Source: an uncultured Verrucomicrobiota bacterium | Lineage (GTDB): Bacteria; Verrucomicrobiota; Verrucomicrobiia; Limisphaerales; UBA9464 | Length of the DNA: 45,902 nucleotides | Direction: 5' to 3' | Assembly: GCA_903939515.1 (NCBI GenBank) | Contig: CAJAHH010000130.1 | Coordinates: 1-45,902 of the forward strand | Part shown: positions 1 through 45,902 of the stretch, piece after piece | Layout: each line of letters opens with the position of its first letter | Position numbering within the stretch: position 1 is the first letter of the stretch | The notes under the pieces: generated by a model | The model's database searches: none | Told to the model about the DNA's origin: nothing | The model's input: the letters and a program-made list of their open reading frames with translations, nothing else | Translations under genes and position numbers: made by a program

Positions 1-1
1 C

Positions 2-820
2 CTGGTCAATGTGACGTCCATCATCAACACCTCAGGCACGGTGCAGGAACGCTACGGCTACAACGCCTTCGGAACGAGCCGGGTGATGAATGCCAGCTTC
101 GTCGTCCAAAGCAGCTCCTCCTACAACTGGGAAACCCGGTTCGCCGCCTACCGCTGGGATAGCGAATCCGGACTCTACCAGGTCCGCTACCGCTACTACC
201 ACCCACTCCTGGGAACGTGGATAAATAGGGATCCGCTGGGCGAACGGTTCGACCGAAACCTATATCAGTGTAACTACAACAATCCAATTCGCATAGTTGA
301 TCCAACAGGGCTTTGGGGAATCCAGTTCGGTGATTTTAACATCGGCATAGGCAATCCGAATATCGCTTTCGATGACGACTCCTGGATGGACTTGGCCAAC
401 GGTGCCGCGGCAACGATGGATGGCCTCATTCCGGTCTACGATCCATTAGCGGATCTCTATCAGAATGGCGATATTTGGTCGGATGATTATGAACCCGTAT
501 CCGACTGGGAGCGTAACCTCTACAATCAAAGCCACACTAGCGGAGAAATTGCACAAGTCTGCTTGTTGTCGGCAACTCTATTTCGCCCATTAACTCGTGC
601 GAAACAACCAATCACTCACTTCGGTGGACCGCTGCAACCTGGCTCATGGGTTATGACAGGTGGACCGACCGCTAGAAACTGGCTCATGGCTGGCGCGAAA
701 CCGAATTGGCTTTTACCAGGCAATCAGACTGTGGCTACGGCGCTTCCCGGCTCTTTGCGCTGGCCATCCGGATGGCAATGGATCAAAGGCTTTTTGGGGC
801 AACGCATCTACGCGCCATGA
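2..820 (+). CDS. RHS repeat protein, C-terminal part with variable toxin tip (5' end outside window)
   Basis: The frame is open at the left edge (reads L-V-N before the GTG at 11), so this is the 3' end of a larger gene. The segment up to about residue 100 is RHS core: RYRYYHPLLGTWINRDP and the DPTG motif match the conserved end of RHS/YD-repeat shells. After DPTGLW the sequence turns into a roughly 170-residue variable tip ending in a Trp/Gly-rich stretch (GSWVMTGG, then RWPSGWQW). In RHS proteins this tip is the toxin released from the shell; I do not recognise its fold. A small membrane protein follows after 10 nt, the usual immunity position. The first roughly 240 nt are nearly identical to the inverted RHS gene at the right end, but the tips are unrelated. 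RHS assignment is firm; toxin activity is inferred. Confidence 0.9.
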   Translation: MVNVTSIINTSGTVQERYGYNAFGTSRVMNASFVVQSSSSYNWETRFAAYRWDSESGLYQVRYRYYHPLLGTWINRDPLGERFDRNLYQCNYNNPIRIVDPTGLWGIQFGDFNIGIGNPNIAFDDDSWMDLANGAAATMDGLIPVYDPLADLYQNGDIWSDDYEPVSDWERNLYNQSHTSGEIAQVCLLSATLFRPLTRAKQPITHFGGPLQPGSWVMTGGPTARNWLMAGAKPNWLLPGNQTVATALPGSLRWPSGWQWIKGFLGQRIYAP

Positions 821-830
821 AGAAAGGCAG

Positions 831-1106
831 ATGTTAGCTTTTTTCGACATAGGCATTTTGCTCGCCGCTGTCGCGGGGGATTTTGTTTCCCTGGTACTGA
901 ACGTGCGCCGTGCAGTTAGAGGGCACGGCGCATCTGGTGTGCCTGGTATCTCTTGGCTGATTTATGTCGCGCTCTTGGAGTGGCGAAAGGAAATCTTCTT
1001 CTTCGCCTCCGTCGGGCAAGTCGGTGCTGCGCTAACAGGTTTCCACGTTCTTTGTCACTTCGCCGTCCCTTGGACAATCGAGCTTTTGTGTAGGAGAAAG
1101 AGTTGA
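831..1106 (+). CDS. Small membrane protein, candidate immunity to the upstream RHS tip
   Basis: 91 aa from the ATG at 831, preceded by AGAAAGGCAG as ribosome site and lying 10 nt after the RHS stop. A longer open frame runs upstream to 660 but would overlap the RHS gene, so 831 is chosen. Two clear hydrophobic stretches (residues 2-24 and about 62-88, the latter FFFASVGQVGAALTGF onward) and a weaker middle one (GISWLIYVALLEW) suggest an inner-membrane protein with a basic tail (CRRKS). Position directly behind a polymorphic toxin tip is typical of cognate immunity genes. No family recognised. A membrane immunity protein would fit a toxin acting at the membrane or periplasm, but that is inference. 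Confidence 0.6.
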   Translation: MLAFFDIGILLAAVAGDFVSLVLNVRRAVRGHGASGVPGISWLIYVALLEWRKEIFFFASVGQVGAALTGFHVLCHFAVPWTIELLCRRKS

Positions 1107-1474
1107 ACTCCAAAGAGGTCGTCAAAAACTGCCACGTGAGATTGGCGGCCTCACACAAGCGATGTACATGAATACTGCCGATTCCTTCCGAGTAAAATCT
1201 ACAATTTAAGCAGGAGGTCCACGCTGGCCATAAAGTTGCCGGAGTGGACCGTCGTTAGCCACAGCAGTCTGTGTCGCGGGTTACACCTTGATGCGTTTGG
1301 CATTCGTCTTTTGACGCTCGAAGAGATCATCAACCAAGACCAATTATTAGCATTCCTAGTTACTTTAAGCTCAAGATTGAGCAGGCGGTACTTTCCGTGG
1401 AAGAGGCTGTGCGGATGAGGAAATGATGTTGGATTTATCAAACTGGAGGAACAGTTAAATGGAGAAATAATTAC
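1107..1474. other. Intergenic stretch, nothing firm
   Basis: About 370 nt between the RHS immunity candidate and the next gene. A 60-codon open frame at 1236-1418 has no convincing start or ribosome site and no recognisable motif. I see no repeat, tRNA or hairpin of note. Confidence 0.5.
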
Positions 1475-2518
1475 ATGCTAATTGAGAACGCATTTCACTA
1501 TCTCCCAGAGATTCTCTCGGGGAGTAACTACGCTGCCCAAGACTATGAAGCGGGCATTGTTAATGCCGTGAGCCTCGCGGTTCTACAGGAACTCAATGCT
1601 AGGAATGTTCTAAATCCTCTCGCCGGATTATCGGTTGAGAAACTCTACTCACCCTTGGGTTTCGAACGCCCAGACAATAGTTCTACCAAGAAGCGACATC
1701 TTCGAGCTGATCTATTCATTGATACGTCGAGAACTATGATCGGTTCAGAGGGATTATCGCGTTTTGGATGGCGTCACAAAAACTACCTTGAAGCGAAATT
1801 TTTTAGGCCAGACAGTGCATCCTCAACAAACAATGCGGCGGCGCTTCTCGGGGATGTTATTCGCCTGTGCTGCTTAGTTCCTCCAATTGTTACTAGGTCT
1901 AACCAGAAGAAAATTCCTAACCCTTCACCGTGCGATGGAAACCCATCCTACGATGGCAAGTATCGAAACATCTGTGTTGGGCGTTACCTTTTGCATGTCT
2001 ATGAAGGCCCAGTTGAAACGTTGATGGGAAAAAAGACGCGCGGTTGGGCCAAAGAGTTGCGAAGTCCGAGTGGATCAAAGATTGAAGTTAAAATCGGTGA
2101 CGACAAAGCAGATACCTTCAAAAAGGCGCTTTCAAATGATCTTAGAGACCTGATTGTTAAAGTCGATTTCACAAACCATGTGATCTCACAATTGCAGGAA
2201 ACTGGAAAAACTCACTATCTCTGCGTGCTTACCAGAATCGACAGTTTTACTGTATCGCTGGGCGATCTCAGTTGGATAGAAGACGGGAAGCGCGGAGGAT
2301 TGGAAAGCAAACCTGGCGCGTGGCGAGAACTCCAAGCAAAAGTGGGAAAGCATCTTCTGTTCAGTTCAAAGCTCAAGAAGAAGGGTGAAGATTTGCCCCC
2401 AAACGACGACGAATTGGAAAATTTAGAGAACGTTGAAAACGATGATGAAAACGAGTTTGGTGCATTGGACCAAGGTCGAGTTCCAGTGCCGCAAGTGGAA
2501 AACTCTGCACTTCCATGA
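1475..2518 (+). CDS. Hypothetical protein with PD-(D/E)XK-like nuclease motif
   Basis: 347 aa, ATG at 1475 with purine-rich leader. Not a family I recognise. The N-terminal third contains LRADLFI (D79) followed about 25 residues later by YLEAKFF (E106-x-K108), the spacing and hydrophobic setting of motif II in PD-(D/E)XK nucleases. The C-terminus is acidic and low complexity (DDDELENLENVENDDENE) and looks disordered. It lies upstream of a helicase-nuclease but about 540 nt, including a miniature transposon, separate them, so common operon membership is not shown. Base composition is lower in GC than most of the window. A defence-related nuclease is plausible, but the motif alone is weak evidence. 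Confidence 0.55.
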   Translation: MLIENAFHYLPEILSGSNYAAQDYEAGIVNAVSLAVLQELNARNVLNPLAGLSVEKLYSPLGFERPDNSSTKKRHLRADLFIDTSRTMIGSEGLSRFGWRHKNYLEAKFFRPDSASSTNNAAALLGDVIRLCCLVPPIVTRSNQKKIPNPSPCDGNPSYDGKYRNICVGRYLLHVYEGPVETLMGKKTRGWAKELRSPSGSKIEVKIGDDKADTFKKALSNDLRDLIVKVDFTNHVISQLQETGKTHYLCVLTRIDSFTVSLGDLSWIEDGKRGGLESKPGAWRELQAKVGKHLLFSSKLKKKGEDLPPNDDELENLENVENDDENEFGALDQGRVPVPQVENSALP

Positions 2519-2602
2519 TCAGCATCTCCAAGCAACAACTTTAATGCTGTCCCTAGGGACCTTCGTGCTCACACGGTGGACGATTGATGCGTGCAACTAA
2601 AA

Positions 2603-2737
2603 TGTCAGCGGGCGGTCAAGACTAGCCACTTTGAGGTGGATGTTGAGTGCGGCTCCCACCGCCCCAACGCAACGCCCACCTCAAAGTGGATTGTTTTCAA
2701 TCGCCCATCCTTGGCTGGGATTGACTGCCCGCTGACA
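2603..2737. mobile_element. IS21-like miniature inverted-repeat element (MITE)
   Basis: 135 bp bounded by TGTCAGCGGGCGGTCAA on the left and its near-perfect inverse TTGACTGCCCGCTGACA on the right (16 of 17 match). Inside, CCACTTTGAGGTGG on the left and CCACCTCAAAGTGG on the right form a second inverted pair. The TGT...ACA tips and internal subterminal repeats resemble IS21-family ends. There is no coding capacity, so it would need a transposase in trans. A similar right end is present at about 44535-44602. I see no target duplication. Confidence 0.7.
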
Positions 2738-3060
2738 CCTTCGGCGAGGGCAAAGGTGAGGGTTTCGGCATGGACATCTAGGGCAACGTGTTTGACGTTT
2801 GTTGATGTGGAAGGTGGGGATTTCAGGGCAATACAGCGGATCTGTTCTCAGCTCTGTTCTGACGAGCCACCCCATTGTGGCAATGCCCGACGCCTAGGCG
2901 CCGGACACCCACGCAGCCTTTCCCTGTCTCCCTCATTTCCTCAACCCACCTCGCCAATCCGCTCTCGTGAGCGATAGTGTCTAGTGCGCACAAACTAACA
3001 CCTATGCTCATTCGAAACTTCGAAATCCGCCAACACAATGCATTTTCAAGAAAGGTCAGA

Positions 3061-5583
3061 ATGATTAACTTCACAAAGAAGCTCGCGAACAAGAAGGTGT
3101 CTAAAGTCTCAGATCCAGTTGAGCTATACAAAAACCTCGATCGAGCAAGTGACAAAGGACCTCTCCGGCCATCTCAGGAAGCAATCCTTGGAGAATGGGC
3201 GGCGTTCCACCAATCGCAGCGCGACGTAATTGTTAAGTTGCACACCGGTCAAGGGAAGACTCTAGTCGGACTGCTTATGCTGCAAGCGCGGCTGAACCAA
3301 GGTAAGGGCCCGGCGGTCTATCTCTGTCCAAACAACTTTCTCATAGAACAGACCTGCGAACAGGCAAAGCAGTTTGGGATCCCCACCTCTAAGGCCGATC
3401 CTGAACTCCCAGACGCATTTCTGAATAGTGAACACATTCTTGTTACCTCCGTTCAGAAGCTCTTCAATGGACTTACGAAGTTCGGCATGGATCGAAATTC
3501 CGTAGCTGTTGGAACGCTGCTGATGGATGACGCACATGCGTGCGCTGATACTATTAGGAACGCCTGCAAACTCCGCATTGAAGCATCGGAAGACGCATAT
3601 CAGCGGCTGCGCACACTCTTTGCCAATGATCTAGAGCAGCAAGGTGTTGGCACTTACGCAGACATATGCAACGGAAAGCTAGACGCACTGCTTCCCGTTC
3701 CCTACTGGTGCTGGTACGAAAGGGAAGCGGAGGTTGCAGGAATCCTGTCTGCCGCATCAAATACGGGTAGTGTCAAATTTGTCTGGCCACTGGTGCGTAA
3801 TATCTTGAAACACTGTACCTGCGTCGTCTCCGGGGGGGCAATCGAGATTGAGCCACACATCGCCCCACTCAACTCTTTCGGTAGCTACTGGAATGCAGAA
3901 CATCGAATCTTCATGTCTGCAACCGTAACTGATGACGCATTTTTGATAAAGGGACTTCAACTCGCACCTGAAACTGTACTTAAACCGCTTGTGTACGAGC
4001 GGGAGAGTTGGTCAGGCGAGAAGATGATTCTTCTTCCCTCCCTAATTAACCCGACTCTAGATCGCGCATCAATTGTTTCGAAGTTCGGCTCTACAGATGC
4101 GCGGCGAAAGTTTGGCGTCGTTGTACTCGCGACCTCTTTCAAGAACACAGGGGACTGGGCGAAATATGGAGCAAAGGTCGCCAACACCGAAACAGTGCGG
4201 GATAACATTGGCGACCTCCGGCGCGGCGATTACGCGCAGACGTTGATTCTTGTAAACCGGTACGACGGTATTGACCTGCCAGATGACTCCTGCCGGGTGC
4301 TGATCTTCGATGGCAAGCCCTACTCAGAGAGCCTGATAGATCTCTACGAAGAAGGCTGCAGGCCTGAGAGCGACACAACGCTTATGCGACTTGCACGCAC
4401 CATCGAACAAGGCATGGGAAGAAGCGTCCGCGGCGAAAAGGATTACTCGGTCGTTATTGCAATCGGGTCTGACCTCACACGCGCACTTCGCGATCAACAC
4501 TCGCGAAGCTATTTGTCATCTCAGATGGCAACCCAAATCAAGATCGGCCTTGAGATTGCTGGCTACGCAAGGGAAGAGATTTGCAGTGGAACCGAGGTGG
4601 AAGATGCCTTCCTCGGCCTTATTCGGCAGTGCTTGACTCGGGATGAGGGTTGGAAGGCGTTCTACGCTGAGCAGATGGAGAAGGTACGTCCCAAGGAGGC
4701 AAACAAAACCCTTCTGACAATTTATGCCGCTGAGCTCGAGGCAGAACAGCATTTTTTAGCGGGCGACTACGTTGCAGCCGCATCTCGACTTCAGCGCTTG
4801 CTCGACGAGAACAAGTTTGGTTCATCTGATCGCGGCTGGTATTTGCAGAACCTAGCCCGCTACCACTACCCCAGTGACCAGGTAGAGGTGACGCGTCTAC
4901 AACTTGCAGCACACAATACGAACAGAATGCTCATGCGGCCAGCTCATGGGTCAATCGTCACAAAGCTCTCTTTGATCAGTCTGGGTCGTGTGGAGCGAAT
5001 CGCCGAGTGGCTACGCAGCCAAGGCGATTTCACCCAAGTAGAGATCGCGATTGGGGACATACTTGGCAGGTTAGTCTTCGGAATGAAAGCTGACAAGTTT
5101 GAGCAGGCACTTGATGAGCTAAGCCGCGCTCTTGGCCTTGCAGGTGAGCGCCCTGACAAAGAGTGGAAGGAGGGGCCGGACAACCTCTGGGCCCTAGACG
5201 ATGTTAACTATATCGTATGGGAGTGCAAGAGCGAGGTAGACCTCAAGAGGATCGAGATAAATAAGTCGGAAGCAGAGCAGATGAACCGCTCTGCCGCCTG
5301 GTTTCAGAAGCACTACCCAGGCTGTAAATCCATACACATAGAGGTACATCCCGCGAATCAGGTTCAATCTGCGGGGTATTTCCTAGTAGAAGTTCGTGCG
5401 ATGAGAGACAAAGAGCTGAGGAGTTTTGTCCGTGCAGTACAGAGCTTCTTCCGAGAGTTTCATAGGCTCAATTTCAATGATCTATCGCTTCCGCATATAC
5501 AGAGACTCATCGATGAGCATGCCTTGGATATTAAAAGCTTGTTAAACGGCAGATTCACCCGGAAGGTGTGCGAACGAAATTAG
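3061..5583 (+). CDS. Superfamily 2 DNA/RNA helicase with C-terminal PD-(D/E)XK-like nuclease domain
   Basis: 840 aa from the ATG at 3061, chosen because AAGAAAGGTCAG precedes it; the frame also allows GTG 2977 and ATG 3004. Helicase motifs are clear: Walker A HTGQGKT (61-67), DEAH-type DDAH (156-159), motif III SAT (286-288) and motif VI QGMGRSVRG (from 450). The C-terminal part holds ALDDVNYIVWECKSE: two Asp at 713-714 and E721-x-K723, a good fit to PD-(D/E)XK nucleases. A motor that remodels nucleic acid joined to a nuclease is common in anti-phage proteins. A possible ADP-ribosyltransferase-fold protein follows by 71 nt on the same strand, suggesting an operon. The helicase call is firm; the nuclease domain is probable; defence is inference. 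Confidence 0.85.
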   Translation: MINFTKKLANKKVSKVSDPVELYKNLDRASDKGPLRPSQEAILGEWAAFHQSQRDVIVKLHTGQGKTLVGLLMLQARLNQGKGPAVYLCPNNFLIEQTCEQAKQFGIPTSKADPELPDAFLNSEHILVTSVQKLFNGLTKFGMDRNSVAVGTLLMDDAHACADTIRNACKLRIEASEDAYQRLRTLFANDLEQQGVGTYADICNGKLDALLPVPYWCWYEREAEVAGILSAASNTGSVKFVWPLVRNILKHCTCVVSGGAIEIEPHIAPLNSFGSYWNAEHRIFMSATVTDDAFLIKGLQLAPETVLKPLVYERESWSGEKMILLPSLINPTLDRASIVSKFGSTDARRKFGVVVLATSFKNTGDWAKYGAKVANTETVRDNIGDLRRGDYAQTLILVNRYDGIDLPDDSCRVLIFDGKPYSESLIDLYEEGCRPESDTTLMRLARTIEQGMGRSVRGEKDYSVVIAIGSDLTRALRDQHSRSYLSSQMATQIKIGLEIAGYAREEICSGTEVEDAFLGLIRQCLTRDEGWKAFYAEQMEKVRPKEANKTLLTIYAAELEAEQHFLAGDYVAAASRLQRLLDENKFGSSDRGWYLQNLARYHYPSDQVEVTRLQLAAHNTNRMLMRPAHGSIVTKLSLISLGRVERIAEWLRSQGDFTQVEIAIGDILGRLVFGMKADKFEQALDELSRALGLAGERPDKEWKEGPDNLWALDDVNYIVWECKSEVDLKRIEINKSEAEQMNRSAAWFQKHYPGCKSIHIEVHPANQVQSAGYFLVEVRAMRDKELRSFVRAVQSFFREFHRLNFNDLSLPHIQRLIDEHALDIKSLLNGRFTRKVCERN

Positions 5584-5654
5584 CTGCGCCCAAAGTCTTT
5601 ATCGGGCATTGCGTCGAGTGCTGCCCAATCTCTCGCTCAAGCTGATCGTTTGCC

Positions 5655-6344
5655 ATGAAAGTCTTTAAATGGAGATCACCTGAATGGTGGAGCTGGCTAG
5701 GTGGTCAAAAGAGACGCCCTACTATTGTAAGCGTTACACGCTATATCCAGTCGCATCAGAAGATCGTGGTTTTTCACGGCTGTCGTCCACTGGATGTGGA
5801 GTCCTATTACACAAATGGAATCCGGGTTGCAGATGTTGCTGAGCTTAATCGATCAGCTAAAGAGATTTTTTCCTCTGTTGGCTTTCCTGAAATCACAGAG
5901 TCTTCAATTTCCTCTGCCATCTCTTCGATTAACCACGTCGAACAGGGGGAATTGTACGTGGTGATAGATAAGGAGGATTTAATAAATAAATCGGGTCATT
6001 ACATGATTTATGGAAGCGAGCGTATTTGCGGGATTGGGGCGTATCTATTTGAAAAATCAGGATTTGATTGTCGGCAGATTCTTAAGCGGCATGGGATACC
6101 AACTGTTTTTCATGTGCAAATATCTGTCAAATCTATCCCCAAAGACCAAATTGAAACGCTGGCTGAAAGAGTACATAATGATGTTTGGGAGGGATACAGG
6201 CGCATTCGGAAACCATTTTGCTTTGATTTCCCATTTATGTTGGTTGAATCAGTTCCTGGCACATTTATTGTCGGTCATGAGCACCCCACGGTCATACCAG
6301 ACCCCCTTTTTAATTATCAACTATACCACCACGATTCGCAATGA
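5655..6344 (+). CDS. Hypothetical protein, possible ADP-ribosyltransferase fold, downstream of the helicase
   Basis: 229 aa, ATG at 5655, 71 nt after the helicase-nuclease and probably cotranscribed. Not recognised with certainty. The segment IVVFHGCRP (H41-G42) followed by SYYTNGIRV resembles the first strand and following helix of H-Y-E type ADP-ribosyltransferases, whose NAD-binding strand carries HG or HGT. A second block HYMIYGSERICGIGAYL (Tyr116/119, Ser121, Glu122) would be where the central Tyr lies. No clear third-position Glu could be assigned, so activity is uncertain. The N-terminus is Trp-rich (WWSWLGG). If the fold is right it could be the effector of a helicase-triggered defence pair. 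Confidence 0.5.
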   Translation: MKVFKWRSPEWWSWLGGQKRRPTIVSVTRYIQSHQKIVVFHGCRPLDVESYYTNGIRVADVAELNRSAKEIFSSVGFPEITESSISSAISSINHVEQGELYVVIDKEDLINKSGHYMIYGSERICGIGAYLFEKSGFDCRQILKRHGIPTVFHVQISVKSIPKDQIETLAERVHNDVWEGYRRIRKPFCFDFPFMLVESVPGTFIVGHEHPTVIPDPLFNYQLYHHDSQ

Positions 6345-6529
6345 ATCGTCCTTGCTAAATGATATATCAATCCGTTTTTAGCGGATCGTGCTTTTGCGCG
6401 ATCCTCGCTGAGCAACCGTCTCATTCACCTTGGACCTCAGGGCTGCGTAGCGGGCGTCGGGAATCAGTTCTTTCTTTCTGCCGACTTTTTGCTGTTGGCC
6501 TAACAACGTTAACCGAAGACAATTGACCT

Positions 6530-6847
6530 ATGGAGAATCCTCACTGGATCATAGTTGCGATTATCTCAACGGTTATCAAGGAGAGTGTGTCCGCGTTGCT
6601 GCGTTACGCTGCGAAGCATGCTCCAACGGTCAAGAGTAGGATTGCGACTCTGGTTGTTACCCGCCGGCGATTGATTGATGGCATTCTAGACCTTCTTCAG
6701 AGCGGCTTTCATGCTTGGTTTGCTTGGTTTGGAAGCGGCGCACCAGAGCAAAGGCACCAGATGTTTTTTGTAGCGTTTTTCATGGTAGTTGCAGCGTACT
6801 ATTTTCATTCCGGTGTTGAGAAGGTGGCTCGTGAGACACACGGCTAA
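6530..6847 (+). CDS. Small predicted membrane protein
   Basis: 105 aa, ATG at 6530. An N-terminal hydrophobic helix (WIIVAIISTVIKESVSALL), a basic middle (VVTRRRLIDG) and a C-terminal hydrophobic helix (MFFVAFFMVVAAYYF) suggest two membrane passes. It is separated from the ART-like gene by 185 nt, so it may have its own promoter. Its stop overlaps the stop of the converging HNH gene. Function unknown. Confidence 0.5.
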   Translation: MENPHWIIVAIISTVIKESVSALLRYAAKHAPTVKSRIATLVVTRRRLIDGILDLLQSGFHAWFAWFGSGAPEQRHQMFFVAFFMVVAAYYFHSGVEKVARETHG

Positions 6848-7560
6848 CAAGGTGCTGCACGCGAACTGTTACCGCGATTTTCCGTTTCATGGTCTCTAGG
6901 AGACCCCGGCAGCTTTACGGCGGCTAAGCCTTGTCGCCTTAGCGAAGTGGTAGGGGCGGTGGGGCTTGAACCCACAACCTGACCCTTATAAAGAGCCTGC
7001 CATCCGGCCATGAATATTGTTAATTTGTCCCTTATGTCCCTGTGCCGATAGCCTTTGCCCTTCCGTAGATTGCAGCTTGCACAGGCGACTCGAAAGTTAT
7101 TGGATAGTTCGGTGCCAGCTAGCCCACCAATGTTGGGTTTTACGTGGTCGATATGCCAACCGTAGACGCCTCGTTGCTCAAGATGCCAACGCGTGCGCGA
7201 GCACAAATGGCACCACCCATTGGTTTTATGCCAAATGTCAGCGACTTCTTTTGCGGAAAAATAGGATTTCCGCTTGGCCAACATGATCGGGCCGTCATCG
7301 TCTTCGGTTCGGGGCGCTTTGAATCGGACAAAAAATGGCAGGCTTTTACCGTCATGTTCCTCTGGGTATCGCAAAACATTTCGGTCATAAGCGGCCACCC
7401 AGCCATATTCTGATTGGAAGATATCAAGGTCGTGAGCTGACCAACAGAAATCGCATCCGGCTGGGCCAAATGAACCAAACGGCTCTGCAATTAAGAATGT
7501 AACGTGCCATTGACCGCAGGCCTTGCATGGCAAGTTTAGAATTCTCGGTGAATGCGGCAT
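6844..7560 (-). CDS. HNH endonuclease whose 3' end reads through a tRNA remnant
   Basis: 238 aa, ATG at 7560. The N-terminal part has CKAC (12-15) and CDFC (36-39), probably a zinc site. The HNH core is CHLC (117-120), WHIDH (H136, D138, H139), NNF (155-157) and CASC (160-163), the ββα-metal fold with structural zinc. From about residue 188 the protein reads ALYKGQVVGSSPTAPT, the well-known translation of a tRNA 3' half, so the natural C-terminus was probably lost or altered when an element recombined at a tRNA gene. The true catalytic part is residues 1 to about 185. HNH genes next to integrases often act as mobile-element or defence nucleases; which applies here is unknown. Confidence 0.8.
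   Translation of the reverse strand: MPHSPRILNLPCKACGQWHVTFLIAEPFGSFGPAGCDFCWSAHDLDIFQSEYGWVAAYDRNVLRYPEEHDGKSLPFFVRFKAPRTEDDDGPIMLAKRKSYFSAKEVADIWHKTNGWCHLCSRTRWHLEQRGVYGWHIDHVKPNIGGLAGTELSNNFRVACASCNLRKGKGYRHRDIRDKLTIFMAGWQALYKGQVVGSSPTAPTTSLRRQGLAAVKLPGSPRDHETENRGNSSRAAPC
6948..7000 (-). repeat. tRNA 3' fragment, probable integration attachment site
   Basis: On the minus strand this reads as the 3' part of a tRNA: an anticodon stem GGCTC/GGGTC around loop TTTATAA (anticodon TAT would read Ile), variable loop, T stem GTGGG/CCCAC with the TTCAAGC loop, the 3' acceptor strand CGCCCCT, then A and CCA. No matching 5' acceptor strand (AGGGGCG) exists upstream, so it is not a functional gene. 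Such 3' fragments are left at one end of islands whose integrase targets tRNA genes. The orientation implies that the element lies towards higher coordinates, where a tyrosine integrase is found at 7634-8782. Confidence 0.75.
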
Positions 7561-7633
7561 TCGGAGTGCTTCTAACGTAAATTTAAAGAATATTTATCTA
7601 ACACACTACGAATCTTCACGGAGCCAGCTAGAA

Positions 7634-8782
7634 TTAGTATGAAACTTTGAACGTAGGCGAGTCCTCAGGTCGACTCTGCCGCTTGTCGTACAGGCGGGTG
7701 GTGGAAATATCTGAGTGTCCCAGCCATTCCTGGACCTTCGCGATGTCTGCTCCGTTTTCGAGCGCGTTGGTCGCTGCTGTTGCTCTGAGCGAGTGCGGCC
7801 CGAACGCCTCGATGCTGATGCCTATGGATTTCGCGTAGTGCATCACCACGTTCCGGTACACCGAATCGCTGGTGAGTGCCTTCTCCACCTTTCCATCGGG
7901 TCTGCGCATGGGACGGAAGAGCGCACCTTTGGCGTCGGTTCCATGCCCTGAGGCATCGAGGTAATCTTGGACCAAAGAGAGAGCTTTGGGGTGTACCGGA
8001 GGGTAGCGAAGCTTACCTCGTTTCCCGTGTACGGTGAGCGTCATGATGCCACGCCTCTGGACAAAGTGTTCGACCCTCAGTGCACACAGTTCTGCCCGCC
8101 GGAGCCCGTGGTAGAGGAGGACTGCGAGAATTGCCCGGTCCCGTTTGCCTTTGAGCGTGGTGGGGTCTGGGGCGTTAAGAAGCTGGCGGGCCTGCTCGTC
8201 AGAAATCGCAGGCGTTTTTCCCTCATTCGCCCCCTCGGTAGGTCTTTCGACACCATGCACCGGATTGATGACGATGGCGTTCTCTTTGCAGAGGTAATCG
8301 AAGAGATCGGAGAGCGCAGAGAGCTTCCGGCGAATAGTGGCCGGAGCCATGGCTTTGTCTTCCAACGACTTGCGCCAGGCGATGACGTGCGCTCGTGCGA
8401 CAATGCGGAAGTCGGTGAAGTGCTCGATGCCAACGAACTTCATGAACTGCCCAACATCGTTCCGGTAGGCTCGGCGGGTGTTGGGATTGGTGATGTTGGC
8501 AAACCACTCAGCCTCGGGGGGAATGTCGGCGAGGCGCTGAAACTCCGCCTGGGTAATGAGACGCTGTTCTGGCGACTGGAGAGGAACTGGAAGGGTGGAG
8601 TCCGCGGTGGATTCTCCGGTGAGTTCCGGAGGGGGTGTCAGAGCGACCCCTTGAGGTTTGGTGCGTCGGACGATGATAGGACCATCTTTGGACATGGGGG
8701 CGGGCATCCTCAGGGGCCAGAAGAGGAGGGTGTTGACCGAGGGTCGTTGAAAACCCGCCGGAACTTGAAGGATTTCCGTCAT
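7634..8782 (-). CDS. Tyrosine recombinase/integrase (XerC/D-like)
   Basis: 382 aa. Residues about 80-180 form the SAM-like core-binding domain (NTRRAYRNDVGQFMKF). The catalytic domain shows the full set: Arg in HGLRRAEL (R228), a β-hairpin Lys in VHGKRGK, H330-x-x-R333 in HSLRATAA, H356 in WLGHSDIS and nucleophile Y365 in TTRLYDKR. The first roughly 70 residues are Pro-rich and low complexity; an internal Met at 30 is an alternative start. It lies beside the HNH gene and the tRNA 3' remnant, consistent with an island integrase, but no second attachment site was found in the window. Confidence 0.9.
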   Translation of the reverse strand: MTEILQVPAGFQRPSVNTLLFWPLRMPAPMSKDGPIIVRRTKPQGVALTPPPELTGESTADSTLPVPLQSPEQRLITQAEFQRLADIPPEAEWFANITNPNTRRAYRNDVGQFMKFVGIEHFTDFRIVARAHVIAWRKSLEDKAMAPATIRRKLSALSDLFDYLCKENAIVINPVHGVERPTEGANEGKTPAISDEQARQLLNAPDPTTLKGKRDRAILAVLLYHGLRRAELCALRVEHFVQRRGIMTLTVHGKRGKLRYPPVHPKALSLVQDYLDASGHGTDAKGALFRPMRRPDGKVEKALTSDSVYRNVVMHYAKSIGISIEAFGPHSLRATAATNALENGADIAKVQEWLGHSDISTTRLYDKRQSRPEDSPTFKVSY

Positions 8783-9010
8783 TTACTGTGCGGGAATCTG
8801 ACCGGTCAGGTGGGACAAATACGGTCCTATGGGGTCCCCCTCTCTGGCCTTCTTAGTCTGATAATCCATTTTATCGGACTGTACGGCAAGGGCTATTTCC
8901 GGCTTTTGCATGCGTCCTCCCGTCGCCGTGCCGACGCCGTGCCGACGCAAAAGGATGCAAAAGGCCCGTTGCCTGCGACCTGACGCCGATGCACTCTAAG
9001 GAACATCGGT

Positions 9011-9184
9011 ATGACTACGGCCACCGTCCAAAAACGACTGAGACCACAGGCCCAGGAAAAGGATCTCCAGAGTTTCCAGGCTGCTGCGCGCCGCATTCTG
9101 AGCAACAAGAAGAGCATGCTGCGGCTGTTGCAGGCTACCGGTCTTCACGATGCCCGCGGCCAGTTGAAACCCGAGTTCCGATGA
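9011..9184 (+). CDS. 57-aa candidate antitoxin coupled to the ART toxin
   Basis: ATG at 9011 preceded by AAGGAACATCGGT as ribosome site. The product is 57 aa, helical and charged (SFQAAARRILSNKKSMLRLL), ending GQLKPEFR. Its TGA (9182-9184) overlaps the ATG of the next gene (9181) as ATGA, the classical coupling of an antitoxin-toxin pair. The short length and the G-x-L-x-x-x-(Y/F)R type tail are what I would expect of a small antitoxin that plugs an ADP-ribosyltransferase. Upstream lies a tandem CGTGCCGACGC repeat (about 8928-8948) that could hold an operator. Confidence 0.65.
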   Translation: MTTATVQKRLRPQAQEKDLQSFQAAARRILSNKKSMLRLLQATGLHDARGQLKPEFR

Positions 9185-9765
9185 CGGTCTCGCGGAACTT
9201 GGTGCTTGGGTACCACGGCTGCGATCGGTCGGTTGCTGAGGGCCTCGTGGACGGGTCCAAACGACCGGACCCCGGCTTGAAACAGCATCACTGGCTTGGT
9301 CCAGGTGTCTACTTTTGGGAGGAAAGTCCTTCCAGAGCGCTGCGTTGGGCCGAAGACAGCAAAAAAGCGGGTCGGCTCAGCCAGCCGGCCGTCGTCGGGG
9401 CAGTCATCAACATGGGGAACTGCCTCAACCTCATCGAAGCTGCCCACGTCCAGCTCGTGACTGCGGCCTACGATGTTTACAGGCAGGTCTGCGAAGACAC
9501 CTCGGTTACGATGGCGGAAAACAAAGGCTCCCTGTTGGAGCGGCGGTACCTCGACCACGCCGTCTTCAAAACGCTCCACGAAATTCGAGAGGAACAGAAG
9601 CAGCCTGCCTTCGATACAATCCGAGCCTTCTTCATTGAGGGGACAGCCATTTACCCAACCGCCGGCATTCGTTCTCTGGATCACATCCAGATCTGCGTAA
9701 CCAACCCCGAGAGTATCCTCGGGTTTTTCCACGTGCATGACCCGAATGCCTCGGCGTTCCGCTGA
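9181..9765 (+). CDS. DUF3990-like ADP-ribosyltransferase-fold toxin
   Basis: 194 aa from the ATG at 9181; the frame extends upstream to 8989 but the coupled start overlapping the small upstream gene is preferred. The N-terminus LVLGYHGCDR (H12-G13) is the NAD-binding strand. WLGPGVYFWE (38-47, Tyr44) is the second conserved block of DUF3990-type ADP-ribosyltransferases, followed by an Ala/Arg helix (SRALRWAED) and VVGAVINMGNCLNL, which also matches that family. Proteins of this type transfer ADP-ribose from NAD to a target and act as toxins of bacterial conflict modules. The target cannot be read from sequence. The pairing with a 57-aa protein supports a two-gene toxin-antitoxin module. Confidence 0.75.
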   Translation: MTVSRNLVLGYHGCDRSVAEGLVDGSKRPDPGLKQHHWLGPGVYFWEESPSRALRWAEDSKKAGRLSQPAVVGAVINMGNCLNLIEAAHVQLVTAAYDVYRQVCEDTSVTMAENKGSLLERRYLDHAVFKTLHEIREEQKQPAFDTIRAFFIEGTAIYPTAGIRSLDHIQICVTNPESILGFFHVHDPNASAFR

Positions 9766-9903
9766 ACCTGTGTTTCACGGCAGGTGTGAAAAGCAATTAG
9801 GCACGAAAACAGCCTACGTGCTTCCACCAGGCTGACCAGAGTGCGTGGCTACGATTTCGGTCCGATTTGACCCAGGGCTCGAGCTTCGGCCATCCTTGGC
9901 GGC

Positions 9904-10212
9904 ATGGGTCCCATCACCATCACGGTTCACGAGTCGGTGCCGGTGACTGTCCAGGCAGAATTGCTCAGCCAGCTCAAGGTAAAGCCCGGCGACCGACTGG
10001 AGTGGAGGGTTGATGGGAGCGAGTTGGTTCTCCGCCGGGTTCGTTCCTTGGATTCCTTGCGTGGGTGCCTCGCGTCGACGGTGCCATTCCCCGGTCTGGA
10101 GGCCGAAAAAGCCGCCGCACGCAGTGTCGGCTACTCAAAGGTCTTGAGGTTTTGTGCCAATGTCCGCGGTCGGCAACTTTACTGGAATAGATTGGACGGA
10201 CCCGGGAAATAG
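9904..10212 (+). CDS. AbrB-like (SpoVT/AbrB) DNA-binding protein, copy 1
   Basis: 102 aa. The first 45 residues (ITITVHESVPVTVQAELL, then LKVKPGDRLEWRVDG) match the swapped-hairpin AbrB/MazE fold used by antitoxins. The middle (SLRGCLASTVPFPGLEAEKAAAR) is like the toxin-binding tail of VapB-type proteins. No toxin gene follows: a repeated stretch begins inside the 3' end of the gene, and the last roughly 18 residues (RGRQLYWNRLDGPGK) are read from it. A near-identical copy is at 40836-41099, also without a toxin. It is probably an orphan antitoxin. Confidence 0.7.
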   Translation: MGPITITVHESVPVTVQAELLSQLKVKPGDRLEWRVDGSELVLRRVRSLDSLRGCLASTVPFPGLEAEKAAARSVGYSKVLRFCANVRGRQLYWNRLDGPGK

Positions 10213-10230
10213 ATGCGGAAGTGTGGGGTG
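10141..10230 (+). repeat. Shared segment upstream of the small-protein cassette, copy 1
   Basis: The segment from CTTGAGGTTTTGTGCC through AATAGATTGGACGGACC to the start of the small-protein gene also occurs at 18537-18624. A diverged partial copy lies at 41079-41140 and a short core (AATAGATTGGACGG) at 42787-42800. It joins the AbrB 3' end to the cassette in copy 1, and starts abruptly after unrelated DNA in copy 2, which marks a duplication boundary near 18537. Confidence 0.7.
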
Positions 10231-10440
10231 ATGAAAGTCATCGACCACTACTCTCCGCGGGGCTGCGCCAACGGCATGTGCCCCGGAATCATCGTCACCA
10301 ACCGCAACACCGTGCTCGTCCAGGGCCATGTGTTGCCCACGGTGGACAAGGCCCAACTGACCGTCCTCGGGCACGAGGAAGTCGTCGAGATTCCCCGCGA
10401 AGTCTTTGACGACCTGTTGAGTCAGTTCCTCCGGCGCTAA
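10231..10440 (+). CDS. Small CPGI-motif protein, copy 1
   Basis: 69 aa from the ATG at 10231 (GTGGGGTG upstream); an ATG at 10213 would add six residues. The signature is PRGCANGMCPGIIVT, then TVLVQGHVLP, then EVVEIPREVFDDLL. The two Cys in C-x4-C spacing are conserved in all three copies in the window (10231, 18625, 42830). I recall similar short proteins in actinobacteria, often beside small DUF6082-like membrane proteins; this is from memory. Here the downstream membrane-protein gene is cut off after a few codons (junction near 10553), so copy 1 lacks its partner. Function unknown. Confidence 0.7.
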   Translation: MKVIDHYSPRGCANGMCPGIIVTNRNTVLVQGHVLPTVDKAQLTVLGHEEVVEIPREVFDDLLSQFLRR

Positions 10441-10450
10441 AAGCGCACCG

Positions 10451-10522
10451 GACCCTCAAGGTCCCCTGCTCTTCTTGCCGAAGGGTTCCTCAAACGCCGA
10501 CTGGGCCAGTGCCCGTCGGCGT
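10451..10522 (+). promoter_or_regulatory. Structured intergenic element after small-protein gene, copy 1
   Basis: Contains GGACC-CTCAA-GGTCC and then a perfect 8-bp stem ACGCCGAC/GTCGGCGT (10494-10501 with 10515-10522) around a 13-nt loop. The same place in copy 3 (43090-43117) has a stem whose outer pair changed from A-T to G-C on both sides and whose inner pair changed from C-G to G-T, so pairing is preserved. No U-run follows directly, so a simple terminator is less likely than an RNA element between the two genes. Confidence 0.6.
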
Positions 10523-10657
10523 ATTTCTGTGTTTACGGAAACACGATTGTGGATGCGCATCGACGGAGACGGGGTCAGGGAACGATTTCCGATTTTGGAT
10601 GCACCAGTTCTATCTGCCCAGAACTCGGTCAAGGGCTCCGCATCATGTTTGTTCCCC

Positions 10658-11809
10658 TCACATGCCCAGTTGCGACAGCCGCGCCCGCAGATGGGTGATG
10701 GCCACCGCCTCCATCTGGTCGTTCATCTCGTAGGAATCTTTGCCCGGATGCACCACGAACAACCGCTCCAGTTTCAAATCATTCAACGCCGTGTGCATGG
10801 ACTTCGTCGTGGACGGCGCGTCTCCATACTTGAACTCGAAGCCGTATTTCTTCCCGCCCCGGTTCACCATCAAATCCAGTTCCGCGCCCCCGTGCGTGGC
10901 CCAGAAATAGGCGTCGCGGTCGCCGGTGATGCTCAAGACCTGTTCGAGAGCAAATCCCTCCCACGACGCGCCCAGTTTCGGATGTGCTTCCAGATCGGCG
11001 AAGGACGTCTGCCGCATCAGGCAGTGCAGCAGTCCGGAATCCCTGAGGTAAACCTTCGGCGCTTTCACCTGCCGCTTGCCGAGATTCTCATGCCACGGAG
11101 CCAGTTGCCGCACCATGAAGGTCGAGCTCAGGAGATCCAGATACTTGCGCATCGTCGGTTCGGACGCGCCCAGCGAGCGTGCCAGTTCCGAGCCTTTCCA
11201 GATCTGCGCGTGGTAATGGGTCAGCATCGTCCAGAATCGCCGCAAGGCCGAGGAGGCCACAGAGATCCCCAGTTGCGGCATATCCCGCTCCAGCAAGGTT
11301 CGCACGAACTCCTCCTGCCACTGCCGGCTCCCGGCATCTGTGGAAGCCAGATATGCCCGCGGAAATCCGCCCCGCCACCACAGCCTCCGCTACTCCGCCT
11401 CGCCCACTTCCTCCAGGTTGAAGCCCGCCACGTCCACCAGCGCCACCCGGCCCGCCAATGATTCCGACACCCCGCGCACCAGCGACGGCGACGCGCTGCC
11501 CGTGAGAAGAAAACGCGCCTTCCCCGGCTTGCGGTCAGCCAGCACCCGCAGCATTGCAAACAGCTCTGGCTTGCGCTGCACCTCATCCAGCACCACCAAC
11601 CCCTCCAATCGTTCCAAAGCCATCTTCGGTGCCGCCAACCGCGCCAGCGCGTCCACGTCTTCCAGGTCGAAGAAGTGGCTTGGCTGCTCGCCGGCAATCT
11701 CCTGGGCCAGCGTTGTCTTGCCCACCTGCCTTGGCCCGAGCACCGACACCACGGGGAAGCTCTTCAGCCGCTCCCGGACCAGTTCCAGATAATGTTTACG
11801 AGTAACCAT
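10658..11809 (-). pseudogene. AAA+ ATPase with DUF4143, interrupted by an in-frame amber codon
   Basis: The frame from ATG 11809 to the stop at 10658 is collinear over 384 codons apart from one TAG at 11390-11392. N-terminal half: Walker A GPRQVGKTT (from G25), Walker B LVVLDEVQ (71-78), sensor-like LLTGSASPSL (101-110). After the TAG the same frame continues RRLWWRGGFPRAYLAS, the usual sequence at this place in the family, where a Trp is expected; TGG to TAG is the simplest explanation. The second half (to 10658) is the DUF4143 domain ending in a PD-(D/E)XK-like core (GAELDLMVN, then GFEFKYG). Either a pseudogene or, less likely, amber readthrough. Role of the family is poorly known. Confidence 0.85.
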
Positions 11810-12001
11810 GCCATTGATGATTGTCTTGAAAAACTAAACGAGCCACTTAGCATTTCAATCTCCAACCCATCTTACTCAGATTCAATTAGTTCCTGGCAGG
11901 AGATGGCATCAATAAACCGGATTAACTCATTCAGACTAAGTGGGCCGTCACTGCGGTCTGGCGGGCAAGACGGGTTTTCCAGTTTTAAAGGGGTCATTCT
12001 T

Positions 12002-12346
12002 TCAGATTCCGAGCAGCATTCGGCCAACGGTCGCCATTTCTTCCCGAATACGATCGCGGTGCTCGACAAATTCCCGGTTGCCGTAGATGTCGGTGTGGAG
12101 ATGGCGGAACTGCCCGAGCAAGGCGCCCTCGGCCTCGGCGTAGTGCGGATTGAATTCCCGTACCTTGGCGTCGAGCAGGTCGTCGAAGAAGAGCGAGCGA
12201 TTCCTGGCTCGGTCGGCAGGTGGCACCTCCGGATCAAACCCGCGCCGCTGCTCGGCTTCCTCGCGGGACACCATCGTCCAACCGATGGCCTCGGCGTATT
12301 CGAGGATGCGGGCTTGGACGGTTTTGTGTTCTCCGGGTGTGGGCAT
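12002..12346 (-). pseudogene. hsdR: Truncated type I restriction subunit HsdR (N-terminal stub)
   Basis: 114 codons. The first roughly 95 residues (TVQARILEYAEAIGW, SREEAEQRRGFDPE, LLDAKVREFNP, GQFRHLHTDIYGNREFVEH) are a clear match to the N-terminus of HsdR, the motor/nuclease subunit of type I restriction enzymes. After FVEH the sequence departs (RDRIREEMATVGRMLLGI) and stops, so the nuclease and helicase domains (about 900 residues in full-length enzymes) are missing. It starts 5 nt after the stop of the ABC-3C operon gene at 12352, showing that hsdR was the last gene of that transcription unit. Confidence 0.85.
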
Positions 12347-12351
12347 CTTGA

Positions 12352-12981
12352 TTAAGCGGCTCCTTGGGTGAGCAGCCCCTTCACAAGAGTTACAACAGAG
12401 GCGCCAAGTCCATTCGCAGCGCCAAGGACAAAAGCGTTCTTGATCTCTGAAAACTTCAGTTGGCCCTCCTTCGCCACGATTTTGTTCATGTCTTTGACAA
12501 AGGGATCGGCAATCGACGCGCCGTAGTATTCAATCAAGATCGGCTTGAGATGTTCTACCCGAACCTTGAAAATCTCCGAGTTGAAGGAGCTATCGAAAAG
12601 AGCCCCTTGAGATTTAAGACGCCCCTGAATGACGTTCCGAATAAAGGAGTCTTCGATGATGAAAACTAGCCGCCCCTTTTCCGCTTCGAACTGGGCTAAA
12701 GCGAAGACGTAGAGGAAGTCTCTGGCGACAAATGCGGCGTCTTTCGATGGGTATCGCAGTTTTGATTTGTAGCGCAACAATTTGATCGTCGATACATCGG
12801 TCTGAAGGTCGATGCTCAGGGCCTGATTCCCCTTCATACGGGTGTTCCCATGCGTCTCAAGCAAGTGCATCACCAAGATGTCAATATCACGTTTTCCCAG
12901 AGCGCCAAGCCCCCGCGATAAATACTCCTCAATGAACTCCTTAGCGAAGGCCTCGTAGTCGGTGATCTGAATGTTTGCCAT
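12352..12981 (-). CDS. Hypothetical protein in the ABC-3C operon, possible effector
   Basis: 209 aa, ATG at 12981, 37 nt after the DUF3732 ATPase gene. Not recognised. The N-terminal part (RGLGALGKRDIDILVMHLLE, then STIKLLRYKSKLRYPSKD) looks like a small helical nucleic-acid or protein-binding domain. The last roughly 28 residues (NAFVLGAANGLGASVVTLVKG...) are a Gly/Ala-rich hydrophobic stretch that could insert in a membrane. It sits between the three-component ABC genes and the hsdR stub on the same strand, so it may be a fourth component. Membrane action is speculation. Confidence 0.55.
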   Translation of the reverse strand: MANIQITDYEAFAKEFIEEYLSRGLGALGKRDIDILVMHLLETHGNTRMKGNQALSIDLQTDVSTIKLLRYKSKLRYPSKDAAFVARDFLYVFALAQFEAEKGRLVFIIEDSFIRNVIQGRLKSQGALFDSSFNSEIFKVRVEHLKPILIEYYGASIADPFVKDMNKIVAKEGQLKFSEIKNAFVLGAANGLGASVVTLVKGLLTQGAA

Positions 12982-13018
12982 TTCGTGTGCTCTCCAGTGT
13001 GAGCTTGAAATCTTGTAT

Positions 13019-15001
13019 TCAGACGTCTTTCAGCCATGATGCGGGAATCAGGTAATCGCCTTGCCCCTCGCGCCAATTGGCAACTACGTTAACATTCCTC
13101 AAGCCTTGCCACGTAATTGCGCCAGCATGCTCAGAAACGATAATTTGAAAGGGCTCCGGCAATGATTCGAGAAACTTGGAAAGTGCGGAGAAAATCCGGT
13201 GCACGCCCTCAATATCCGCAGACTTACCGCCCGGTGTTTCGTTCAATGTCGGCCACGCTTCGGGGAAATAGACCTGGCTCGGCTGGTCAATCACGAGGAA
13301 CCGAGGAACTGGGCTATTGGGGAGTCCGAAGAAATGTTCATGTAATGCAAGTAAACATGAGATGTGGTAGCCGACCCAGTTTTGCCCGCTTCCAACCTCC
13401 CAGAGAAAGTCCGTCCGCCCTGAAAGGGTAGTGAACTGGAGTGTCAATTCCCGAATGTTCAGCCTGACGTTCTCCGCTGCGTGCTCAAGTTGGAGGTCTC
13501 GCGCATGATCGTGAATGCGGGATGAAACAGATTCAATCGCCGCCCGCTCCCGCTCACGTTGTGCCCGTGGGTCCAATTCATTGCGAAGGTCTTGGATGCG
13601 ACGGAATAGCTGGTCCACGCGCTCTTTGAGATCGCCCACATTCCTGCTTGCGGAGAGATTTTCCAGTGCTTGCTCCACCCGACCAACAAACAAATAGATC
13701 TGCCTTACACGTTGGCGCTGCGCGGACATTTCTTGGGACTGGGATTCAAGGAACTGTCTCTTCTTGCGAGTCTTCGAAATGTCCTGCTCTAGTGAACGCA
13801 ACTCAGTACGAAGTTCCGCAAGCTCCTGATCTAGTTTCGCAGGAGCTTGGGCCACCGAGTTTGACAGAACACTTAGTTCGTGTGCCAGCCTTTGAAGCTC
13901 CCCGAGGTGTTCGTTTCCTCCTTCATGGACAGCCGAACAAACCGGGCAGGTATGAGCCGCCTGCAACTTCCGCTCTAGCCATCCAACTCCAAGCATTCGA
14001 TCCTTCTGGTCGGAAAGCGTCACCCCATACTCCCCAACAGAGGCAGCGAGTTGGTCCAATTTCGAGAGCCGCTGTCGAACCGACCCAATCTGCCGTGCAA
14101 GGCGGTCCTCCTCGCCAAGGATTTGTGTGAGCTGCGCGACAGCCTCTTCGCTTGTTCCTTCTTTGATTTCTGGAATATCGTGCCTCTTAATATACTCAGG
14201 AACAGGCCTCAGTTCGAGCACGTATCTATCGAGTTTCCAAGATGCATCGGGGTTCGGACTGTTGGGCAAGAGACCAAGGGCCTTCGCCTGTAGATAGTAG
14301 CTCTCGACTTCCGCTTCCCATGCTTTGGCCGCATCTAAACGAGCGTCCAGCTCCCGCCGCAACTTGTCGTGTTCTTTGGCGAGATCTTTAAACTCACGCT
14401 GTTTTTCCAATGTTGACGAATCAACGGCTCCAAGAACCAATGGGAACATCGCACGCAGTTTCTCCCGATGTTCGGTAGTATCTGCCTTGAAAAATAGGGT
14501 GTATGGGTTTGCAACGATGTGCTGGGGCTGAAAATTGAAAGCCGCCATATCCCGAAAACTTGGACGCCCTCCGTATCCGATGGAATCGTCAGCACTCAGC
14601 TCTAAATGGGGAAGTTGCGCAGCTTGATCCAATCGGCTTTTCAAGTCTTCGACGCGGCCATTTTTTTCAACTCGATTGGGCACCTGAAGGTTAACGCCTT
14701 CAATCCAGTACAAATCGGTTGTGGTCTGTTGGTCGCCTGGGTTTCTCCGTGCAACAATCAGCTCGGTGTTTGCCAGCTTTATTTGGAGACCGAACCACTC
14801 GCTAACATCGCGTATCAAGCCGACCGGAATGGCGCATTTCCCGCTGCCGAGACAGTAGTCGATGATAGCCGTTAACGAGGATTTGCCAGTCGCGCTTTCA
14901 CCAGTGATCACGTTAATCTTGTCCGCTAAAAATGGAATCACTCGGGGAGGCAACTGGGCCTGCTTTGGCCAAAGAACGATTTTAAGTATGGCGAGTTTCA
15001 T
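13019..15001 (-). CDS. ABC-3C system ATPase (DUF3732, SMC/Rad50-like)
   Basis: 660 aa. Walker A GESATGKSS (34-42) near the N-terminus, a long charged coiled-coil region (about 195-500) with a zinc-hook-like CPVC at 352-355, then an ABC signature-like SGQNWVGYH and a Walker B/D-loop block FLVIDQPSQVYFPE near the C-terminus. This is the layout of Rad50/SMC-type ATPases and specifically of DUF3732 proteins of three-component ABC conflict systems. Its ATG overlaps the stop of the middle component by one base (TGATG). In such systems the ATPase is thought to sense foreign or damaged nucleic acid and license an effector. Confidence 0.85.
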   Translation of the reverse strand: MKLAILKIVLWPKQAQLPPRVIPFLADKINVITGESATGKSSLTAIIDYCLGSGKCAIPVGLIRDVSEWFGLQIKLANTELIVARRNPGDQQTTTDLYWIEGVNLQVPNRVEKNGRVEDLKSRLDQAAQLPHLELSADDSIGYGGRPSFRDMAAFNFQPQHIVANPYTLFFKADTTEHREKLRAMFPLVLGAVDSSTLEKQREFKDLAKEHDKLRRELDARLDAAKAWEAEVESYYLQAKALGLLPNSPNPDASWKLDRYVLELRPVPEYIKRHDIPEIKEGTSEEAVAQLTQILGEEDRLARQIGSVRQRLSKLDQLAASVGEYGVTLSDQKDRMLGVGWLERKLQAAHTCPVCSAVHEGGNEHLGELQRLAHELSVLSNSVAQAPAKLDQELAELRTELRSLEQDISKTRKKRQFLESQSQEMSAQRQRVRQIYLFVGRVEQALENLSASRNVGDLKERVDQLFRRIQDLRNELDPRAQRERERAAIESVSSRIHDHARDLQLEHAAENVRLNIRELTLQFTTLSGRTDFLWEVGSGQNWVGYHISCLLALHEHFFGLPNSPVPRFLVIDQPSQVYFPEAWPTLNETPGGKSADIEGVHRIFSALSKFLESLPEPFQIIVSEHAGAITWQGLRNVNVVANWREGQGDYLIPASWLKDV

Positions 15002-15489
15002 CAGAATCGAATGTTGAGGTGTGTGGCAATTTGTGCGGACGCCAGTTCGGCAGTCGCCTGTCCAACCCTCTTGGCCGCGGCGAGGATGGTTTTCACTTCC
15101 TCGGTGGCGTGAGCGACAGGGGGAGATTTCCTGCCAGGAATAAGCTGAGGACTCTCCTCGCTATCGAGCAGCAACAATCCTGTCGAGAATGCGACAGATA
15201 GTGACTGCAGCGTGCGTTCTGAGAGGGCCTCCATTCTTTGTTGAAGGCCTACCCTAATTTCGCGGTCGCTTGCTACAGCCTTGTAAAGGGCTCCGGGTTT
15301 TACTTTGGAAGCAAGTGCGTTGGCGGAACGCCTGTGGAATGTTAAAGGCAGAACGATGAACGCCATAAAAAGCGGCATGCCTCCAGTCCGATTCTTCTCC
15401 TCGTAGGCTTCGTTGACTGCATACCATAGCGTTTCGGCTCCCAGTCCGGGATTTTGCACAATCTGCTGTTCAAAAAGGATATCTTTCAT
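15001..15489 (-). CDS. ABC-3C system middle component
   Basis: 162 aa. The sequence (FEQQIVQNPGLGAETLWYAV; FIVLPLTFHRRSANAL; LQSLSVAFSTGLLLLD) matches the small helical 'three component ABC system middle component' family. It overlaps the upstream gene by ATGA (15486-15489) and the ATPase by one base, so the three genes are translationally coupled. The middle component is believed to bridge effector and ATPase; no catalytic motif is seen. Confidence 0.8.
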   Translation of the reverse strand: MKDILFEQQIVQNPGLGAETLWYAVNEAYEEKNRTGGMPLFMAFIVLPLTFHRRSANALASKVKPGALYKAVASDREIRVGLQQRMEALSERTLQSLSVAFSTGLLLLDSEESPQLIPGRKSPPVAHATEEVKTILAAAKRVGQATAELASAQIATHLNIRF

Positions 15490-16670
15490 AGTTCCTCCTG
15501 CTTTACCAATTCCTCGTAGCGCGGATGCCAGCCAACATCCAATTGATCAGCCAACCGGTGGTAGGTGCCTGCGGTCAAATAGACCTGCTCTGTCTCTACC
15601 CCGGCGAGCCGCCCCCTGTGCTCATCGGTAGTCTCGCACAACACTTTGAAACCGACATCCTCTTCAGGGTCAGCCTTGCTTAGGCGCCTCTGGAGACTGA
15701 AAATCTTCGACCACCTCGTCTTTAGCGATTCATCAAAATCAATCCAATCTTGATCTGTGATATTCCCGTCGGCTGAAAGCCGGCTCTTTTCAATCCGACA
15801 GCGGATATACTCTCGGATGGCTTCATCAACGCGGCTGTCCTCATCCGTGACCAAGTAGATCTGTTTTACGAAAACCCGCCCTTTCTCTTGCCCTAACTGT
15901 TCATCAATCACTGGAATCAGATTGGCTGCCCGTTCTCGTGTCTGCTGACGCTTGCGTCGGTTCAGGACTGCATGGAATTGAGTGACAAAACTGTCTCGCG
16001 AGATCCAAGCGGGCTGTCTAGCCTGCCATAGTGCCAGAACCTGTGTCTTAACCCATCCCAGCAATTCGTTCGCTATGGAATCAGCGTCGTTAGTGAACCA
16101 ATTAGGGATCGGAAGCTCAGCGATTGTTTGTCTCCGAAGGTCGGGTCCGCTGGCTCCGCTCGCTGCATCAGCCAACTCGCAGTGTTTGATCACAGCGCGC
16201 AGATGTGGCTCCGATGTGGCAGCGAGCACTTTATCCGTGTATGCGCGGATGGTTTCAGACGGCTTCACAGCAGCTAGTTTCAGCTCCTGCAGGCATGCAG
16301 TGATTTCATCGTCTGTTTTAGCTTGTGAAATTTGTTTCGCGATGCAGTCGGGCAAGGCCTTGTTGGTGACCATCAGAAACCGCGTTTTGGTGGCATCCAA
16401 TTCTCCATCTTCAAGTGCATTCACCCATATTGAGAGGGTGTTCCAAAGGTCTTTCGAGCGGTTCCCAAATGGCTCTGCGTCCTCCTGAATCGAATGCTTA
16501 TTCTGTTCGAGAGTCCGTGAACCATCCTGGTGCCTGATGGCGACGTCATCGTCGGTTTCAATTCCGATCAAGAAACCGGCCGAGCTCCGTGCGAGCCAAT
16601 GGAGAGCACGTTCGAATTCAAATGCATACCCGGCTGCTGGACCCGGTGCTGAATGATTTTCAAGACTCAT
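15486..16670 (-). CDS. ABC-3C system effector/specificity protein
   Basis: 394 aa, first gene of the intact three-component set. The N-terminus has YAFEFERALHWLARS, then IGIETDDDVAI and LEQNKHS, arranged like the E-(D)-(Q/E)xK pattern of DUF4297-type double-strand nuclease domains (E38, D42, Q56-x-K58). The remainder is helical and ends in the ABC-3C C-terminal region. In these systems the variable N-terminal domain is the effector, so a nuclease is likely. It starts 24 nt after the hsdS remnant on the same strand. Confidence 0.7.
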   Translation of the reverse strand: MSLENHSAPGPAAGYAFEFERALHWLARSSAGFLIGIETDDDVAIRHQDGSRTLEQNKHSIQEDAEPFGNRSKDLWNTLSIWVNALEDGELDATKTRFLMVTNKALPDCIAKQISQAKTDDEITACLQELKLAAVKPSETIRAYTDKVLAATSEPHLRAVIKHCELADAASGASGPDLRRQTIAELPIPNWFTNDADSIANELLGWVKTQVLALWQARQPAWISRDSFVTQFHAVLNRRKRQQTRERAANLIPVIDEQLGQEKGRVFVKQIYLVTDEDSRVDEAIREYIRCRIEKSRLSADGNITDQDWIDFDESLKTRWSKIFSLQRRLSKADPEEDVGFKVLCETTDEHRGRLAGVETEQVYLTAGTYHRLADQLDVGWHPRYEELVKQEEL

Positions 16671-16694
16671 GGCTTTGCATTGGTTTCTTGGTTT

Positions 16695-17465
16695 TCATCC
16701 GGAAATCCCCAGTTCGTGAAAGCGGGTCTTCGCGGTCATCAGTTCGTGGCGGAGGCCTTCGGTGAAGAGCTTGTGCATGAGGACATTTTTCAGCTCGGTG
16801 GTGGTCTGAATGATCCGCTCCTGCGCTTCGAGCGCCCGCTGCATCGTCGAAAGGATGTGCGCGATCTTCTTTTGTTCGGGGAGGGGGGAAGGGGGATGAG
16901 ACAGTCGCCAAGGATGCTCTTGCTTAGTCGCTGCCGTCTCGTACTGCCCTCCATCTTTCCGGCAAGGTCCGACCGCACTTCTGGATGCAGCAGGTAGAAG
17001 AATAGAAACAGCGTATCTGACAATCGCGGCCGGCCTCGCAAAGGAATCACCTCTGTGGTCGCGCTGGCCGTGGGTGGTGGCGTTGAAATCGACGCGGTCG
17101 ATAATGCCGTGAAGGAGCGGATTCTGCCGGGCGATGGCACGCATTTGGGAGGTGACGCCTTCCCCGATCTTGTCGGAGAGCTTGCGGATGACGGACCAGA
17201 CGGGCTGCTCCGTATCGTCCGGCGCCAGAGGGAGGTAGAAGCGGACGAGCTTGTGGTCGGCCTTGGCGAGCTGGAAGGCCTTCTTCCGCGAGCCGACTTC
17301 CCTGGCGATGCGGTTCAGCTCGTCGTCGAAGACATCGCAGAGCCGCTTGGTGAAGATGAGCGGGAGGATGTAGTCCTTGTATTTCGCTGCGTCCTTGGCT
17401 CCACGGATGGAGCAAGCGGCGTCCCAGATCCAAGATTCGAGGGATTTGGTGGTGACGGTTGGCAT
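16695..17465 (-). pseudogene. Fused remnant of type I methylase and specificity genes (hsdM'-'hsdS)
   Basis: Residues 1 to about 132 from ATG 17465 (TTKSLESWIWDAACSIRGAKDA; LIFTKRLCDVFDDEL; RVDFNATTHGQRD) are the N-terminus of HsdM. The SAM-binding NPPY region and everything beyond are missing. At about 17060 the DNA switches to the last part of hsdS. One frame reads FLFFYLLHPEVRSDLAGKM and GDCLIPLPP, then a shift places the rest (LPEQKKIAHILSTMQRALEAQE, MHKLFTEGLRHE) in the HsdM frame. So a deletion removed most of hsdM and hsdS and a frameshift followed. The type I enzyme cannot be functional. Confidence 0.85.
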
Positions 17466-17845
17466 GGCTGGGCAAGGTCAAGTGGGGAACTCGGTCATCC
17501 ATCGACACGCGTTCTCCAAAACAATCTCCATTCGAGTTGGCAGAGACGTGGCACTGGCGGTTGGGTTTACGACTCCCGCGCCGTGCTGCACGCCAAGGAC
17601 TTCCCGGGGGCGAATGACAACGGCTGACATCAGAACCAGTGAAGCACACCCATCGCCCCCCTCACAATTCCGATGATCCCACCGGATGGGACTAAATCCT
17701 CCAGTCGCGGGGCTTCCTGGAAGAGCGGGCTTCCCGGAGTCGACTCGGCCCGACGCAATCCGCCCCCGCGTTCTCCCGGGCGCGCTTTTGGGTGCCTTGG
17801 CGGCGTACCCGAGCCCCGGCTTCCGATGGCCGACAAGCGGACTGA
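17466..17845. other. Intergenic or decayed stretch, nothing firm
   Basis: About 380 nt between the hsd remnant and the WD40 remnant. Short open frames on both strands have no start signal or recognisable motif. The 3' half may be the degraded upstream part of the WD40 gene. Confidence 0.4.
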
Positions 17846-18097
17846 ACGGGCGAACCCCTGGGTCTGAGAATCCAGCACCGGGACAAGGTTCGATCGGCCC
17901 AGTTCGCCAAGAACGATGAGTGGGTGATAACGGCGAACGACGACGCGTCGGCAGTGGTCTGGGATGCGTCGACCGGAGAGCCCCTGACCGTGCCCCTAAT
18001 TCATGCCGGGCAGATGATCTCTGCCGTGTTTGCCGACAATGACTCCGCTATCATCATCACCGATGAAATGGGGAACCAGTGGCGGTGGGACCTTTAA
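17846..18097 (+). pseudogene. WD40-repeat protein remnant (C-terminal end)
   Basis: A frame from just after a TGA at 17843 to TAA at 18095 reads as WD40 repeats: TGEPLGLRIQHRDKVRSAQF, WVITANDDASAVVWDASTGE, then a last blade ending WRWDL. This is the usual C-terminal end of planctomycete/verrucomicrobial WD40 proteins, where DxxTGEPL follows each WD. There is no start codon or upstream body, so it is a broken remnant. Confidence 0.7.
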
Positions 18098-18536
18098 CCA
18101 GAGCGTAAGGCCAGATCGGAAATGCCGCAGCAGCATTCTTCGCCATAGAGCACCGCGCCGCTATGAATCGTCACCGGTCACTTCAAAAGGGACCACCCAG
18201 AGTCGAAATTCGGGGGTCAAAGTCACCCACCCCTCTCAGCACGGGGATTAGTGGCCATTATGGTTTGAGGGTTTTCAAGAGGCTTCTGCCGTTTCAGTGG
18301 TTTTCAGTCCAACTTTCCGTGCCTTCATCGCTTCGTGTTCTTCGGCGGTGAGGCGGGACCCCATCGGTGGGACCGCCGGTTAAAGTCCCAGTGTTCTCCG
18401 GCAGCATCTCGACAAGTGGGATTGCGTCGACTTCGACTCACGAAGTTAAGGAAGTTTGACGTCTTCACGTCCGAGGCTCTAGTCAAGACAACATCGGAAA
18501 TTCTGCTCTCGCCTTCACCGATGAACGAGGCGGGCA
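18098..18536. other. Intergenic stretch, nothing firm
   Basis: About 440 nt without a convincing gene. Ends where the duplicated segment shared with 10141 begins (18537). Confidence 0.4.
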
Positions 18537-18624
18537 CTTGAGGTTTTGTGCCAATGTCCGCGGTCGGCAACTTTACTGGAATAGATTGGACGGACCCGGG
18601 AAATAGATGCGGAAGTGTGGGGTG
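18537..18624 (+). repeat. Shared segment upstream of the small-protein cassette, copy 2
   Basis: Almost identical to 10141-10230. Similarity between the two loci continues through the small-protein gene and the hairpin to about 18955/10553, a block of roughly 415 bp. Here the AbrB gene is missing and the segment starts abruptly. Confidence 0.7.
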
Positions 18625-18834
18625 ATGAAAGTCATCGACCACTACTCTCCTCGGGGCTGCGCCAATGGCATGTGCCCCGGAATCATCGTCACCGACCGTA
18701 ACACCGTGCTCGTCCAGGGCCATGTGTTGCCCACGGTAGACAAGGCCCAACTGACCGTCCCCGGACACGAGGACGTCGTCGAGATTCCCCGTGAAGTCTT
18801 CGACGACCTGTTGAGCCAGTTCCTCCGGCGCTAA
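18625..18834 (+). CDS. Small CPGI-motif protein, copy 2
   Basis: 69 aa, nearly identical to copy 1 (a few substitutions, e.g. VTDRNT for VTNRNT and HEDVVEIP for HEEVVEIP). Conserved C-x4-C in PRGCANGMCPGI and the TVLVQGHVLP core. Unlike copy 1, it keeps its downstream partner, the membrane protein at 18943, with 108 nt of structured intergenic DNA between. The mostly synonymous or conservative differences between copies suggest selection on the protein. Function unknown. Confidence 0.75.
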   Translation: MKVIDHYSPRGCANGMCPGIIVTDRNTVLVQGHVLPTVDKAQLTVPGHEDVVEIPREVFDDLLSQFLRR

Positions 18835-18844
18835 AAAGCGCCTC

Positions 18845-18917
18845 GGACCCTCAAGGTCCCCTACCCTTCCTGCCGAAGGGTTCTTCAAACGCCGACTGGG
18901 CCAGTCCCCGTCGGCGT
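18845..18917 (+). promoter_or_regulatory. Structured intergenic element after small-protein gene, copy 2
   Basis: Three successive hairpins: GGACC/GGTCC; CCCTTC (18864-18869) with GAAGGG (18875-18880); and ACGCCGAC (18889-18896) with GTCGGCGT (18910-18917). The middle hairpin is better paired here than in copy 1. Lies between the two genes of the cassette. Confidence 0.6.
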
Positions 18918-18942
18918 ATTTCTGTGTTTAGGAAACACGATT

Positions 18943-19428
18943 GTGGATGCGCTTTGGCCCTCTCCCCTTTCCCTCACCGACATCGTGGCCGTTTTGGGCT
19001 TCCTCGTCGCCCTGGTCGGGTTGGGAATGAACACGTTTCAGGTGCGGATGCTGGTGCGCCAGTTACGCCTCGATGCGAGCATTCGCCTGACTGATTCCAA
19101 CCGGCGGGTCGTGTCGGTCGCCATCGAGCGGCCGGAATTGTGGGAGGCCATACAGATTGCTGAACCACGTTCCAGCCATGATGGATTCCGGAGGGACCGA
19201 CTCATCCAGCTGTGGTTTAACCACACCTTGATGGTCTGGAAGTGCCACCAGAACGGGATGCTCGAAGCGGGTGATTGGGAGGCGTGCTGCCGGGACACCC
19301 GGGCGTTCATGGAACTGCCTGCGGTACGGGAAGAATGGCTCCGTGTTCGGGACTTTTACCCGCGTGAGTTTCAGCGGGAAGTTGCAAGGGTGAGCCACGG
19401 TGCAGTCACCGCCGCAGTGGGCCCATGA
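18943..19428 (+). CDS. Membrane-anchored partner of the small CPGI protein (DUF6082-like)
   Basis: 161 aa with a GTG start at 18943. At the same place copy 3 has ATG-GTG, while here it is ATT-GTG, so the ancestral ATG has been lost and GTG (or ATT) must serve. One N-terminal transmembrane helix (IVAVLGFLVALVGLGMNTFQ) is followed by a basic segment (RMLVRQLRLDA) and a soluble helical domain with RPELWEAIQ, LWFNHTLMVWKCHQNG, WEACCRDTR and LPAVREEWLRV. The layout resembles actinobacterial DUF6082 proteins (from memory). Its repeated pairing with the small protein indicates a joint role. Confidence 0.7.
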   Translation: MDALWPSPLSLTDIVAVLGFLVALVGLGMNTFQVRMLVRQLRLDASIRLTDSNRRVVSVAIERPELWEAIQIAEPRSSHDGFRRDRLIQLWFNHTLMVWKCHQNGMLEAGDWEACCRDTRAFMELPAVREEWLRVRDFYPREFQREVARVSHGAVTAAVGP

Positions 19429-19674
19429 TGCCTCTGACCATCGGAGACTGGGGTAGAGCCGGAAAGGGCCGAAGCGAAGCGCCCCTCGGTCGCGGTCCTT
19501 CCCGTGCGAGTGGGGCCCGGTCTCCGGGGGCGTTGCCTGAAGCAGGGCATGGCTGAGGGTTTCCGGTCCAGGTTAGGACGTCAGCACACTCAACCCCTTG
19601 AATCGGCGCAGATTCCTCCGCGGACGCCTGTTGGCTCGGAATCAGCAACCCCCATTCGATAACGAAGCTTGAAT

Positions 19675-19695
19675 GGATATCCCGGCAAGATATCC
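19675..19695. promoter_or_regulatory. Candidate operator of the vapBC pair
   Basis: Perfect 7-bp inverted repeat, GGATATC, 7-nt spacer, GATATCC, ending 8 nt before the GTG start at 19704. AbrB-type VapB antitoxins bind such palindromes to repress their own operon. Direct sequence observation; function inferred. Confidence 0.6.
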
Positions 19696-19703
19696 TCCGT
19701 CTT

Positions 19704-19937
19704 GTGAACGGTGAAACCGTGGTTTTCAAAGTCGGCAACAGCCTTGCAGTCCGCTTGGTTGGCGACTGCCGTCTTCCCCGGGGCACTCGCGTCCGCGAAC
19801 GATGGGAAGGCAAAAGTATCGTCATCGAACCGGTAGTCGACACCTGGTCCCACGCCTTCCTTGCGAGTGCAGGCACCTGGGATGAGCCCATTGAGCGTCC
19901 GGGCAGGAACGAACCAGCCAGAGACCCCTTCGCGTGA
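19704..19937 (+). CDS. vapB: VapB-type (AbrB fold) antitoxin
   Basis: 77 aa, GTG start. FKVGNSLAVRLVGDCRLPRGTRV is the AbrB/MazE swapped-hairpin DNA-binding motif (G-N-S-x-A-V-R), followed by KSIVIEP and a short acidic/proline tail that would wrap the toxin. It overlaps the PIN-domain gene by ATGA (19934-19937). A palindrome just upstream supports autoregulation. Confidence 0.85.
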   Translation: MNGETVVFKVGNSLAVRLVGDCRLPRGTRVRERWEGKSIVIEPVVDTWSHAFLASAGTWDEPIERPGRNEPARDPFA

Positions 19938-20332
19938 AATTCCTGCTGGATACCTGTTCAGTCAGCGATTACCTACGCGGTGTGGAGTCTGTAGTGCAGC
20001 GACTCCAGGAGGCCAAACCCTCCGAAGTGGCCATCAGCGCGGTCACCGTCATGGAACTCCGCTATGGGGCAGTGCGTCGGCAATCGCCCAAACTGACCGC
20101 TGCGGTGAATGCCTTCTTGAACGGCGTCAGCATTATCGCCTTTGACGCCGAGTCCGCCGAGCGAGCTGGAGTCATGCGAGCCACCATGGAGGCCGATGGG
20201 CTCAGCATCGCTTTGGCAGATTGCCAGATTGCCGCCACAGCCCTGGCCTACGACCTAACCCTCGTCACCAACGATGGGGACCTGAAGCGCGTGCCTAAGC
20301 TCAAGATTGTTGATTGGCGACTTGCACAATGA
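19934..20332 (+). CDS. vapC: VapC PIN-domain ribonuclease toxin
   Basis: 132 aa, full-length PIN domain. Acidic metal-binding residues in order: D6 (LLDTC), E41 (VMELRYG), D96 (LADCQIAA) and D114 (VTNDGDL). VapC toxins cleave tRNA or rRNA and are held inactive by VapB. Translationally coupled to the antitoxin gene by a 4-nt overlap. All catalytic positions are intact, so it is probably active. Confidence 0.9.
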   Translation: MKFLLDTCSVSDYLRGVESVVQRLQEAKPSEVAISAVTVMELRYGAVRRQSPKLTAAVNAFLNGVSIIAFDAESAERAGVMRATMEADGLSIALADCQIAATALAYDLTLVTNDGDLKRVPKLKIVDWRLAQ

Positions 20333-20398
20333 GCCTCAATCGACGTCCGGGACCGCGACAGAAGCTCCTTGAGTCGGGAAGGCGCGGGCTGCCCAGCC

Positions 20399-20683
20399 TC
20401 AGTAATCGTCGGGGAGCAAGACGGTCGTCACATTCCGGTCCGCCTCGGTGATGATCCAGAACTTGGTTCCCTGAGTGTCGGTGTACGCGGACAGAATCCG
20501 GAACCCCGCGCGGGCTGAGAGGTCGTTCTCCTGTCGGTCTTCTGGCGACAGGTCTCCCCAGTCACCGGTGGCATGGCGGCGAAGGGCTTCCTGAACGCTG
20601 TTTTGGTCCAGGGTGGCCATCGCATTGGCCGTGATGACAGTTCGTCCGAGGGAAATCTGGGGCTTGGCTGCTTCGGGCTTCAT
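20399..20683 (-). CDS. Conserved small accessory protein, copy 1
   Basis: 94 aa from the ATG at 20683 with a strong ribosome site (AGGAGGACCC). The longer frame to 20776 runs through the terminator hairpin and is rejected. Core: MATLDQNSVQEALRRHATGD, WGDLSPEDRQEND, then GTKFWIITEADRNVTTVLLP. Such short proteins are common on integrative elements, where I know them only as hypothetical. It follows the MNNKP gene after a terminator-like hairpin. The same pair recurs at 35595-36169. Confidence 0.75.
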   Translation of the reverse strand: MKPEAAKPQISLGRTVITANAMATLDQNSVQEALRRHATGDWGDLSPEDRQENDLSARAGFRILSAYTDTQGTKFWIITEADRNVTTVLLPDDY

Positions 20684-20693
20684 GGGTCCTCCT

Positions 20694-20727
20694 GAAAAAG
20701 GAAAAGCCGCCCGGTCGATGGGCGGCT
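20694..20727 (-). terminator. Rho-independent terminator-like hairpin between the paired genes, copy 1
   Basis: On the minus strand AGCCGCCC, loop ATCGACC, GGGCGGCT (perfect 8-bp stem) is followed by TTTTCCTTTTT. It lies after the MNNKP gene and before the next gene on the same strand, so it could act as terminator or attenuator. The identical hairpin occurs in copy 2 (35898-35920). Confidence 0.7.
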
Positions 20728-20733
20728 GTCGTG

Positions 20734-20976
20734 TTACTCGGTGACGGGTTCTTGTCGTCCGTTGGCGTGAATCCATCGGTGGACCAGGTCGGCTACCTTC
20801 TCCACGAGGGGCAGGTCATCGCGACCGAAGCTGTCGGTGGTCTTCCAGGAATCGTCGGCGTCCTTGTAGAGGCGGCCGAACGTGACCGAGTGCCAGGTGC
20901 CGGTGGCGGAGCTGTTCACCCAGACCGCGGCTTTGACCGAGCCGAGGCGGATTTCGTGGATGGGCTTGTTGTTCAT
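20734..20976 (-). CDS. Conserved small hypothetical protein (MNNKP...EIRLG family), copy 1
   Basis: 80 aa, ATG at 20976 with AAAGGAG ribosome site. Contains IHEIRLGSVKAAVWVN, WHSVTFGRLYKD, and TTDSFGRDDLPLVEKVADL. I know this family from planctomycete and proteobacterial accessory DNA as a hypothetical protein, often next to the gene at 20399. A large leader hairpin lies upstream (21005-21042). Only four residues differ in copy 2 (36169-35927). Confidence 0.75.
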   Translation of the reverse strand: MNNKPIHEIRLGSVKAAVWVNSSATGTWHSVTFGRLYKDADDSWKTTDSFGRDDLPLVEKVADLVHRWIHANGRQEPVTE

Positions 20977-21004
20977 GACGGGTTCTCCTTTGCAGCGAGA
21001 GGGT

Positions 21005-21042
21005 CCATTCCCTCTCTTCCAAGATGCGGAGAGAGGGAATGG
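21005..21042 (-). promoter_or_regulatory. Leader hairpin of the MNNKP gene, copy 1
   Basis: CCATTCCCTCTC and GAGAGGGAATGG form a perfect 12-bp stem that extends inward by TCC/GGA with one bulged T, around an AAGATGC loop. A second GAGAGGG-type block (ACCCTCTCGC on the minus strand) follows and could compete for pairing. It sits about 30 nt upstream of the start codon and is conserved in copy 2 (36198-36235), suggesting an RNA-level control element. Confidence 0.65.
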
Positions 21043-21052
21043 AGACTCGCGA

Positions 21053-21741
21053 AAGTGCTATTCCCACTGCCCTCAGCCCATCGTTCCACTCCAACTCGGC
21101 CATTTTCTTGGGTGGAATGAATTTTGGTGCCCCTGATTTTAGCGCCAGAGCCACTCTCAAGCCCCACTGGCCCGTAACTGCTGCCACCACCACCATACCG
21201 ACTGTAAACGCCGCCGTACGGAGCCCACTCCACCATGGGCAGCGGATGGTTCGACGCCAGACCATCTGCGGTTGATGGGAGAAGATTGGTGAAAATTCTC
21301 TCGTCTTTCTTGAAAGAATGGCAGAAGTTGCCACGTATCTAAAATAGGAACTACAAAAGTCAAGCTTTGCAGATTGGGTCGACCAAGTGCTCGTTATGCT
21401 CATCGTCGAGCCGATTCAGAACTAGAGTCCCCGTTATTCGCCCAAAACTCTTTATGCCAACCACTAAGGGCTACACCTACTATAGCTCCGGCACGTCTGC
21501 CGTGTCATCCTCGACACCGCTTGGACACCGCAGGAGCCTACGACCGAGGTTCTTAACTTCTGTGAGTCATCCTCCTCTCCCCCAGCGTGCCCATCCAATC
21601 CAACAATCAGGTTGGGTCGCAACCGCGTCTAAACGAGACCAAGTTACCTACATTCTGAATCCCACCAGGCATCACAAAGTTACCACCCGGGACCAAGAAA
21701 CGTTCTCGCACTGTAGGTGGACGGCCCGGTAAACTCAGGAA
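21053..21741. other. Intergenic stretch of about 690 nt, nothing firm
   Basis: Open frames on both strands lack start signals and recognisable motifs. The composition shifts towards AT at about 21290, where the lower-GC peptide cluster begins, so this may contain the junction of two acquired segments. Confidence 0.45.
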
Positions 21742-22050
21742 ATGCAGAAAATTCCCCGAACCAAAACCAAAATGAAAACGAATAAACTCAAAAACATTGT
21801 TACCGATGCAAAAGTGGCCGCCGCCACGGTTGCATTATTGAACATCACATCTCAAATCAATGCACAAAGCGGCGGTGGAAATCCGGCCTGCTCCACGCTT
21901 AATTGCGGACCATTCGAAATGTGTTGCAGTGGCACAGTATCCAGTGGGCCGGGTTTTCAAATTGGAATTGCCTGGTGCTGCTCGACCAATGGCTATTGTG
22001 GTCAACCAAGTATGTCAAATGGCAAATGGGTTGGAACATGCACGAACTAA
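21742..22050 (+). CDS. Secreted eight-cysteine small protein/peptide precursor
   Basis: 102 aa from ATG 21742 (AGGAA just upstream); ATG at 21772 would give 92 aa. A basic N-terminus (KTKMKTNKLK) and hydrophobic VAAATVALLNI lead to a signal-peptidase-like site at INA|Q (residue 41). The mature part of about 60 residues has eight Cys at 50, 55, 61, 62, 79, 80, 86 and 100, with two vicinal pairs (MCC, WCC), as in knottin or hevein-like disulfide frameworks. It is the first gene of a same-strand cluster with a MauE-like membrane protein and glycosyltransferases. A strong hairpin follows the stop. I do not recognise a family. Confidence 0.65.
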   Translation: MQKIPRTKTKMKTNKLKNIVTDAKVAAATVALLNITSQINAQSGGGNPACSTLNCGPFEMCCSGTVSSGPGFQIGIAWCCSTNGYCGQPSMSNGKWVGTCTN

Positions 22051-22069
22051 AAACCTCTGATTAATTTCC

Positions 22070-22112
22070 CGCGAGCCTCCCTTAGCAAAGATTTACCTCG
22101 GGGAGGCTCGCG
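22070..22112 (+). terminator. Strong hairpin behind the cysteine-rich gene (terminator or attenuator)
   Basis: CGCGAGCCTCCC (22070-22081) pairs perfectly with GGGAGGCTCGCG (22101-22112), a 12-bp GC-rich stem with a 19-nt loop, 20 nt after the stop codon. No long U-run follows, so it may be a partial terminator or an RNA-stabilising 3' structure. Such an element would let the peptide be made in excess over the downstream genes. Confidence 0.7.
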
Positions 22113-22190
22113 TCATCAAGTTTCTAACCTATTATGGTCACCCAAAACTCAAAAAGCAAGACATACTCCTCGAACCATAATTTCTCGCCA

Positions 22191-23009
22191 ATGAAATTAA
22201 AATTTGCAACTTTGGTTATCACAATTGCCGCCGCTTGTTGTGTCGCCTATTTTGTTCATGGAGCGAGACGGCAAACAAAGGTCATAGAAGGAATAAAGGC
22301 CACAGAAACGCGGTATCAGCAAAAAGCGAGAGAATGGAAAAATGGTTCGTTCATTGGATTCCAAGAAATCGCAGCAGTAGAAGAAAAGGCAGTGACATCC
22401 CTTCGCGAGCATTCTACCAATCTGACTGCGGTACAAATCAACTCATTCGGCGCGGCGTATTCGCGCGCGATCTCCTACCTTTTCGATCCCACATTCAAAA
22501 GGTATGTGGCCATGAAATCATTTGACCGTCCTTATAAGGTAAGAAAGACCGGCACAGCACCATCCAAAGAAGAAATAGGTGAACTCGAGCCGAGCGTGGA
22601 TGAACAGAAGCGGCTCCACGGTCAGGCCGAAAAGTATTGGGATGCGGCTTACAACCCCGCCGACCTCAAAATCCAACGAAAAATTACAGCGATTGATGCG
22701 TCCACCATTTCGTGTAATCACGAAACTTCTAGGTTTGAAATAACATCCGCACAGGGACGATCACTCGGAACGAGCAGTTCCTACGCTGTGACTTTACCAA
22801 CACTTATTACTCCTGCTGATACTCCTCGGGATGCGATTCGTAACCAAGGTTCCGTTGACTACACAATTACTACTAGCATCGTCAAGACTACTACAGCCGA
22901 GCTTCCCTCGACGCTGACGCTCTCATTTTTTTGGAGCGAAAAGGAGTCATGTTGGTTCGCGTACGAGGCCGTCGTCGATTCGTTCGGCGGTCTATATATT
23001 TTCTTTTAA
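22191..23009 (+). CDS. Hypothetical membrane-anchored/exported protein of the peptide cluster
   Basis: 272 aa from the ATG at 22191; the frame extends upstream to 22134 but the internal start gives a typical signal anchor (KLKFATLVITIAAACCVAYF). The rest is soluble, rich in Thr/Ser/Lys, with coil-forming EKAVTSLREHSTNL and a β-rich C-terminal half (TLTLSFFWSEKESCWFAYEA). Not recognised. Expected outside the cytoplasmic membrane. Same strand as the peptide and MauE-like genes. Confidence 0.6.
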   Translation: MKLKFATLVITIAAACCVAYFVHGARRQTKVIEGIKATETRYQQKAREWKNGSFIGFQEIAAVEEKAVTSLREHSTNLTAVQINSFGAAYSRAISYLFDPTFKRYVAMKSFDRPYKVRKTGTAPSKEEIGELEPSVDEQKRLHGQAEKYWDAAYNPADLKIQRKITAIDASTISCNHETSRFEITSAQGRSLGTSSSYAVTLPTLITPADTPRDAIRNQGSVDYTITTSIVKTTTAELPSTLTLSFFWSEKESCWFAYEAVVDSFGGLYIFF

Positions 23010-23071
23010 CCACTCAATTCATTTTTTCATTTCGGTTAATCCTTTTTCGAGTCAATTCAATTTGGGGTATC

Positions 23072-23536
23072 ATGGCCAAACTTTATATTGCGCGTCTATT
23101 CCGGATTTTTGTCAGCGTTGTTTTTCTCGCCGCTGCGGGCTCGAAGTTAATTGATCCGTCGCCAACTACCAAGGCGCTTGTAATGATCGGGGTTTCAAGC
23201 AATCTTGCATTTCTTTTCGTCTTTGTACTCCTGTTTGTCGAACTCGTTATTGGCGCGTCTCTGTTAGTGGTTTCGAGACAGGAAATTGCCAGCATTGCAG
23301 CTATCTGGATCTTCGGTTTATTCACGTTTTATCTTTGTTATTTATTAACCCTTAAATCCCCACCACAATGCGGCTGTGGAGATCTGCTAACGATGTTTGC
23401 CGATGCGAAAAATAACGCAATATTTGGAATATGTCGTAACCTTCTGCTAGCCATCGGCCTTTTCGCCTCTCTAAAAGTTCAGGACTCGACGTCCCGTAAC
23501 ATCGGGGAATTTTACCCGGAATCGACACGAAATTGA
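23072..23536 (+). CDS. MauE/DoxX-like redox-associated membrane protein
   Basis: 154 aa from ATG 23072; the frame is open further upstream but overlaps the preceding gene. Four hydrophobic helices at about 8-25, 46-66, 73-92 and 118-133. Between the third and fourth is PPQCGCGDLL (C100-x-C102), the motif of MauE/DoxX-type membrane proteins linked to periplasmic disulfide formation, with a further Cys at 121. In methylamine dehydrogenase biogenesis MauE helps form the disulfides of a Cys-rich subunit. Here it lies beside an eight-Cys secreted protein, so a role in oxidising it is an attractive inference. Confidence 0.75.
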   Translation: MAKLYIARLFRIFVSVVFLAAAGSKLIDPSPTTKALVMIGVSSNLAFLFVFVLLFVELVIGASLLVVSRQEIASIAAIWIFGLFTFYLCYLLTLKSPPQCGCGDLLTMFADAKNNAIFGICRNLLLAIGLFASLKVQDSTSRNIGEFYPESTRN

Positions 23537-23549
23537 TGCTTTTGGTTGC

Positions 23550-24569
23550 ATGATGAAACATCAAGTTCCACTCTATTTATTTGGGACTCCGGGACCTGTC
23601 GGCGGAGCTTCAACCAAAATTCTTGATCTACTGCCGCTCTTGAGTCGAAATTTCGACGTTAAATTAGTCCTTGGCCCGCGTGAGCTCCGCCACAAACCAT
23701 TAATTCAATATTTAACGGCTAATTCTTACAATTTTTTGTCGCGCGCGAAATTTCCACGAAAGGCTTATGGAATCGCGCTTGCAATCTGCGAATTGGATTT
23801 CTTTAGTTCTGGACAGGCTCAGCGTGTTAAAGACGCTGGCCTAAAACTAGTTTGGTCGAATGAGATGATGTGGCCATTTGCAGGTGAATCCGACGCAGTG
23901 CGATGCGGATTAGTGGATCACGTCTTATTTCTTTCAACAATACAGCAGGATGCGTTTCGGGAAATGTATCGGGGAGTAAAACAATCCATTGTTGGAAATT
24001 ACATAGCACCAGACTCGTTTCCATTCATCGATCGCCATAACGCACCTGATTTTTCGATCGGAAGGCTCTCACGGCCCGATCCGGTTAAGTATCCATGCAA
24101 TTTCCCCCTTTTCTACGAAGAAATCGGGCTTCCTCATTGGCGTTTTCGAGTTCAAGCGTGGAGTCGGGAATTGGCACGCATGTTCTCATGGCATAAGTTC
24201 GACAATCGGTGGGAATTCTATTTCACCAATCAACTACCTTCTCGGGTGTTTCTATCTCGCGTGGATTTGTTTGTATATCCGCTTGGACATTCTTTCATTG
24301 AGTCGTGGGGGCGGGTCGTAGGTGAGGCAATGTTGACTGGCTCAATCCCACTTGTACCGTCGGGGCATGGATTCGAACGCATCGTGGTCTCCGGAGTCTC
24401 GGGATATATTTGTAACTGCTTTGATGAGTTCAAAGCGCTAGCACGCGAACTCGAAAGTGACTCAAAGAAACGCCACAATATGGCTCTTAAGGCGCACGAG
24501 CATGCGCGCTACAATCTATTTGATCAAACGAAGCATGAGCAACTATGGGTTCAAGTTTTAAGTGTATAA
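23550..24569 (+). CDS. Glycosyltransferase, GT-B fold (GT4-like)
   Basis: 339 aa. An N-terminal Gly-rich loop (FGTPGPVGGASTK) and the C-terminal signature FIESWGRVVGEAM with E251-x7-E259, followed by TGSIPLVPSGHGFERIV, are typical of GT4-type retaining glycosyltransferases that use nucleotide sugars. Cytoplasmic. It follows the MauE-like gene by 13 nt and precedes an unknown gene by 12 nt, so an operon is likely. The acceptor is unknown: it could be a polysaccharide or a peptide. Confidence 0.75.
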   Translation: MMKHQVPLYLFGTPGPVGGASTKILDLLPLLSRNFDVKLVLGPRELRHKPLIQYLTANSYNFLSRAKFPRKAYGIALAICELDFFSSGQAQRVKDAGLKLVWSNEMMWPFAGESDAVRCGLVDHVLFLSTIQQDAFREMYRGVKQSIVGNYIAPDSFPFIDRHNAPDFSIGRLSRPDPVKYPCNFPLFYEEIGLPHWRFRVQAWSRELARMFSWHKFDNRWEFYFTNQLPSRVFLSRVDLFVYPLGHSFIESWGRVVGEAMLTGSIPLVPSGHGFERIVVSGVSGYICNCFDEFKALARELESDSKKRHNMALKAHEHARYNLFDQTKHEQLWVQVLSV

Positions 24570-24581
24570 GAGTGCTTATTC

Positions 24582-25163
24582 ATGAGTGAAAAATTAATCT
24601 GCCAATGGACAGTTCTAGGGCATGAAACACTAGATTGGGCAGCGAAATTCTCAAGTGAAAACTGTCAACTCAGTTCGCCTATCCCTTTCATCGCCTTCAC
24701 TCCAAAAATTGTCCCGGGAACCATCTCGTGCGCGCTTCCAGAAATAAATAAAGAAGGGGATTTTTTTCAACTAATACTACTTAAAACGGCTTGCTCGAAA
24801 CTAAAATATGACATTTTCATTTGGACGCCTCCACGTTCGCAAGGACCGATAACGCGACCAGAGTCAATTAACCTGCTCGGACTACTTCCTGTATACATTC
24901 CACTATACACTCCAAGCTCTAGCTTTTTATCGGCCGCGGATGAAATGTCATTGGAGCTTCTTGAAATAGCAGGAATCAGACGCCCTATGTTGCCGTGTGC
25001 TGAGGCTGCCTGGATCGTTCGCCGCAAAGCAATTCCTGCAATTTGGGACATGTCCCATTATTTAATAAATTTAGCAGCAGCAGAAGGCCTTCCAGTTAGC
25101 ATGTCAACTTGCCTCGCATTTTGTGCTCAAATGCTAACTGCGGATCGCAACAGATTGTCCTAA
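24582..25163 (+). CDS. Hypothetical protein, possibly a divergent sugar-transferase-like protein
   Basis: 193 aa, ATG at 24582 (spaced 12 nt from the GT4 gene). No confident family. DIFIWTPPRSQGP and AEAAWIVRRKAIPAIWDMSHYL loosely resemble the MDSD and NAGFFIVPNKIPWDLF blocks of the glycosyltransferase at 26225, so it may be a reduced relative, but the metal-binding DxD is absent. In a cluster with two real glycosyltransferases. Confidence 0.4.
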   Translation: MSEKLICQWTVLGHETLDWAAKFSSENCQLSSPIPFIAFTPKIVPGTISCALPEINKEGDFFQLILLKTACSKLKYDIFIWTPPRSQGPITRPESINLLGLLPVYIPLYTPSSSFLSAADEMSLELLEIAGIRRPMLPCAEAAWIVRRKAIPAIWDMSHYLINLAAAEGLPVSMSTCLAFCAQMLTADRNRLS

Positions 25164-25214
25164 CTAAAGCGATCTTAAAAGGAGATTGTTGTTCCAACAA
25201 AAATAGGACTGGCC

Positions 25215-26000
25215 ATGAAAGCTAAGGATCGTAACAAAATTCAGTATTCCATGCAGCAAGGAGTGACACTTGTTGAAGTTATGGTGGTTTTAGCTGTAGT
25301 TGTAATGCTCTTGTCGATCTTACTCCCAGCACTCGGTAAGAGCCGCGCGACTACTCGAAAAACGATTTGTCGGTCGAACCTGCGGCAATTGAGTCTTTCA
25401 ACGATACTCTACTCAAATGATGATTCTAAAGGAGTTTTAGTTGCACAACTGGAACCTGATGATCAAAATTTGTCTTGGCTTTATCCAAGGTATATTCCGA
25501 ATCGCAGTTTGCTTAATTGCCCAGCTACGTTAAACAGAATCTCAGAAAAGCCTCGCGTAGATCAGATTTCAGGAGAGCCGACGCTAGCTGAGCTGACATT
25601 TTTAGCCACGGATGGAAAATCACGGTCTGGTGTGAGTTACATGCAAACTGGTTGGATGGGCTGGCGCACGGGTTCTTCGACTACGATTGAAATTAAAGGT
25701 CGTACCTGGGAGGTTCCATTTACTAGGAAAACTGTCGAAACCGTAAATCATTACGAGCATTTCTGGAACGCATTCTCACTCAAAGGCATCATTCCAGGTC
25801 CATCGCAGATTTGGATCTTCAACGACAATAACTACGCAGACCAAATTCATTTTCCTGATCGGTTAGACAATCATGGAATTTTTGGCGGCAATGTCGCGTT
25901 CGTTGATGGCCACGTTGAATGGGTTTCAGCGAGTAAATATGTTTACAGCTACGAACTTTCACAGGATGACAATCGAGAGACGATCGGTTTTAAGTACTGA
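25215..26000 (+). CDS. Prepilin-like protein with N-terminal methylation/cleavage motif
   Basis: 261 aa. The class III signal QQGVTLVEVMVVLAVVVMLL gives prepilin peptidase cleavage after G16 with Glu21 as +5 residue, followed by a hydrophobic helix and the KSRATTRKTICRSNLRQL segment typical of planctomycete/verrucomicrobial pseudopilins. Near the C-terminus NHGIFGGNVAFVDGHVEW is the H-x9-DG motif of this group. Such proteins are very numerous in these phyla and probably build type II secretion-like pseudopili or surface fibres. Its place in the peptide/glycosyltransferase cluster suggests cell-surface export. Confidence 0.85.
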   Translation: MKAKDRNKIQYSMQQGVTLVEVMVVLAVVVMLLSILLPALGKSRATTRKTICRSNLRQLSLSTILYSNDDSKGVLVAQLEPDDQNLSWLYPRYIPNRSLLNCPATLNRISEKPRVDQISGEPTLAELTFLATDGKSRSGVSYMQTGWMGWRTGSSTTIEIKGRTWEVPFTRKTVETVNHYEHFWNAFSLKGIIPGPSQIWIFNDNNYADQIHFPDRLDNHGIFGGNVAFVDGHVEWVSASKYVYSYELSQDDNRETIGFKY

Positions 26001-26224
26001 TGCGCAATTTGAGATCAGGAAACAGATTGTGCAAAATGCAGGGAAACTCGCCGACAGTGAATTACACGAGATGGAAATGATGTTTAGCAATTTACTCTAA
26101 ACACAGGTATTGAGGTAAGTGATCATGGTGGGGTGAAAAGCCCTCTTGAGAACAGTTAGTAATTTTAAAGTATAACCAATGGCTTGCAAGTGTATTTTGC
26201 AGACCGGTTTAAATATTAGCCATA

Positions 26225-27628
26225 GTGAAAACGATGGATCTTCCGCAAACGGTTCGCGATTATGCGTGTTATGTTCTTTCTTGTGAACGGGATATGTCTA
26301 TGCTTTACGGTAGTCTTGATTCCCTTCAGAAAATGGTTGGGTGTCCGTACCGGATCGTTGTTGTCTCTGATGGTTCGATCAGTTGCAAATCCAAGCTGTT
26401 GCTGGAGAGAAATTTTAGTTGTCTAACTGTTGTGGAATGGGACGCATTCACGGCCGAAAGTGAATGGCGGAAACGTTTCGAATTCTTGGCAGATACACCT
26501 ATGGGGCGGAAGCTTATCCTTATGACGCTGATGCCTTTGGGGGGGCCATCGTTCTACATGGATTCAGATGTTGTGTTTTTTCCAGGTGCGAATGATTGTC
26601 TCTCCCCAGCGTGGTGCAGGAGGGAGCCATCAGTGTTACTAGATTGTCAGTATTCGCTTGATATGCGGATGCTTGACTCTCCTTCCGAGGTCGGTTTCTC
26701 TACGAACGCTGGGTTCTTTATCGTTCCCAATAAGATTCCTTGGGATCTTTTTATGGATCGAATCGAGCGCGTCCGAGATTCGTTCGTCCCATTTAGCGAA
26801 CAGACCGTCGTTCATTTAGCACTGCGAGCAGCCGGCGGAATTGCACTGGATCCAAATACCTGCATTCTTGAAATTGAGGATTCCTTTTCGGAAGACGATC
26901 TCTATGCGACTAACTCTAGTGCTTTTCGGCATTATGTAGCTCCGTTTGCGCGTTCGAAGATTGGTCGCTCAGTGATGGCAGTTGAGGGTGGTAATCCTGC
27001 CCGAGAGGAGTTTCGGTCAGTCATTTGTTGCCGCCGTTCTAGTGAATTGGCAGTAGTCTTCTGCCGTACTCTGACTCGACTTCGAGAGTTAGGCTATAGA
27101 GAGCTAGTAGAAGCGTTCCTTAAACGTTTCTGTATTGGTCGAACCCAATCCTATTGGATGATGTCAGGGTTTGTTGCTGGAATTGCAAAGGCCTTGGAAC
27201 ACGAGCAGGCAGATTGTGTCAAGGAGCTCTTCGATATAGAAATGCTTGGCATTCAGGTCTGGGCGGCTGCTTCGACTCAACCCCACTTGAAATCGGGAAT
27301 AGAAGATGGCGGTATCATTCCATCATTATTAAAACTGAACCGAATTGTAGGCATTGCTCCAATTGTTCACCTTTGGAATGAGACTTGGGGATGGGTCGCG
27401 GTTTCAGGGGCCAAGGTACAGTACAAATGGGTTGTAATCTATCCGACGGTGCGTGGTGTCGCGGAATGGTACTTTGATGAGGATCCGGTCAGCCTAGGCA
27501 GTGATCAAAATGTCGAAGCACTTGATCGAGATTGGAATTGGTTTTCCGGAGGAAGTCCATTTACATGCAGCGGCGGGAGCCTCAGAAGACGCCTTGCGAG
27601 ATGCGGAATTCTGCATAGCGTTACATAA
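26225..27628 (+). CDS. Glycosyltransferase, GT-A fold (GT8/GT2-like)
   Basis: 467 aa; GTG at 26225, or ATG at 26234. A nucleotide-sugar fold start (YRIVVVSDGSISCKS) is followed by the metal-binding DxD in FYMDSDVVFF (D113-x-D115) and the acceptor-side block STNAGFFIVPNKIPWDLF, as in family 8-type enzymes. The C-terminal roughly 200 residues are of unknown function and end close to the IS66 insertion. 224 nt separate it from the prepilin gene, so it may have its own promoter. Likely cytoplasmic, using UDP- or GDP-sugar. Confidence 0.7.
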   Translation: MKTMDLPQTVRDYACYVLSCERDMSMLYGSLDSLQKMVGCPYRIVVVSDGSISCKSKLLLERNFSCLTVVEWDAFTAESEWRKRFEFLADTPMGRKLILMTLMPLGGPSFYMDSDVVFFPGANDCLSPAWCRREPSVLLDCQYSLDMRMLDSPSEVGFSTNAGFFIVPNKIPWDLFMDRIERVRDSFVPFSEQTVVHLALRAAGGIALDPNTCILEIEDSFSEDDLYATNSSAFRHYVAPFARSKIGRSVMAVEGGNPAREEFRSVICCRRSSELAVVFCRTLTRLRELGYRELVEAFLKRFCIGRTQSYWMMSGFVAGIAKALEHEQADCVKELFDIEMLGIQVWAAASTQPHLKSGIEDGGIIPSLLKLNRIVGIAPIVHLWNETWGWVAVSGAKVQYKWVVIYPTVRGVAEWYFDEDPVSLGSDQNVEALDRDWNWFSGGSPFTCSGGSLRRRLARCGILHSVT

Positions 27629-27914
27629 ACGTAGGAGATTCCGAGATTTGAATTGAAGCTAGCAGTAATTTTTCTGTGTACGTGTTTACAGCCATTTATA
27701 GAAATCATTACAAGTGAATTTCAATAAATATTGAAGACTTATGGAGCGATTCTTTAGTTAATTTGTAGTTCGACGCCAAAGTGGATGCGCGGCAATTCAA
27801 ACTGGGACCCGCAGCCGTCCTGGGTTATGTGTATGCCGAACCCCATGGTTTCCAAATCGATTTGAACCAATCGATGGTGAAGGGTGTATACACTCACTGT
27901 AACACAGTTCAAAG
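27629..27914. other. Gap before the IS66 element; possible gene fragment and IS66-end-like sequence
   Basis: About 285 nt. A stop-free stretch of about 49 codons (27771-27917) just before the IS could be a gene fragment, but nothing supports it beyond length. At 27839 GAACCCCATGGTT, identical to 13 nt of the IS66 terminal repeat, occurs outside the element. The last 8 nt (27907-27914, GTTCAAAG) are the left copy of the IS66 target duplication. Confidence 0.4.
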
Positions 27915-27931
27915 GTAAGCGTGCGGTGAAC

Positions 27932-29490
27932 CTTTCAATTACCCACAAGTTTCAACCGTCAAAAATCAAGAAAATTTGAAAAAATTAATATACAATCGAT
28001 TCGGTTTGTTATGAATTTAAAGAGTGCAAGTTAAACCGATTTCCGATGATAACAGTTCACCCTCAAACGATGGACTTAATAAGTGGGTTGAATCTGAAAT
28101 TGGGACTTCGCATTTTGCGGATGAACGTCTAGCAAAGCGTTTTGGAACACTCTTAGGTATGCTGACACGCAGAGTAGGCGACAGCCTTCCCGCTGCGTGT
28201 GAGGATTGGGCAAATACGAAAGCAGCTTATCGTTTTTTCTCAAACGACCGAGTAACTGAACAGGAAATCCTGGCTGGCCATTTTGTATCAACAGCCCGGC
28301 GGGTCTTATCTTCAGCTGAGGAGACTTTTCTTGTGCTGCATGACACCAGTGAATTCTCCTACAATCGGGGTAACACGAGCAATTTGGGTTTCATTTCCAA
28401 ACTTCCCAATGGCAAACCACGGTCTCATCCCGACCCTCATCGACGACTGAGAGGAATTCTCTTGCACTCGAGTTTGGTCATTACCACGTGCGGCCTCCCG
28501 CTAGGGATTGCTGCCGTCAAGTTGTGGACACGAAAAGAATTCAAAGGATGCAATGCCCTGAAGCGGAAAGTCAACCCAACCAGGATACCTATCGAAGACA
28601 AGGAGAGCTTCAGATGGTTAGAAAATATCCGACAGTCAACTCGATTGCTGGCCCGGCCAGAACAGTGCGTCCATATCGGAGATCGAGAGAGTGACATTTT
28701 CGAGTTGTTCAGCGTGGCTAAAGACCTTGGCACAAAATTCATTGTTCGGACCTGTGCAAAACGTATGACAAAGGATGGAGGTACCTCGGTAGCTGAAGTG
28801 ATGACTGAGAGCCTGGCTCAAGGAGTACACCAGATTCGAGGTCGAACCAAAGAAGGTGAGAATTACCAAGCGGCCTTGGAAATCAAATTTGCAAAACTTT
28901 TGATTCACCCACCAGTGGCCAAAGCAAAGCGATATCCGGCACAGGAGTTAACTGTGATCCACGCAACCGAAACATCTGTCCCAGAAGGCAGAGACAGAAT
29001 TTTTTGGAAGCTGTTGACTAACTTACCAGTCAAATCACTGTCAGAAGCTATTGAGAAAATTGAATGGTATGCAATGCGTTGGAAGATCGAGATGTTCCAT
29101 AAGGTCTTAAAATCCGGATGCAGAGCTGAAGAGTCCAAGTTAAGAACATCTGAAGGCTTAGCAAAATTGATCGCGACTCTATGTATCGTTGGATGGAGAA
29201 TCTTTTGGATGACGATGCTTCAACGCGAAAATACAACTGAAGAACCAACAGCAGTTTTCACTGAAAACGAATTAAATATTCTTGACAAATTAGTAAAACC
29301 AAAGAGGCATGAAGCGAGTCAACCGAGGAGTCTGTCCAATTATATCAGGAAAATGGCCAAACTTGGGGGGTACCTGGCACGAGCGAGCGACCCACCACCG
29401 GGCAATCTAGTCGTCTGGCGAGGCTTTTCGCGTCTCAATGATATCCATCTTGGCATGTTACTGGCGAAAGGAAATGTGGGTAATTGAAAG
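27932..29490 (+). mobile_element. IS4-family insertion sequence nested in the IS66 left end
   Basis: 1559 bp. Terminal inverted repeats begin CTTTCAATTACCCACA on the left and end TGTGGGTAATTGAAAG on the right (perfect over 16 nt). Target duplication GCGGTGAAC at 27923-27931 and 29491-29499 (9 bp, as for IS10/IS50-type members). The duplicated bases are part of the IS66 terminal repeat, so this element landed inside it after IS66 had inserted. Confidence 0.95.
28024..29487 (+). CDS. IS4-family transposase
   Basis: 487 aa, GTG start. N-terminal Tn5-type DNA-binding region (WVESEIGTSHFADERLAKRF, then DSLPAACEDWANTKAAYRFF). Catalytic DDE: D107 in LHDTSEF, D220 in IGDRESDIF and E356 in the family signature YAMRWKIEMFHKVLK (the Y-2-R-3-E-6-K motif). 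The stop codon lies within the right inverted repeat. All catalytic residues and both ends are intact, so the element may be active. Confidence 0.95.
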   Translation: MQVKPISDDNSSPSNDGLNKWVESEIGTSHFADERLAKRFGTLLGMLTRRVGDSLPAACEDWANTKAAYRFFSNDRVTEQEILAGHFVSTARRVLSSAEETFLVLHDTSEFSYNRGNTSNLGFISKLPNGKPRSHPDPHRRLRGILLHSSLVITTCGLPLGIAAVKLWTRKEFKGCNALKRKVNPTRIPIEDKESFRWLENIRQSTRLLARPEQCVHIGDRESDIFELFSVAKDLGTKFIVRTCAKRMTKDGGTSVAEVMTESLAQGVHQIRGRTKEGENYQAALEIKFAKLLIHPPVAKAKRYPAQELTVIHATETSVPEGRDRIFWKLLTNLPVKSLSEAIEKIEWYAMRWKIEMFHKVLKSGCRAEESKLRTSEGLAKLIATLCIVGWRIFWMTMLQRENTTEEPTAVFTENELNILDKLVKPKRHEASQPRSLSNYIRKMAKLGGYLARASDPPPGNLVVWRGFSRLNDIHLGMLLAKGNVGN

Positions 29491-29541
29491 GCGGTGAACC
29501 CCATGGTTCCCGATTTGGTTTGAGCCAGGTGACAGTGAGGG

Positions 29542-29721
29542 ATGCATGACATTCAAGGCCCTCGCCGGCGTCGCCACCAACCCGAGATCGATCAACTAGT
29601 TCGTGAGTTCCGGGACTCTGGGCTCAACCAGTGGGAGTTCGCCCAAAAGGTCGGCGTCCACCCACTGACCGTGAACCGTTGGATCCGAACATCTTCGGTC
29701 GATGGCGCCAACCTACCGTAA
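29542..29721 (+). CDS. 59-aa helix-turn-helix protein of the IS66 element
   Basis: ATG at 29542. Sequence: Arg-rich start (GPRRRRHQPEIDQL), then FRDSGLNQWEFAQKVGVHPL and TVNRWIR, a clear helix-turn-helix like that of IS66 TnpA. It precedes the longer tnpA by 55 nt. Either a duplicate regulator or a short extra DNA-binding protein of this IS group. Confidence 0.6.
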   Translation: MHDIQGPRRRRHQPEIDQLVREFRDSGLNQWEFAQKVGVHPLTVNRWIRTSSVDGANLP

Positions 29722-29776
29722 GCGTCACCCGGAGCACCACTACCGCGGGGTGCGTTGATCAGGGTAAGTTGGCGGC

Positions 29777-30136
29777 ATGGACACAAATGCGAGTGTATCC
29801 CTGCTGAAAGAGGACTTGGCTGGCCGGATCCGAGTCCCGGCTGCGAAGAGGCTGCAGATCTTGGAGGAGTTCGATCGCAGCGGAATGAGCGGATTAGCCT
29901 TTGCCGCGTTGGTCGGTGTGAAGTACCAGACCTTCGCCAGTTGGCGTCGCCGCCGTTCCGAGCCTCCCAACGACCACAACCAAGGGACTCCTTCCACACG
30001 CTTCGTCGAAGTCGCGGCACCACAGTCCCATCCAGCATTGGAACTGGAGCTCCCTGGTCAGGTGCGTCTGCGGATCAGCGAGAGCACCCAACTGCCTCTC
30101 GTCGTGGAACTCCTGCGTCAACTCCACGCATGTTGA
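29777..30136 (+). CDS. tnpA: IS66 accessory protein TnpA
   Basis: 119 aa with a helix-turn-helix (KRLQILEEFDRSGMSGLAF, then YQTFASWRRRR), the usual small first protein of IS66 elements, needed for transposition. It overlaps tnpB by 7 nt (ATG at 30130, stop 30134-30136), indicating translational coupling. Confidence 0.85.
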   Translation: MDTNASVSLLKEDLAGRIRVPAAKRLQILEEFDRSGMSGLAFAALVGVKYQTFASWRRRRSEPPNDHNQGTPSTRFVEVAAPQSHPALELELPGQVRLRISESTQLPLVVELLRQLHAC

Positions 30137-30483
30137 GTTTTTCTGGCGCACTGCGGGTGTTCGTGGCCATCGACCCCTGCGACATGCGCAAAGGCTTCAA
30201 TGGTCTGCACGCTTTGGTCACCGAACGATTGGCCGAGGATCCCCGGGGCGGATCGCTCTTCGTCTTCACCAACCGACGACGAAACCGGATCAAGATCCTC
30301 TTTCGCGATCGTACCGGGGCGTGGATGTGCACCAAGCGACTTGAAGAAGGCACCTTCTCCTGGCCTCAGCCCAGCCACGATGCGACGACCAAGCTTTCTC
30401 TGACTCCGGAGGCGCTGGCATTGCTCACCGATGGGGTCGATCTACGAGGTGCCAAGCTCCGTCCGTGGTATCAGCGTGAGTAG
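30130..30483 (+). CDS. tnpB: IS66 accessory protein TnpB (Orf2)
   Basis: 117 aa. Typical IS66 Orf2: FVAIDPCDMRKGFNGLHALV, LFVFTNRRRNRIKILF, and TGAWMCTKRLEEGTFSWP. The ATG at 30130 is the start overlapping tnpA. Longer frames upstream are out of context. Role in transposition is essential but not catalytic. Confidence 0.9.
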   Translation: MLSFSGALRVFVAIDPCDMRKGFNGLHALVTERLAEDPRGGSLFVFTNRRRNRIKILFRDRTGAWMCTKRLEEGTFSWPQPSHDATTKLSLTPEALALLTDGVDLRGAKLRPWYQRE

Positions 30484-30557
30484 TTTTTGGTGGGCACTAA
30501 AAGACGATAAAACCCCCGGTTTTTGGCCCTGTAACTGCTACTTTTGCGACGTTGTTT

Positions 30558-31867
30558 ATGACGCCGCGCGAAGCCGAACTGACCCGCCAATTGGAGGCGG
30601 CTTTGTCGGCCTTGTCGGGGATGGAAGCGCTGCGGCGGGAGAACCAGTTGCTGCGTCAGAAGTTGGATCAGATCACCCGGCGCTTCTTCGGAGTGTCCAG
30701 CGAGCAGTTGCCGAGCAATCAGTTGGAACTGGTCCTGGCCCTTCCGGAGGTTGAAGTCGAAGTCCGGCCCGGGAAGATCGAACCCAGTCCCTCCGCGGAA
30801 AAGAAAACACAAAGACCCGTTCGCAAGGCCCGCGTGCCGGAGCACCTCCCAGTGGTGGAGGAAGTGCTCGAACCGGACGACGTCAAAGCGGCACCCGAGC
30901 AATGGCGCCGGATTGGTGAGGAAGTCAGCGAGCAATTGGATTACGAGCCGGGCCGCTTCTTCCGGCGGCGGTTGGTGCGTCCCCGATACGTGCAGCGCAC
31001 CGAGCCGGATGCTGCACCGGTGATTGCACCGCTGCCGGAGCGCCTGTTGGAGCGCAGCCTGCCGGCTCCGGGACTCTTGGCCCACATCCTGGTCAGCAAG
31101 TACTGCGATCACCTGCCGCTGTACCGGCAGGAACGGATCTATGCCACCCGTCACGGAGTGGAGTTGCCCCGCCAGACTATGGCCCGCTGGGTCGGTCTGG
31201 CGGCCGACTGGTTGAGACCGATCTACGACCTGATCCTCACCGGGGTGATGGCCGGTGGGTATGTGCAGGTAGATGAAACGCCCGTCGAGTATCTGGATCC
31301 TGGTCGAGGCGAGACCGGCCAAGGGTACCTGTGGACCTGCCTTCGACCGGGAGGAGACGTGGTGTTCCGTTGGGAAACCAGCCGAGCGGCCAAGTGTCTG
31401 GACAAGCTTCTGCCGGTTGACTTCAGTGGGGTATTGCAGTGTGACGGGTATGCGGCCTATGGATCCTTTGCCCGACGTCATCCCCACCCCCTGACGTTGG
31501 CAGGGTGCTGGGCCCACGTGAGGCGCAAGTTCTATGAGGGGCGGAATGAGTCGCCATTGTGGGCCGGTTGGGTACTGAGGCAGATCCAGCACCTTTATCG
31601 GGTGGAGGCTGTGCTGCGCCAGAACCGAGCAGGTCCTCGGTTGCGGGAAGCACTCCGGAGCTCCGAGAGCCGGATGATCGTTGAGCGGCTTGGCCGGGTG
31701 CTGGCGCGGATGCAGCCCAAGACGTTCCCGACATCTCTCTTGGGTGAGGCGATTGATTTTGCCCGGGGGCAATGGCCCCGTCTGTTGGTGTTCCTTACGG
31801 ACGGACGGGTTGAAATCGACAACAACCAGATCGAAAATGCGATCCGGCCTACGGCGCTAGGAAAGAA
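30558..31867 (+). pseudogene. tnpC: IS66 transposase TnpC, 5' part, interrupted by the RIT element
   Basis: ATG at 30558; N-terminal coiled coil (LRRENQLLRQKLDQI), zinc-finger region, then the DDE core with D in YVQVDETPVEYL, D in LQCDGYAAYGS and E in VEIDNNQIENAIRP. The match ends at ALGK within AAAGAA (31862-31867), the left target duplication of the nested RIT element. The frame continues artificially into the RIT to 32168. The missing C-terminus resumes at 35282. Confidence 0.95.
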
Positions 31868-31905
31868 TTATGCCGAGATCCGGATTATGCGGAGTACGGC
31901 GGCCG
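31868..31905 (+). repeat. RIT left terminal inverted repeat
   Basis: Made of two direct copies of a motif, TTATGCCGAGATCCGG and TTATGCGGAGTACGG, followed by CGGCC; inverse of 35218-35255 without mismatch. Likely recombinase binding sites. More single copies occur at 32056-32065 (CTCGGCATAA) and 35149-35158 (TTATGCTGAG, overlapping the last recombinase stop). Confidence 0.85.
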
Positions 31906-31998
31906 AGTTGGTGATGAACGGGCTGGACTGTTCAATCGATGGATGGCTGAGGAAGGGTTGTGTTTGCGCGATATCCCTGTGGGTTTTCGCGAAACACC

Positions 31999-33249
31999 AT
32001 GATTCAAAAACTATTCCTTCGCCCCTTCGTTCGACGTCGGATGGCCGCCAGCCATCTCGGCATAATCCTGGAGCAGTTCGCTCTCGATTTGCAGACACGC
32101 GGCTATGCGGTGTCGACTGTTCAGTCCTACGTGCAGGTCACCGAACATTTCTCCCGCTGGCTCGGTAGACGTCGACTCGCAGTACGTGAGATCGACGAGC
32201 GTGTAGTCGATAGCTTTGTTGGCGGTCATTTGTGCCGTTGTCGTTGCCCGATCCCCGCGGTTAGGACCGGAACGATATGCCGAGCGGCCTTGGGCTGCTT
32301 TATGCGCTTCCTCCGGCAGCAAAAGCTTGCCTCGCAGTCATCCCCGCAACTCTCCGATCACGAGGTTTTGGTTGAGAAGTATGACCGGTATCTGAGGGAT
32401 GTCGCCGGCTTGGCTTCCGCCACCCGTATCTACCGACGACGTTATGCCCGAGAGTTTCTTGCCGCGTTGGAATGCGAGTCGACGGATGCACTACCCAAGA
32501 TCCGGCCGCGAGACGTGGCGCGTTATGTCGAGGACTCAGCTCGCCGTCTTAAGCCAGCGTCCGCGACCGTTCTCGCCGTCTCGGTTCGAGATTTCCTGCG
32601 GTTCCTAGCCACCAGCAACAAAGTGGATCCGAAGCTTTCGGCTGCGGTGTCGCATCCGGCGCCTTGGCCGCTCGCCACCTTGCCGCTGGTGCTGTCAAAG
32701 ACGGAGGTCTGCGCGTTGTTCTCTGCTTTTGATCGGAACACCGAGGTTGGACGTCGGGACTTTGCAATCGTAATGCTAATGGCCGATTTGGGGTTGCGCT
32801 GCCAGGAGGTCGCTTCGCTGACATTGGGTGACTTCGACGCCCAACAAGGCGCCATCCGGCTTCGGCAGACCAAACAGCGCAAGGAACGCCTCGTGCCGTG
32901 GACACCCGGCGTTGCCCGAGCGGTATCATCCTATCTGCGCAAGGGACGGTTGCCCGCTCCCTCGGCGTCGTTGTTCGTTCGTCACCGCGCTCTCCGTGGC
33001 AGCCCGATGCGTGTTCACCACGTCCGTGGAGCGATGAGAAGGGCGTTTGCGCGCGCGGGCATTCGGTCGGGAAAGATCCATATCCTCCGCCATACCCTTG
33101 CGACCCGGCTTCATGCGAGTGGAGTTGGCATCAAACAGGTCGCCGATCTCTTGGGCCACCAGAGCCTCGATACGACAGCGCGTTACGCCCGGGTGGATCT
33201 TGAGCAGTTGCGTCAGGCGACCCTTCCTTGGCCGGGAGGGATCCGATGA
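31999..33249 (+). CDS. RIT tyrosine recombinase 1
   Basis: 416 aa from the ATG at 31999; the open frame begins at 31960. N-terminal SAM-like domain (LEQFALDLQTRGYAVSTVQSY) and catalytic domain with Arg in LGLRCQEVASL, a Lys in the β-hairpin (KQRKERLVPW), HILRHTLATRLHASG, LLGHQSLDTT and nucleophile Tyr in TARYARVD. Overlaps recombinase 2 by ATGA at 33246-33249. Function in RIT transposition requires all three genes together as far as known. Confidence 0.92.
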   Translation: MIQKLFLRPFVRRRMAASHLGIILEQFALDLQTRGYAVSTVQSYVQVTEHFSRWLGRRRLAVREIDERVVDSFVGGHLCRCRCPIPAVRTGTICRAALGCFMRFLRQQKLASQSSPQLSDHEVLVEKYDRYLRDVAGLASATRIYRRRYAREFLAALECESTDALPKIRPRDVARYVEDSARRLKPASATVLAVSVRDFLRFLATSNKVDPKLSAAVSHPAPWPLATLPLVLSKTEVCALFSAFDRNTEVGRRDFAIVMLMADLGLRCQEVASLTLGDFDAQQGAIRLRQTKQRKERLVPWTPGVARAVSSYLRKGRLPAPSASLFVRHRALRGSPMRVHHVRGAMRRAFARAGIRSGKIHILRHTLATRLHASGVGIKQVADLLGHQSLDTTARYARVDLEQLRQATLPWPGGIR

Positions 33250-34166
33250 AGGCTCCCATGCTGGCTCGAGTGCAGTCGTATCTGCGTCACAGGAGATCCT
33301 TGGGCTACGCATTGCGTGTCGAAGGTGAACTTCTCTTGGGCTTCGCCCGATTTGCTGATCGTTGCGGGCATCGGGGCCCTCCGACCAAGCGCTTGGCATT
33401 GAGGTGGGCGACCTTGCCCTCCAGCGGTACAAGACTCTACAAGGCCAGACGCCTTGAGATCGTCCGCACCTTTGCCAAACACCTCACTGCGACAGAGCCG
33501 TTGACTGAGGTTCCCCCGAGACACGTCTTGGGCCCGTCACACCGTCGGAACCCGCCTCACATCTACACGGCGGAACAAGTCCAGTCACTGATGGCCCGGG
33601 CAGGTCGCCTTTCCGGTGAGTTGCGTCCCCAGACCTTCCTGACGCTGGTGGGGCTCATCGCTTCCACCGGCCTGAGGATCTCTGAGGCGCTCAAGTTGCG
33701 TGTGGCTGATGTCGACCTTGACCACGGGGTGCTGACGATCCGAGAAAGCAAATTTCGGCTGACCCGGTTGGTACCGCTTCATTCATCAACAGTGGCGGCT
33801 CTCAAGAGCTACGATACCCGCCGCCGTCGCCTCTGGCCCCATTCACCGCACTTCCTTGTGTCGGAGCGAGGGACGCCTTTGTCTGGATCCACTGTGCATC
33901 AAACCTTTCGCCGACTGGCCGGATCGATCACGCCCACTTCGAATCGACCCACCGTTCGGATCCACGACCTGCGGCACACTTTCGCCTGCCGGGTGATCGA
34001 AAAATGGGAACACACCAAGCGGCGCGCGGCCGGCCGGATTGCCGTCCTCTCCCGATATCTCGGTCATGCTCGCGTCACCGATACCTATTGGTACCTGAGT
34101 GCAACTCCCGAGTTGCTTGCCGCCGCAGCCAGAAACTTCACGACCCCTCGCCATGAAGACTTCTGA
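33246..34166 (+). CDS. RIT tyrosine recombinase 2
   Basis: 306 aa from ATG 33246, overlapping recombinase 1 by 4 nt. Catalytic residues: Arg in STGLRISEALKLRV, Lys in RESKFRLTRLVPL, HDLRHTFACRVIEKW (H-x-x-R), LGHARVTDT and Tyr within TDTYWYLS. Shorter than the first recombinase, as usual for the second member of the trio. Overlaps the third gene by 14 nt. Confidence 0.9.
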   Translation: MKAPMLARVQSYLRHRRSLGYALRVEGELLLGFARFADRCGHRGPPTKRLALRWATLPSSGTRLYKARRLEIVRTFAKHLTATEPLTEVPPRHVLGPSHRRNPPHIYTAEQVQSLMARAGRLSGELRPQTFLTLVGLIASTGLRISEALKLRVADVDLDHGVLTIRESKFRLTRLVPLHSSTVAALKSYDTRRRRLWPHSPHFLVSERGTPLSGSTVHQTFRRLAGSITPTSNRPTVRIHDLRHTFACRVIEKWEHTKRRAAGRIAVLSRYLGHARVTDTYWYLSATPELLAAAARNFTTPRHEDF

Positions 34167-35157
34167 TCTCGGCCAACTCCTGCCTCGCTACTTCACCGAG
34201 CACCTCGTGGGACAACGGGATCTCAGCACAAATACAGTGGCGGCGTATCGAGACACTTTCCGACTTTTTCTCCGGTTCCTGTGCCGAAAACGCCGAACCT
34301 CGCCCTCGATGCTTCCTCTGAGCGCTTTGAATGCGGACACAGTTCTCGCGTTCCTCGGCCACCTTGAGGCTGAGCGGCGCAACTCGCCACGCAGTCGCAA
34401 CGCGAGACTTGCGGCCATTCGTTCCTTCGTCGGCTATCTGAGTGATTTGCTGGGGCCAACACTACCCGAGTCAACACGCCGGATATTGACCATTCGCAGC
34501 AAGCGACACACCCGCCGAATGGTAGGCTTCATCACCCGTCCCGAAATCACCGCGCTTCTTCGAGCGAAGGACGAATCCTGGACAGGGAGAAGGAATCACC
34601 TGTTGCTTCTCCTTCTGTACAACACGGGCGCGCGAGTCTCGGAAATCACCGGTGTACGCGTTCGTGATGTCCAGGCCGGCGATTGCCGCCAAGTCCTACT
34701 CCACGGCAAAGGACGCAAGGAACGCTCGGTTCCTCTTTGGGCGGAAACTCGCCGAGCGTTGCGGCGATGGATCGCGGAGAACCGACTGACGGACGATGCA
34801 CCGTTGCTCTCAAATCGATTCGGTCGGCCGCTGACCCGATCAGGTGTAGCTTGGCAGCTCCAAGTCATTTTGCGCCACGCCCGGAAAACGGTTGCGTCGG
34901 TGTCCCAAACCAAAATCTCTCCGCACATCGTTCGGCATACCACGGCCATGCATCTCCTTCAGTCCGGAGTAGCGCACGAACTGATCTCCCTGTGGCTGGG
35001 GCATGAAAGCCCCGAAACGACTCACGGCTACGTCGAGGCTGATCTTGAAATGAAGCGACGCACCTTGGCAGCCCTCGATCCTCCCCGCTCTCGGAGAACC
35101 TCTCACCCAAAGAAGGACCCGTTGATCCGGTTCCTCGAAGCACAAAGATTATGCTGA
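34153..35157 (+). CDS. RIT tyrosine recombinase 3
   Basis: 334 aa from ATG 34153 (frame open from 34099). SAM-like domain DLSTNTVAAYRDTFRLFLRF; catalytic Arg in NTGARVSEITGV, Lys in HGKGRKERSVPL, HIVRHTTAMHLLQSG, WLGHESPETTHGY with the Tyr nucleophile in HGYVEAD. The stop codon falls within a TTATGCTGAG copy of the end motif, so gene end and recombinase site overlap. Confidence 0.9.
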   Translation: MKTSDLGQLLPRYFTEHLVGQRDLSTNTVAAYRDTFRLFLRFLCRKRRTSPSMLPLSALNADTVLAFLGHLEAERRNSPRSRNARLAAIRSFVGYLSDLLGPTLPESTRRILTIRSKRHTRRMVGFITRPEITALLRAKDESWTGRRNHLLLLLLYNTGARVSEITGVRVRDVQAGDCRQVLLHGKGRKERSVPLWAETRRALRRWIAENRLTDDAPLLSNRFGRPLTRSGVAWQLQVILRHARKTVASVSQTKISPHIVRHTTAMHLLQSGVAHELISLWLGHESPETTHGYVEADLEMKRRTLAALDPPRSRRTSHPKKDPLIRFLEAQRLC

Positions 35158-35217
35158 GTTGAAGGACTCCGATCTCAGGGCACTGGGGCCGCGTGCATCG
35201 TGGTCCCAGTGCCGATC

Positions 35218-35281
35218 CGGCCGCCGTACTCCGCATAATCCGGATCTCGGCATAATTTTTTTTATGCGGAGCTCCGCATAA
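35218..35281 (-). repeat. RIT right end with extra palindrome
   Basis: 35218-35255 is the inverse of the left 38-bp repeat. Outside it are TTTTTTTT and a palindrome of at least 22 nt centred on GAGCTC (35258-35281 region), absent from the left end. The outermost 10 nt (CTCCGCATAA) again give TTATGCGGAG inward. Ends are therefore unequal by 26 nt. Confidence 0.85.
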
Positions 35282-35480
35282 AAAGAAGAACTGGCTCTTC
35301 ATTGGCCACCCGGACGCCGGCTGGCGGAGCGCGGTGATCTACAGCCTGCTGATCACCGCCCGTCGATATCGCCTAGATCCGACGGCATGGTTGTCCGATG
35401 TGCTGCGTCGGATCCCGACCTGCACCCAGGCCAACTTGCCCGAGTTGCTACCTTGGAACTGGAAGCCGAAGGCTGCCTGA
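35282..35480 (+). pseudogene. tnpC: IS66 transposase TnpC, 3' part
   Basis: Continues the interrupted transposase: KKNWLFIGHPDAGWRSAVIY, SLLITARRYRLDPTAWL, DVLRRIPTC and LLPWNWKPKAA, the standard C-terminus of IS66 transposases, ending TGA at 35478-35480. No stop or frameshift within either half, so excision of the RIT could restore the gene. Confidence 0.95.
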
Positions 35481-35560
35481 CCGTTTAGGTAGACTGGGAG
35501 CGGTGGGCTTCGGTTGTCCGAGACAGATCCGGAATCATCACACCCTCACACCGGCGTGAA

Positions 35561-35586
35561 AACCATGGGGTTCACCGCACGGATAC
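35561..35586 (-). repeat. IS66 right terminal inverted repeat
   Basis: Read inward on the minus strand: GTATCCGTGCGGTGAACC, then CCATGGTT. Matches the interrupted left end (GTAAGCGTGCGGTGAAC plus CCCATGGTT) at all but three positions. Followed by the right GTTCAAAG target duplication. Confidence 0.9.
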
Positions 35587-35594
35587 GTTCAAAG

Positions 35595-35816
35595 TCAGTA
35601 GTCCTGAGGAAGCAACACCGTGATCGTGCTTCGGTTCGCCTCGGTGATGATCCAGAACTTGATTCCGCCCCAATCGGTGTATGTTGACAAAATCCGGAAT
35701 CCTTCTTTGGCGGAGAGGTCGTGTTCCTGGCAATCCTCCGGTTGGAGGTCTCCCCAGTCGCCGGTGGCGTGAGGGCGAAGGGCCTGCTGGACGCTCTCTA
35801 GGTCGAGAGTTGCCAT
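35595..35816 (-). CDS. Conserved small accessory protein, copy 2 (N-terminally frameshifted)
   Basis: Homologous to 20399-20683. The original ATG region (35877) has lost 2 nt relative to copy 1 so that start now reads into MSRSTTYPNF and stops. Translation could begin at the internal Met at 35816 (MATLDLESVQQALRPHATGD), giving 73 aa with the intact core WGDLQPEDCQEHD and FWIITEANRSTITVLLP. The stop codon touches the IS66 target duplication, so the insertion spared the gene by chance or selection. Confidence 0.65.
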   Translation of the reverse strand: MATLDLESVQQALRPHATGDWGDLQPEDCQEHDLSAKEGFRILSTYTDWGGIKFWIITEANRSTITVLLPQDY

Positions 35817-35891
35817 CGCGTTAGCGGTAATAACGGTTCTTTCGAGGGAAATTTGGGTACGTTGTGCTTCGGCTCATGGGTCCTCCTGAAA

Positions 35892-35920
35892 TGGAAAAGC
35901 CGCCCGGTCGATGGGCGGCT
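35892..35920 (-). terminator. Terminator-like hairpin between the paired genes, copy 2
   Basis: Same AGCCGCCC/GGGCGGCT 8-bp stem as copy 1 (35898-35905 with 35913-35920), followed on the minus strand by TTTTCC. The U-rich tail is shorter than in copy 1 (CAT in place of TTTTT), so it may terminate less well. Confidence 0.6.
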
Positions 35921-35926
35921 GTCGTT

Positions 35927-36169
35927 CTACTCGCTGACGGGTTCTTGTCGTCCGTTGGCGTGAATCCACCGGTGGACCAGGTCGGCGACCTTCTCCACGA
36001 GGGGCAGGTCATCCCGACCGAAGCTGTCGGTAGTTTTCCAGGAATCGTCGGCGTCCTTGTAGAGGCGGCCGAACGTGACCGAGTGCCAAGTGCCGGTGGC
36101 AGAGCTGTTGATCCAGACCGCAGCTTTGACCGAGCCGAGGCGGATTTCGTGGACGGGCTTGTTGTTCAT
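35927..36169 (-). CDS. Conserved small hypothetical protein (MNNKP...EIRLG family), copy 2
   Basis: 80 aa, nearly identical to copy 1 (20734-20976): I/V at 6, V/I at 20, T/S near the end. Same AAAGGAG ribosome site and the same leader hairpin. Both copies run on the minus strand and share about 620 bp, then diverge at 36242/21053. Confidence 0.75.
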   Translation of the reverse strand: MNNKPVHEIRLGSVKAAVWINSSATGTWHSVTFGRLYKDADDSWKTTDSFGRDDLPLVEKVADLVHRWIHANGRQEPVSE

Positions 36170-36197
36170 GACGGGTTCTCCTTTGCAGCGAGAGGGT

Positions 36198-36235
36198 CCA
36201 TTCCCTCTCTTCCAAGATGCGGAGAGAGGGAATGG
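36198..36235 (-). promoter_or_regulatory. Leader hairpin of the MNNKP gene, copy 2
   Basis: Identical to 21005-21042: 12-bp stem CCATTCCCTCTC/GAGAGGGAATGG extended inward by three pairs. Sequence identity ends shortly outside the hairpin, which makes the hairpin the edge of the duplicated module. Confidence 0.65.
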
Positions 36236-36461
36236 AGACTCGCCAAAAGCGAGGGCCGGAGGTGAGGTCGATGCCCAAAATCAGGGTTGGATTCCTTCAC
36301 CCACTGCACTTCCTCAGTTTCCTGGGAAACCCAATGGGCGAATGGAACGGCGCAGCAGCGAACTCCAGCAGGAATGCGAGTGCATGATCGGCGACATCCA
36401 GCACCTCGGTAAAGCCTAGGTGCTCCCCCACCCGGAGCGCGACTCGTCATCAGTCGCCCCC

Positions 36462-36897
36462 ATGGTTTCGGGTCCCGAGATTGAGCTCCTCACCGTTCAA
36501 TTTGTGATCGCCCATGAAGAAGCCGAAGGGCGCATCGTTGAAAGTGTCGAAGCCCTCAACCGGGGATTTGACCTGATTTCCCGCAAGCCACACCCGGAAG
36601 ATCCCAAGACGTCCATTGACGTGCGGTTTATCGAGGTCAAAGGCCGCTCCCACACCGGCGAGGTGGCGTTGACTTCCAACGAATACCACCGCGCGGCGTC
36701 TGCGGAAAGACTACTGGCTCTACGTCGTCTTCCACTGTGCGGCCCAGCCTTCCCTCAACATCCTGCGTGAGGCCAGCAGGCTCGACTGGCAGGCAGTCGC
36801 CAAAATTGAACACTACCGGCTCCGACAGGACTCGATCACAGCTCCCGTTTGTAGAACGACAATTAGAAATCCGCTGGGGAAGAATAATTGTCGTTGA
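36462..36897 (+). pseudogene. DUF3883-domain remnant (C-terminal end of a helicase-type protein), frameshifted
   Basis: From ATG 36462: GFDLISRKPHPEDPKTSIDV, RFIEVKGRSHTGEVALTSNE match the DUF3883 domain, a PD-(D/E)XK-like module (here D then EVKGR) at the C-terminus of SNF2/DISARM-type helicases. At about 36695 the frame shifts and the match continues as RLRKDYWLYVVFHCA and RLDWQAVAKIEHYRL, to TGA at 36895. The helicase body is absent. A fragment of a lost defence or repair protein. Confidence 0.7.
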
Positions 36898-37042
36898 CCA
36901 CCCGTTGCCTTGCGGGACGATTCAAGCCCATACCGTGTTTCCAAACCGGGCAGCTCGACACCATGATTCGGATCTCCGTCACTTTGTTGGCGCTCCAGGC
37001 CGCCGTGTTGCCTGGCTGTTGGAAACTCGTCATTGACGGAGC

Positions 37043-37058
37043 GGTATCAATTGATACC
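37043..37058. promoter_or_regulatory. Palindromic operator candidate of the toxin-antitoxin-chaperone operon
   Basis: GGTATCAATTGATACC, a perfect 16-bp palindrome, 28 nt upstream of the toxin ATG at 37087. MqsA/HigA-type antitoxins with an XRE helix-turn-helix bind such sites to repress their operon. This also argues against a start at 37033, which would place it inside the gene. Confidence 0.65.
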
Positions 37059-37086
37059 TTCTGTCCATCGTGACCGGAACATCTTC

Positions 37087-37431
37087 ATGGAAGGTCCCAT
37101 CCCTCAATCGTGGTGTCGTGCGGTCGCGCAAATCCTTCGAAGTGACGACAGAGACGCCATCATCACCACTGGACAGTCAGATCGGGACTGGGGTGCTACC
37201 TTTCCCAATGCTTGGTATTGGGATCGATTTGAAGCCATTGCGGCAGCGCTGGAGACCTCCGGCGTAACCGGTCGCCAAATTGGGACGATGGCGGAGCCCG
37301 GCGAGACGTGGGCCTTTTGGTTCCATTTCCAGGGGCGAAAGCTTTACGCCAAAATCAACCTCACGACCGGAGGGCAATTTATCACCATTTATTCCACCCA
37401 CCCGCCCCGAAAGGGCGAAGACCGTTTATGA
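37087..37431 (+). CDS. Toxin candidate of a toxin-antitoxin-chaperone (TAC) operon
   Basis: 114 aa from ATG 37087. Not clearly HigB or MqsR, the toxins of known TAC systems. The C-terminal half (TWAFWFHFQGRKLYAKINL, then ITIYSTHPPRKG) has the strand pattern seen in RelE/MqsR-type ribonucleases (LYxKI...I.I.S.H), but no clear catalytic set can be named. It overlaps the HTH antitoxin gene by ATGA (37428-37431). Probable mRNA-targeting toxin, by context. Confidence 0.6.
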   Translation: MEGPIPQSWCRAVAQILRSDDRDAIITTGQSDRDWGATFPNAWYWDRFEAIAAALETSGVTGRQIGTMAEPGETWAFWFHFQGRKLYAKINLTTGGQFITIYSTHPPRKGEDRL

Positions 37432-37952
37432 ATCCTCTGTTTGCGAACTGCGAAAAGGTGACCAAGGCCATCGAAGTGTCGATTCCTACGATGGAAGGCG
37501 ACGCGGTTGCCGAAACCATCCCAGTCGAAGTCGAAGTCTGGCAGAACCCCAGCACGGGCGAAGTCTTCCTGGATGGCCACGCCCGCGCCAAACTCGAGGC
37601 GGCCAAAGCGCGGCACATGGGCCTGCTCACGGCCGAACAAATCAAGGAGCTGCGCCAGTATCTGCAACTCACCCAGCGGGAACTCGCTGACCTGCTTCAA
37701 ATCGGGGAGAAAAGCTGGACCCGCTGGGAAACCGGCCGTGAGCGTCCTTCCCGCTCCCTCAACGTGCTCCTGAATGCCCTCTACGATGGACGCATCGACA
37801 TTCACTACCTGCGCCAACTCCGCCGGCCGGAGTTGGGCCGCAAGCCGGTGGTGCGCACGCAAACCTACTCCAGCCGGCAGGCGATGACTCCCATCGTCCG
37901 TTGGGAAACCGGGCCGGCCAATGTCAGCAGTTCATTAGAGGAACTTGTATGA
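37428..37952 (+). CDS. HTH antitoxin of the TAC operon (MqsA/HigA-like)
   Basis: 174 aa. Residues about 65-125 are an XRE-type helix-turn-helix: LLTAEQIKELRQYLQLTQRE, LADLLQIGEKSWTRWETGRE, RPSRSLNVLLNAL. This is the MqsA/YgiT type with the GEKSWTRWE recognition helix. The N-terminal part (VEVEVWQNPSTGEVFLDGHA) lacks the zinc Cys of MqsA. The C-terminal extension (about 125-174) is where chaperone-addicted antitoxins carry the SecB-binding tail. Coupled by ATGA on both sides. Confidence 0.8.
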   Translation: MNPLFANCEKVTKAIEVSIPTMEGDAVAETIPVEVEVWQNPSTGEVFLDGHARAKLEAAKARHMGLLTAEQIKELRQYLQLTQRELADLLQIGEKSWTRWETGRERPSRSLNVLLNALYDGRIDIHYLRQLRRPELGRKPVVRTQTYSSRQAMTPIVRWETGPANVSSSLEELV

Positions 37953-38404
37953 AACCGTCCCCGCTTGATCTGACCGCCTATTTCGTGACCGAGCTGAGTC
38001 TCACCGCGAATCTAGAATTCTCGCCGGACAAGCTGACCCAACTGCGGATGGAGGATCTGCGCATCTCCACCGACCTGCGCCGACAGGACGGCAAACCCGC
38101 CTGGCAGCTCGTGCTCAAGGTCCAGCAGAATGTCGGTCCCGACCGCAATTCCCCCTACAATTTCGCGCTCACCCTGGTCGGCTTGTTTGACGTTCACCCG
38201 ACCTTTCCCGCCGATAAGACGGAACAGATGGTCCGGGTCAATGGCAGCTCCATGCTCTACGCGGCGGCCCGTGAAATTCTTCGCGCAGACATGGCCAGGG
38301 GCCCGCATTTTCCCCTGCTGCTGCCTTCGATTTCGTTCTATCCGGCGACACCGGAGAACCCAGTCGCCGACGCCAACCCGCCCTCAACAAGCACGGCGCA
38401 ATGA
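37949..38404 (+). CDS. SecB-like chaperone of the TAC operon
   Basis: 151 aa from ATG 37949, overlapping the antitoxin by ATGA. The C-terminal half (VNGSSMLYAAAREILRADMA then GPHFPLLLPSISFYP) matches SecB, whose conserved end reads L..P..R..I.....R..FPPLLLPP.NF. TAC chaperones protect the aggregation-prone antitoxin from degradation, linking toxin release to chaperone load. Solitary export SecB is less likely because of the operon. Confidence 0.8.
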   Translation: MKPSPLDLTAYFVTELSLTANLEFSPDKLTQLRMEDLRISTDLRRQDGKPAWQLVLKVQQNVGPDRNSPYNFALTLVGLFDVHPTFPADKTEQMVRVNGSSMLYAAAREILRADMARGPHFPLLLPSISFYPATPENPVADANPPSTSTAQ

Positions 38405-38474
38405 CCTTGTGGAAGGCTAAGACGGGCGGCAACTTGAGCACCCTGGGGCTGAGAGCTTTCCTACAAGACGTACT

Positions 38475-38908
38475 TCAAGGATTGAGCATTTTCAGCTCGA
38501 CCAGGGTGGGCCCAAGGCGCTGAAGCGCCCGGCGCATCTCGACGACGCGGTCGTAGGTGGCTGCATCTCGCTTGAGGTCGGACCGAGGGAGCCGGGGACG
38601 GTCCTTGTCGAGATTGCTGAACGTGATCTGGTGGAGGACCTGGATTCCGCGGTCCCCTGAAATGAAGCCACTGAGCTTGCCCCAAGACATGGGGCCCTTC
38701 TCTTCAAGGAGCCTGCCGTCGCAGTCGATTCGGCCTGGGGTGATGACTGGGGCCAGAAGGTTCTGGATGGAGTCGGGACTGGGCCTCCTCGACGAGCTTT
38801 TGCTTGGCGAGGGCGGCGGCCGCTTCGCGCTTCTTGCGTTCCCCCTCTTCAATCAACTGCTGCGCCTTGCGCTTGCCGTCGTCGACGATGCCCTTGTTCT
38901 TGGGGTTA
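38475..38908 (-). pseudogene. Truncated, frameshifted unknown gene next to the Tn3 miniature element
   Basis: On the minus strand one frame reads KNKGIVDDGKRKAQQLIEE and EAAAALAKQKLVEEAQ (a charged coil). Near 38770 the coding pattern moves to another frame: PVITPGRIDCDGRLLEEKGP, MSWGKLSGFISGDRGIQVLH and so on to TGA at 38475. The upstream part is cut by the Tn3-derived element ending at 38902. Family not recognised. Confidence 0.45.
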
Positions 38909-39459
38909 CGTCTCTAATGGTTAAAAATTGTACGCTAAGCCATTTTGGGCTGCGGTTTTCCGAGGAAAACACTTGATTTGCCTCAGGACGGGCCTTGTTT
39001 GGCTCGGAAGGAGACGGCACCGGGCAGTTTTGTTCTCATTCCGCTCAATCCCCTGCCCTGTTCGGCGAAGCTGAGGAATGCCTTGGCGAGACCTTCTATC
39101 TTTAGCTCAGCGCACGCGGCTGCTGGCGCTTCCAGCAACCCTTCCTGAGTTCGACGATTTCTACACGTTGACCCCAACCGACCGGGAATTCGTGGCCGCT
39201 CGGCGGACCGCGACCCATCGGCTGGGTATCGCAGTTCAGCTTTGCTTTCTACGCCGACCGTGATGAAACCCGACGCGAGCACCTGGCTGACCTACTCGTG
39301 GAGCTTAGTCTGAGGACACTAGGCAGCGGCGACTACCATTGGCCAAAGGATACCGGTCTGAGACGCCAGAAACTGCGTCCCCTGGGAGTCAGTCCGCAAG
39401 TCGTCCCTATTTTAACGAGTCCTTAGCGTACAATTTTTAACCATTGGAGATGCACCCCC
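38902..39459. mobile_element. Tn3-derived inverted-repeat miniature element, copy 1
   Basis: 38-bp inverted repeats at 38902-38939 (GGGG...ACGCTAAG) and 39422-39459, with GGGG tip and TAAG inner end, exactly the Tn3-family format. Inside is a fragment of a Tn3 transposase N-terminal domain (DUF4158), from ATG 39078 (MPWRDLLSLAQRTRLLALP; FYTLTPTDREFVAARR; RLGIAVQLCFLR). It is ended early by a deletion between two TACGC repeats present in copy 2. No resolvase. I saw no 5-bp target duplication. Confidence 0.85.
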
Positions 39460-39468
39460 TACCTGTAT

Positions 39469-39558
39469 ATGAAGGCGAAGAGCGAAACCCTGACTGCAGC
39501 CCAACTGAAGTCCCTGAAAACGGCGGTGGCGGTCATCGAGCAGCAGTTCCGACCATGA
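39469..39558 (+). CDS. 29-aa ORF coupled to the HTH gene
   Basis: ATG at 39469, ten nt after the Tn3 miniature element, product MKAKSETLTAAQLKSLKTAV then IEQQFRP. Its TGA overlaps the ATG of the next gene as ATGA (39555-39558). It may be the surviving tail of a longer gene cut by the element or a real short partner. Cannot be decided here. Confidence 0.4.
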   Translation: MKAKSETLTAAQLKSLKTAVAVIEQQFRP

Positions 39559-39875
39559 AAAACAAAGAAATCTCGTTCGATGCCGAAGCTCTGGTGGCGA
39601 GTGTGGAAGCGATGGCGGACCATGTCCGCGGCGAGCGGAAGCTGACCCTCCGCAGGCGTACCCTCTTACCGAGCCCAGTGAAACCGCTCGCAGCCCAAGA
39701 CGTTTTGGAAATTCGCCAGCGGTTGAACGTCAGTCAGGCGGTATTCGCTTCCCTCCTCAATGTGTCGAGAGTCACGGCGATTAGCTGGGAGAAGGGGCGT
39801 CGACGCCCGAGCGGTGCCGCTCTGCGCCTTCTGGAATTGGCGCGACGTCGGCCCGAGGTATTTCAGGAGGTTTGA
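39555..39875 (+). CDS. XRE-family helix-turn-helix protein, HigA/MqsA-like antitoxin
   Basis: 106 aa from ATG 39555; the longer frame to 39444 begins inside the Tn3 inverted repeat and is rejected. Helix-turn-helix at about 50-100: LAAQDVLEIRQRLNVSQAVF, ASLLNVSRVTAISWEKGRRR, PSGAALRLLELARRRPEVF. This is the typical C-terminal HTH of antitoxins whose toxin gene lies upstream; here only a 29-aa ORF is found there. Probably an orphan antitoxin. Confidence 0.75.
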   Translation: MKNKEISFDAEALVASVEAMADHVRGERKLTLRRRTLLPSPVKPLAAQDVLEIRQRLNVSQAVFASLLNVSRVTAISWEKGRRRPSGAALRLLELARRRPEVFQEV

Positions 39876-40012
39876 CCTGACTCCCACTCATGAGGGGCAC
39901 CTCTGCCTTCACAGTTCGGAAAGCGGACGCTCAAGAGTGTATCAGCCAAAAAAGAACGGTTATTTTATCGGCCTGTCTGACAAGAGGGATTTTGAGTCAT
40001 TTGCCGGACCGG

Positions 40013-40447
40013 TCAAGACGTCGGAAGGAGGTGAAGCACGGCTTGCCCGCCGGGCACGAGTGCCGCGTTGATGCCGGTGTCGAACGTGGCGAACCGGCCC
40101 CCGTGCTTCACGGCAAGCGCCAGAAGGAAGTAGTCGGTGAGATTCTTGGACCCGGGCAACTGTGGGTGGTGCCTCTCATTGGTCAGAGTCAGGTCATCCG
40201 GCCAGAACTGATGACCGGGTGCCGCCATCAGGCGTGAAAGCACCCGCCGCGCTTCCACCGGGTTCCCCAGCGTTCGCGGGTACGATGGATGGCTGAGGAT
40301 GCGGAGGAAGGCATTCTCGGTTGTCGGACAGGTGGCCCAGCCTCCGGTGACAGCCTCACGTTCGAAGAAGCGCATGGCAGCGCCTTCATGCACGTGCCCG
40401 GCATCACCCAGGGCGATCAGCACGCTGGCATCCAAGAGCGTGATCAT
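40013..40447 (-). CDS. vapC: VapC PIN-domain toxin (second vapBC pair)
   Basis: 144 aa. PIN domain with D6 (TLLDASVL), E44 (TTENAFLR), D105 (NLTDYFLLALA) and D123 (ATFDTGI). It belongs to the PIN group with S/T-x-N-x-F-L-R after the first Glu. Overlaps the antitoxin gene by 4 nt at 40444-40447. Complete and probably active as an RNA-cleaving toxin. Confidence 0.88.
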   Translation of the reverse strand: MITLLDASVLIALGDAGHVHEGAAMRFFEREAVTGGWATCPTTENAFLRILSHPSYPRTLGNPVEARRVLSRLMAAPGHQFWPDDLTLTNERHHPQLPGSKNLTDYFLLALAVKHGGRFATFDTGINAALVPGGQAVLHLLPTS

Positions 40448-40737
40448 GGGCGGCGAGTGTTGGCCATCCGCTCAAGCTCCTCGTTTTCCAACGCCTCCTG
40501 GACGGCGTGAACCTGTGCCACCGTGGTGCCATGACTGCCAGACACCTTCCGGATACGGAGGATGCCAAAGGGCCCAACCTCGAACCGGGCCGGGTCTGGA
40601 TTTTCCGGTTCCATGAACGGCCGGATCTCCCGACGGAGAGCCGCTTCAACAATGGCCTTGAGCGTGGTCTTGCGACGGACCGCGAGGGTCTTGGCCTCCA
40701 TCAGAAGGTCATCAGGAAGAAATAGAGTCGTTTTCAC
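40444..40737 (-). CDS. vapB: VapB-type ribbon-helix-helix antitoxin
   Basis: 97 aa. N-terminal ribbon-helix-helix: MKTTLFLPDDLLMEAKTLAV, KTTLKAIVEAALRREI. The C-terminal part (about 50-97) would bind the PIN toxin. Note the different fold from the AbrB-type VapB at 19704, so the two pairs are unrelated acquisitions. Confidence 0.85.
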   Translation of the reverse strand: MKTTLFLPDDLLMEAKTLAVRRKTTLKAIVEAALRREIRPFMEPENPDPARFEVGPFGILRIRKVSGSHGTTVAQVHAVQEALENEELERMANTRRP

Positions 40738-40835
40738 AATATGGCTGACAGTATGGGTGTACGGCCCGCAGTCAAGCCACGGCTATTTTCAGGCTGATTT
40801 GACCAAGGGTTCGAGCTTCGCCCATTCTCGGCGGC

Positions 40836-41099
40836 ATGGGTCCCATCACCATCACGGTTCACGAGTCGGTGCCAGTGACCGTCCCGGCAGAATTGCTCGG
40901 CCAGCTCAAGGTAAAGCCCGGCGACCAACTGGAGTGGAGGGTTGACGGGGGCGAGTTGGTTGTCCGCCGGGTTCGTTCCGTGGATTCCTTGCGTGGGTGC
41001 CTCGCGTCGACGGTGGCATTCCCCGGTCTGGAGGCTGAAAAAGCCGCCGCTCGCGGGGTCGGCTACTCAAAGGCCTTGAGGTTTTGTGCCAATGTCTAG
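40836..41099 (+). CDS. AbrB-like DNA-binding protein, copy 2
   Basis: 87 aa, about 90% identical to copy 1 (9904) including about 45 nt upstream. AbrB fold in ITITVHESVPVTVPAELL and LKVKPGDQLEWRVDGGE. The stop (TAG at 41097) arises in the repeated segment. No toxin follows; downstream is an antisense secreted-protein gene. Probably an orphan antitoxin like copy 1. Confidence 0.7.
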   Translation: MGPITITVHESVPVTVPAELLGQLKVKPGDQLEWRVDGGELVVRRVRSVDSLRGCLASTVAFPGLEAEKAAARGVGYSKALRFCANV

Positions 41100-41140
41100 G
41101 GTCAGCAACTTTCCTGAAATAGGTTGGACGGACCCCCGAA
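41079..41140 (+). repeat. Diverged copy of the pre-cassette segment
   Basis: CTTGAGGTTTTGTGCC, AATGTC, GCAACTTT and TTGGACGGACC match the segments at 10141 and 18537 with scattered differences. No CPGI gene follows here, so the segment was left without its cassette. Confidence 0.65.
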
Positions 41141-41184
41141 ATCTTGATTTTGGTAGAGCCGGATTGAACCGAAGCAATCCGCCA

Positions 41185-42006
41185 CTATTTCGCCGGCTTT
41201 TCGACGACCCGCAGGAAAGCAAAGTAGTTTTTGAATCCCTCGGCGTTGGTCCAATAGAACTCTAGGACATCGGGTTGGCTCAGGGTGGCGCGCCCTTGGT
41301 CCCAAGCGCTTAAGGCACCCGTGAACACCAACCGGTCGCCCTCAACAGTGAAACGCCCCGTCCCCCCGACTCCGGTGCGATAGGTGCCGTTGGCTACGAG
41401 CTCGAGCGACTGCCCGTTCTTGGGGTCGAGCCATTGGCCTGCCAAGGACTTCGCCGTGGCCGCGGGTCTCGAGGCGTCAGGTTTCTTCCGCGATTCAGCA
41501 TCTTCAAAGCGTTCACCCGAAAGACGGATCGTGAGGGTTGAAACCCGTCCCTCGGCGACCAAAAAACTCAACGCGTACGGACCGCTTTCGACCTCATAGG
41601 CGCCATACACGATGCGCCCCCCGGGGAATCGCTCGCGGACCTTTTCCAACGTATCGCCAGGACCGATCCCGCAGGCTAGGCGAACCGGTGTCTGCAAGGT
41701 CACGGACCTAATCTCCGTGCCCTGGGTATTGAACATTACGCGGAACTCCGAATAGGTGAGGCCGCCGCCGAAGAACCGGTTGTCACTCTTGGGTTTTCCG
41801 AACTTCCGGAGCAGCTCCTCGGAACCCATGGACAGTCGCAACGGAATCGATAGGGGTTCTACCCGTGACGTTTTCTCGGCGTCGCTTTGGGAGGAGAGTA
41901 GGGTTTGTGCATTTCCAGGTCCGGGCGGAGTCTTGGCCTGAGATTCAGCCCTAAGACAGCAACTGCAGCACAAAAGCCAAAGGACTGGGGAGGCGATGGT
42001 TTTCAT
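41185..42006 (-). CDS. Secreted hypothetical protein
   Basis: 273 aa, ATG at 42006. The N-terminus has a signal peptide or lipoprotein signal (VLWLLCCSCCLRAES). The middle (LSMGSEELLRKFGKPKSDNR, TLQTPVRLACGIGPGDTLEK) looks like a small β/α module of the kind found in periplasmic BamE/SmpA-like proteins. The C-terminal 75 residues (LAGQWLDPKNGQSLELVANG, GTGRFTVEGDRLVF) resemble a lipocalin-like β-domain. No family can be named. It stands alone. Confidence 0.6.
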   Translation of the reverse strand: MKTIASPVLWLLCCSCCLRAESQAKTPPGPGNAQTLLSSQSDAEKTSRVEPLSIPLRLSMGSEELLRKFGKPKSDNRFFGGGLTYSEFRVMFNTQGTEIRSVTLQTPVRLACGIGPGDTLEKVRERFPGGRIVYGAYEVESGPYALSFLVAEGRVSTLTIRLSGERFEDAESRKKPDASRPAATAKSLAGQWLDPKNGQSLELVANGTYRTGVGGTGRFTVEGDRLVFTGALSAWDQGRATLSQPDVLEFYWTNAEGFKNYFAFLRVVEKPAK

Positions 42007-42321
42007 GGATTTCGCCCGGCGTGACCGGAAGTGAAGGAGGTGTGGAACTCCTTCACCTTGGCGATTTCTTAGACAGCTCCCACAACCGAGTCGAGAGGAT
42101 TTGGTTGGTCCAAACCGCGGTCCCCACGCCTGAGTCTTCCGCTCGCTCCACTCGCTACCAACTCAGGCTCCGCAGCCGCTCCGCTCCAACCGCCTCCGGC
42201 GACGCTTTGAGCTCACCGACCTGAACTGAGGGACGCTCCTGCGCCGCCCTGCCGGGTGACGCCAAGAAAATTGTCCATTGCTTCTTGAAAACCAGTGGGA
42301 GCGGTGGTCTCAGTTTAACTC
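42007..42321. other. Intergenic stretch, nothing firm
   Basis: About 315 nt. It holds only short frames and CGCTCC-rich simple sequence near 42140-42190. Confidence 0.4.
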
Positions 42322-42633
42322 ATGGACATCACGGTGCGCCTGACTCCGGACTCCTTGCGCAGGTTGGAAAACTTCGCAGTGGAGTGGGGATTTAGCCAAT
42401 CTGAGGCAGTCGATGTCCTCTTCCTACACGGACTCAACGCCCTTGGCGGGGCAAAAGCTTCTATCGGTACCGTTCCTTTGCCCCCTTCCGTTCCGAAGTA
42501 CCCATCGGGTCTCCTATCGGGTCCCATGTGCTATGTGTGCGGCGGACGGCGGTTGCAGCGCCATGGGCAATATGATTTCAAATGCCTGGATTGTTCGGAA
42601 CAACACGAGCGCAACAATCCTCCAGCGCCTTAG
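42322..42633 (+). CDS. Small ribbon-helix-helix plus zinc-ribbon protein
   Basis: 103 aa, ATG at 42322. The N-terminal roughly 40 residues (MDITVRLTPDSLRRLENFAV, FSQSEAVDVLFLHGLNAL) form a ribbon-helix-helix as in CopG-type regulators. The C-terminal part has CYVCGGRRL (C-x2-C) and FKCLDC (C-x2-C), a four-Cys zinc ribbon. The combination suggests a DNA-binding regulator or antitoxin-like protein. No partner gene is visible next to it. Confidence 0.55.
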   Translation: MDITVRLTPDSLRRLENFAVEWGFSQSEAVDVLFLHGLNALGGAKASIGTVPLPPSVPKYPSGLLSGPMCYVCGGRRLQRHGQYDFKCLDCSEQHERNNPPAP

Positions 42634-42829
42634 GGCACTGCTTGAAAACCGAGCTGAAACACGACTCGGAAGCTAACCGGTAAGCCCGAACGGCGACCTC
42701 AGTCCTGTGGGCAACTGTCGGCACTGCCCCTCATCGTAGCGCTCCGCGACCGGCCCTCTCGCAGCCCGTTTGGCGAAATGCCCTGAAATAGATTGGACGG
42801 CTTTTAGATTAGATGCGCTACTTAACTAG

Positions 42830-43039
42830 ATGAATGTCATCGCGCACTTTTCTCCGCGGGGTTGTGGTCAAGGCCTCTGCCCCGGAATCGTGGTTACCGA
42901 CCGCGGAACTGTCCTTGTCCAAGGGCTTGTTCTTCCGGTAGCTGACAAATCGAAGCTAACGATCCCTTCCCACGAGGACGTGGTGGAGATCCCCCTAGGG
43001 GTTTTTGACGACCTTTTAAGGCAATATCAGGGGCGTTAG
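42830..43039 (+). CDS. Small CPGI-motif protein, copy 3 (diverged)
   Basis: 69 aa, ATG at 42830; preceded by the short conserved core AATAGATTGGACGG at 42787. About 65% identical to the other copies: PRGCGQGLCPGIVVT, TVLVQGLVLP, HEDVVEIPLGVFDDLL. The C-x4-C, the VLVQG core and the EIP..VFDDLL tail are strictly kept, which indicates selection at the protein level over some time. Followed by structured DNA and its membrane partner. Confidence 0.75.
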   Translation: MNVIAHFSPRGCGQGLCPGIVVTDRGTVLVQGLVLPVADKSKLTIPSHEDVVEIPLGVFDDLLRQYQGR

Positions 43040-43045
43040 AACGCT

Positions 43046-43117
43046 ACAGTTCCTAAAGGTCCCCTGCCCTTCTTCCGAAGGAACATCAAGCGCCGAGTGG
43101 ACTGTGTCCTTCGGCGC
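43046..43117 (+). promoter_or_regulatory. Structured intergenic element after small-protein gene, copy 3
   Basis: CCTTC (43068-43072) pairs with GAAGG (43077-43081). GCGCCGAG (43090-43097) pairs with TTCGGCGC (43110-43117) with one terminal G-T. Compared with copies 1 and 2 (ACGCCGAC/GTCGGCGT), the outer A-T pair is replaced by G-C at both bases and the inner C-G by G-T, so the stem is conserved while the sequence drifts. Confidence 0.6.
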
Positions 43118-43140
43118 ATTTCTGTATTTACGGAAGTACG

Positions 43141-43632
43141 ATGGTGAATTGGCTTTCCTGGACTGGTTCGATGACGTTGTCCGACGGCGTGGCTTTGGCT
43201 GGGTTTCTCACCGCGTTGATTGGCCTTGGAATCAACGCGTACCAGGTGCGGTTGTTGATTCGTCAGCTCCGGTTGGATGCCATGCTTCGGCTTGCTGAAT
43301 CGAGCAGACGATTTGCAACCGTTGGCATCGACCGCCCCGAATTGTGGGACTTGGTGGGGTCTAAGGAATCAAAAAGCGGCCCGGAACTAGTTCTCCGATG
43401 CCGCTTCATCCAACTCTGGTTGAACCATGTGGTCGTCGTCTGGAAGTGTTGGCGCAGCGGCATGATGGACTCGTCCGACTGGGAAACGTGTTGCCGAGAT
43501 ATCGAATCAATTCTTTCTCTTCCAGCCGTGCGGGTAGAGTGGTTTCGCGTCCAAGGGTTCTACCCGCTCAGGTTTCAAGCAGACATGGCTCGCCTCTGCT
43601 TTCGAGTTGGTAAAGCCGACGCTGATAAGTGA
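43141..43632 (+). CDS. Membrane-anchored partner of the small CPGI protein, copy 3
   Basis: 163 aa, ATG at 43141. Same build as 18943-19428: N-terminal helix (VALAGFLTALIGLGINAYQ), basic RLLIRQLRLDA, then RPELWDLVG, LWLNHVVVVWKCWRSGMM, WETCCRDIE and LPAVRVEWFRVQGFYP. About 45-50% identical to copy 2 overall, with Trp, Cys and Arg positions kept. Ends 17 nt before the second Tn3 miniature element. Confidence 0.7.
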   Translation: MVNWLSWTGSMTLSDGVALAGFLTALIGLGINAYQVRLLIRQLRLDAMLRLAESSRRFATVGIDRPELWDLVGSKESKSGPELVLRCRFIQLWLNHVVVVWKCWRSGMMDSSDWETCCRDIESILSLPAVRVEWFRVQGFYPLRFQADMARLCFRVGKADADK

Positions 43633-43648
43633 ATCTGCCAGAAAAGAA

Positions 43649-44356
43649 GGGGGTACATCTCTAATGGTTAAAAATTGTACGCTAAGCCATTTTTGGCTGC
43701 GGTTTTCCCAGGAAAACGCGTGATTCGCCTCAGGACGGGCTTTGTTTGGCCCGGAAGGAGACGGCAACGGGCAGTTCTGCTCTCATTCCGCTCAGTCCCC
43801 TGCCCTTTTTTTCCTGGCAGGCGCTGAAGCGGAATATCAAAGGCATCCATCTGACCGTTCGGCGAAGCTGAGGAATGCCATGGCGAGATCTTCTGTCTTT
43901 AGCTCAGCGCACGCAGCTGCTGGCGCTTCCAACAAGCCTTCCTGACCTCGAAGAGTTCTACACGTTGACCCCGACTGACCGGGAATTCGTGGCCGCTCGG
44001 CGGACCCCGACCAATCGGCTGGGTATCGCAGTTCAACTTTGCTTTCTACGCCATCCGGGGCGGGCATGGATTCCGAAGGAAGCCCTCCCCATGGGGTTGC
44101 TCCGTTACATCGCGTCGCAAATCGAGGTTACCACCAATAACTTTGAGTCCTACGCAGACCGTGATGAAACCCGCCGCGAGCACCTGGCTGACCTACTCGT
44201 GGAGCTTGGTCTGAGGACACTAGGCAGCTGCGACTACTGTTGGCCAAAGGATACCGGTCTGGGACGCCGGAAACTGCGTCCCCTGGGAGTCCGCAGGTCG
44301 TCCCTATTTCAACGAGTCCTTAGCGTACAATTTTTAACCATTAGAGAGGCACCCCC
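43649..44356. mobile_element. Tn3-derived inverted-repeat miniature element, copy 2
   Basis: 708 bp with 38-bp ends at 43649-43686 (GGGGGTACATCTC... to GCTAAG) and 44319-44356, differing at two positions. Inside, the DUF4158 transposase N-terminus is longer than in copy 1: MPWRDLLSLAQRTQLLALP (from 43875), FYTLTPTDREFVAARR, then IEVTTNNFESYADRDETRRE and HLADLLVELGL. No catalytic domain. It seems to be closer to the ancestral form, copy 1 being a further deletion derivative. Confidence 0.85.
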
Positions 44357-44534
44357 CTATCACCGGGATAGCTTGTGGACTGGCCTTGCCTTGCGAGGTT
44401 GGGAGAGTCTAAGCTGGCGTGCTATCCGTGGGGTTGTATGGCTCGTTCCATGTCGCTGTCTGAACAGCTTTCGCGCACCGCCGGTGTCGGGCGAGATTTC
44501 GCCAGCACTCATTGGAGCGTCGTGATCCTCGCTG

Positions 44535-44602
44535 GTCTGTGGCTCCCGCCGCACCCAACGCAACACCCACTTCAAAGCAGCTGGTTTTGACCGTCCGCTG
44601 AC
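44535..44602. mobile_element. Right-end remnant of the IS21-like MITE
   Basis: GGCTCCCGCCGCACCCAACG, then CACTTCAAAG and TTGACCGTCCGCTGACA match the right half of the element at 2603-2737 with several differences. The left end is missing. The rest of 44357-44702 holds no firm feature. Confidence 0.55.
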
Positions 44603-44702
44603 ACTGAGGCCACCAGTAAATCAAAGTTGTTCTCCTGAACAACCTCGACTGTGTCGAAGACGCGGGAGATTTCCATTCTACCGTTTGTGTGGGACAGCTG
44701 AT

Positions 44703-45107
44703 TCAGTTTGCGCTCGGTGGATATTCCTTTAGCCACTTATCAGGTTCGTTTCCTAAATCTTTTCCTGTGGTGGCGCGTAGGCGAGCAACTATTTCTGCTA
44801 TTGCGTTGGAGCGCGCCGATTCAACCACCCTGTCTAGCTGTGTGCCGGTCACTTGTTTTGAACCAGACGGATAGTAGATCAATACGTATTCCAACTGTCC
44901 CGATAGCTTGTGTGGGTCTGTGGTCGAATTCGCTAACACCTTCATCCCATCGAAGATTCTGACTTGTCCATCAGCAAAGGCGACTCTCAGCTTAAGTGTG
45001 GTGTATTTAATTGCGAATATGACGGCCACGATGGAGACTGCTACGAGTGATGAATACAGCACAAACCTAATGCGATTATCGTTTGGCGTGTTTGTTGTCG
45101 TTGCCAT
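44703..45107 (-). CDS. Membrane-anchored candidate immunity protein of the second RHS tip
   Basis: 134 aa from ATG 45107, 17 nt after the RHS stop; the longer frame to 45170 overlaps the toxin. One N-terminal transmembrane helix (FVLYSSLVAVSIVAVIFAI) followed by a soluble domain (VAFADGQVRIFDGMKVL; LEYVLIYYPSGSKQV; AIAEIVARLRATTGKDLG). With most of the protein outside the cytoplasm, it would suit a toxin acting in the periplasm or on the wall. Inferred from position only. Confidence 0.6.
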   Translation of the reverse strand: MATTTNTPNDNRIRFVLYSSLVAVSIVAVIFAIKYTTLKLRVAFADGQVRIFDGMKVLANSTTDPHKLSGQLEYVLIYYPSGSKQVTGTQLDRVVESARSNAIAEIVARLRATTGKDLGNEPDKWLKEYPPSAN

Positions 45108-45124
45108 GCGAATATTATTGTGGG

Positions 45125-45901
45125 CTAATTGCAATCGAGACCGCAGTTTTTTGCTGCTTCTTTCCCCCAATCCTTGCAGTTATATTTAAATTTGCTGTAT
45201 GGTTTGGTGGGTGGATTTATCTTAATGCAATCTTGGATTTCAGCATCTGTTGCTGTGTCTGCTGGTTTTCCTGCGCCACTACCAAACTTCAATGAGCCGG
45301 TCTTTTTGCACGGTTTGCAACTGTTTGGGTCGAAGTGTTTCTCGGATGCAGTCCCGCCAGTACCGAAGCCCCAGCCCCATTTATTGCCTTCACTATCGAC
45401 ATGTTGCAGATACGAATGTTCTCCACCCAGCGCGTTTCCAATCATAGTTGGAAAGTCGAAATTGCCGTCCTTCTGTAAGTCTCGCTGGCAGAGAGAGAAC
45501 CCTTGAGGATATTGCTGTGGTTTTGGTTTAAAGTAATACGGGACGCTAGGTGGTACTATTAGAGGCCAAATTGGAACGCCGTTGTAGGTCAAGCCGAGTG
45601 GATCAAAACGCACGATCGGATTGTTACCAACGAAGCTGTACAAATTCAGACCGCCGCGTTCCCCGATGGGATCCCTATTTATCCACGTGCCCAAGAGTGG
45701 GTGGTAGTAGCGGTAACGGACCTGGTAGAGTCCGGATTCGCTATCCCAGCGGTAGGCGGCAAACCGGGTTTCCCAGTTGTAGGAGGAGCTGCTTTGGACG
45801 ACGAAGCTGGCATTCATCACCCGGCTCGTTCCGAAGGCGTTGTAGCCGTAGCGTTCCTGCACCGTGCCTGAGGTGTTGATGATGGACGTCACATTGACCA
45901 G
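45125..45901 (-). CDS. RHS repeat protein, C-terminal part with Cys-rich toxin tip (5' end outside window)
   Basis: Frame open at the window edge. The core ends at DPIGERGGLNLYSFVGNNPI then RFDPLGL, after which about 150 residues form the tip. It has two features of permuted papain-like (LRAT/NlpC-type) enzymes: a His block GGEHSYLQHVDSEGN followed by WGWGFGTGG, and near the C-terminus YNCKDWGKEAAKNCGLDC, where Asn-Cys would be the nucleophile. Other Cys occur in LCQRD and CKPCKKTG. This fold assignment is a proposal. The core is nearly identical to that at the left end; the tip is different. Confidence 0.85.
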   Translation of the reverse strand: MVNVTSIINTSGTVQERYGYNAFGTSRVMNASFVVQSSSSYNWETRFAAYRWDSESGLYQVRYRYYHPLLGTWINRDPIGERGGLNLYSFVGNNPIVRFDPLGLTYNGVPIWPLIVPPSVPYYFKPKPQQYPQGFSLCQRDLQKDGNFDFPTMIGNALGGEHSYLQHVDSEGNKWGWGFGTGGTASEKHFDPNSCKPCKKTGSLKFGSGAGKPADTATDAEIQDCIKINPPTKPYSKFKYNCKDWGKEAAKNCGLDCN

Positions 45902-45902
45902 G
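45660..45902 (-). repeat. RHS core repeat, inverted copy of 1-240
   Basis: The last roughly 240 nt are the reverse complement of the first roughly 240 nt, with only a few mismatches, all near the inner end. Identity stops around the RDP(L/I)GER codons, just where RHS tips begin. The window is thus flanked by a long inverted repeat. Confidence 0.9.

Follow-up and report, generated by a model that had tools for sequence, protein, structure and literature searches.

Several described systems share parts of their make-up with the locus studied here. In the portions of the literature drawn on here, glycocins (sublancin, glycocin F, thermoglycocin) carry Ser or Cys glycosylation and nested disulfides (PMC12457901). 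Bufferins have a Sec signal peptide in the place of a leader and a Cys-rich precursor, with a DoxX gene in many of their clusters (PMC12452194), and serine-rich repeat adhesins are glycosylated on Ser/Thr inside the cell before Sec-type export (PMC5578698, PMC6973325). In those same portions, we found no account of a peptide system that combines MauE with a GT4/GT-A pair and a prepilin. In the methylamine utilisation (mau) cluster, MauE has a role in the disulfides of the small subunit. GtfA, the first enzyme of serine-rich repeat adhesin glycosylation, belongs to family GT4. Cone-snail toxins keep their leader almost constant while the disulfide-rich core behind it is swapped or diversified.

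The window (the whole stretch of 45,902 nucleotides analysed) contains a gene cluster whose conserved unit, as judged by comparison with relatives, is 21742-26000. The unit is composed, in order, of:

21772..22050, + strand: Cys-rich peptide precursor, with a signal-like leader and an eight-Cys core; the ORF opens at 21742, and relatives lie in the same cassette
22070..22112, no strand assigned: strong hairpin 3' of the peptide gene, without a T run; -30.3 kcal/mol, z -5.1
22134..23009, + strand: ANC, with an N-terminal membrane anchor and an extracytoplasmic domain; the start may be 22191
23072..23536, + strand: MauE-like membrane protein with a CxC motif; the ORF opens at 22931, likely start 23072
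23550..24569, + strand: GT4-type glycosyltransferase; three relatives from the order share 46-47% identity with it
24582..25163, + strand: GT-A-like protein, degenerate and shortened, homologue of the intact GT4 partner found elsewhere
25215..26000, + strand: prepilin/pseudopilin with an N-methylation motif and H-X9-DG

The cluster had been proposed in a preliminary description of this DNA, and its relatives strengthen that observation: the whole gene set was also found in other families of the order, a group of mostly uncultured Verrucomicrobiota in which the cassette is recurrent. The proposed extent was too wide. For a 467-aa glycosyltransferase at 26225 (PF03407 16.6 bits, below the cut-off of 22), blastp against the ORFs of the 49 loci compared gave no match at E up to 1e-3, and this protein is therefore probably no part of the unit. 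The lower GC ascribed to the cluster holds against 17-21 kb and 30-43 kb (0.44-0.48 at 22-29 kb vs 0.57-0.62), but values of 0.48-0.54 are also seen over the window's first 7 kb. An anti-phage defence reading was dropped, since PADLOC models matched none of seven proteins (five from the window, two from locus L039).

The short protein has the eight Cys first noticed in it, spaced C-x4-C-x5-CC-x16-CC-x5-C-x13-C. The peptides have in common a leader, KLKKLFSPSxLAAT, and its conservation suggests that translation probably starts at the ATG at 21772. In the window the leader has a charge of +3 and a hydrophobic stretch, VAAATVALLNIT, followed by INAQ. In the 7 leaders examined, charge and hydropathy are compatible with a Sec signal peptide, and the peptide is described here as putatively secreted. 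None of 200 mononucleotide shuffles of the hairpin was as low, which bears out its reported strength; of 14 peptide genes tested for one, five are followed by a hairpin with z below -2.5. AlphaFold models were poor (pLDDT 51 for the peptide, 44 for ANC). A PDB profile search with the peptide returned antibody chains only (E 0.017 or worse), and a Chitin_bind_1 match (13.6 bits, cut-off 27.8) was discarded.

The partner genes were largely as first described. ANC follows the hairpin as an anchored protein; it had no Pfam family over cut-off and a best E of 0.057 in the PDB profile search. The MauE/DoxX-like protein scored 56.9 bits with PF07291 (cut-off 27), its motif is CGC, and it is probably a disulfide-forming enzyme. 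The GT4-type enzyme exceeded the PF00534 cut-off (35.5 bits vs 26.4), and the pseudopilin those for N_methyl PF07963 (25.0 vs 21.2), the cleavage/methylation motif, and H-X9-DG (20.3 vs 19). The gene at 24582-25163, previously called an unknown, could be assigned as a member of the GT-A-like family usually downstream of GT4; this copy lacks DxD and its C-terminus. It had no match in Pfam or NCBIfam. The intact copies of L039, L053, L147 and L154 likewise gave none over the Pfam cut-off and none in NCBIfam, and the GT-A PDB profile search gave nothing. Because this partner is degenerate, two-step glycosylation is doubtful in the window itself. The window's own genome encodes a prepilin peptidase, with secretin at six places and T2SSE at nine.

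In a search with the peptide alone, the single sequence matched 91 of 145 genomes (its own included) with E allowed up to 1, almost all of them by chance; the best E outside the genome was 8.9e-4, and a true homologue in G056, at E 0.03, could be told apart only by its position beside MauE. A peptide profile gave strong matches only in the eight genomes that had supplied its rows, so none of them is independent of it, and the L151 and L159 peptides escaped it. Its match to one other genome (E 0.009), in a sample of 387 from the phylum, covered the leader part only, inside a long ORF, and was rejected. Weak matches in G040, G073 and G261 (E 0.002-0.003) were not counted; the stretch around the first of these (L112) had no other cassette gene by profile. 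A hypergeometric p of 5e-11 for genomes with both peptide and GT4 was withdrawn as circular, because the profile was built from those eight genomes.

For the gene neighbourhoods of GT4, locus classes were set by the presence of a peptide gene, those of L151 and L159 being recognised by reading. ANC, MauE and prepilin were all present in 12/12 assessable GT4 loci with a peptide gene (the window included; MauE is there by selection in L039, L041 and L050, which were found through it, and in the window, the starting point). They were near GT4 in 0/8 assessable loci without one, a class that includes L154 and L155 despite one short side (288 bases in L155). The preliminary description had looked to such co-occurrence of peptide, MauE-like and glycosyltransferase genes, with a variable core, for support, and the relatives provide it, the core varying behind a conserved leader. 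In the DNA covered, a prepilin lay <1 kb from GT4 in 12/12 loci with a peptide gene vs 0/8 without; with the window removed the counts are 11 vs 0/8 (Fisher p 1.3e-5), and the prepilin never served to find any locus. First profiles found ANC in six of the 12 loci and MauE in seven, the others being found by reading frames; profile comparison backs these reading-frame sets (ANC 97.7%, E 2e-12; MauE 68%, E 5e-5). In the eight loci without a peptide, neither the first nor the second profiles gave a match for ANC or MauE. CxC is retained in 6/6 diverged MauE; the MauE-like proteins of L110, L150 and L151 are below the Pfam cut-off, and that of L159 has no Pfam MauE match.

Left out of this comparison, as cut by a contig end or broken, were L038, L042, L048, L052, L054/L146, L055/L148, L057, L056/L088, L160, L161, L162, L163, L164 and L165. 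Among them, a prepilin lies near GT4 in L161 and in the broken L164, MauE is retained in L056/L088 with a broken GT4 and no prepilin near, and no GT-A was seen in L160 and L162. L040 and L050 are one locus, counted once, and L108, L083 and L084, peptide genes without GT4, stand outside the count. Broken cassettes were seen in L108, L088 and L083. In L043/L044, MauE and a prepilin (in L044 also ANC) stand without GT4/GT-A, the MauE homologues of L085, L086 and L087 have no leader-bearing peptide nearby, and a search of viral contigs with MauE gave no relative.

Leader and core differ in how they vary. Among 17 peptides (136 pairs), mean identity was 42% in the leader vs 24% in the non-Cys core, and the leader was higher in 120 pairs. 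In L051 and L108, both in genome G068, upstream DNA is identical at 146/148 positions and leader DNA is 94% identical (113/120), against 63% in the core (99/157, plus 23 gap columns), though the L108 gene is frame-shifted and its core divergence may therefore partly reflect decay. Codons that differ between L110a and L110c are 31 nonsynonymous to 9 synonymous in the core and 4 to 0 in the leader; differences between L041a and L041b are mostly synonymous in both parts, with no sign of positive selection. The number of core Cys is even in 17/18 peptides, the exception being L110c with 11, and in 15/18 when leader Cys are counted too. Five of 17 peptides (L039, L041a/b, L053a/b) lack a Ser-Gly linker and have intact GT pairs, which excludes the linker as a general site of sugar attachment.

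The GT4/GT-A pair also occurs in other settings. In L155 it adjoins an NHLP bacteriocin exporter (NHLM_micro_ABC1/ABC2; 1108 bits, cut-off 853, and 924, cut-off 709) beside a GG-leader peptide, an arrangement found in this relative only and not in the window; in L154 the contig ends within ABC2, and the part present scores 659.7 bits (cut-off 709.4). The GG-leader peptides (L155:7744-7902; L154:4677-4832, reverse) have cores of 53% and 57% Ser+Thr. This context comprises two loci of one genus. The pair also adjoins poly-Ser proteins (YD-repeat), and in three of the eight GT4 loci without a peptide gene (L152, L157, L158) no Ser-rich substrate was seen. These neighbours support peptide glycosylation but do not prove it.

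The best reading of these data is that the cassettes encode Sec-exported, disulfide-bonded, probably glycosylated and diversifying peptides, perhaps sent out via a dedicated pseudopilin. In full, a small ribosomal peptide would be exported by Sec, with a cytoplasmic GT4/GT-A pair probably adding sugar on Ser/Thr before export. The MauE-like protein would oxidise its Cys to disulfides, and ANC would help to pass it to a type II/IV-pilus-like machine through the cassette's own pseudopilin. The core would diversify behind the conserved leader, a pattern expected of secreted peptides that act as effectors or in recognition; the simplest candidate would be an antibacterial or competition peptide. 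We give this whole chain an even chance. A bolder version is tentative: a new ribosomal peptide class in which the GT4/GT-A pair would itself recognise the signal-like leader, the disulfide-rich core would be swapped or diversified behind it while it stays near-constant, MauE-type oxidation would follow, and a peptide-specific pseudopilin would effect release. The pair would then be a portable Ser-modifying module for three substrates (Sec peptide, NHLP-exported peptide and poly-Ser YD-repeat proteins).

A surface or pilus-structure locus is a possible but rather unlikely alternative. Here the pair would glycosylate the prepilin or make a surface sugar, the Cys-rich peptide would be a disulfide-stabilised pilus-tip or adhesive subunit, and its variability would reflect kin recognition or phage escape. 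The prepilin of every complete cassette, the repeated peptide-prepilin pairs of L041 and L053, and the L158 pair two genes from PilB/GspE-like and PilC/GspF-like genes (below equivalog cut-offs) would fit this, but the eight GT4 loci with no prepilin nearby, the bacteriocin-type exporter and Ser-rich peptide of L155, and the three peptides and three ANC with one prepilin in L110 argue against it. A metal-binding or stress peptide like bufferins, whose Cys would chelate periplasmic metals while MauE keeps redox balance, is improbable: the Sec-like leader, many Cys and DoxX-like partner resemble bufferin clusters as described in the part of PMC12452194 consulted, but MNIO (PF05114) had no match in the window's genome (assembly 96% complete; control positive in 2/14 genomes), for which reason the bufferin type was rejected. 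The mostly even core Cys number and the differing cores of paralogues also speak against it, and the GT pair is left without a role. A periplasmic redox enzyme of the methylamine dehydrogenase kind, with MauE serving a small Cys-rich subunit, has MauE family membership in its favour but is very improbable, as MauE was the only Mau model (MauA/MauB included) to match among eight scanned window proteins and the core varies more than a catalytic subunit would allow.

If the preferred reading of exported, modified peptides is true, a mostly uncultured order has a family of diversified peptides that are stabilised by disulfides and probably glycosylated. It would give testable functions to one kind of H-X9-DG prepilin and to MauE beyond methylamine oxidation, and would add a new GT pair, in which the partner of GT4 has no match among the families of Pfam or NCBIfam.

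With the mau cluster the cassette shares a MauE family protein, but its substrate is unrelated. The proposed intracellular Ser/Thr glycosylation ahead of Sec-type export is like that of serine-rich repeat adhesins, as far as the available text of the papers on them goes; these are large, Gram-positive, use accessory Sec, and have no Cys-rich peptide, MauE or prepilin. The Sec-like signal, Cys-rich precursor and DoxX-like gene recall bufferins and other Sec-exported RiPPs (PMC12452194, in part), from which the GT pair, prepilin and ANC set the cassette apart. The glycocin-type logic first suggested stands in part. As in glycocins (PMC12457901, in part), there is a small Cys-rich peptide with dedicated GT and thiol-oxidation partner genes; the mostly even core Cys number is consistent with a disulfide-bonded core of that kind, and one branch of the GT pair adjoins an NHLP/C39-type exporter and a Ser/Thr-rich GG-leader peptide. 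Unlike glycocins, the cassette has a Sec-like leader, MauE where they use a thioredoxin-like pair, glycosylation that is predicted, a GT4 with a GT-A-like protein, a prepilin and ANC. No C39-peptidase/ABC exporter, for leader removal of the PCAT type, was found among the eight scanned window proteins, and the window GT4 matched PF00534 and no glycocin GT model in Pfam or NCBIfam. Strictly, these peptides are not glycocins, but would work partly like them.

Six closely spaced genes on the + strand of the window (21742-26000) run from peptide to prepilin, as listed here with a hairpin and the evidence for each identity.

From 21742, first gene, + strand: eight-Cys peptide (ORF reading)
22070-22112, after the peptide gene: hairpin (z -5.1)
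Within 21742-26000, + strand: ANC, a protein with an N-terminal membrane anchor and an extracytoplasmic domain (ORF reading)
Within 21742-26000, + strand: MauE-like CxC protein (confirmed by Pfam and NCBIfam)
Within 21742-26000, + strand: GT4 glycosyltransferase (confirmed by Pfam and NCBIfam)
Within 21742-26000, + strand: GT-A-like protein, shortened, DxD lost
Last gene of 21742-26000, + strand: prepilin (confirmed by Pfam and NCBIfam)

The gaps from ANC through prepilin are 62, 13, 12, and 51 bases. Of 14 peptide genes tested, 5 were followed by a hairpin with z below -2.5, which makes this element recurrent without being universal. The preliminary description had placed two glycosyltransferases and an unknown gene in the cluster. 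GT4 keeps its place, and the unknown gene is the shortened GT-A-like protein. The second glycosyltransferase (467 aa, window 26225-27628, GT-A-like with a weak PF03407 match), which starts 224 bases beyond the cassette, had no homologue among the ORFs of 49 compared loci and was therefore excluded. The left flank holds a likely toxin-antitoxin pair (AbrB-like and PIN-like by eye, 19704-20332), and the right flank an IS4/Tn5-type transposase (28024-29487).

A single-sequence peptide search was uninformative. MauE was sparse (10 of 145 genomes, including the window's own), and its neighbourhoods in other families of the order showed the same cassette. Loci L039 and L040 had the order ANC-MauE-prepilin-peptide-GT4-GT-A, and L041 had the same genes with the prepilin-peptide pair doubled; the GT4 of these relatives was 46-47% identical to that of the window. 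The association of peptide, MauE-like, and glycosyltransferase genes anticipated earlier was found in relatives, with a variable core. When 84,980 species genomes were scanned, non-exhaustively, using a GT4 alignment and two short peptide patterns, 10 loci emerged; the three with a named taxon were all Verrucomicrobiota, one of them (G068) from Limisphaerales, the window's order.

Profile searches of 320 genomes of the order found MauE in 21 (E up to 1e-5), GT4 in 20 (E up to 1e-20), and ANC in nine (E up to 1e-5; this profile misses diverged ANC). The peptide profile matched 11 (E up to 0.01), eight of them strongly, but these were the same eight that had supplied the profile, and the only gain was additional G068 copies. 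Among 387 genomes sampled from the phylum, it matched the window's own and gave one false hit. No peptide or GT4 match was obtained in 18 other genomes of the genus at the thresholds used (peptide E 0.01, GT4 1e-20), yet G005, of the same genus, has ANC-MauE-prepilin running to the contig end (L038); the cassette is therefore patchy rather than unique. Its low GC, patchy occurrence, and the neighbouring transposase fit a mobile or acquired segment.

We fetched GT4 neighbourhoods and read the neighbouring genes. Twelve assessable loci had a peptide gene (the window, L039, L041, L049, L050, L051, L053, L110, L149, L150, L151, and L159) and eight did not (L147 and L152-L158). Prepilin lay within 1 kb of GT4 in 12/12 of the former versus 0/8 of the latter (p 1.3e-5 when the window is not counted). 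ANC and MauE were present in all 12; the first profiles found six and seven of them, respectively, and the remainder were read from frames. Profile-versus-profile comparison joined the two ANC sets (E 2e-12) and the two MauE sets (E 5e-5, 68% probability), and the diverged MauE retained CxC. Profiles of both sets found neither protein in the eight peptide-less loci. The 12 new assessable loci of the order-wide GT4 search (L147, L149-L159) comprised four peptide cassettes, two with an NHLP-type peptide, three with a poly-Ser protein, and three with none of these.

Loci L043 and L044 (family f32) carried MauE and prepilin, with ANC in L044, adjoining an FAD amine-oxidase-like protein and a protein of 627/668 aa that belongs to no Pfam family; GT4/GT-A were not found there. 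L044 also has a small leaderless ORF with seven Cys.

Eighteen precursors were read, including that of L040, whose leader contains a stop. The set has a common charged, hydrophobic leader (e.g., MNKLKKLFSPSTLAATVATGLL), a linker of at least one third Ser+Gly in 12 of 17 peptides, and a Cys-rich core, frequently with an aromatic-x-CC-x5-C motif. After the leader there are 6, 8, or 10 Cys in 17 of 18 (11 in L110c), and counts are even in 15 of 18 once leader Cys, present in L039 and L149, are added. Mean identity over 136 pairs was 42% in the leader versus 24% in the non-Cys core. Between the G068 copies L051 and L108 (the latter frame-shifted), 146/148 positions matched upstream, 113/120 in the leader, and 99/157 in the core, with 23 gap columns. 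L110a/c followed the same pattern, their core codons differing by 31 nonsynonymous versus 9 synonymous changes, unlike L041a/b, in which changes were mainly synonymous throughout. Core diversification is therefore evident in some copies but lacking in others.

In 29 of the 32 distinct GT4 loci, a whole or partial GT-A-like gene was no more than 271 bases from GT4; its protein reached the cut-off of no Pfam family and matched none in NCBIfam. In L155 (G138) the pair comes after both an NHLP-type pair of exporters (TIGR03796 at 1108 bits, cut-off 853; TIGR03797 at 924 bits, cut-off 709) and a small GG-leader peptide (7744-7902) whose Cys-free core is 53% Ser+Thr. L154 (G162, same genus) has a matching GG-leader peptide (4677-4832, reverse; Cys-free core, 57% Ser+Thr) and only the end of an exporter gene, cut by the contig end. 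Both are candidate glycosylated RiPPs in their own right. Three further loci have poly-Ser N-terminal proteins near, or divergent from, the pair:

L147:2035-8292, reverse: Rhs/YD-repeat protein (Rhs core found)
L156:7193-12991: Rhs/YD-repeat protein (Rhs core found)
L153:8617-10683: 689-aa protein without known family

By eye, the C-termini of the L147 and L156 proteins are Cys-rich. In L158 (4876-12142) the pair lies two genes from PilB/GspE-like and PilC/GspF-like genes. In the GT4 tree, the two NHLP rows formed a supported clade (98/91) and the grouping of the three poly-Ser rows was weaker (77/80); all five fell within a larger clade (100/100) without any peptide-cassette row. Since the pair recurs with different Ser-rich substrates, it is best explained, through guilt by association, as a Ser/Thr glycosyltransferase pair acting on peptide or protein. 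Five peptides nevertheless lack the Ser-Gly linker while having intact GT pairs, and DxD is missing from the GT-A partner in the window.

Peptide maturation is our leading reading, and gene context supports peptide glycosylation. The peptide would be produced in quantity, modified by the GT pair in the cytoplasm, exported by Sec, and then oxidized with the participation of MauE. ANC may be a partner, chaperone, or immunity protein; L110 has three ANC with three peptides. The pseudopilin could feed a T2SS/T4P-like machine, parts of which are present in the window's genome.

The cassette is real and recurrent, and apparently undescribed: paper searches in an open-access library yielded no description of it. 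The glycocin-type logic first proposed would hold for the glycosyltransferase, predicted disulfides, and small peptide, but not for export, as glycocins are described as relying on C39 exporters (PMC12457901) and we propose a Sec-type route. Bufferins, reported to have a Sec leader and, in many clusters, a DoxX gene, would resemble the cassette with its Sec-like leader and MauE-like protein. Their production, however, depends on an MNIO enzyme (PMC12452194), and none was found in the window's genome. Serine-rich adhesins offer a further likeness, since they are described as a case in which Ser/Thr residues are glycosylated inside the cell ahead of Sec-type export.
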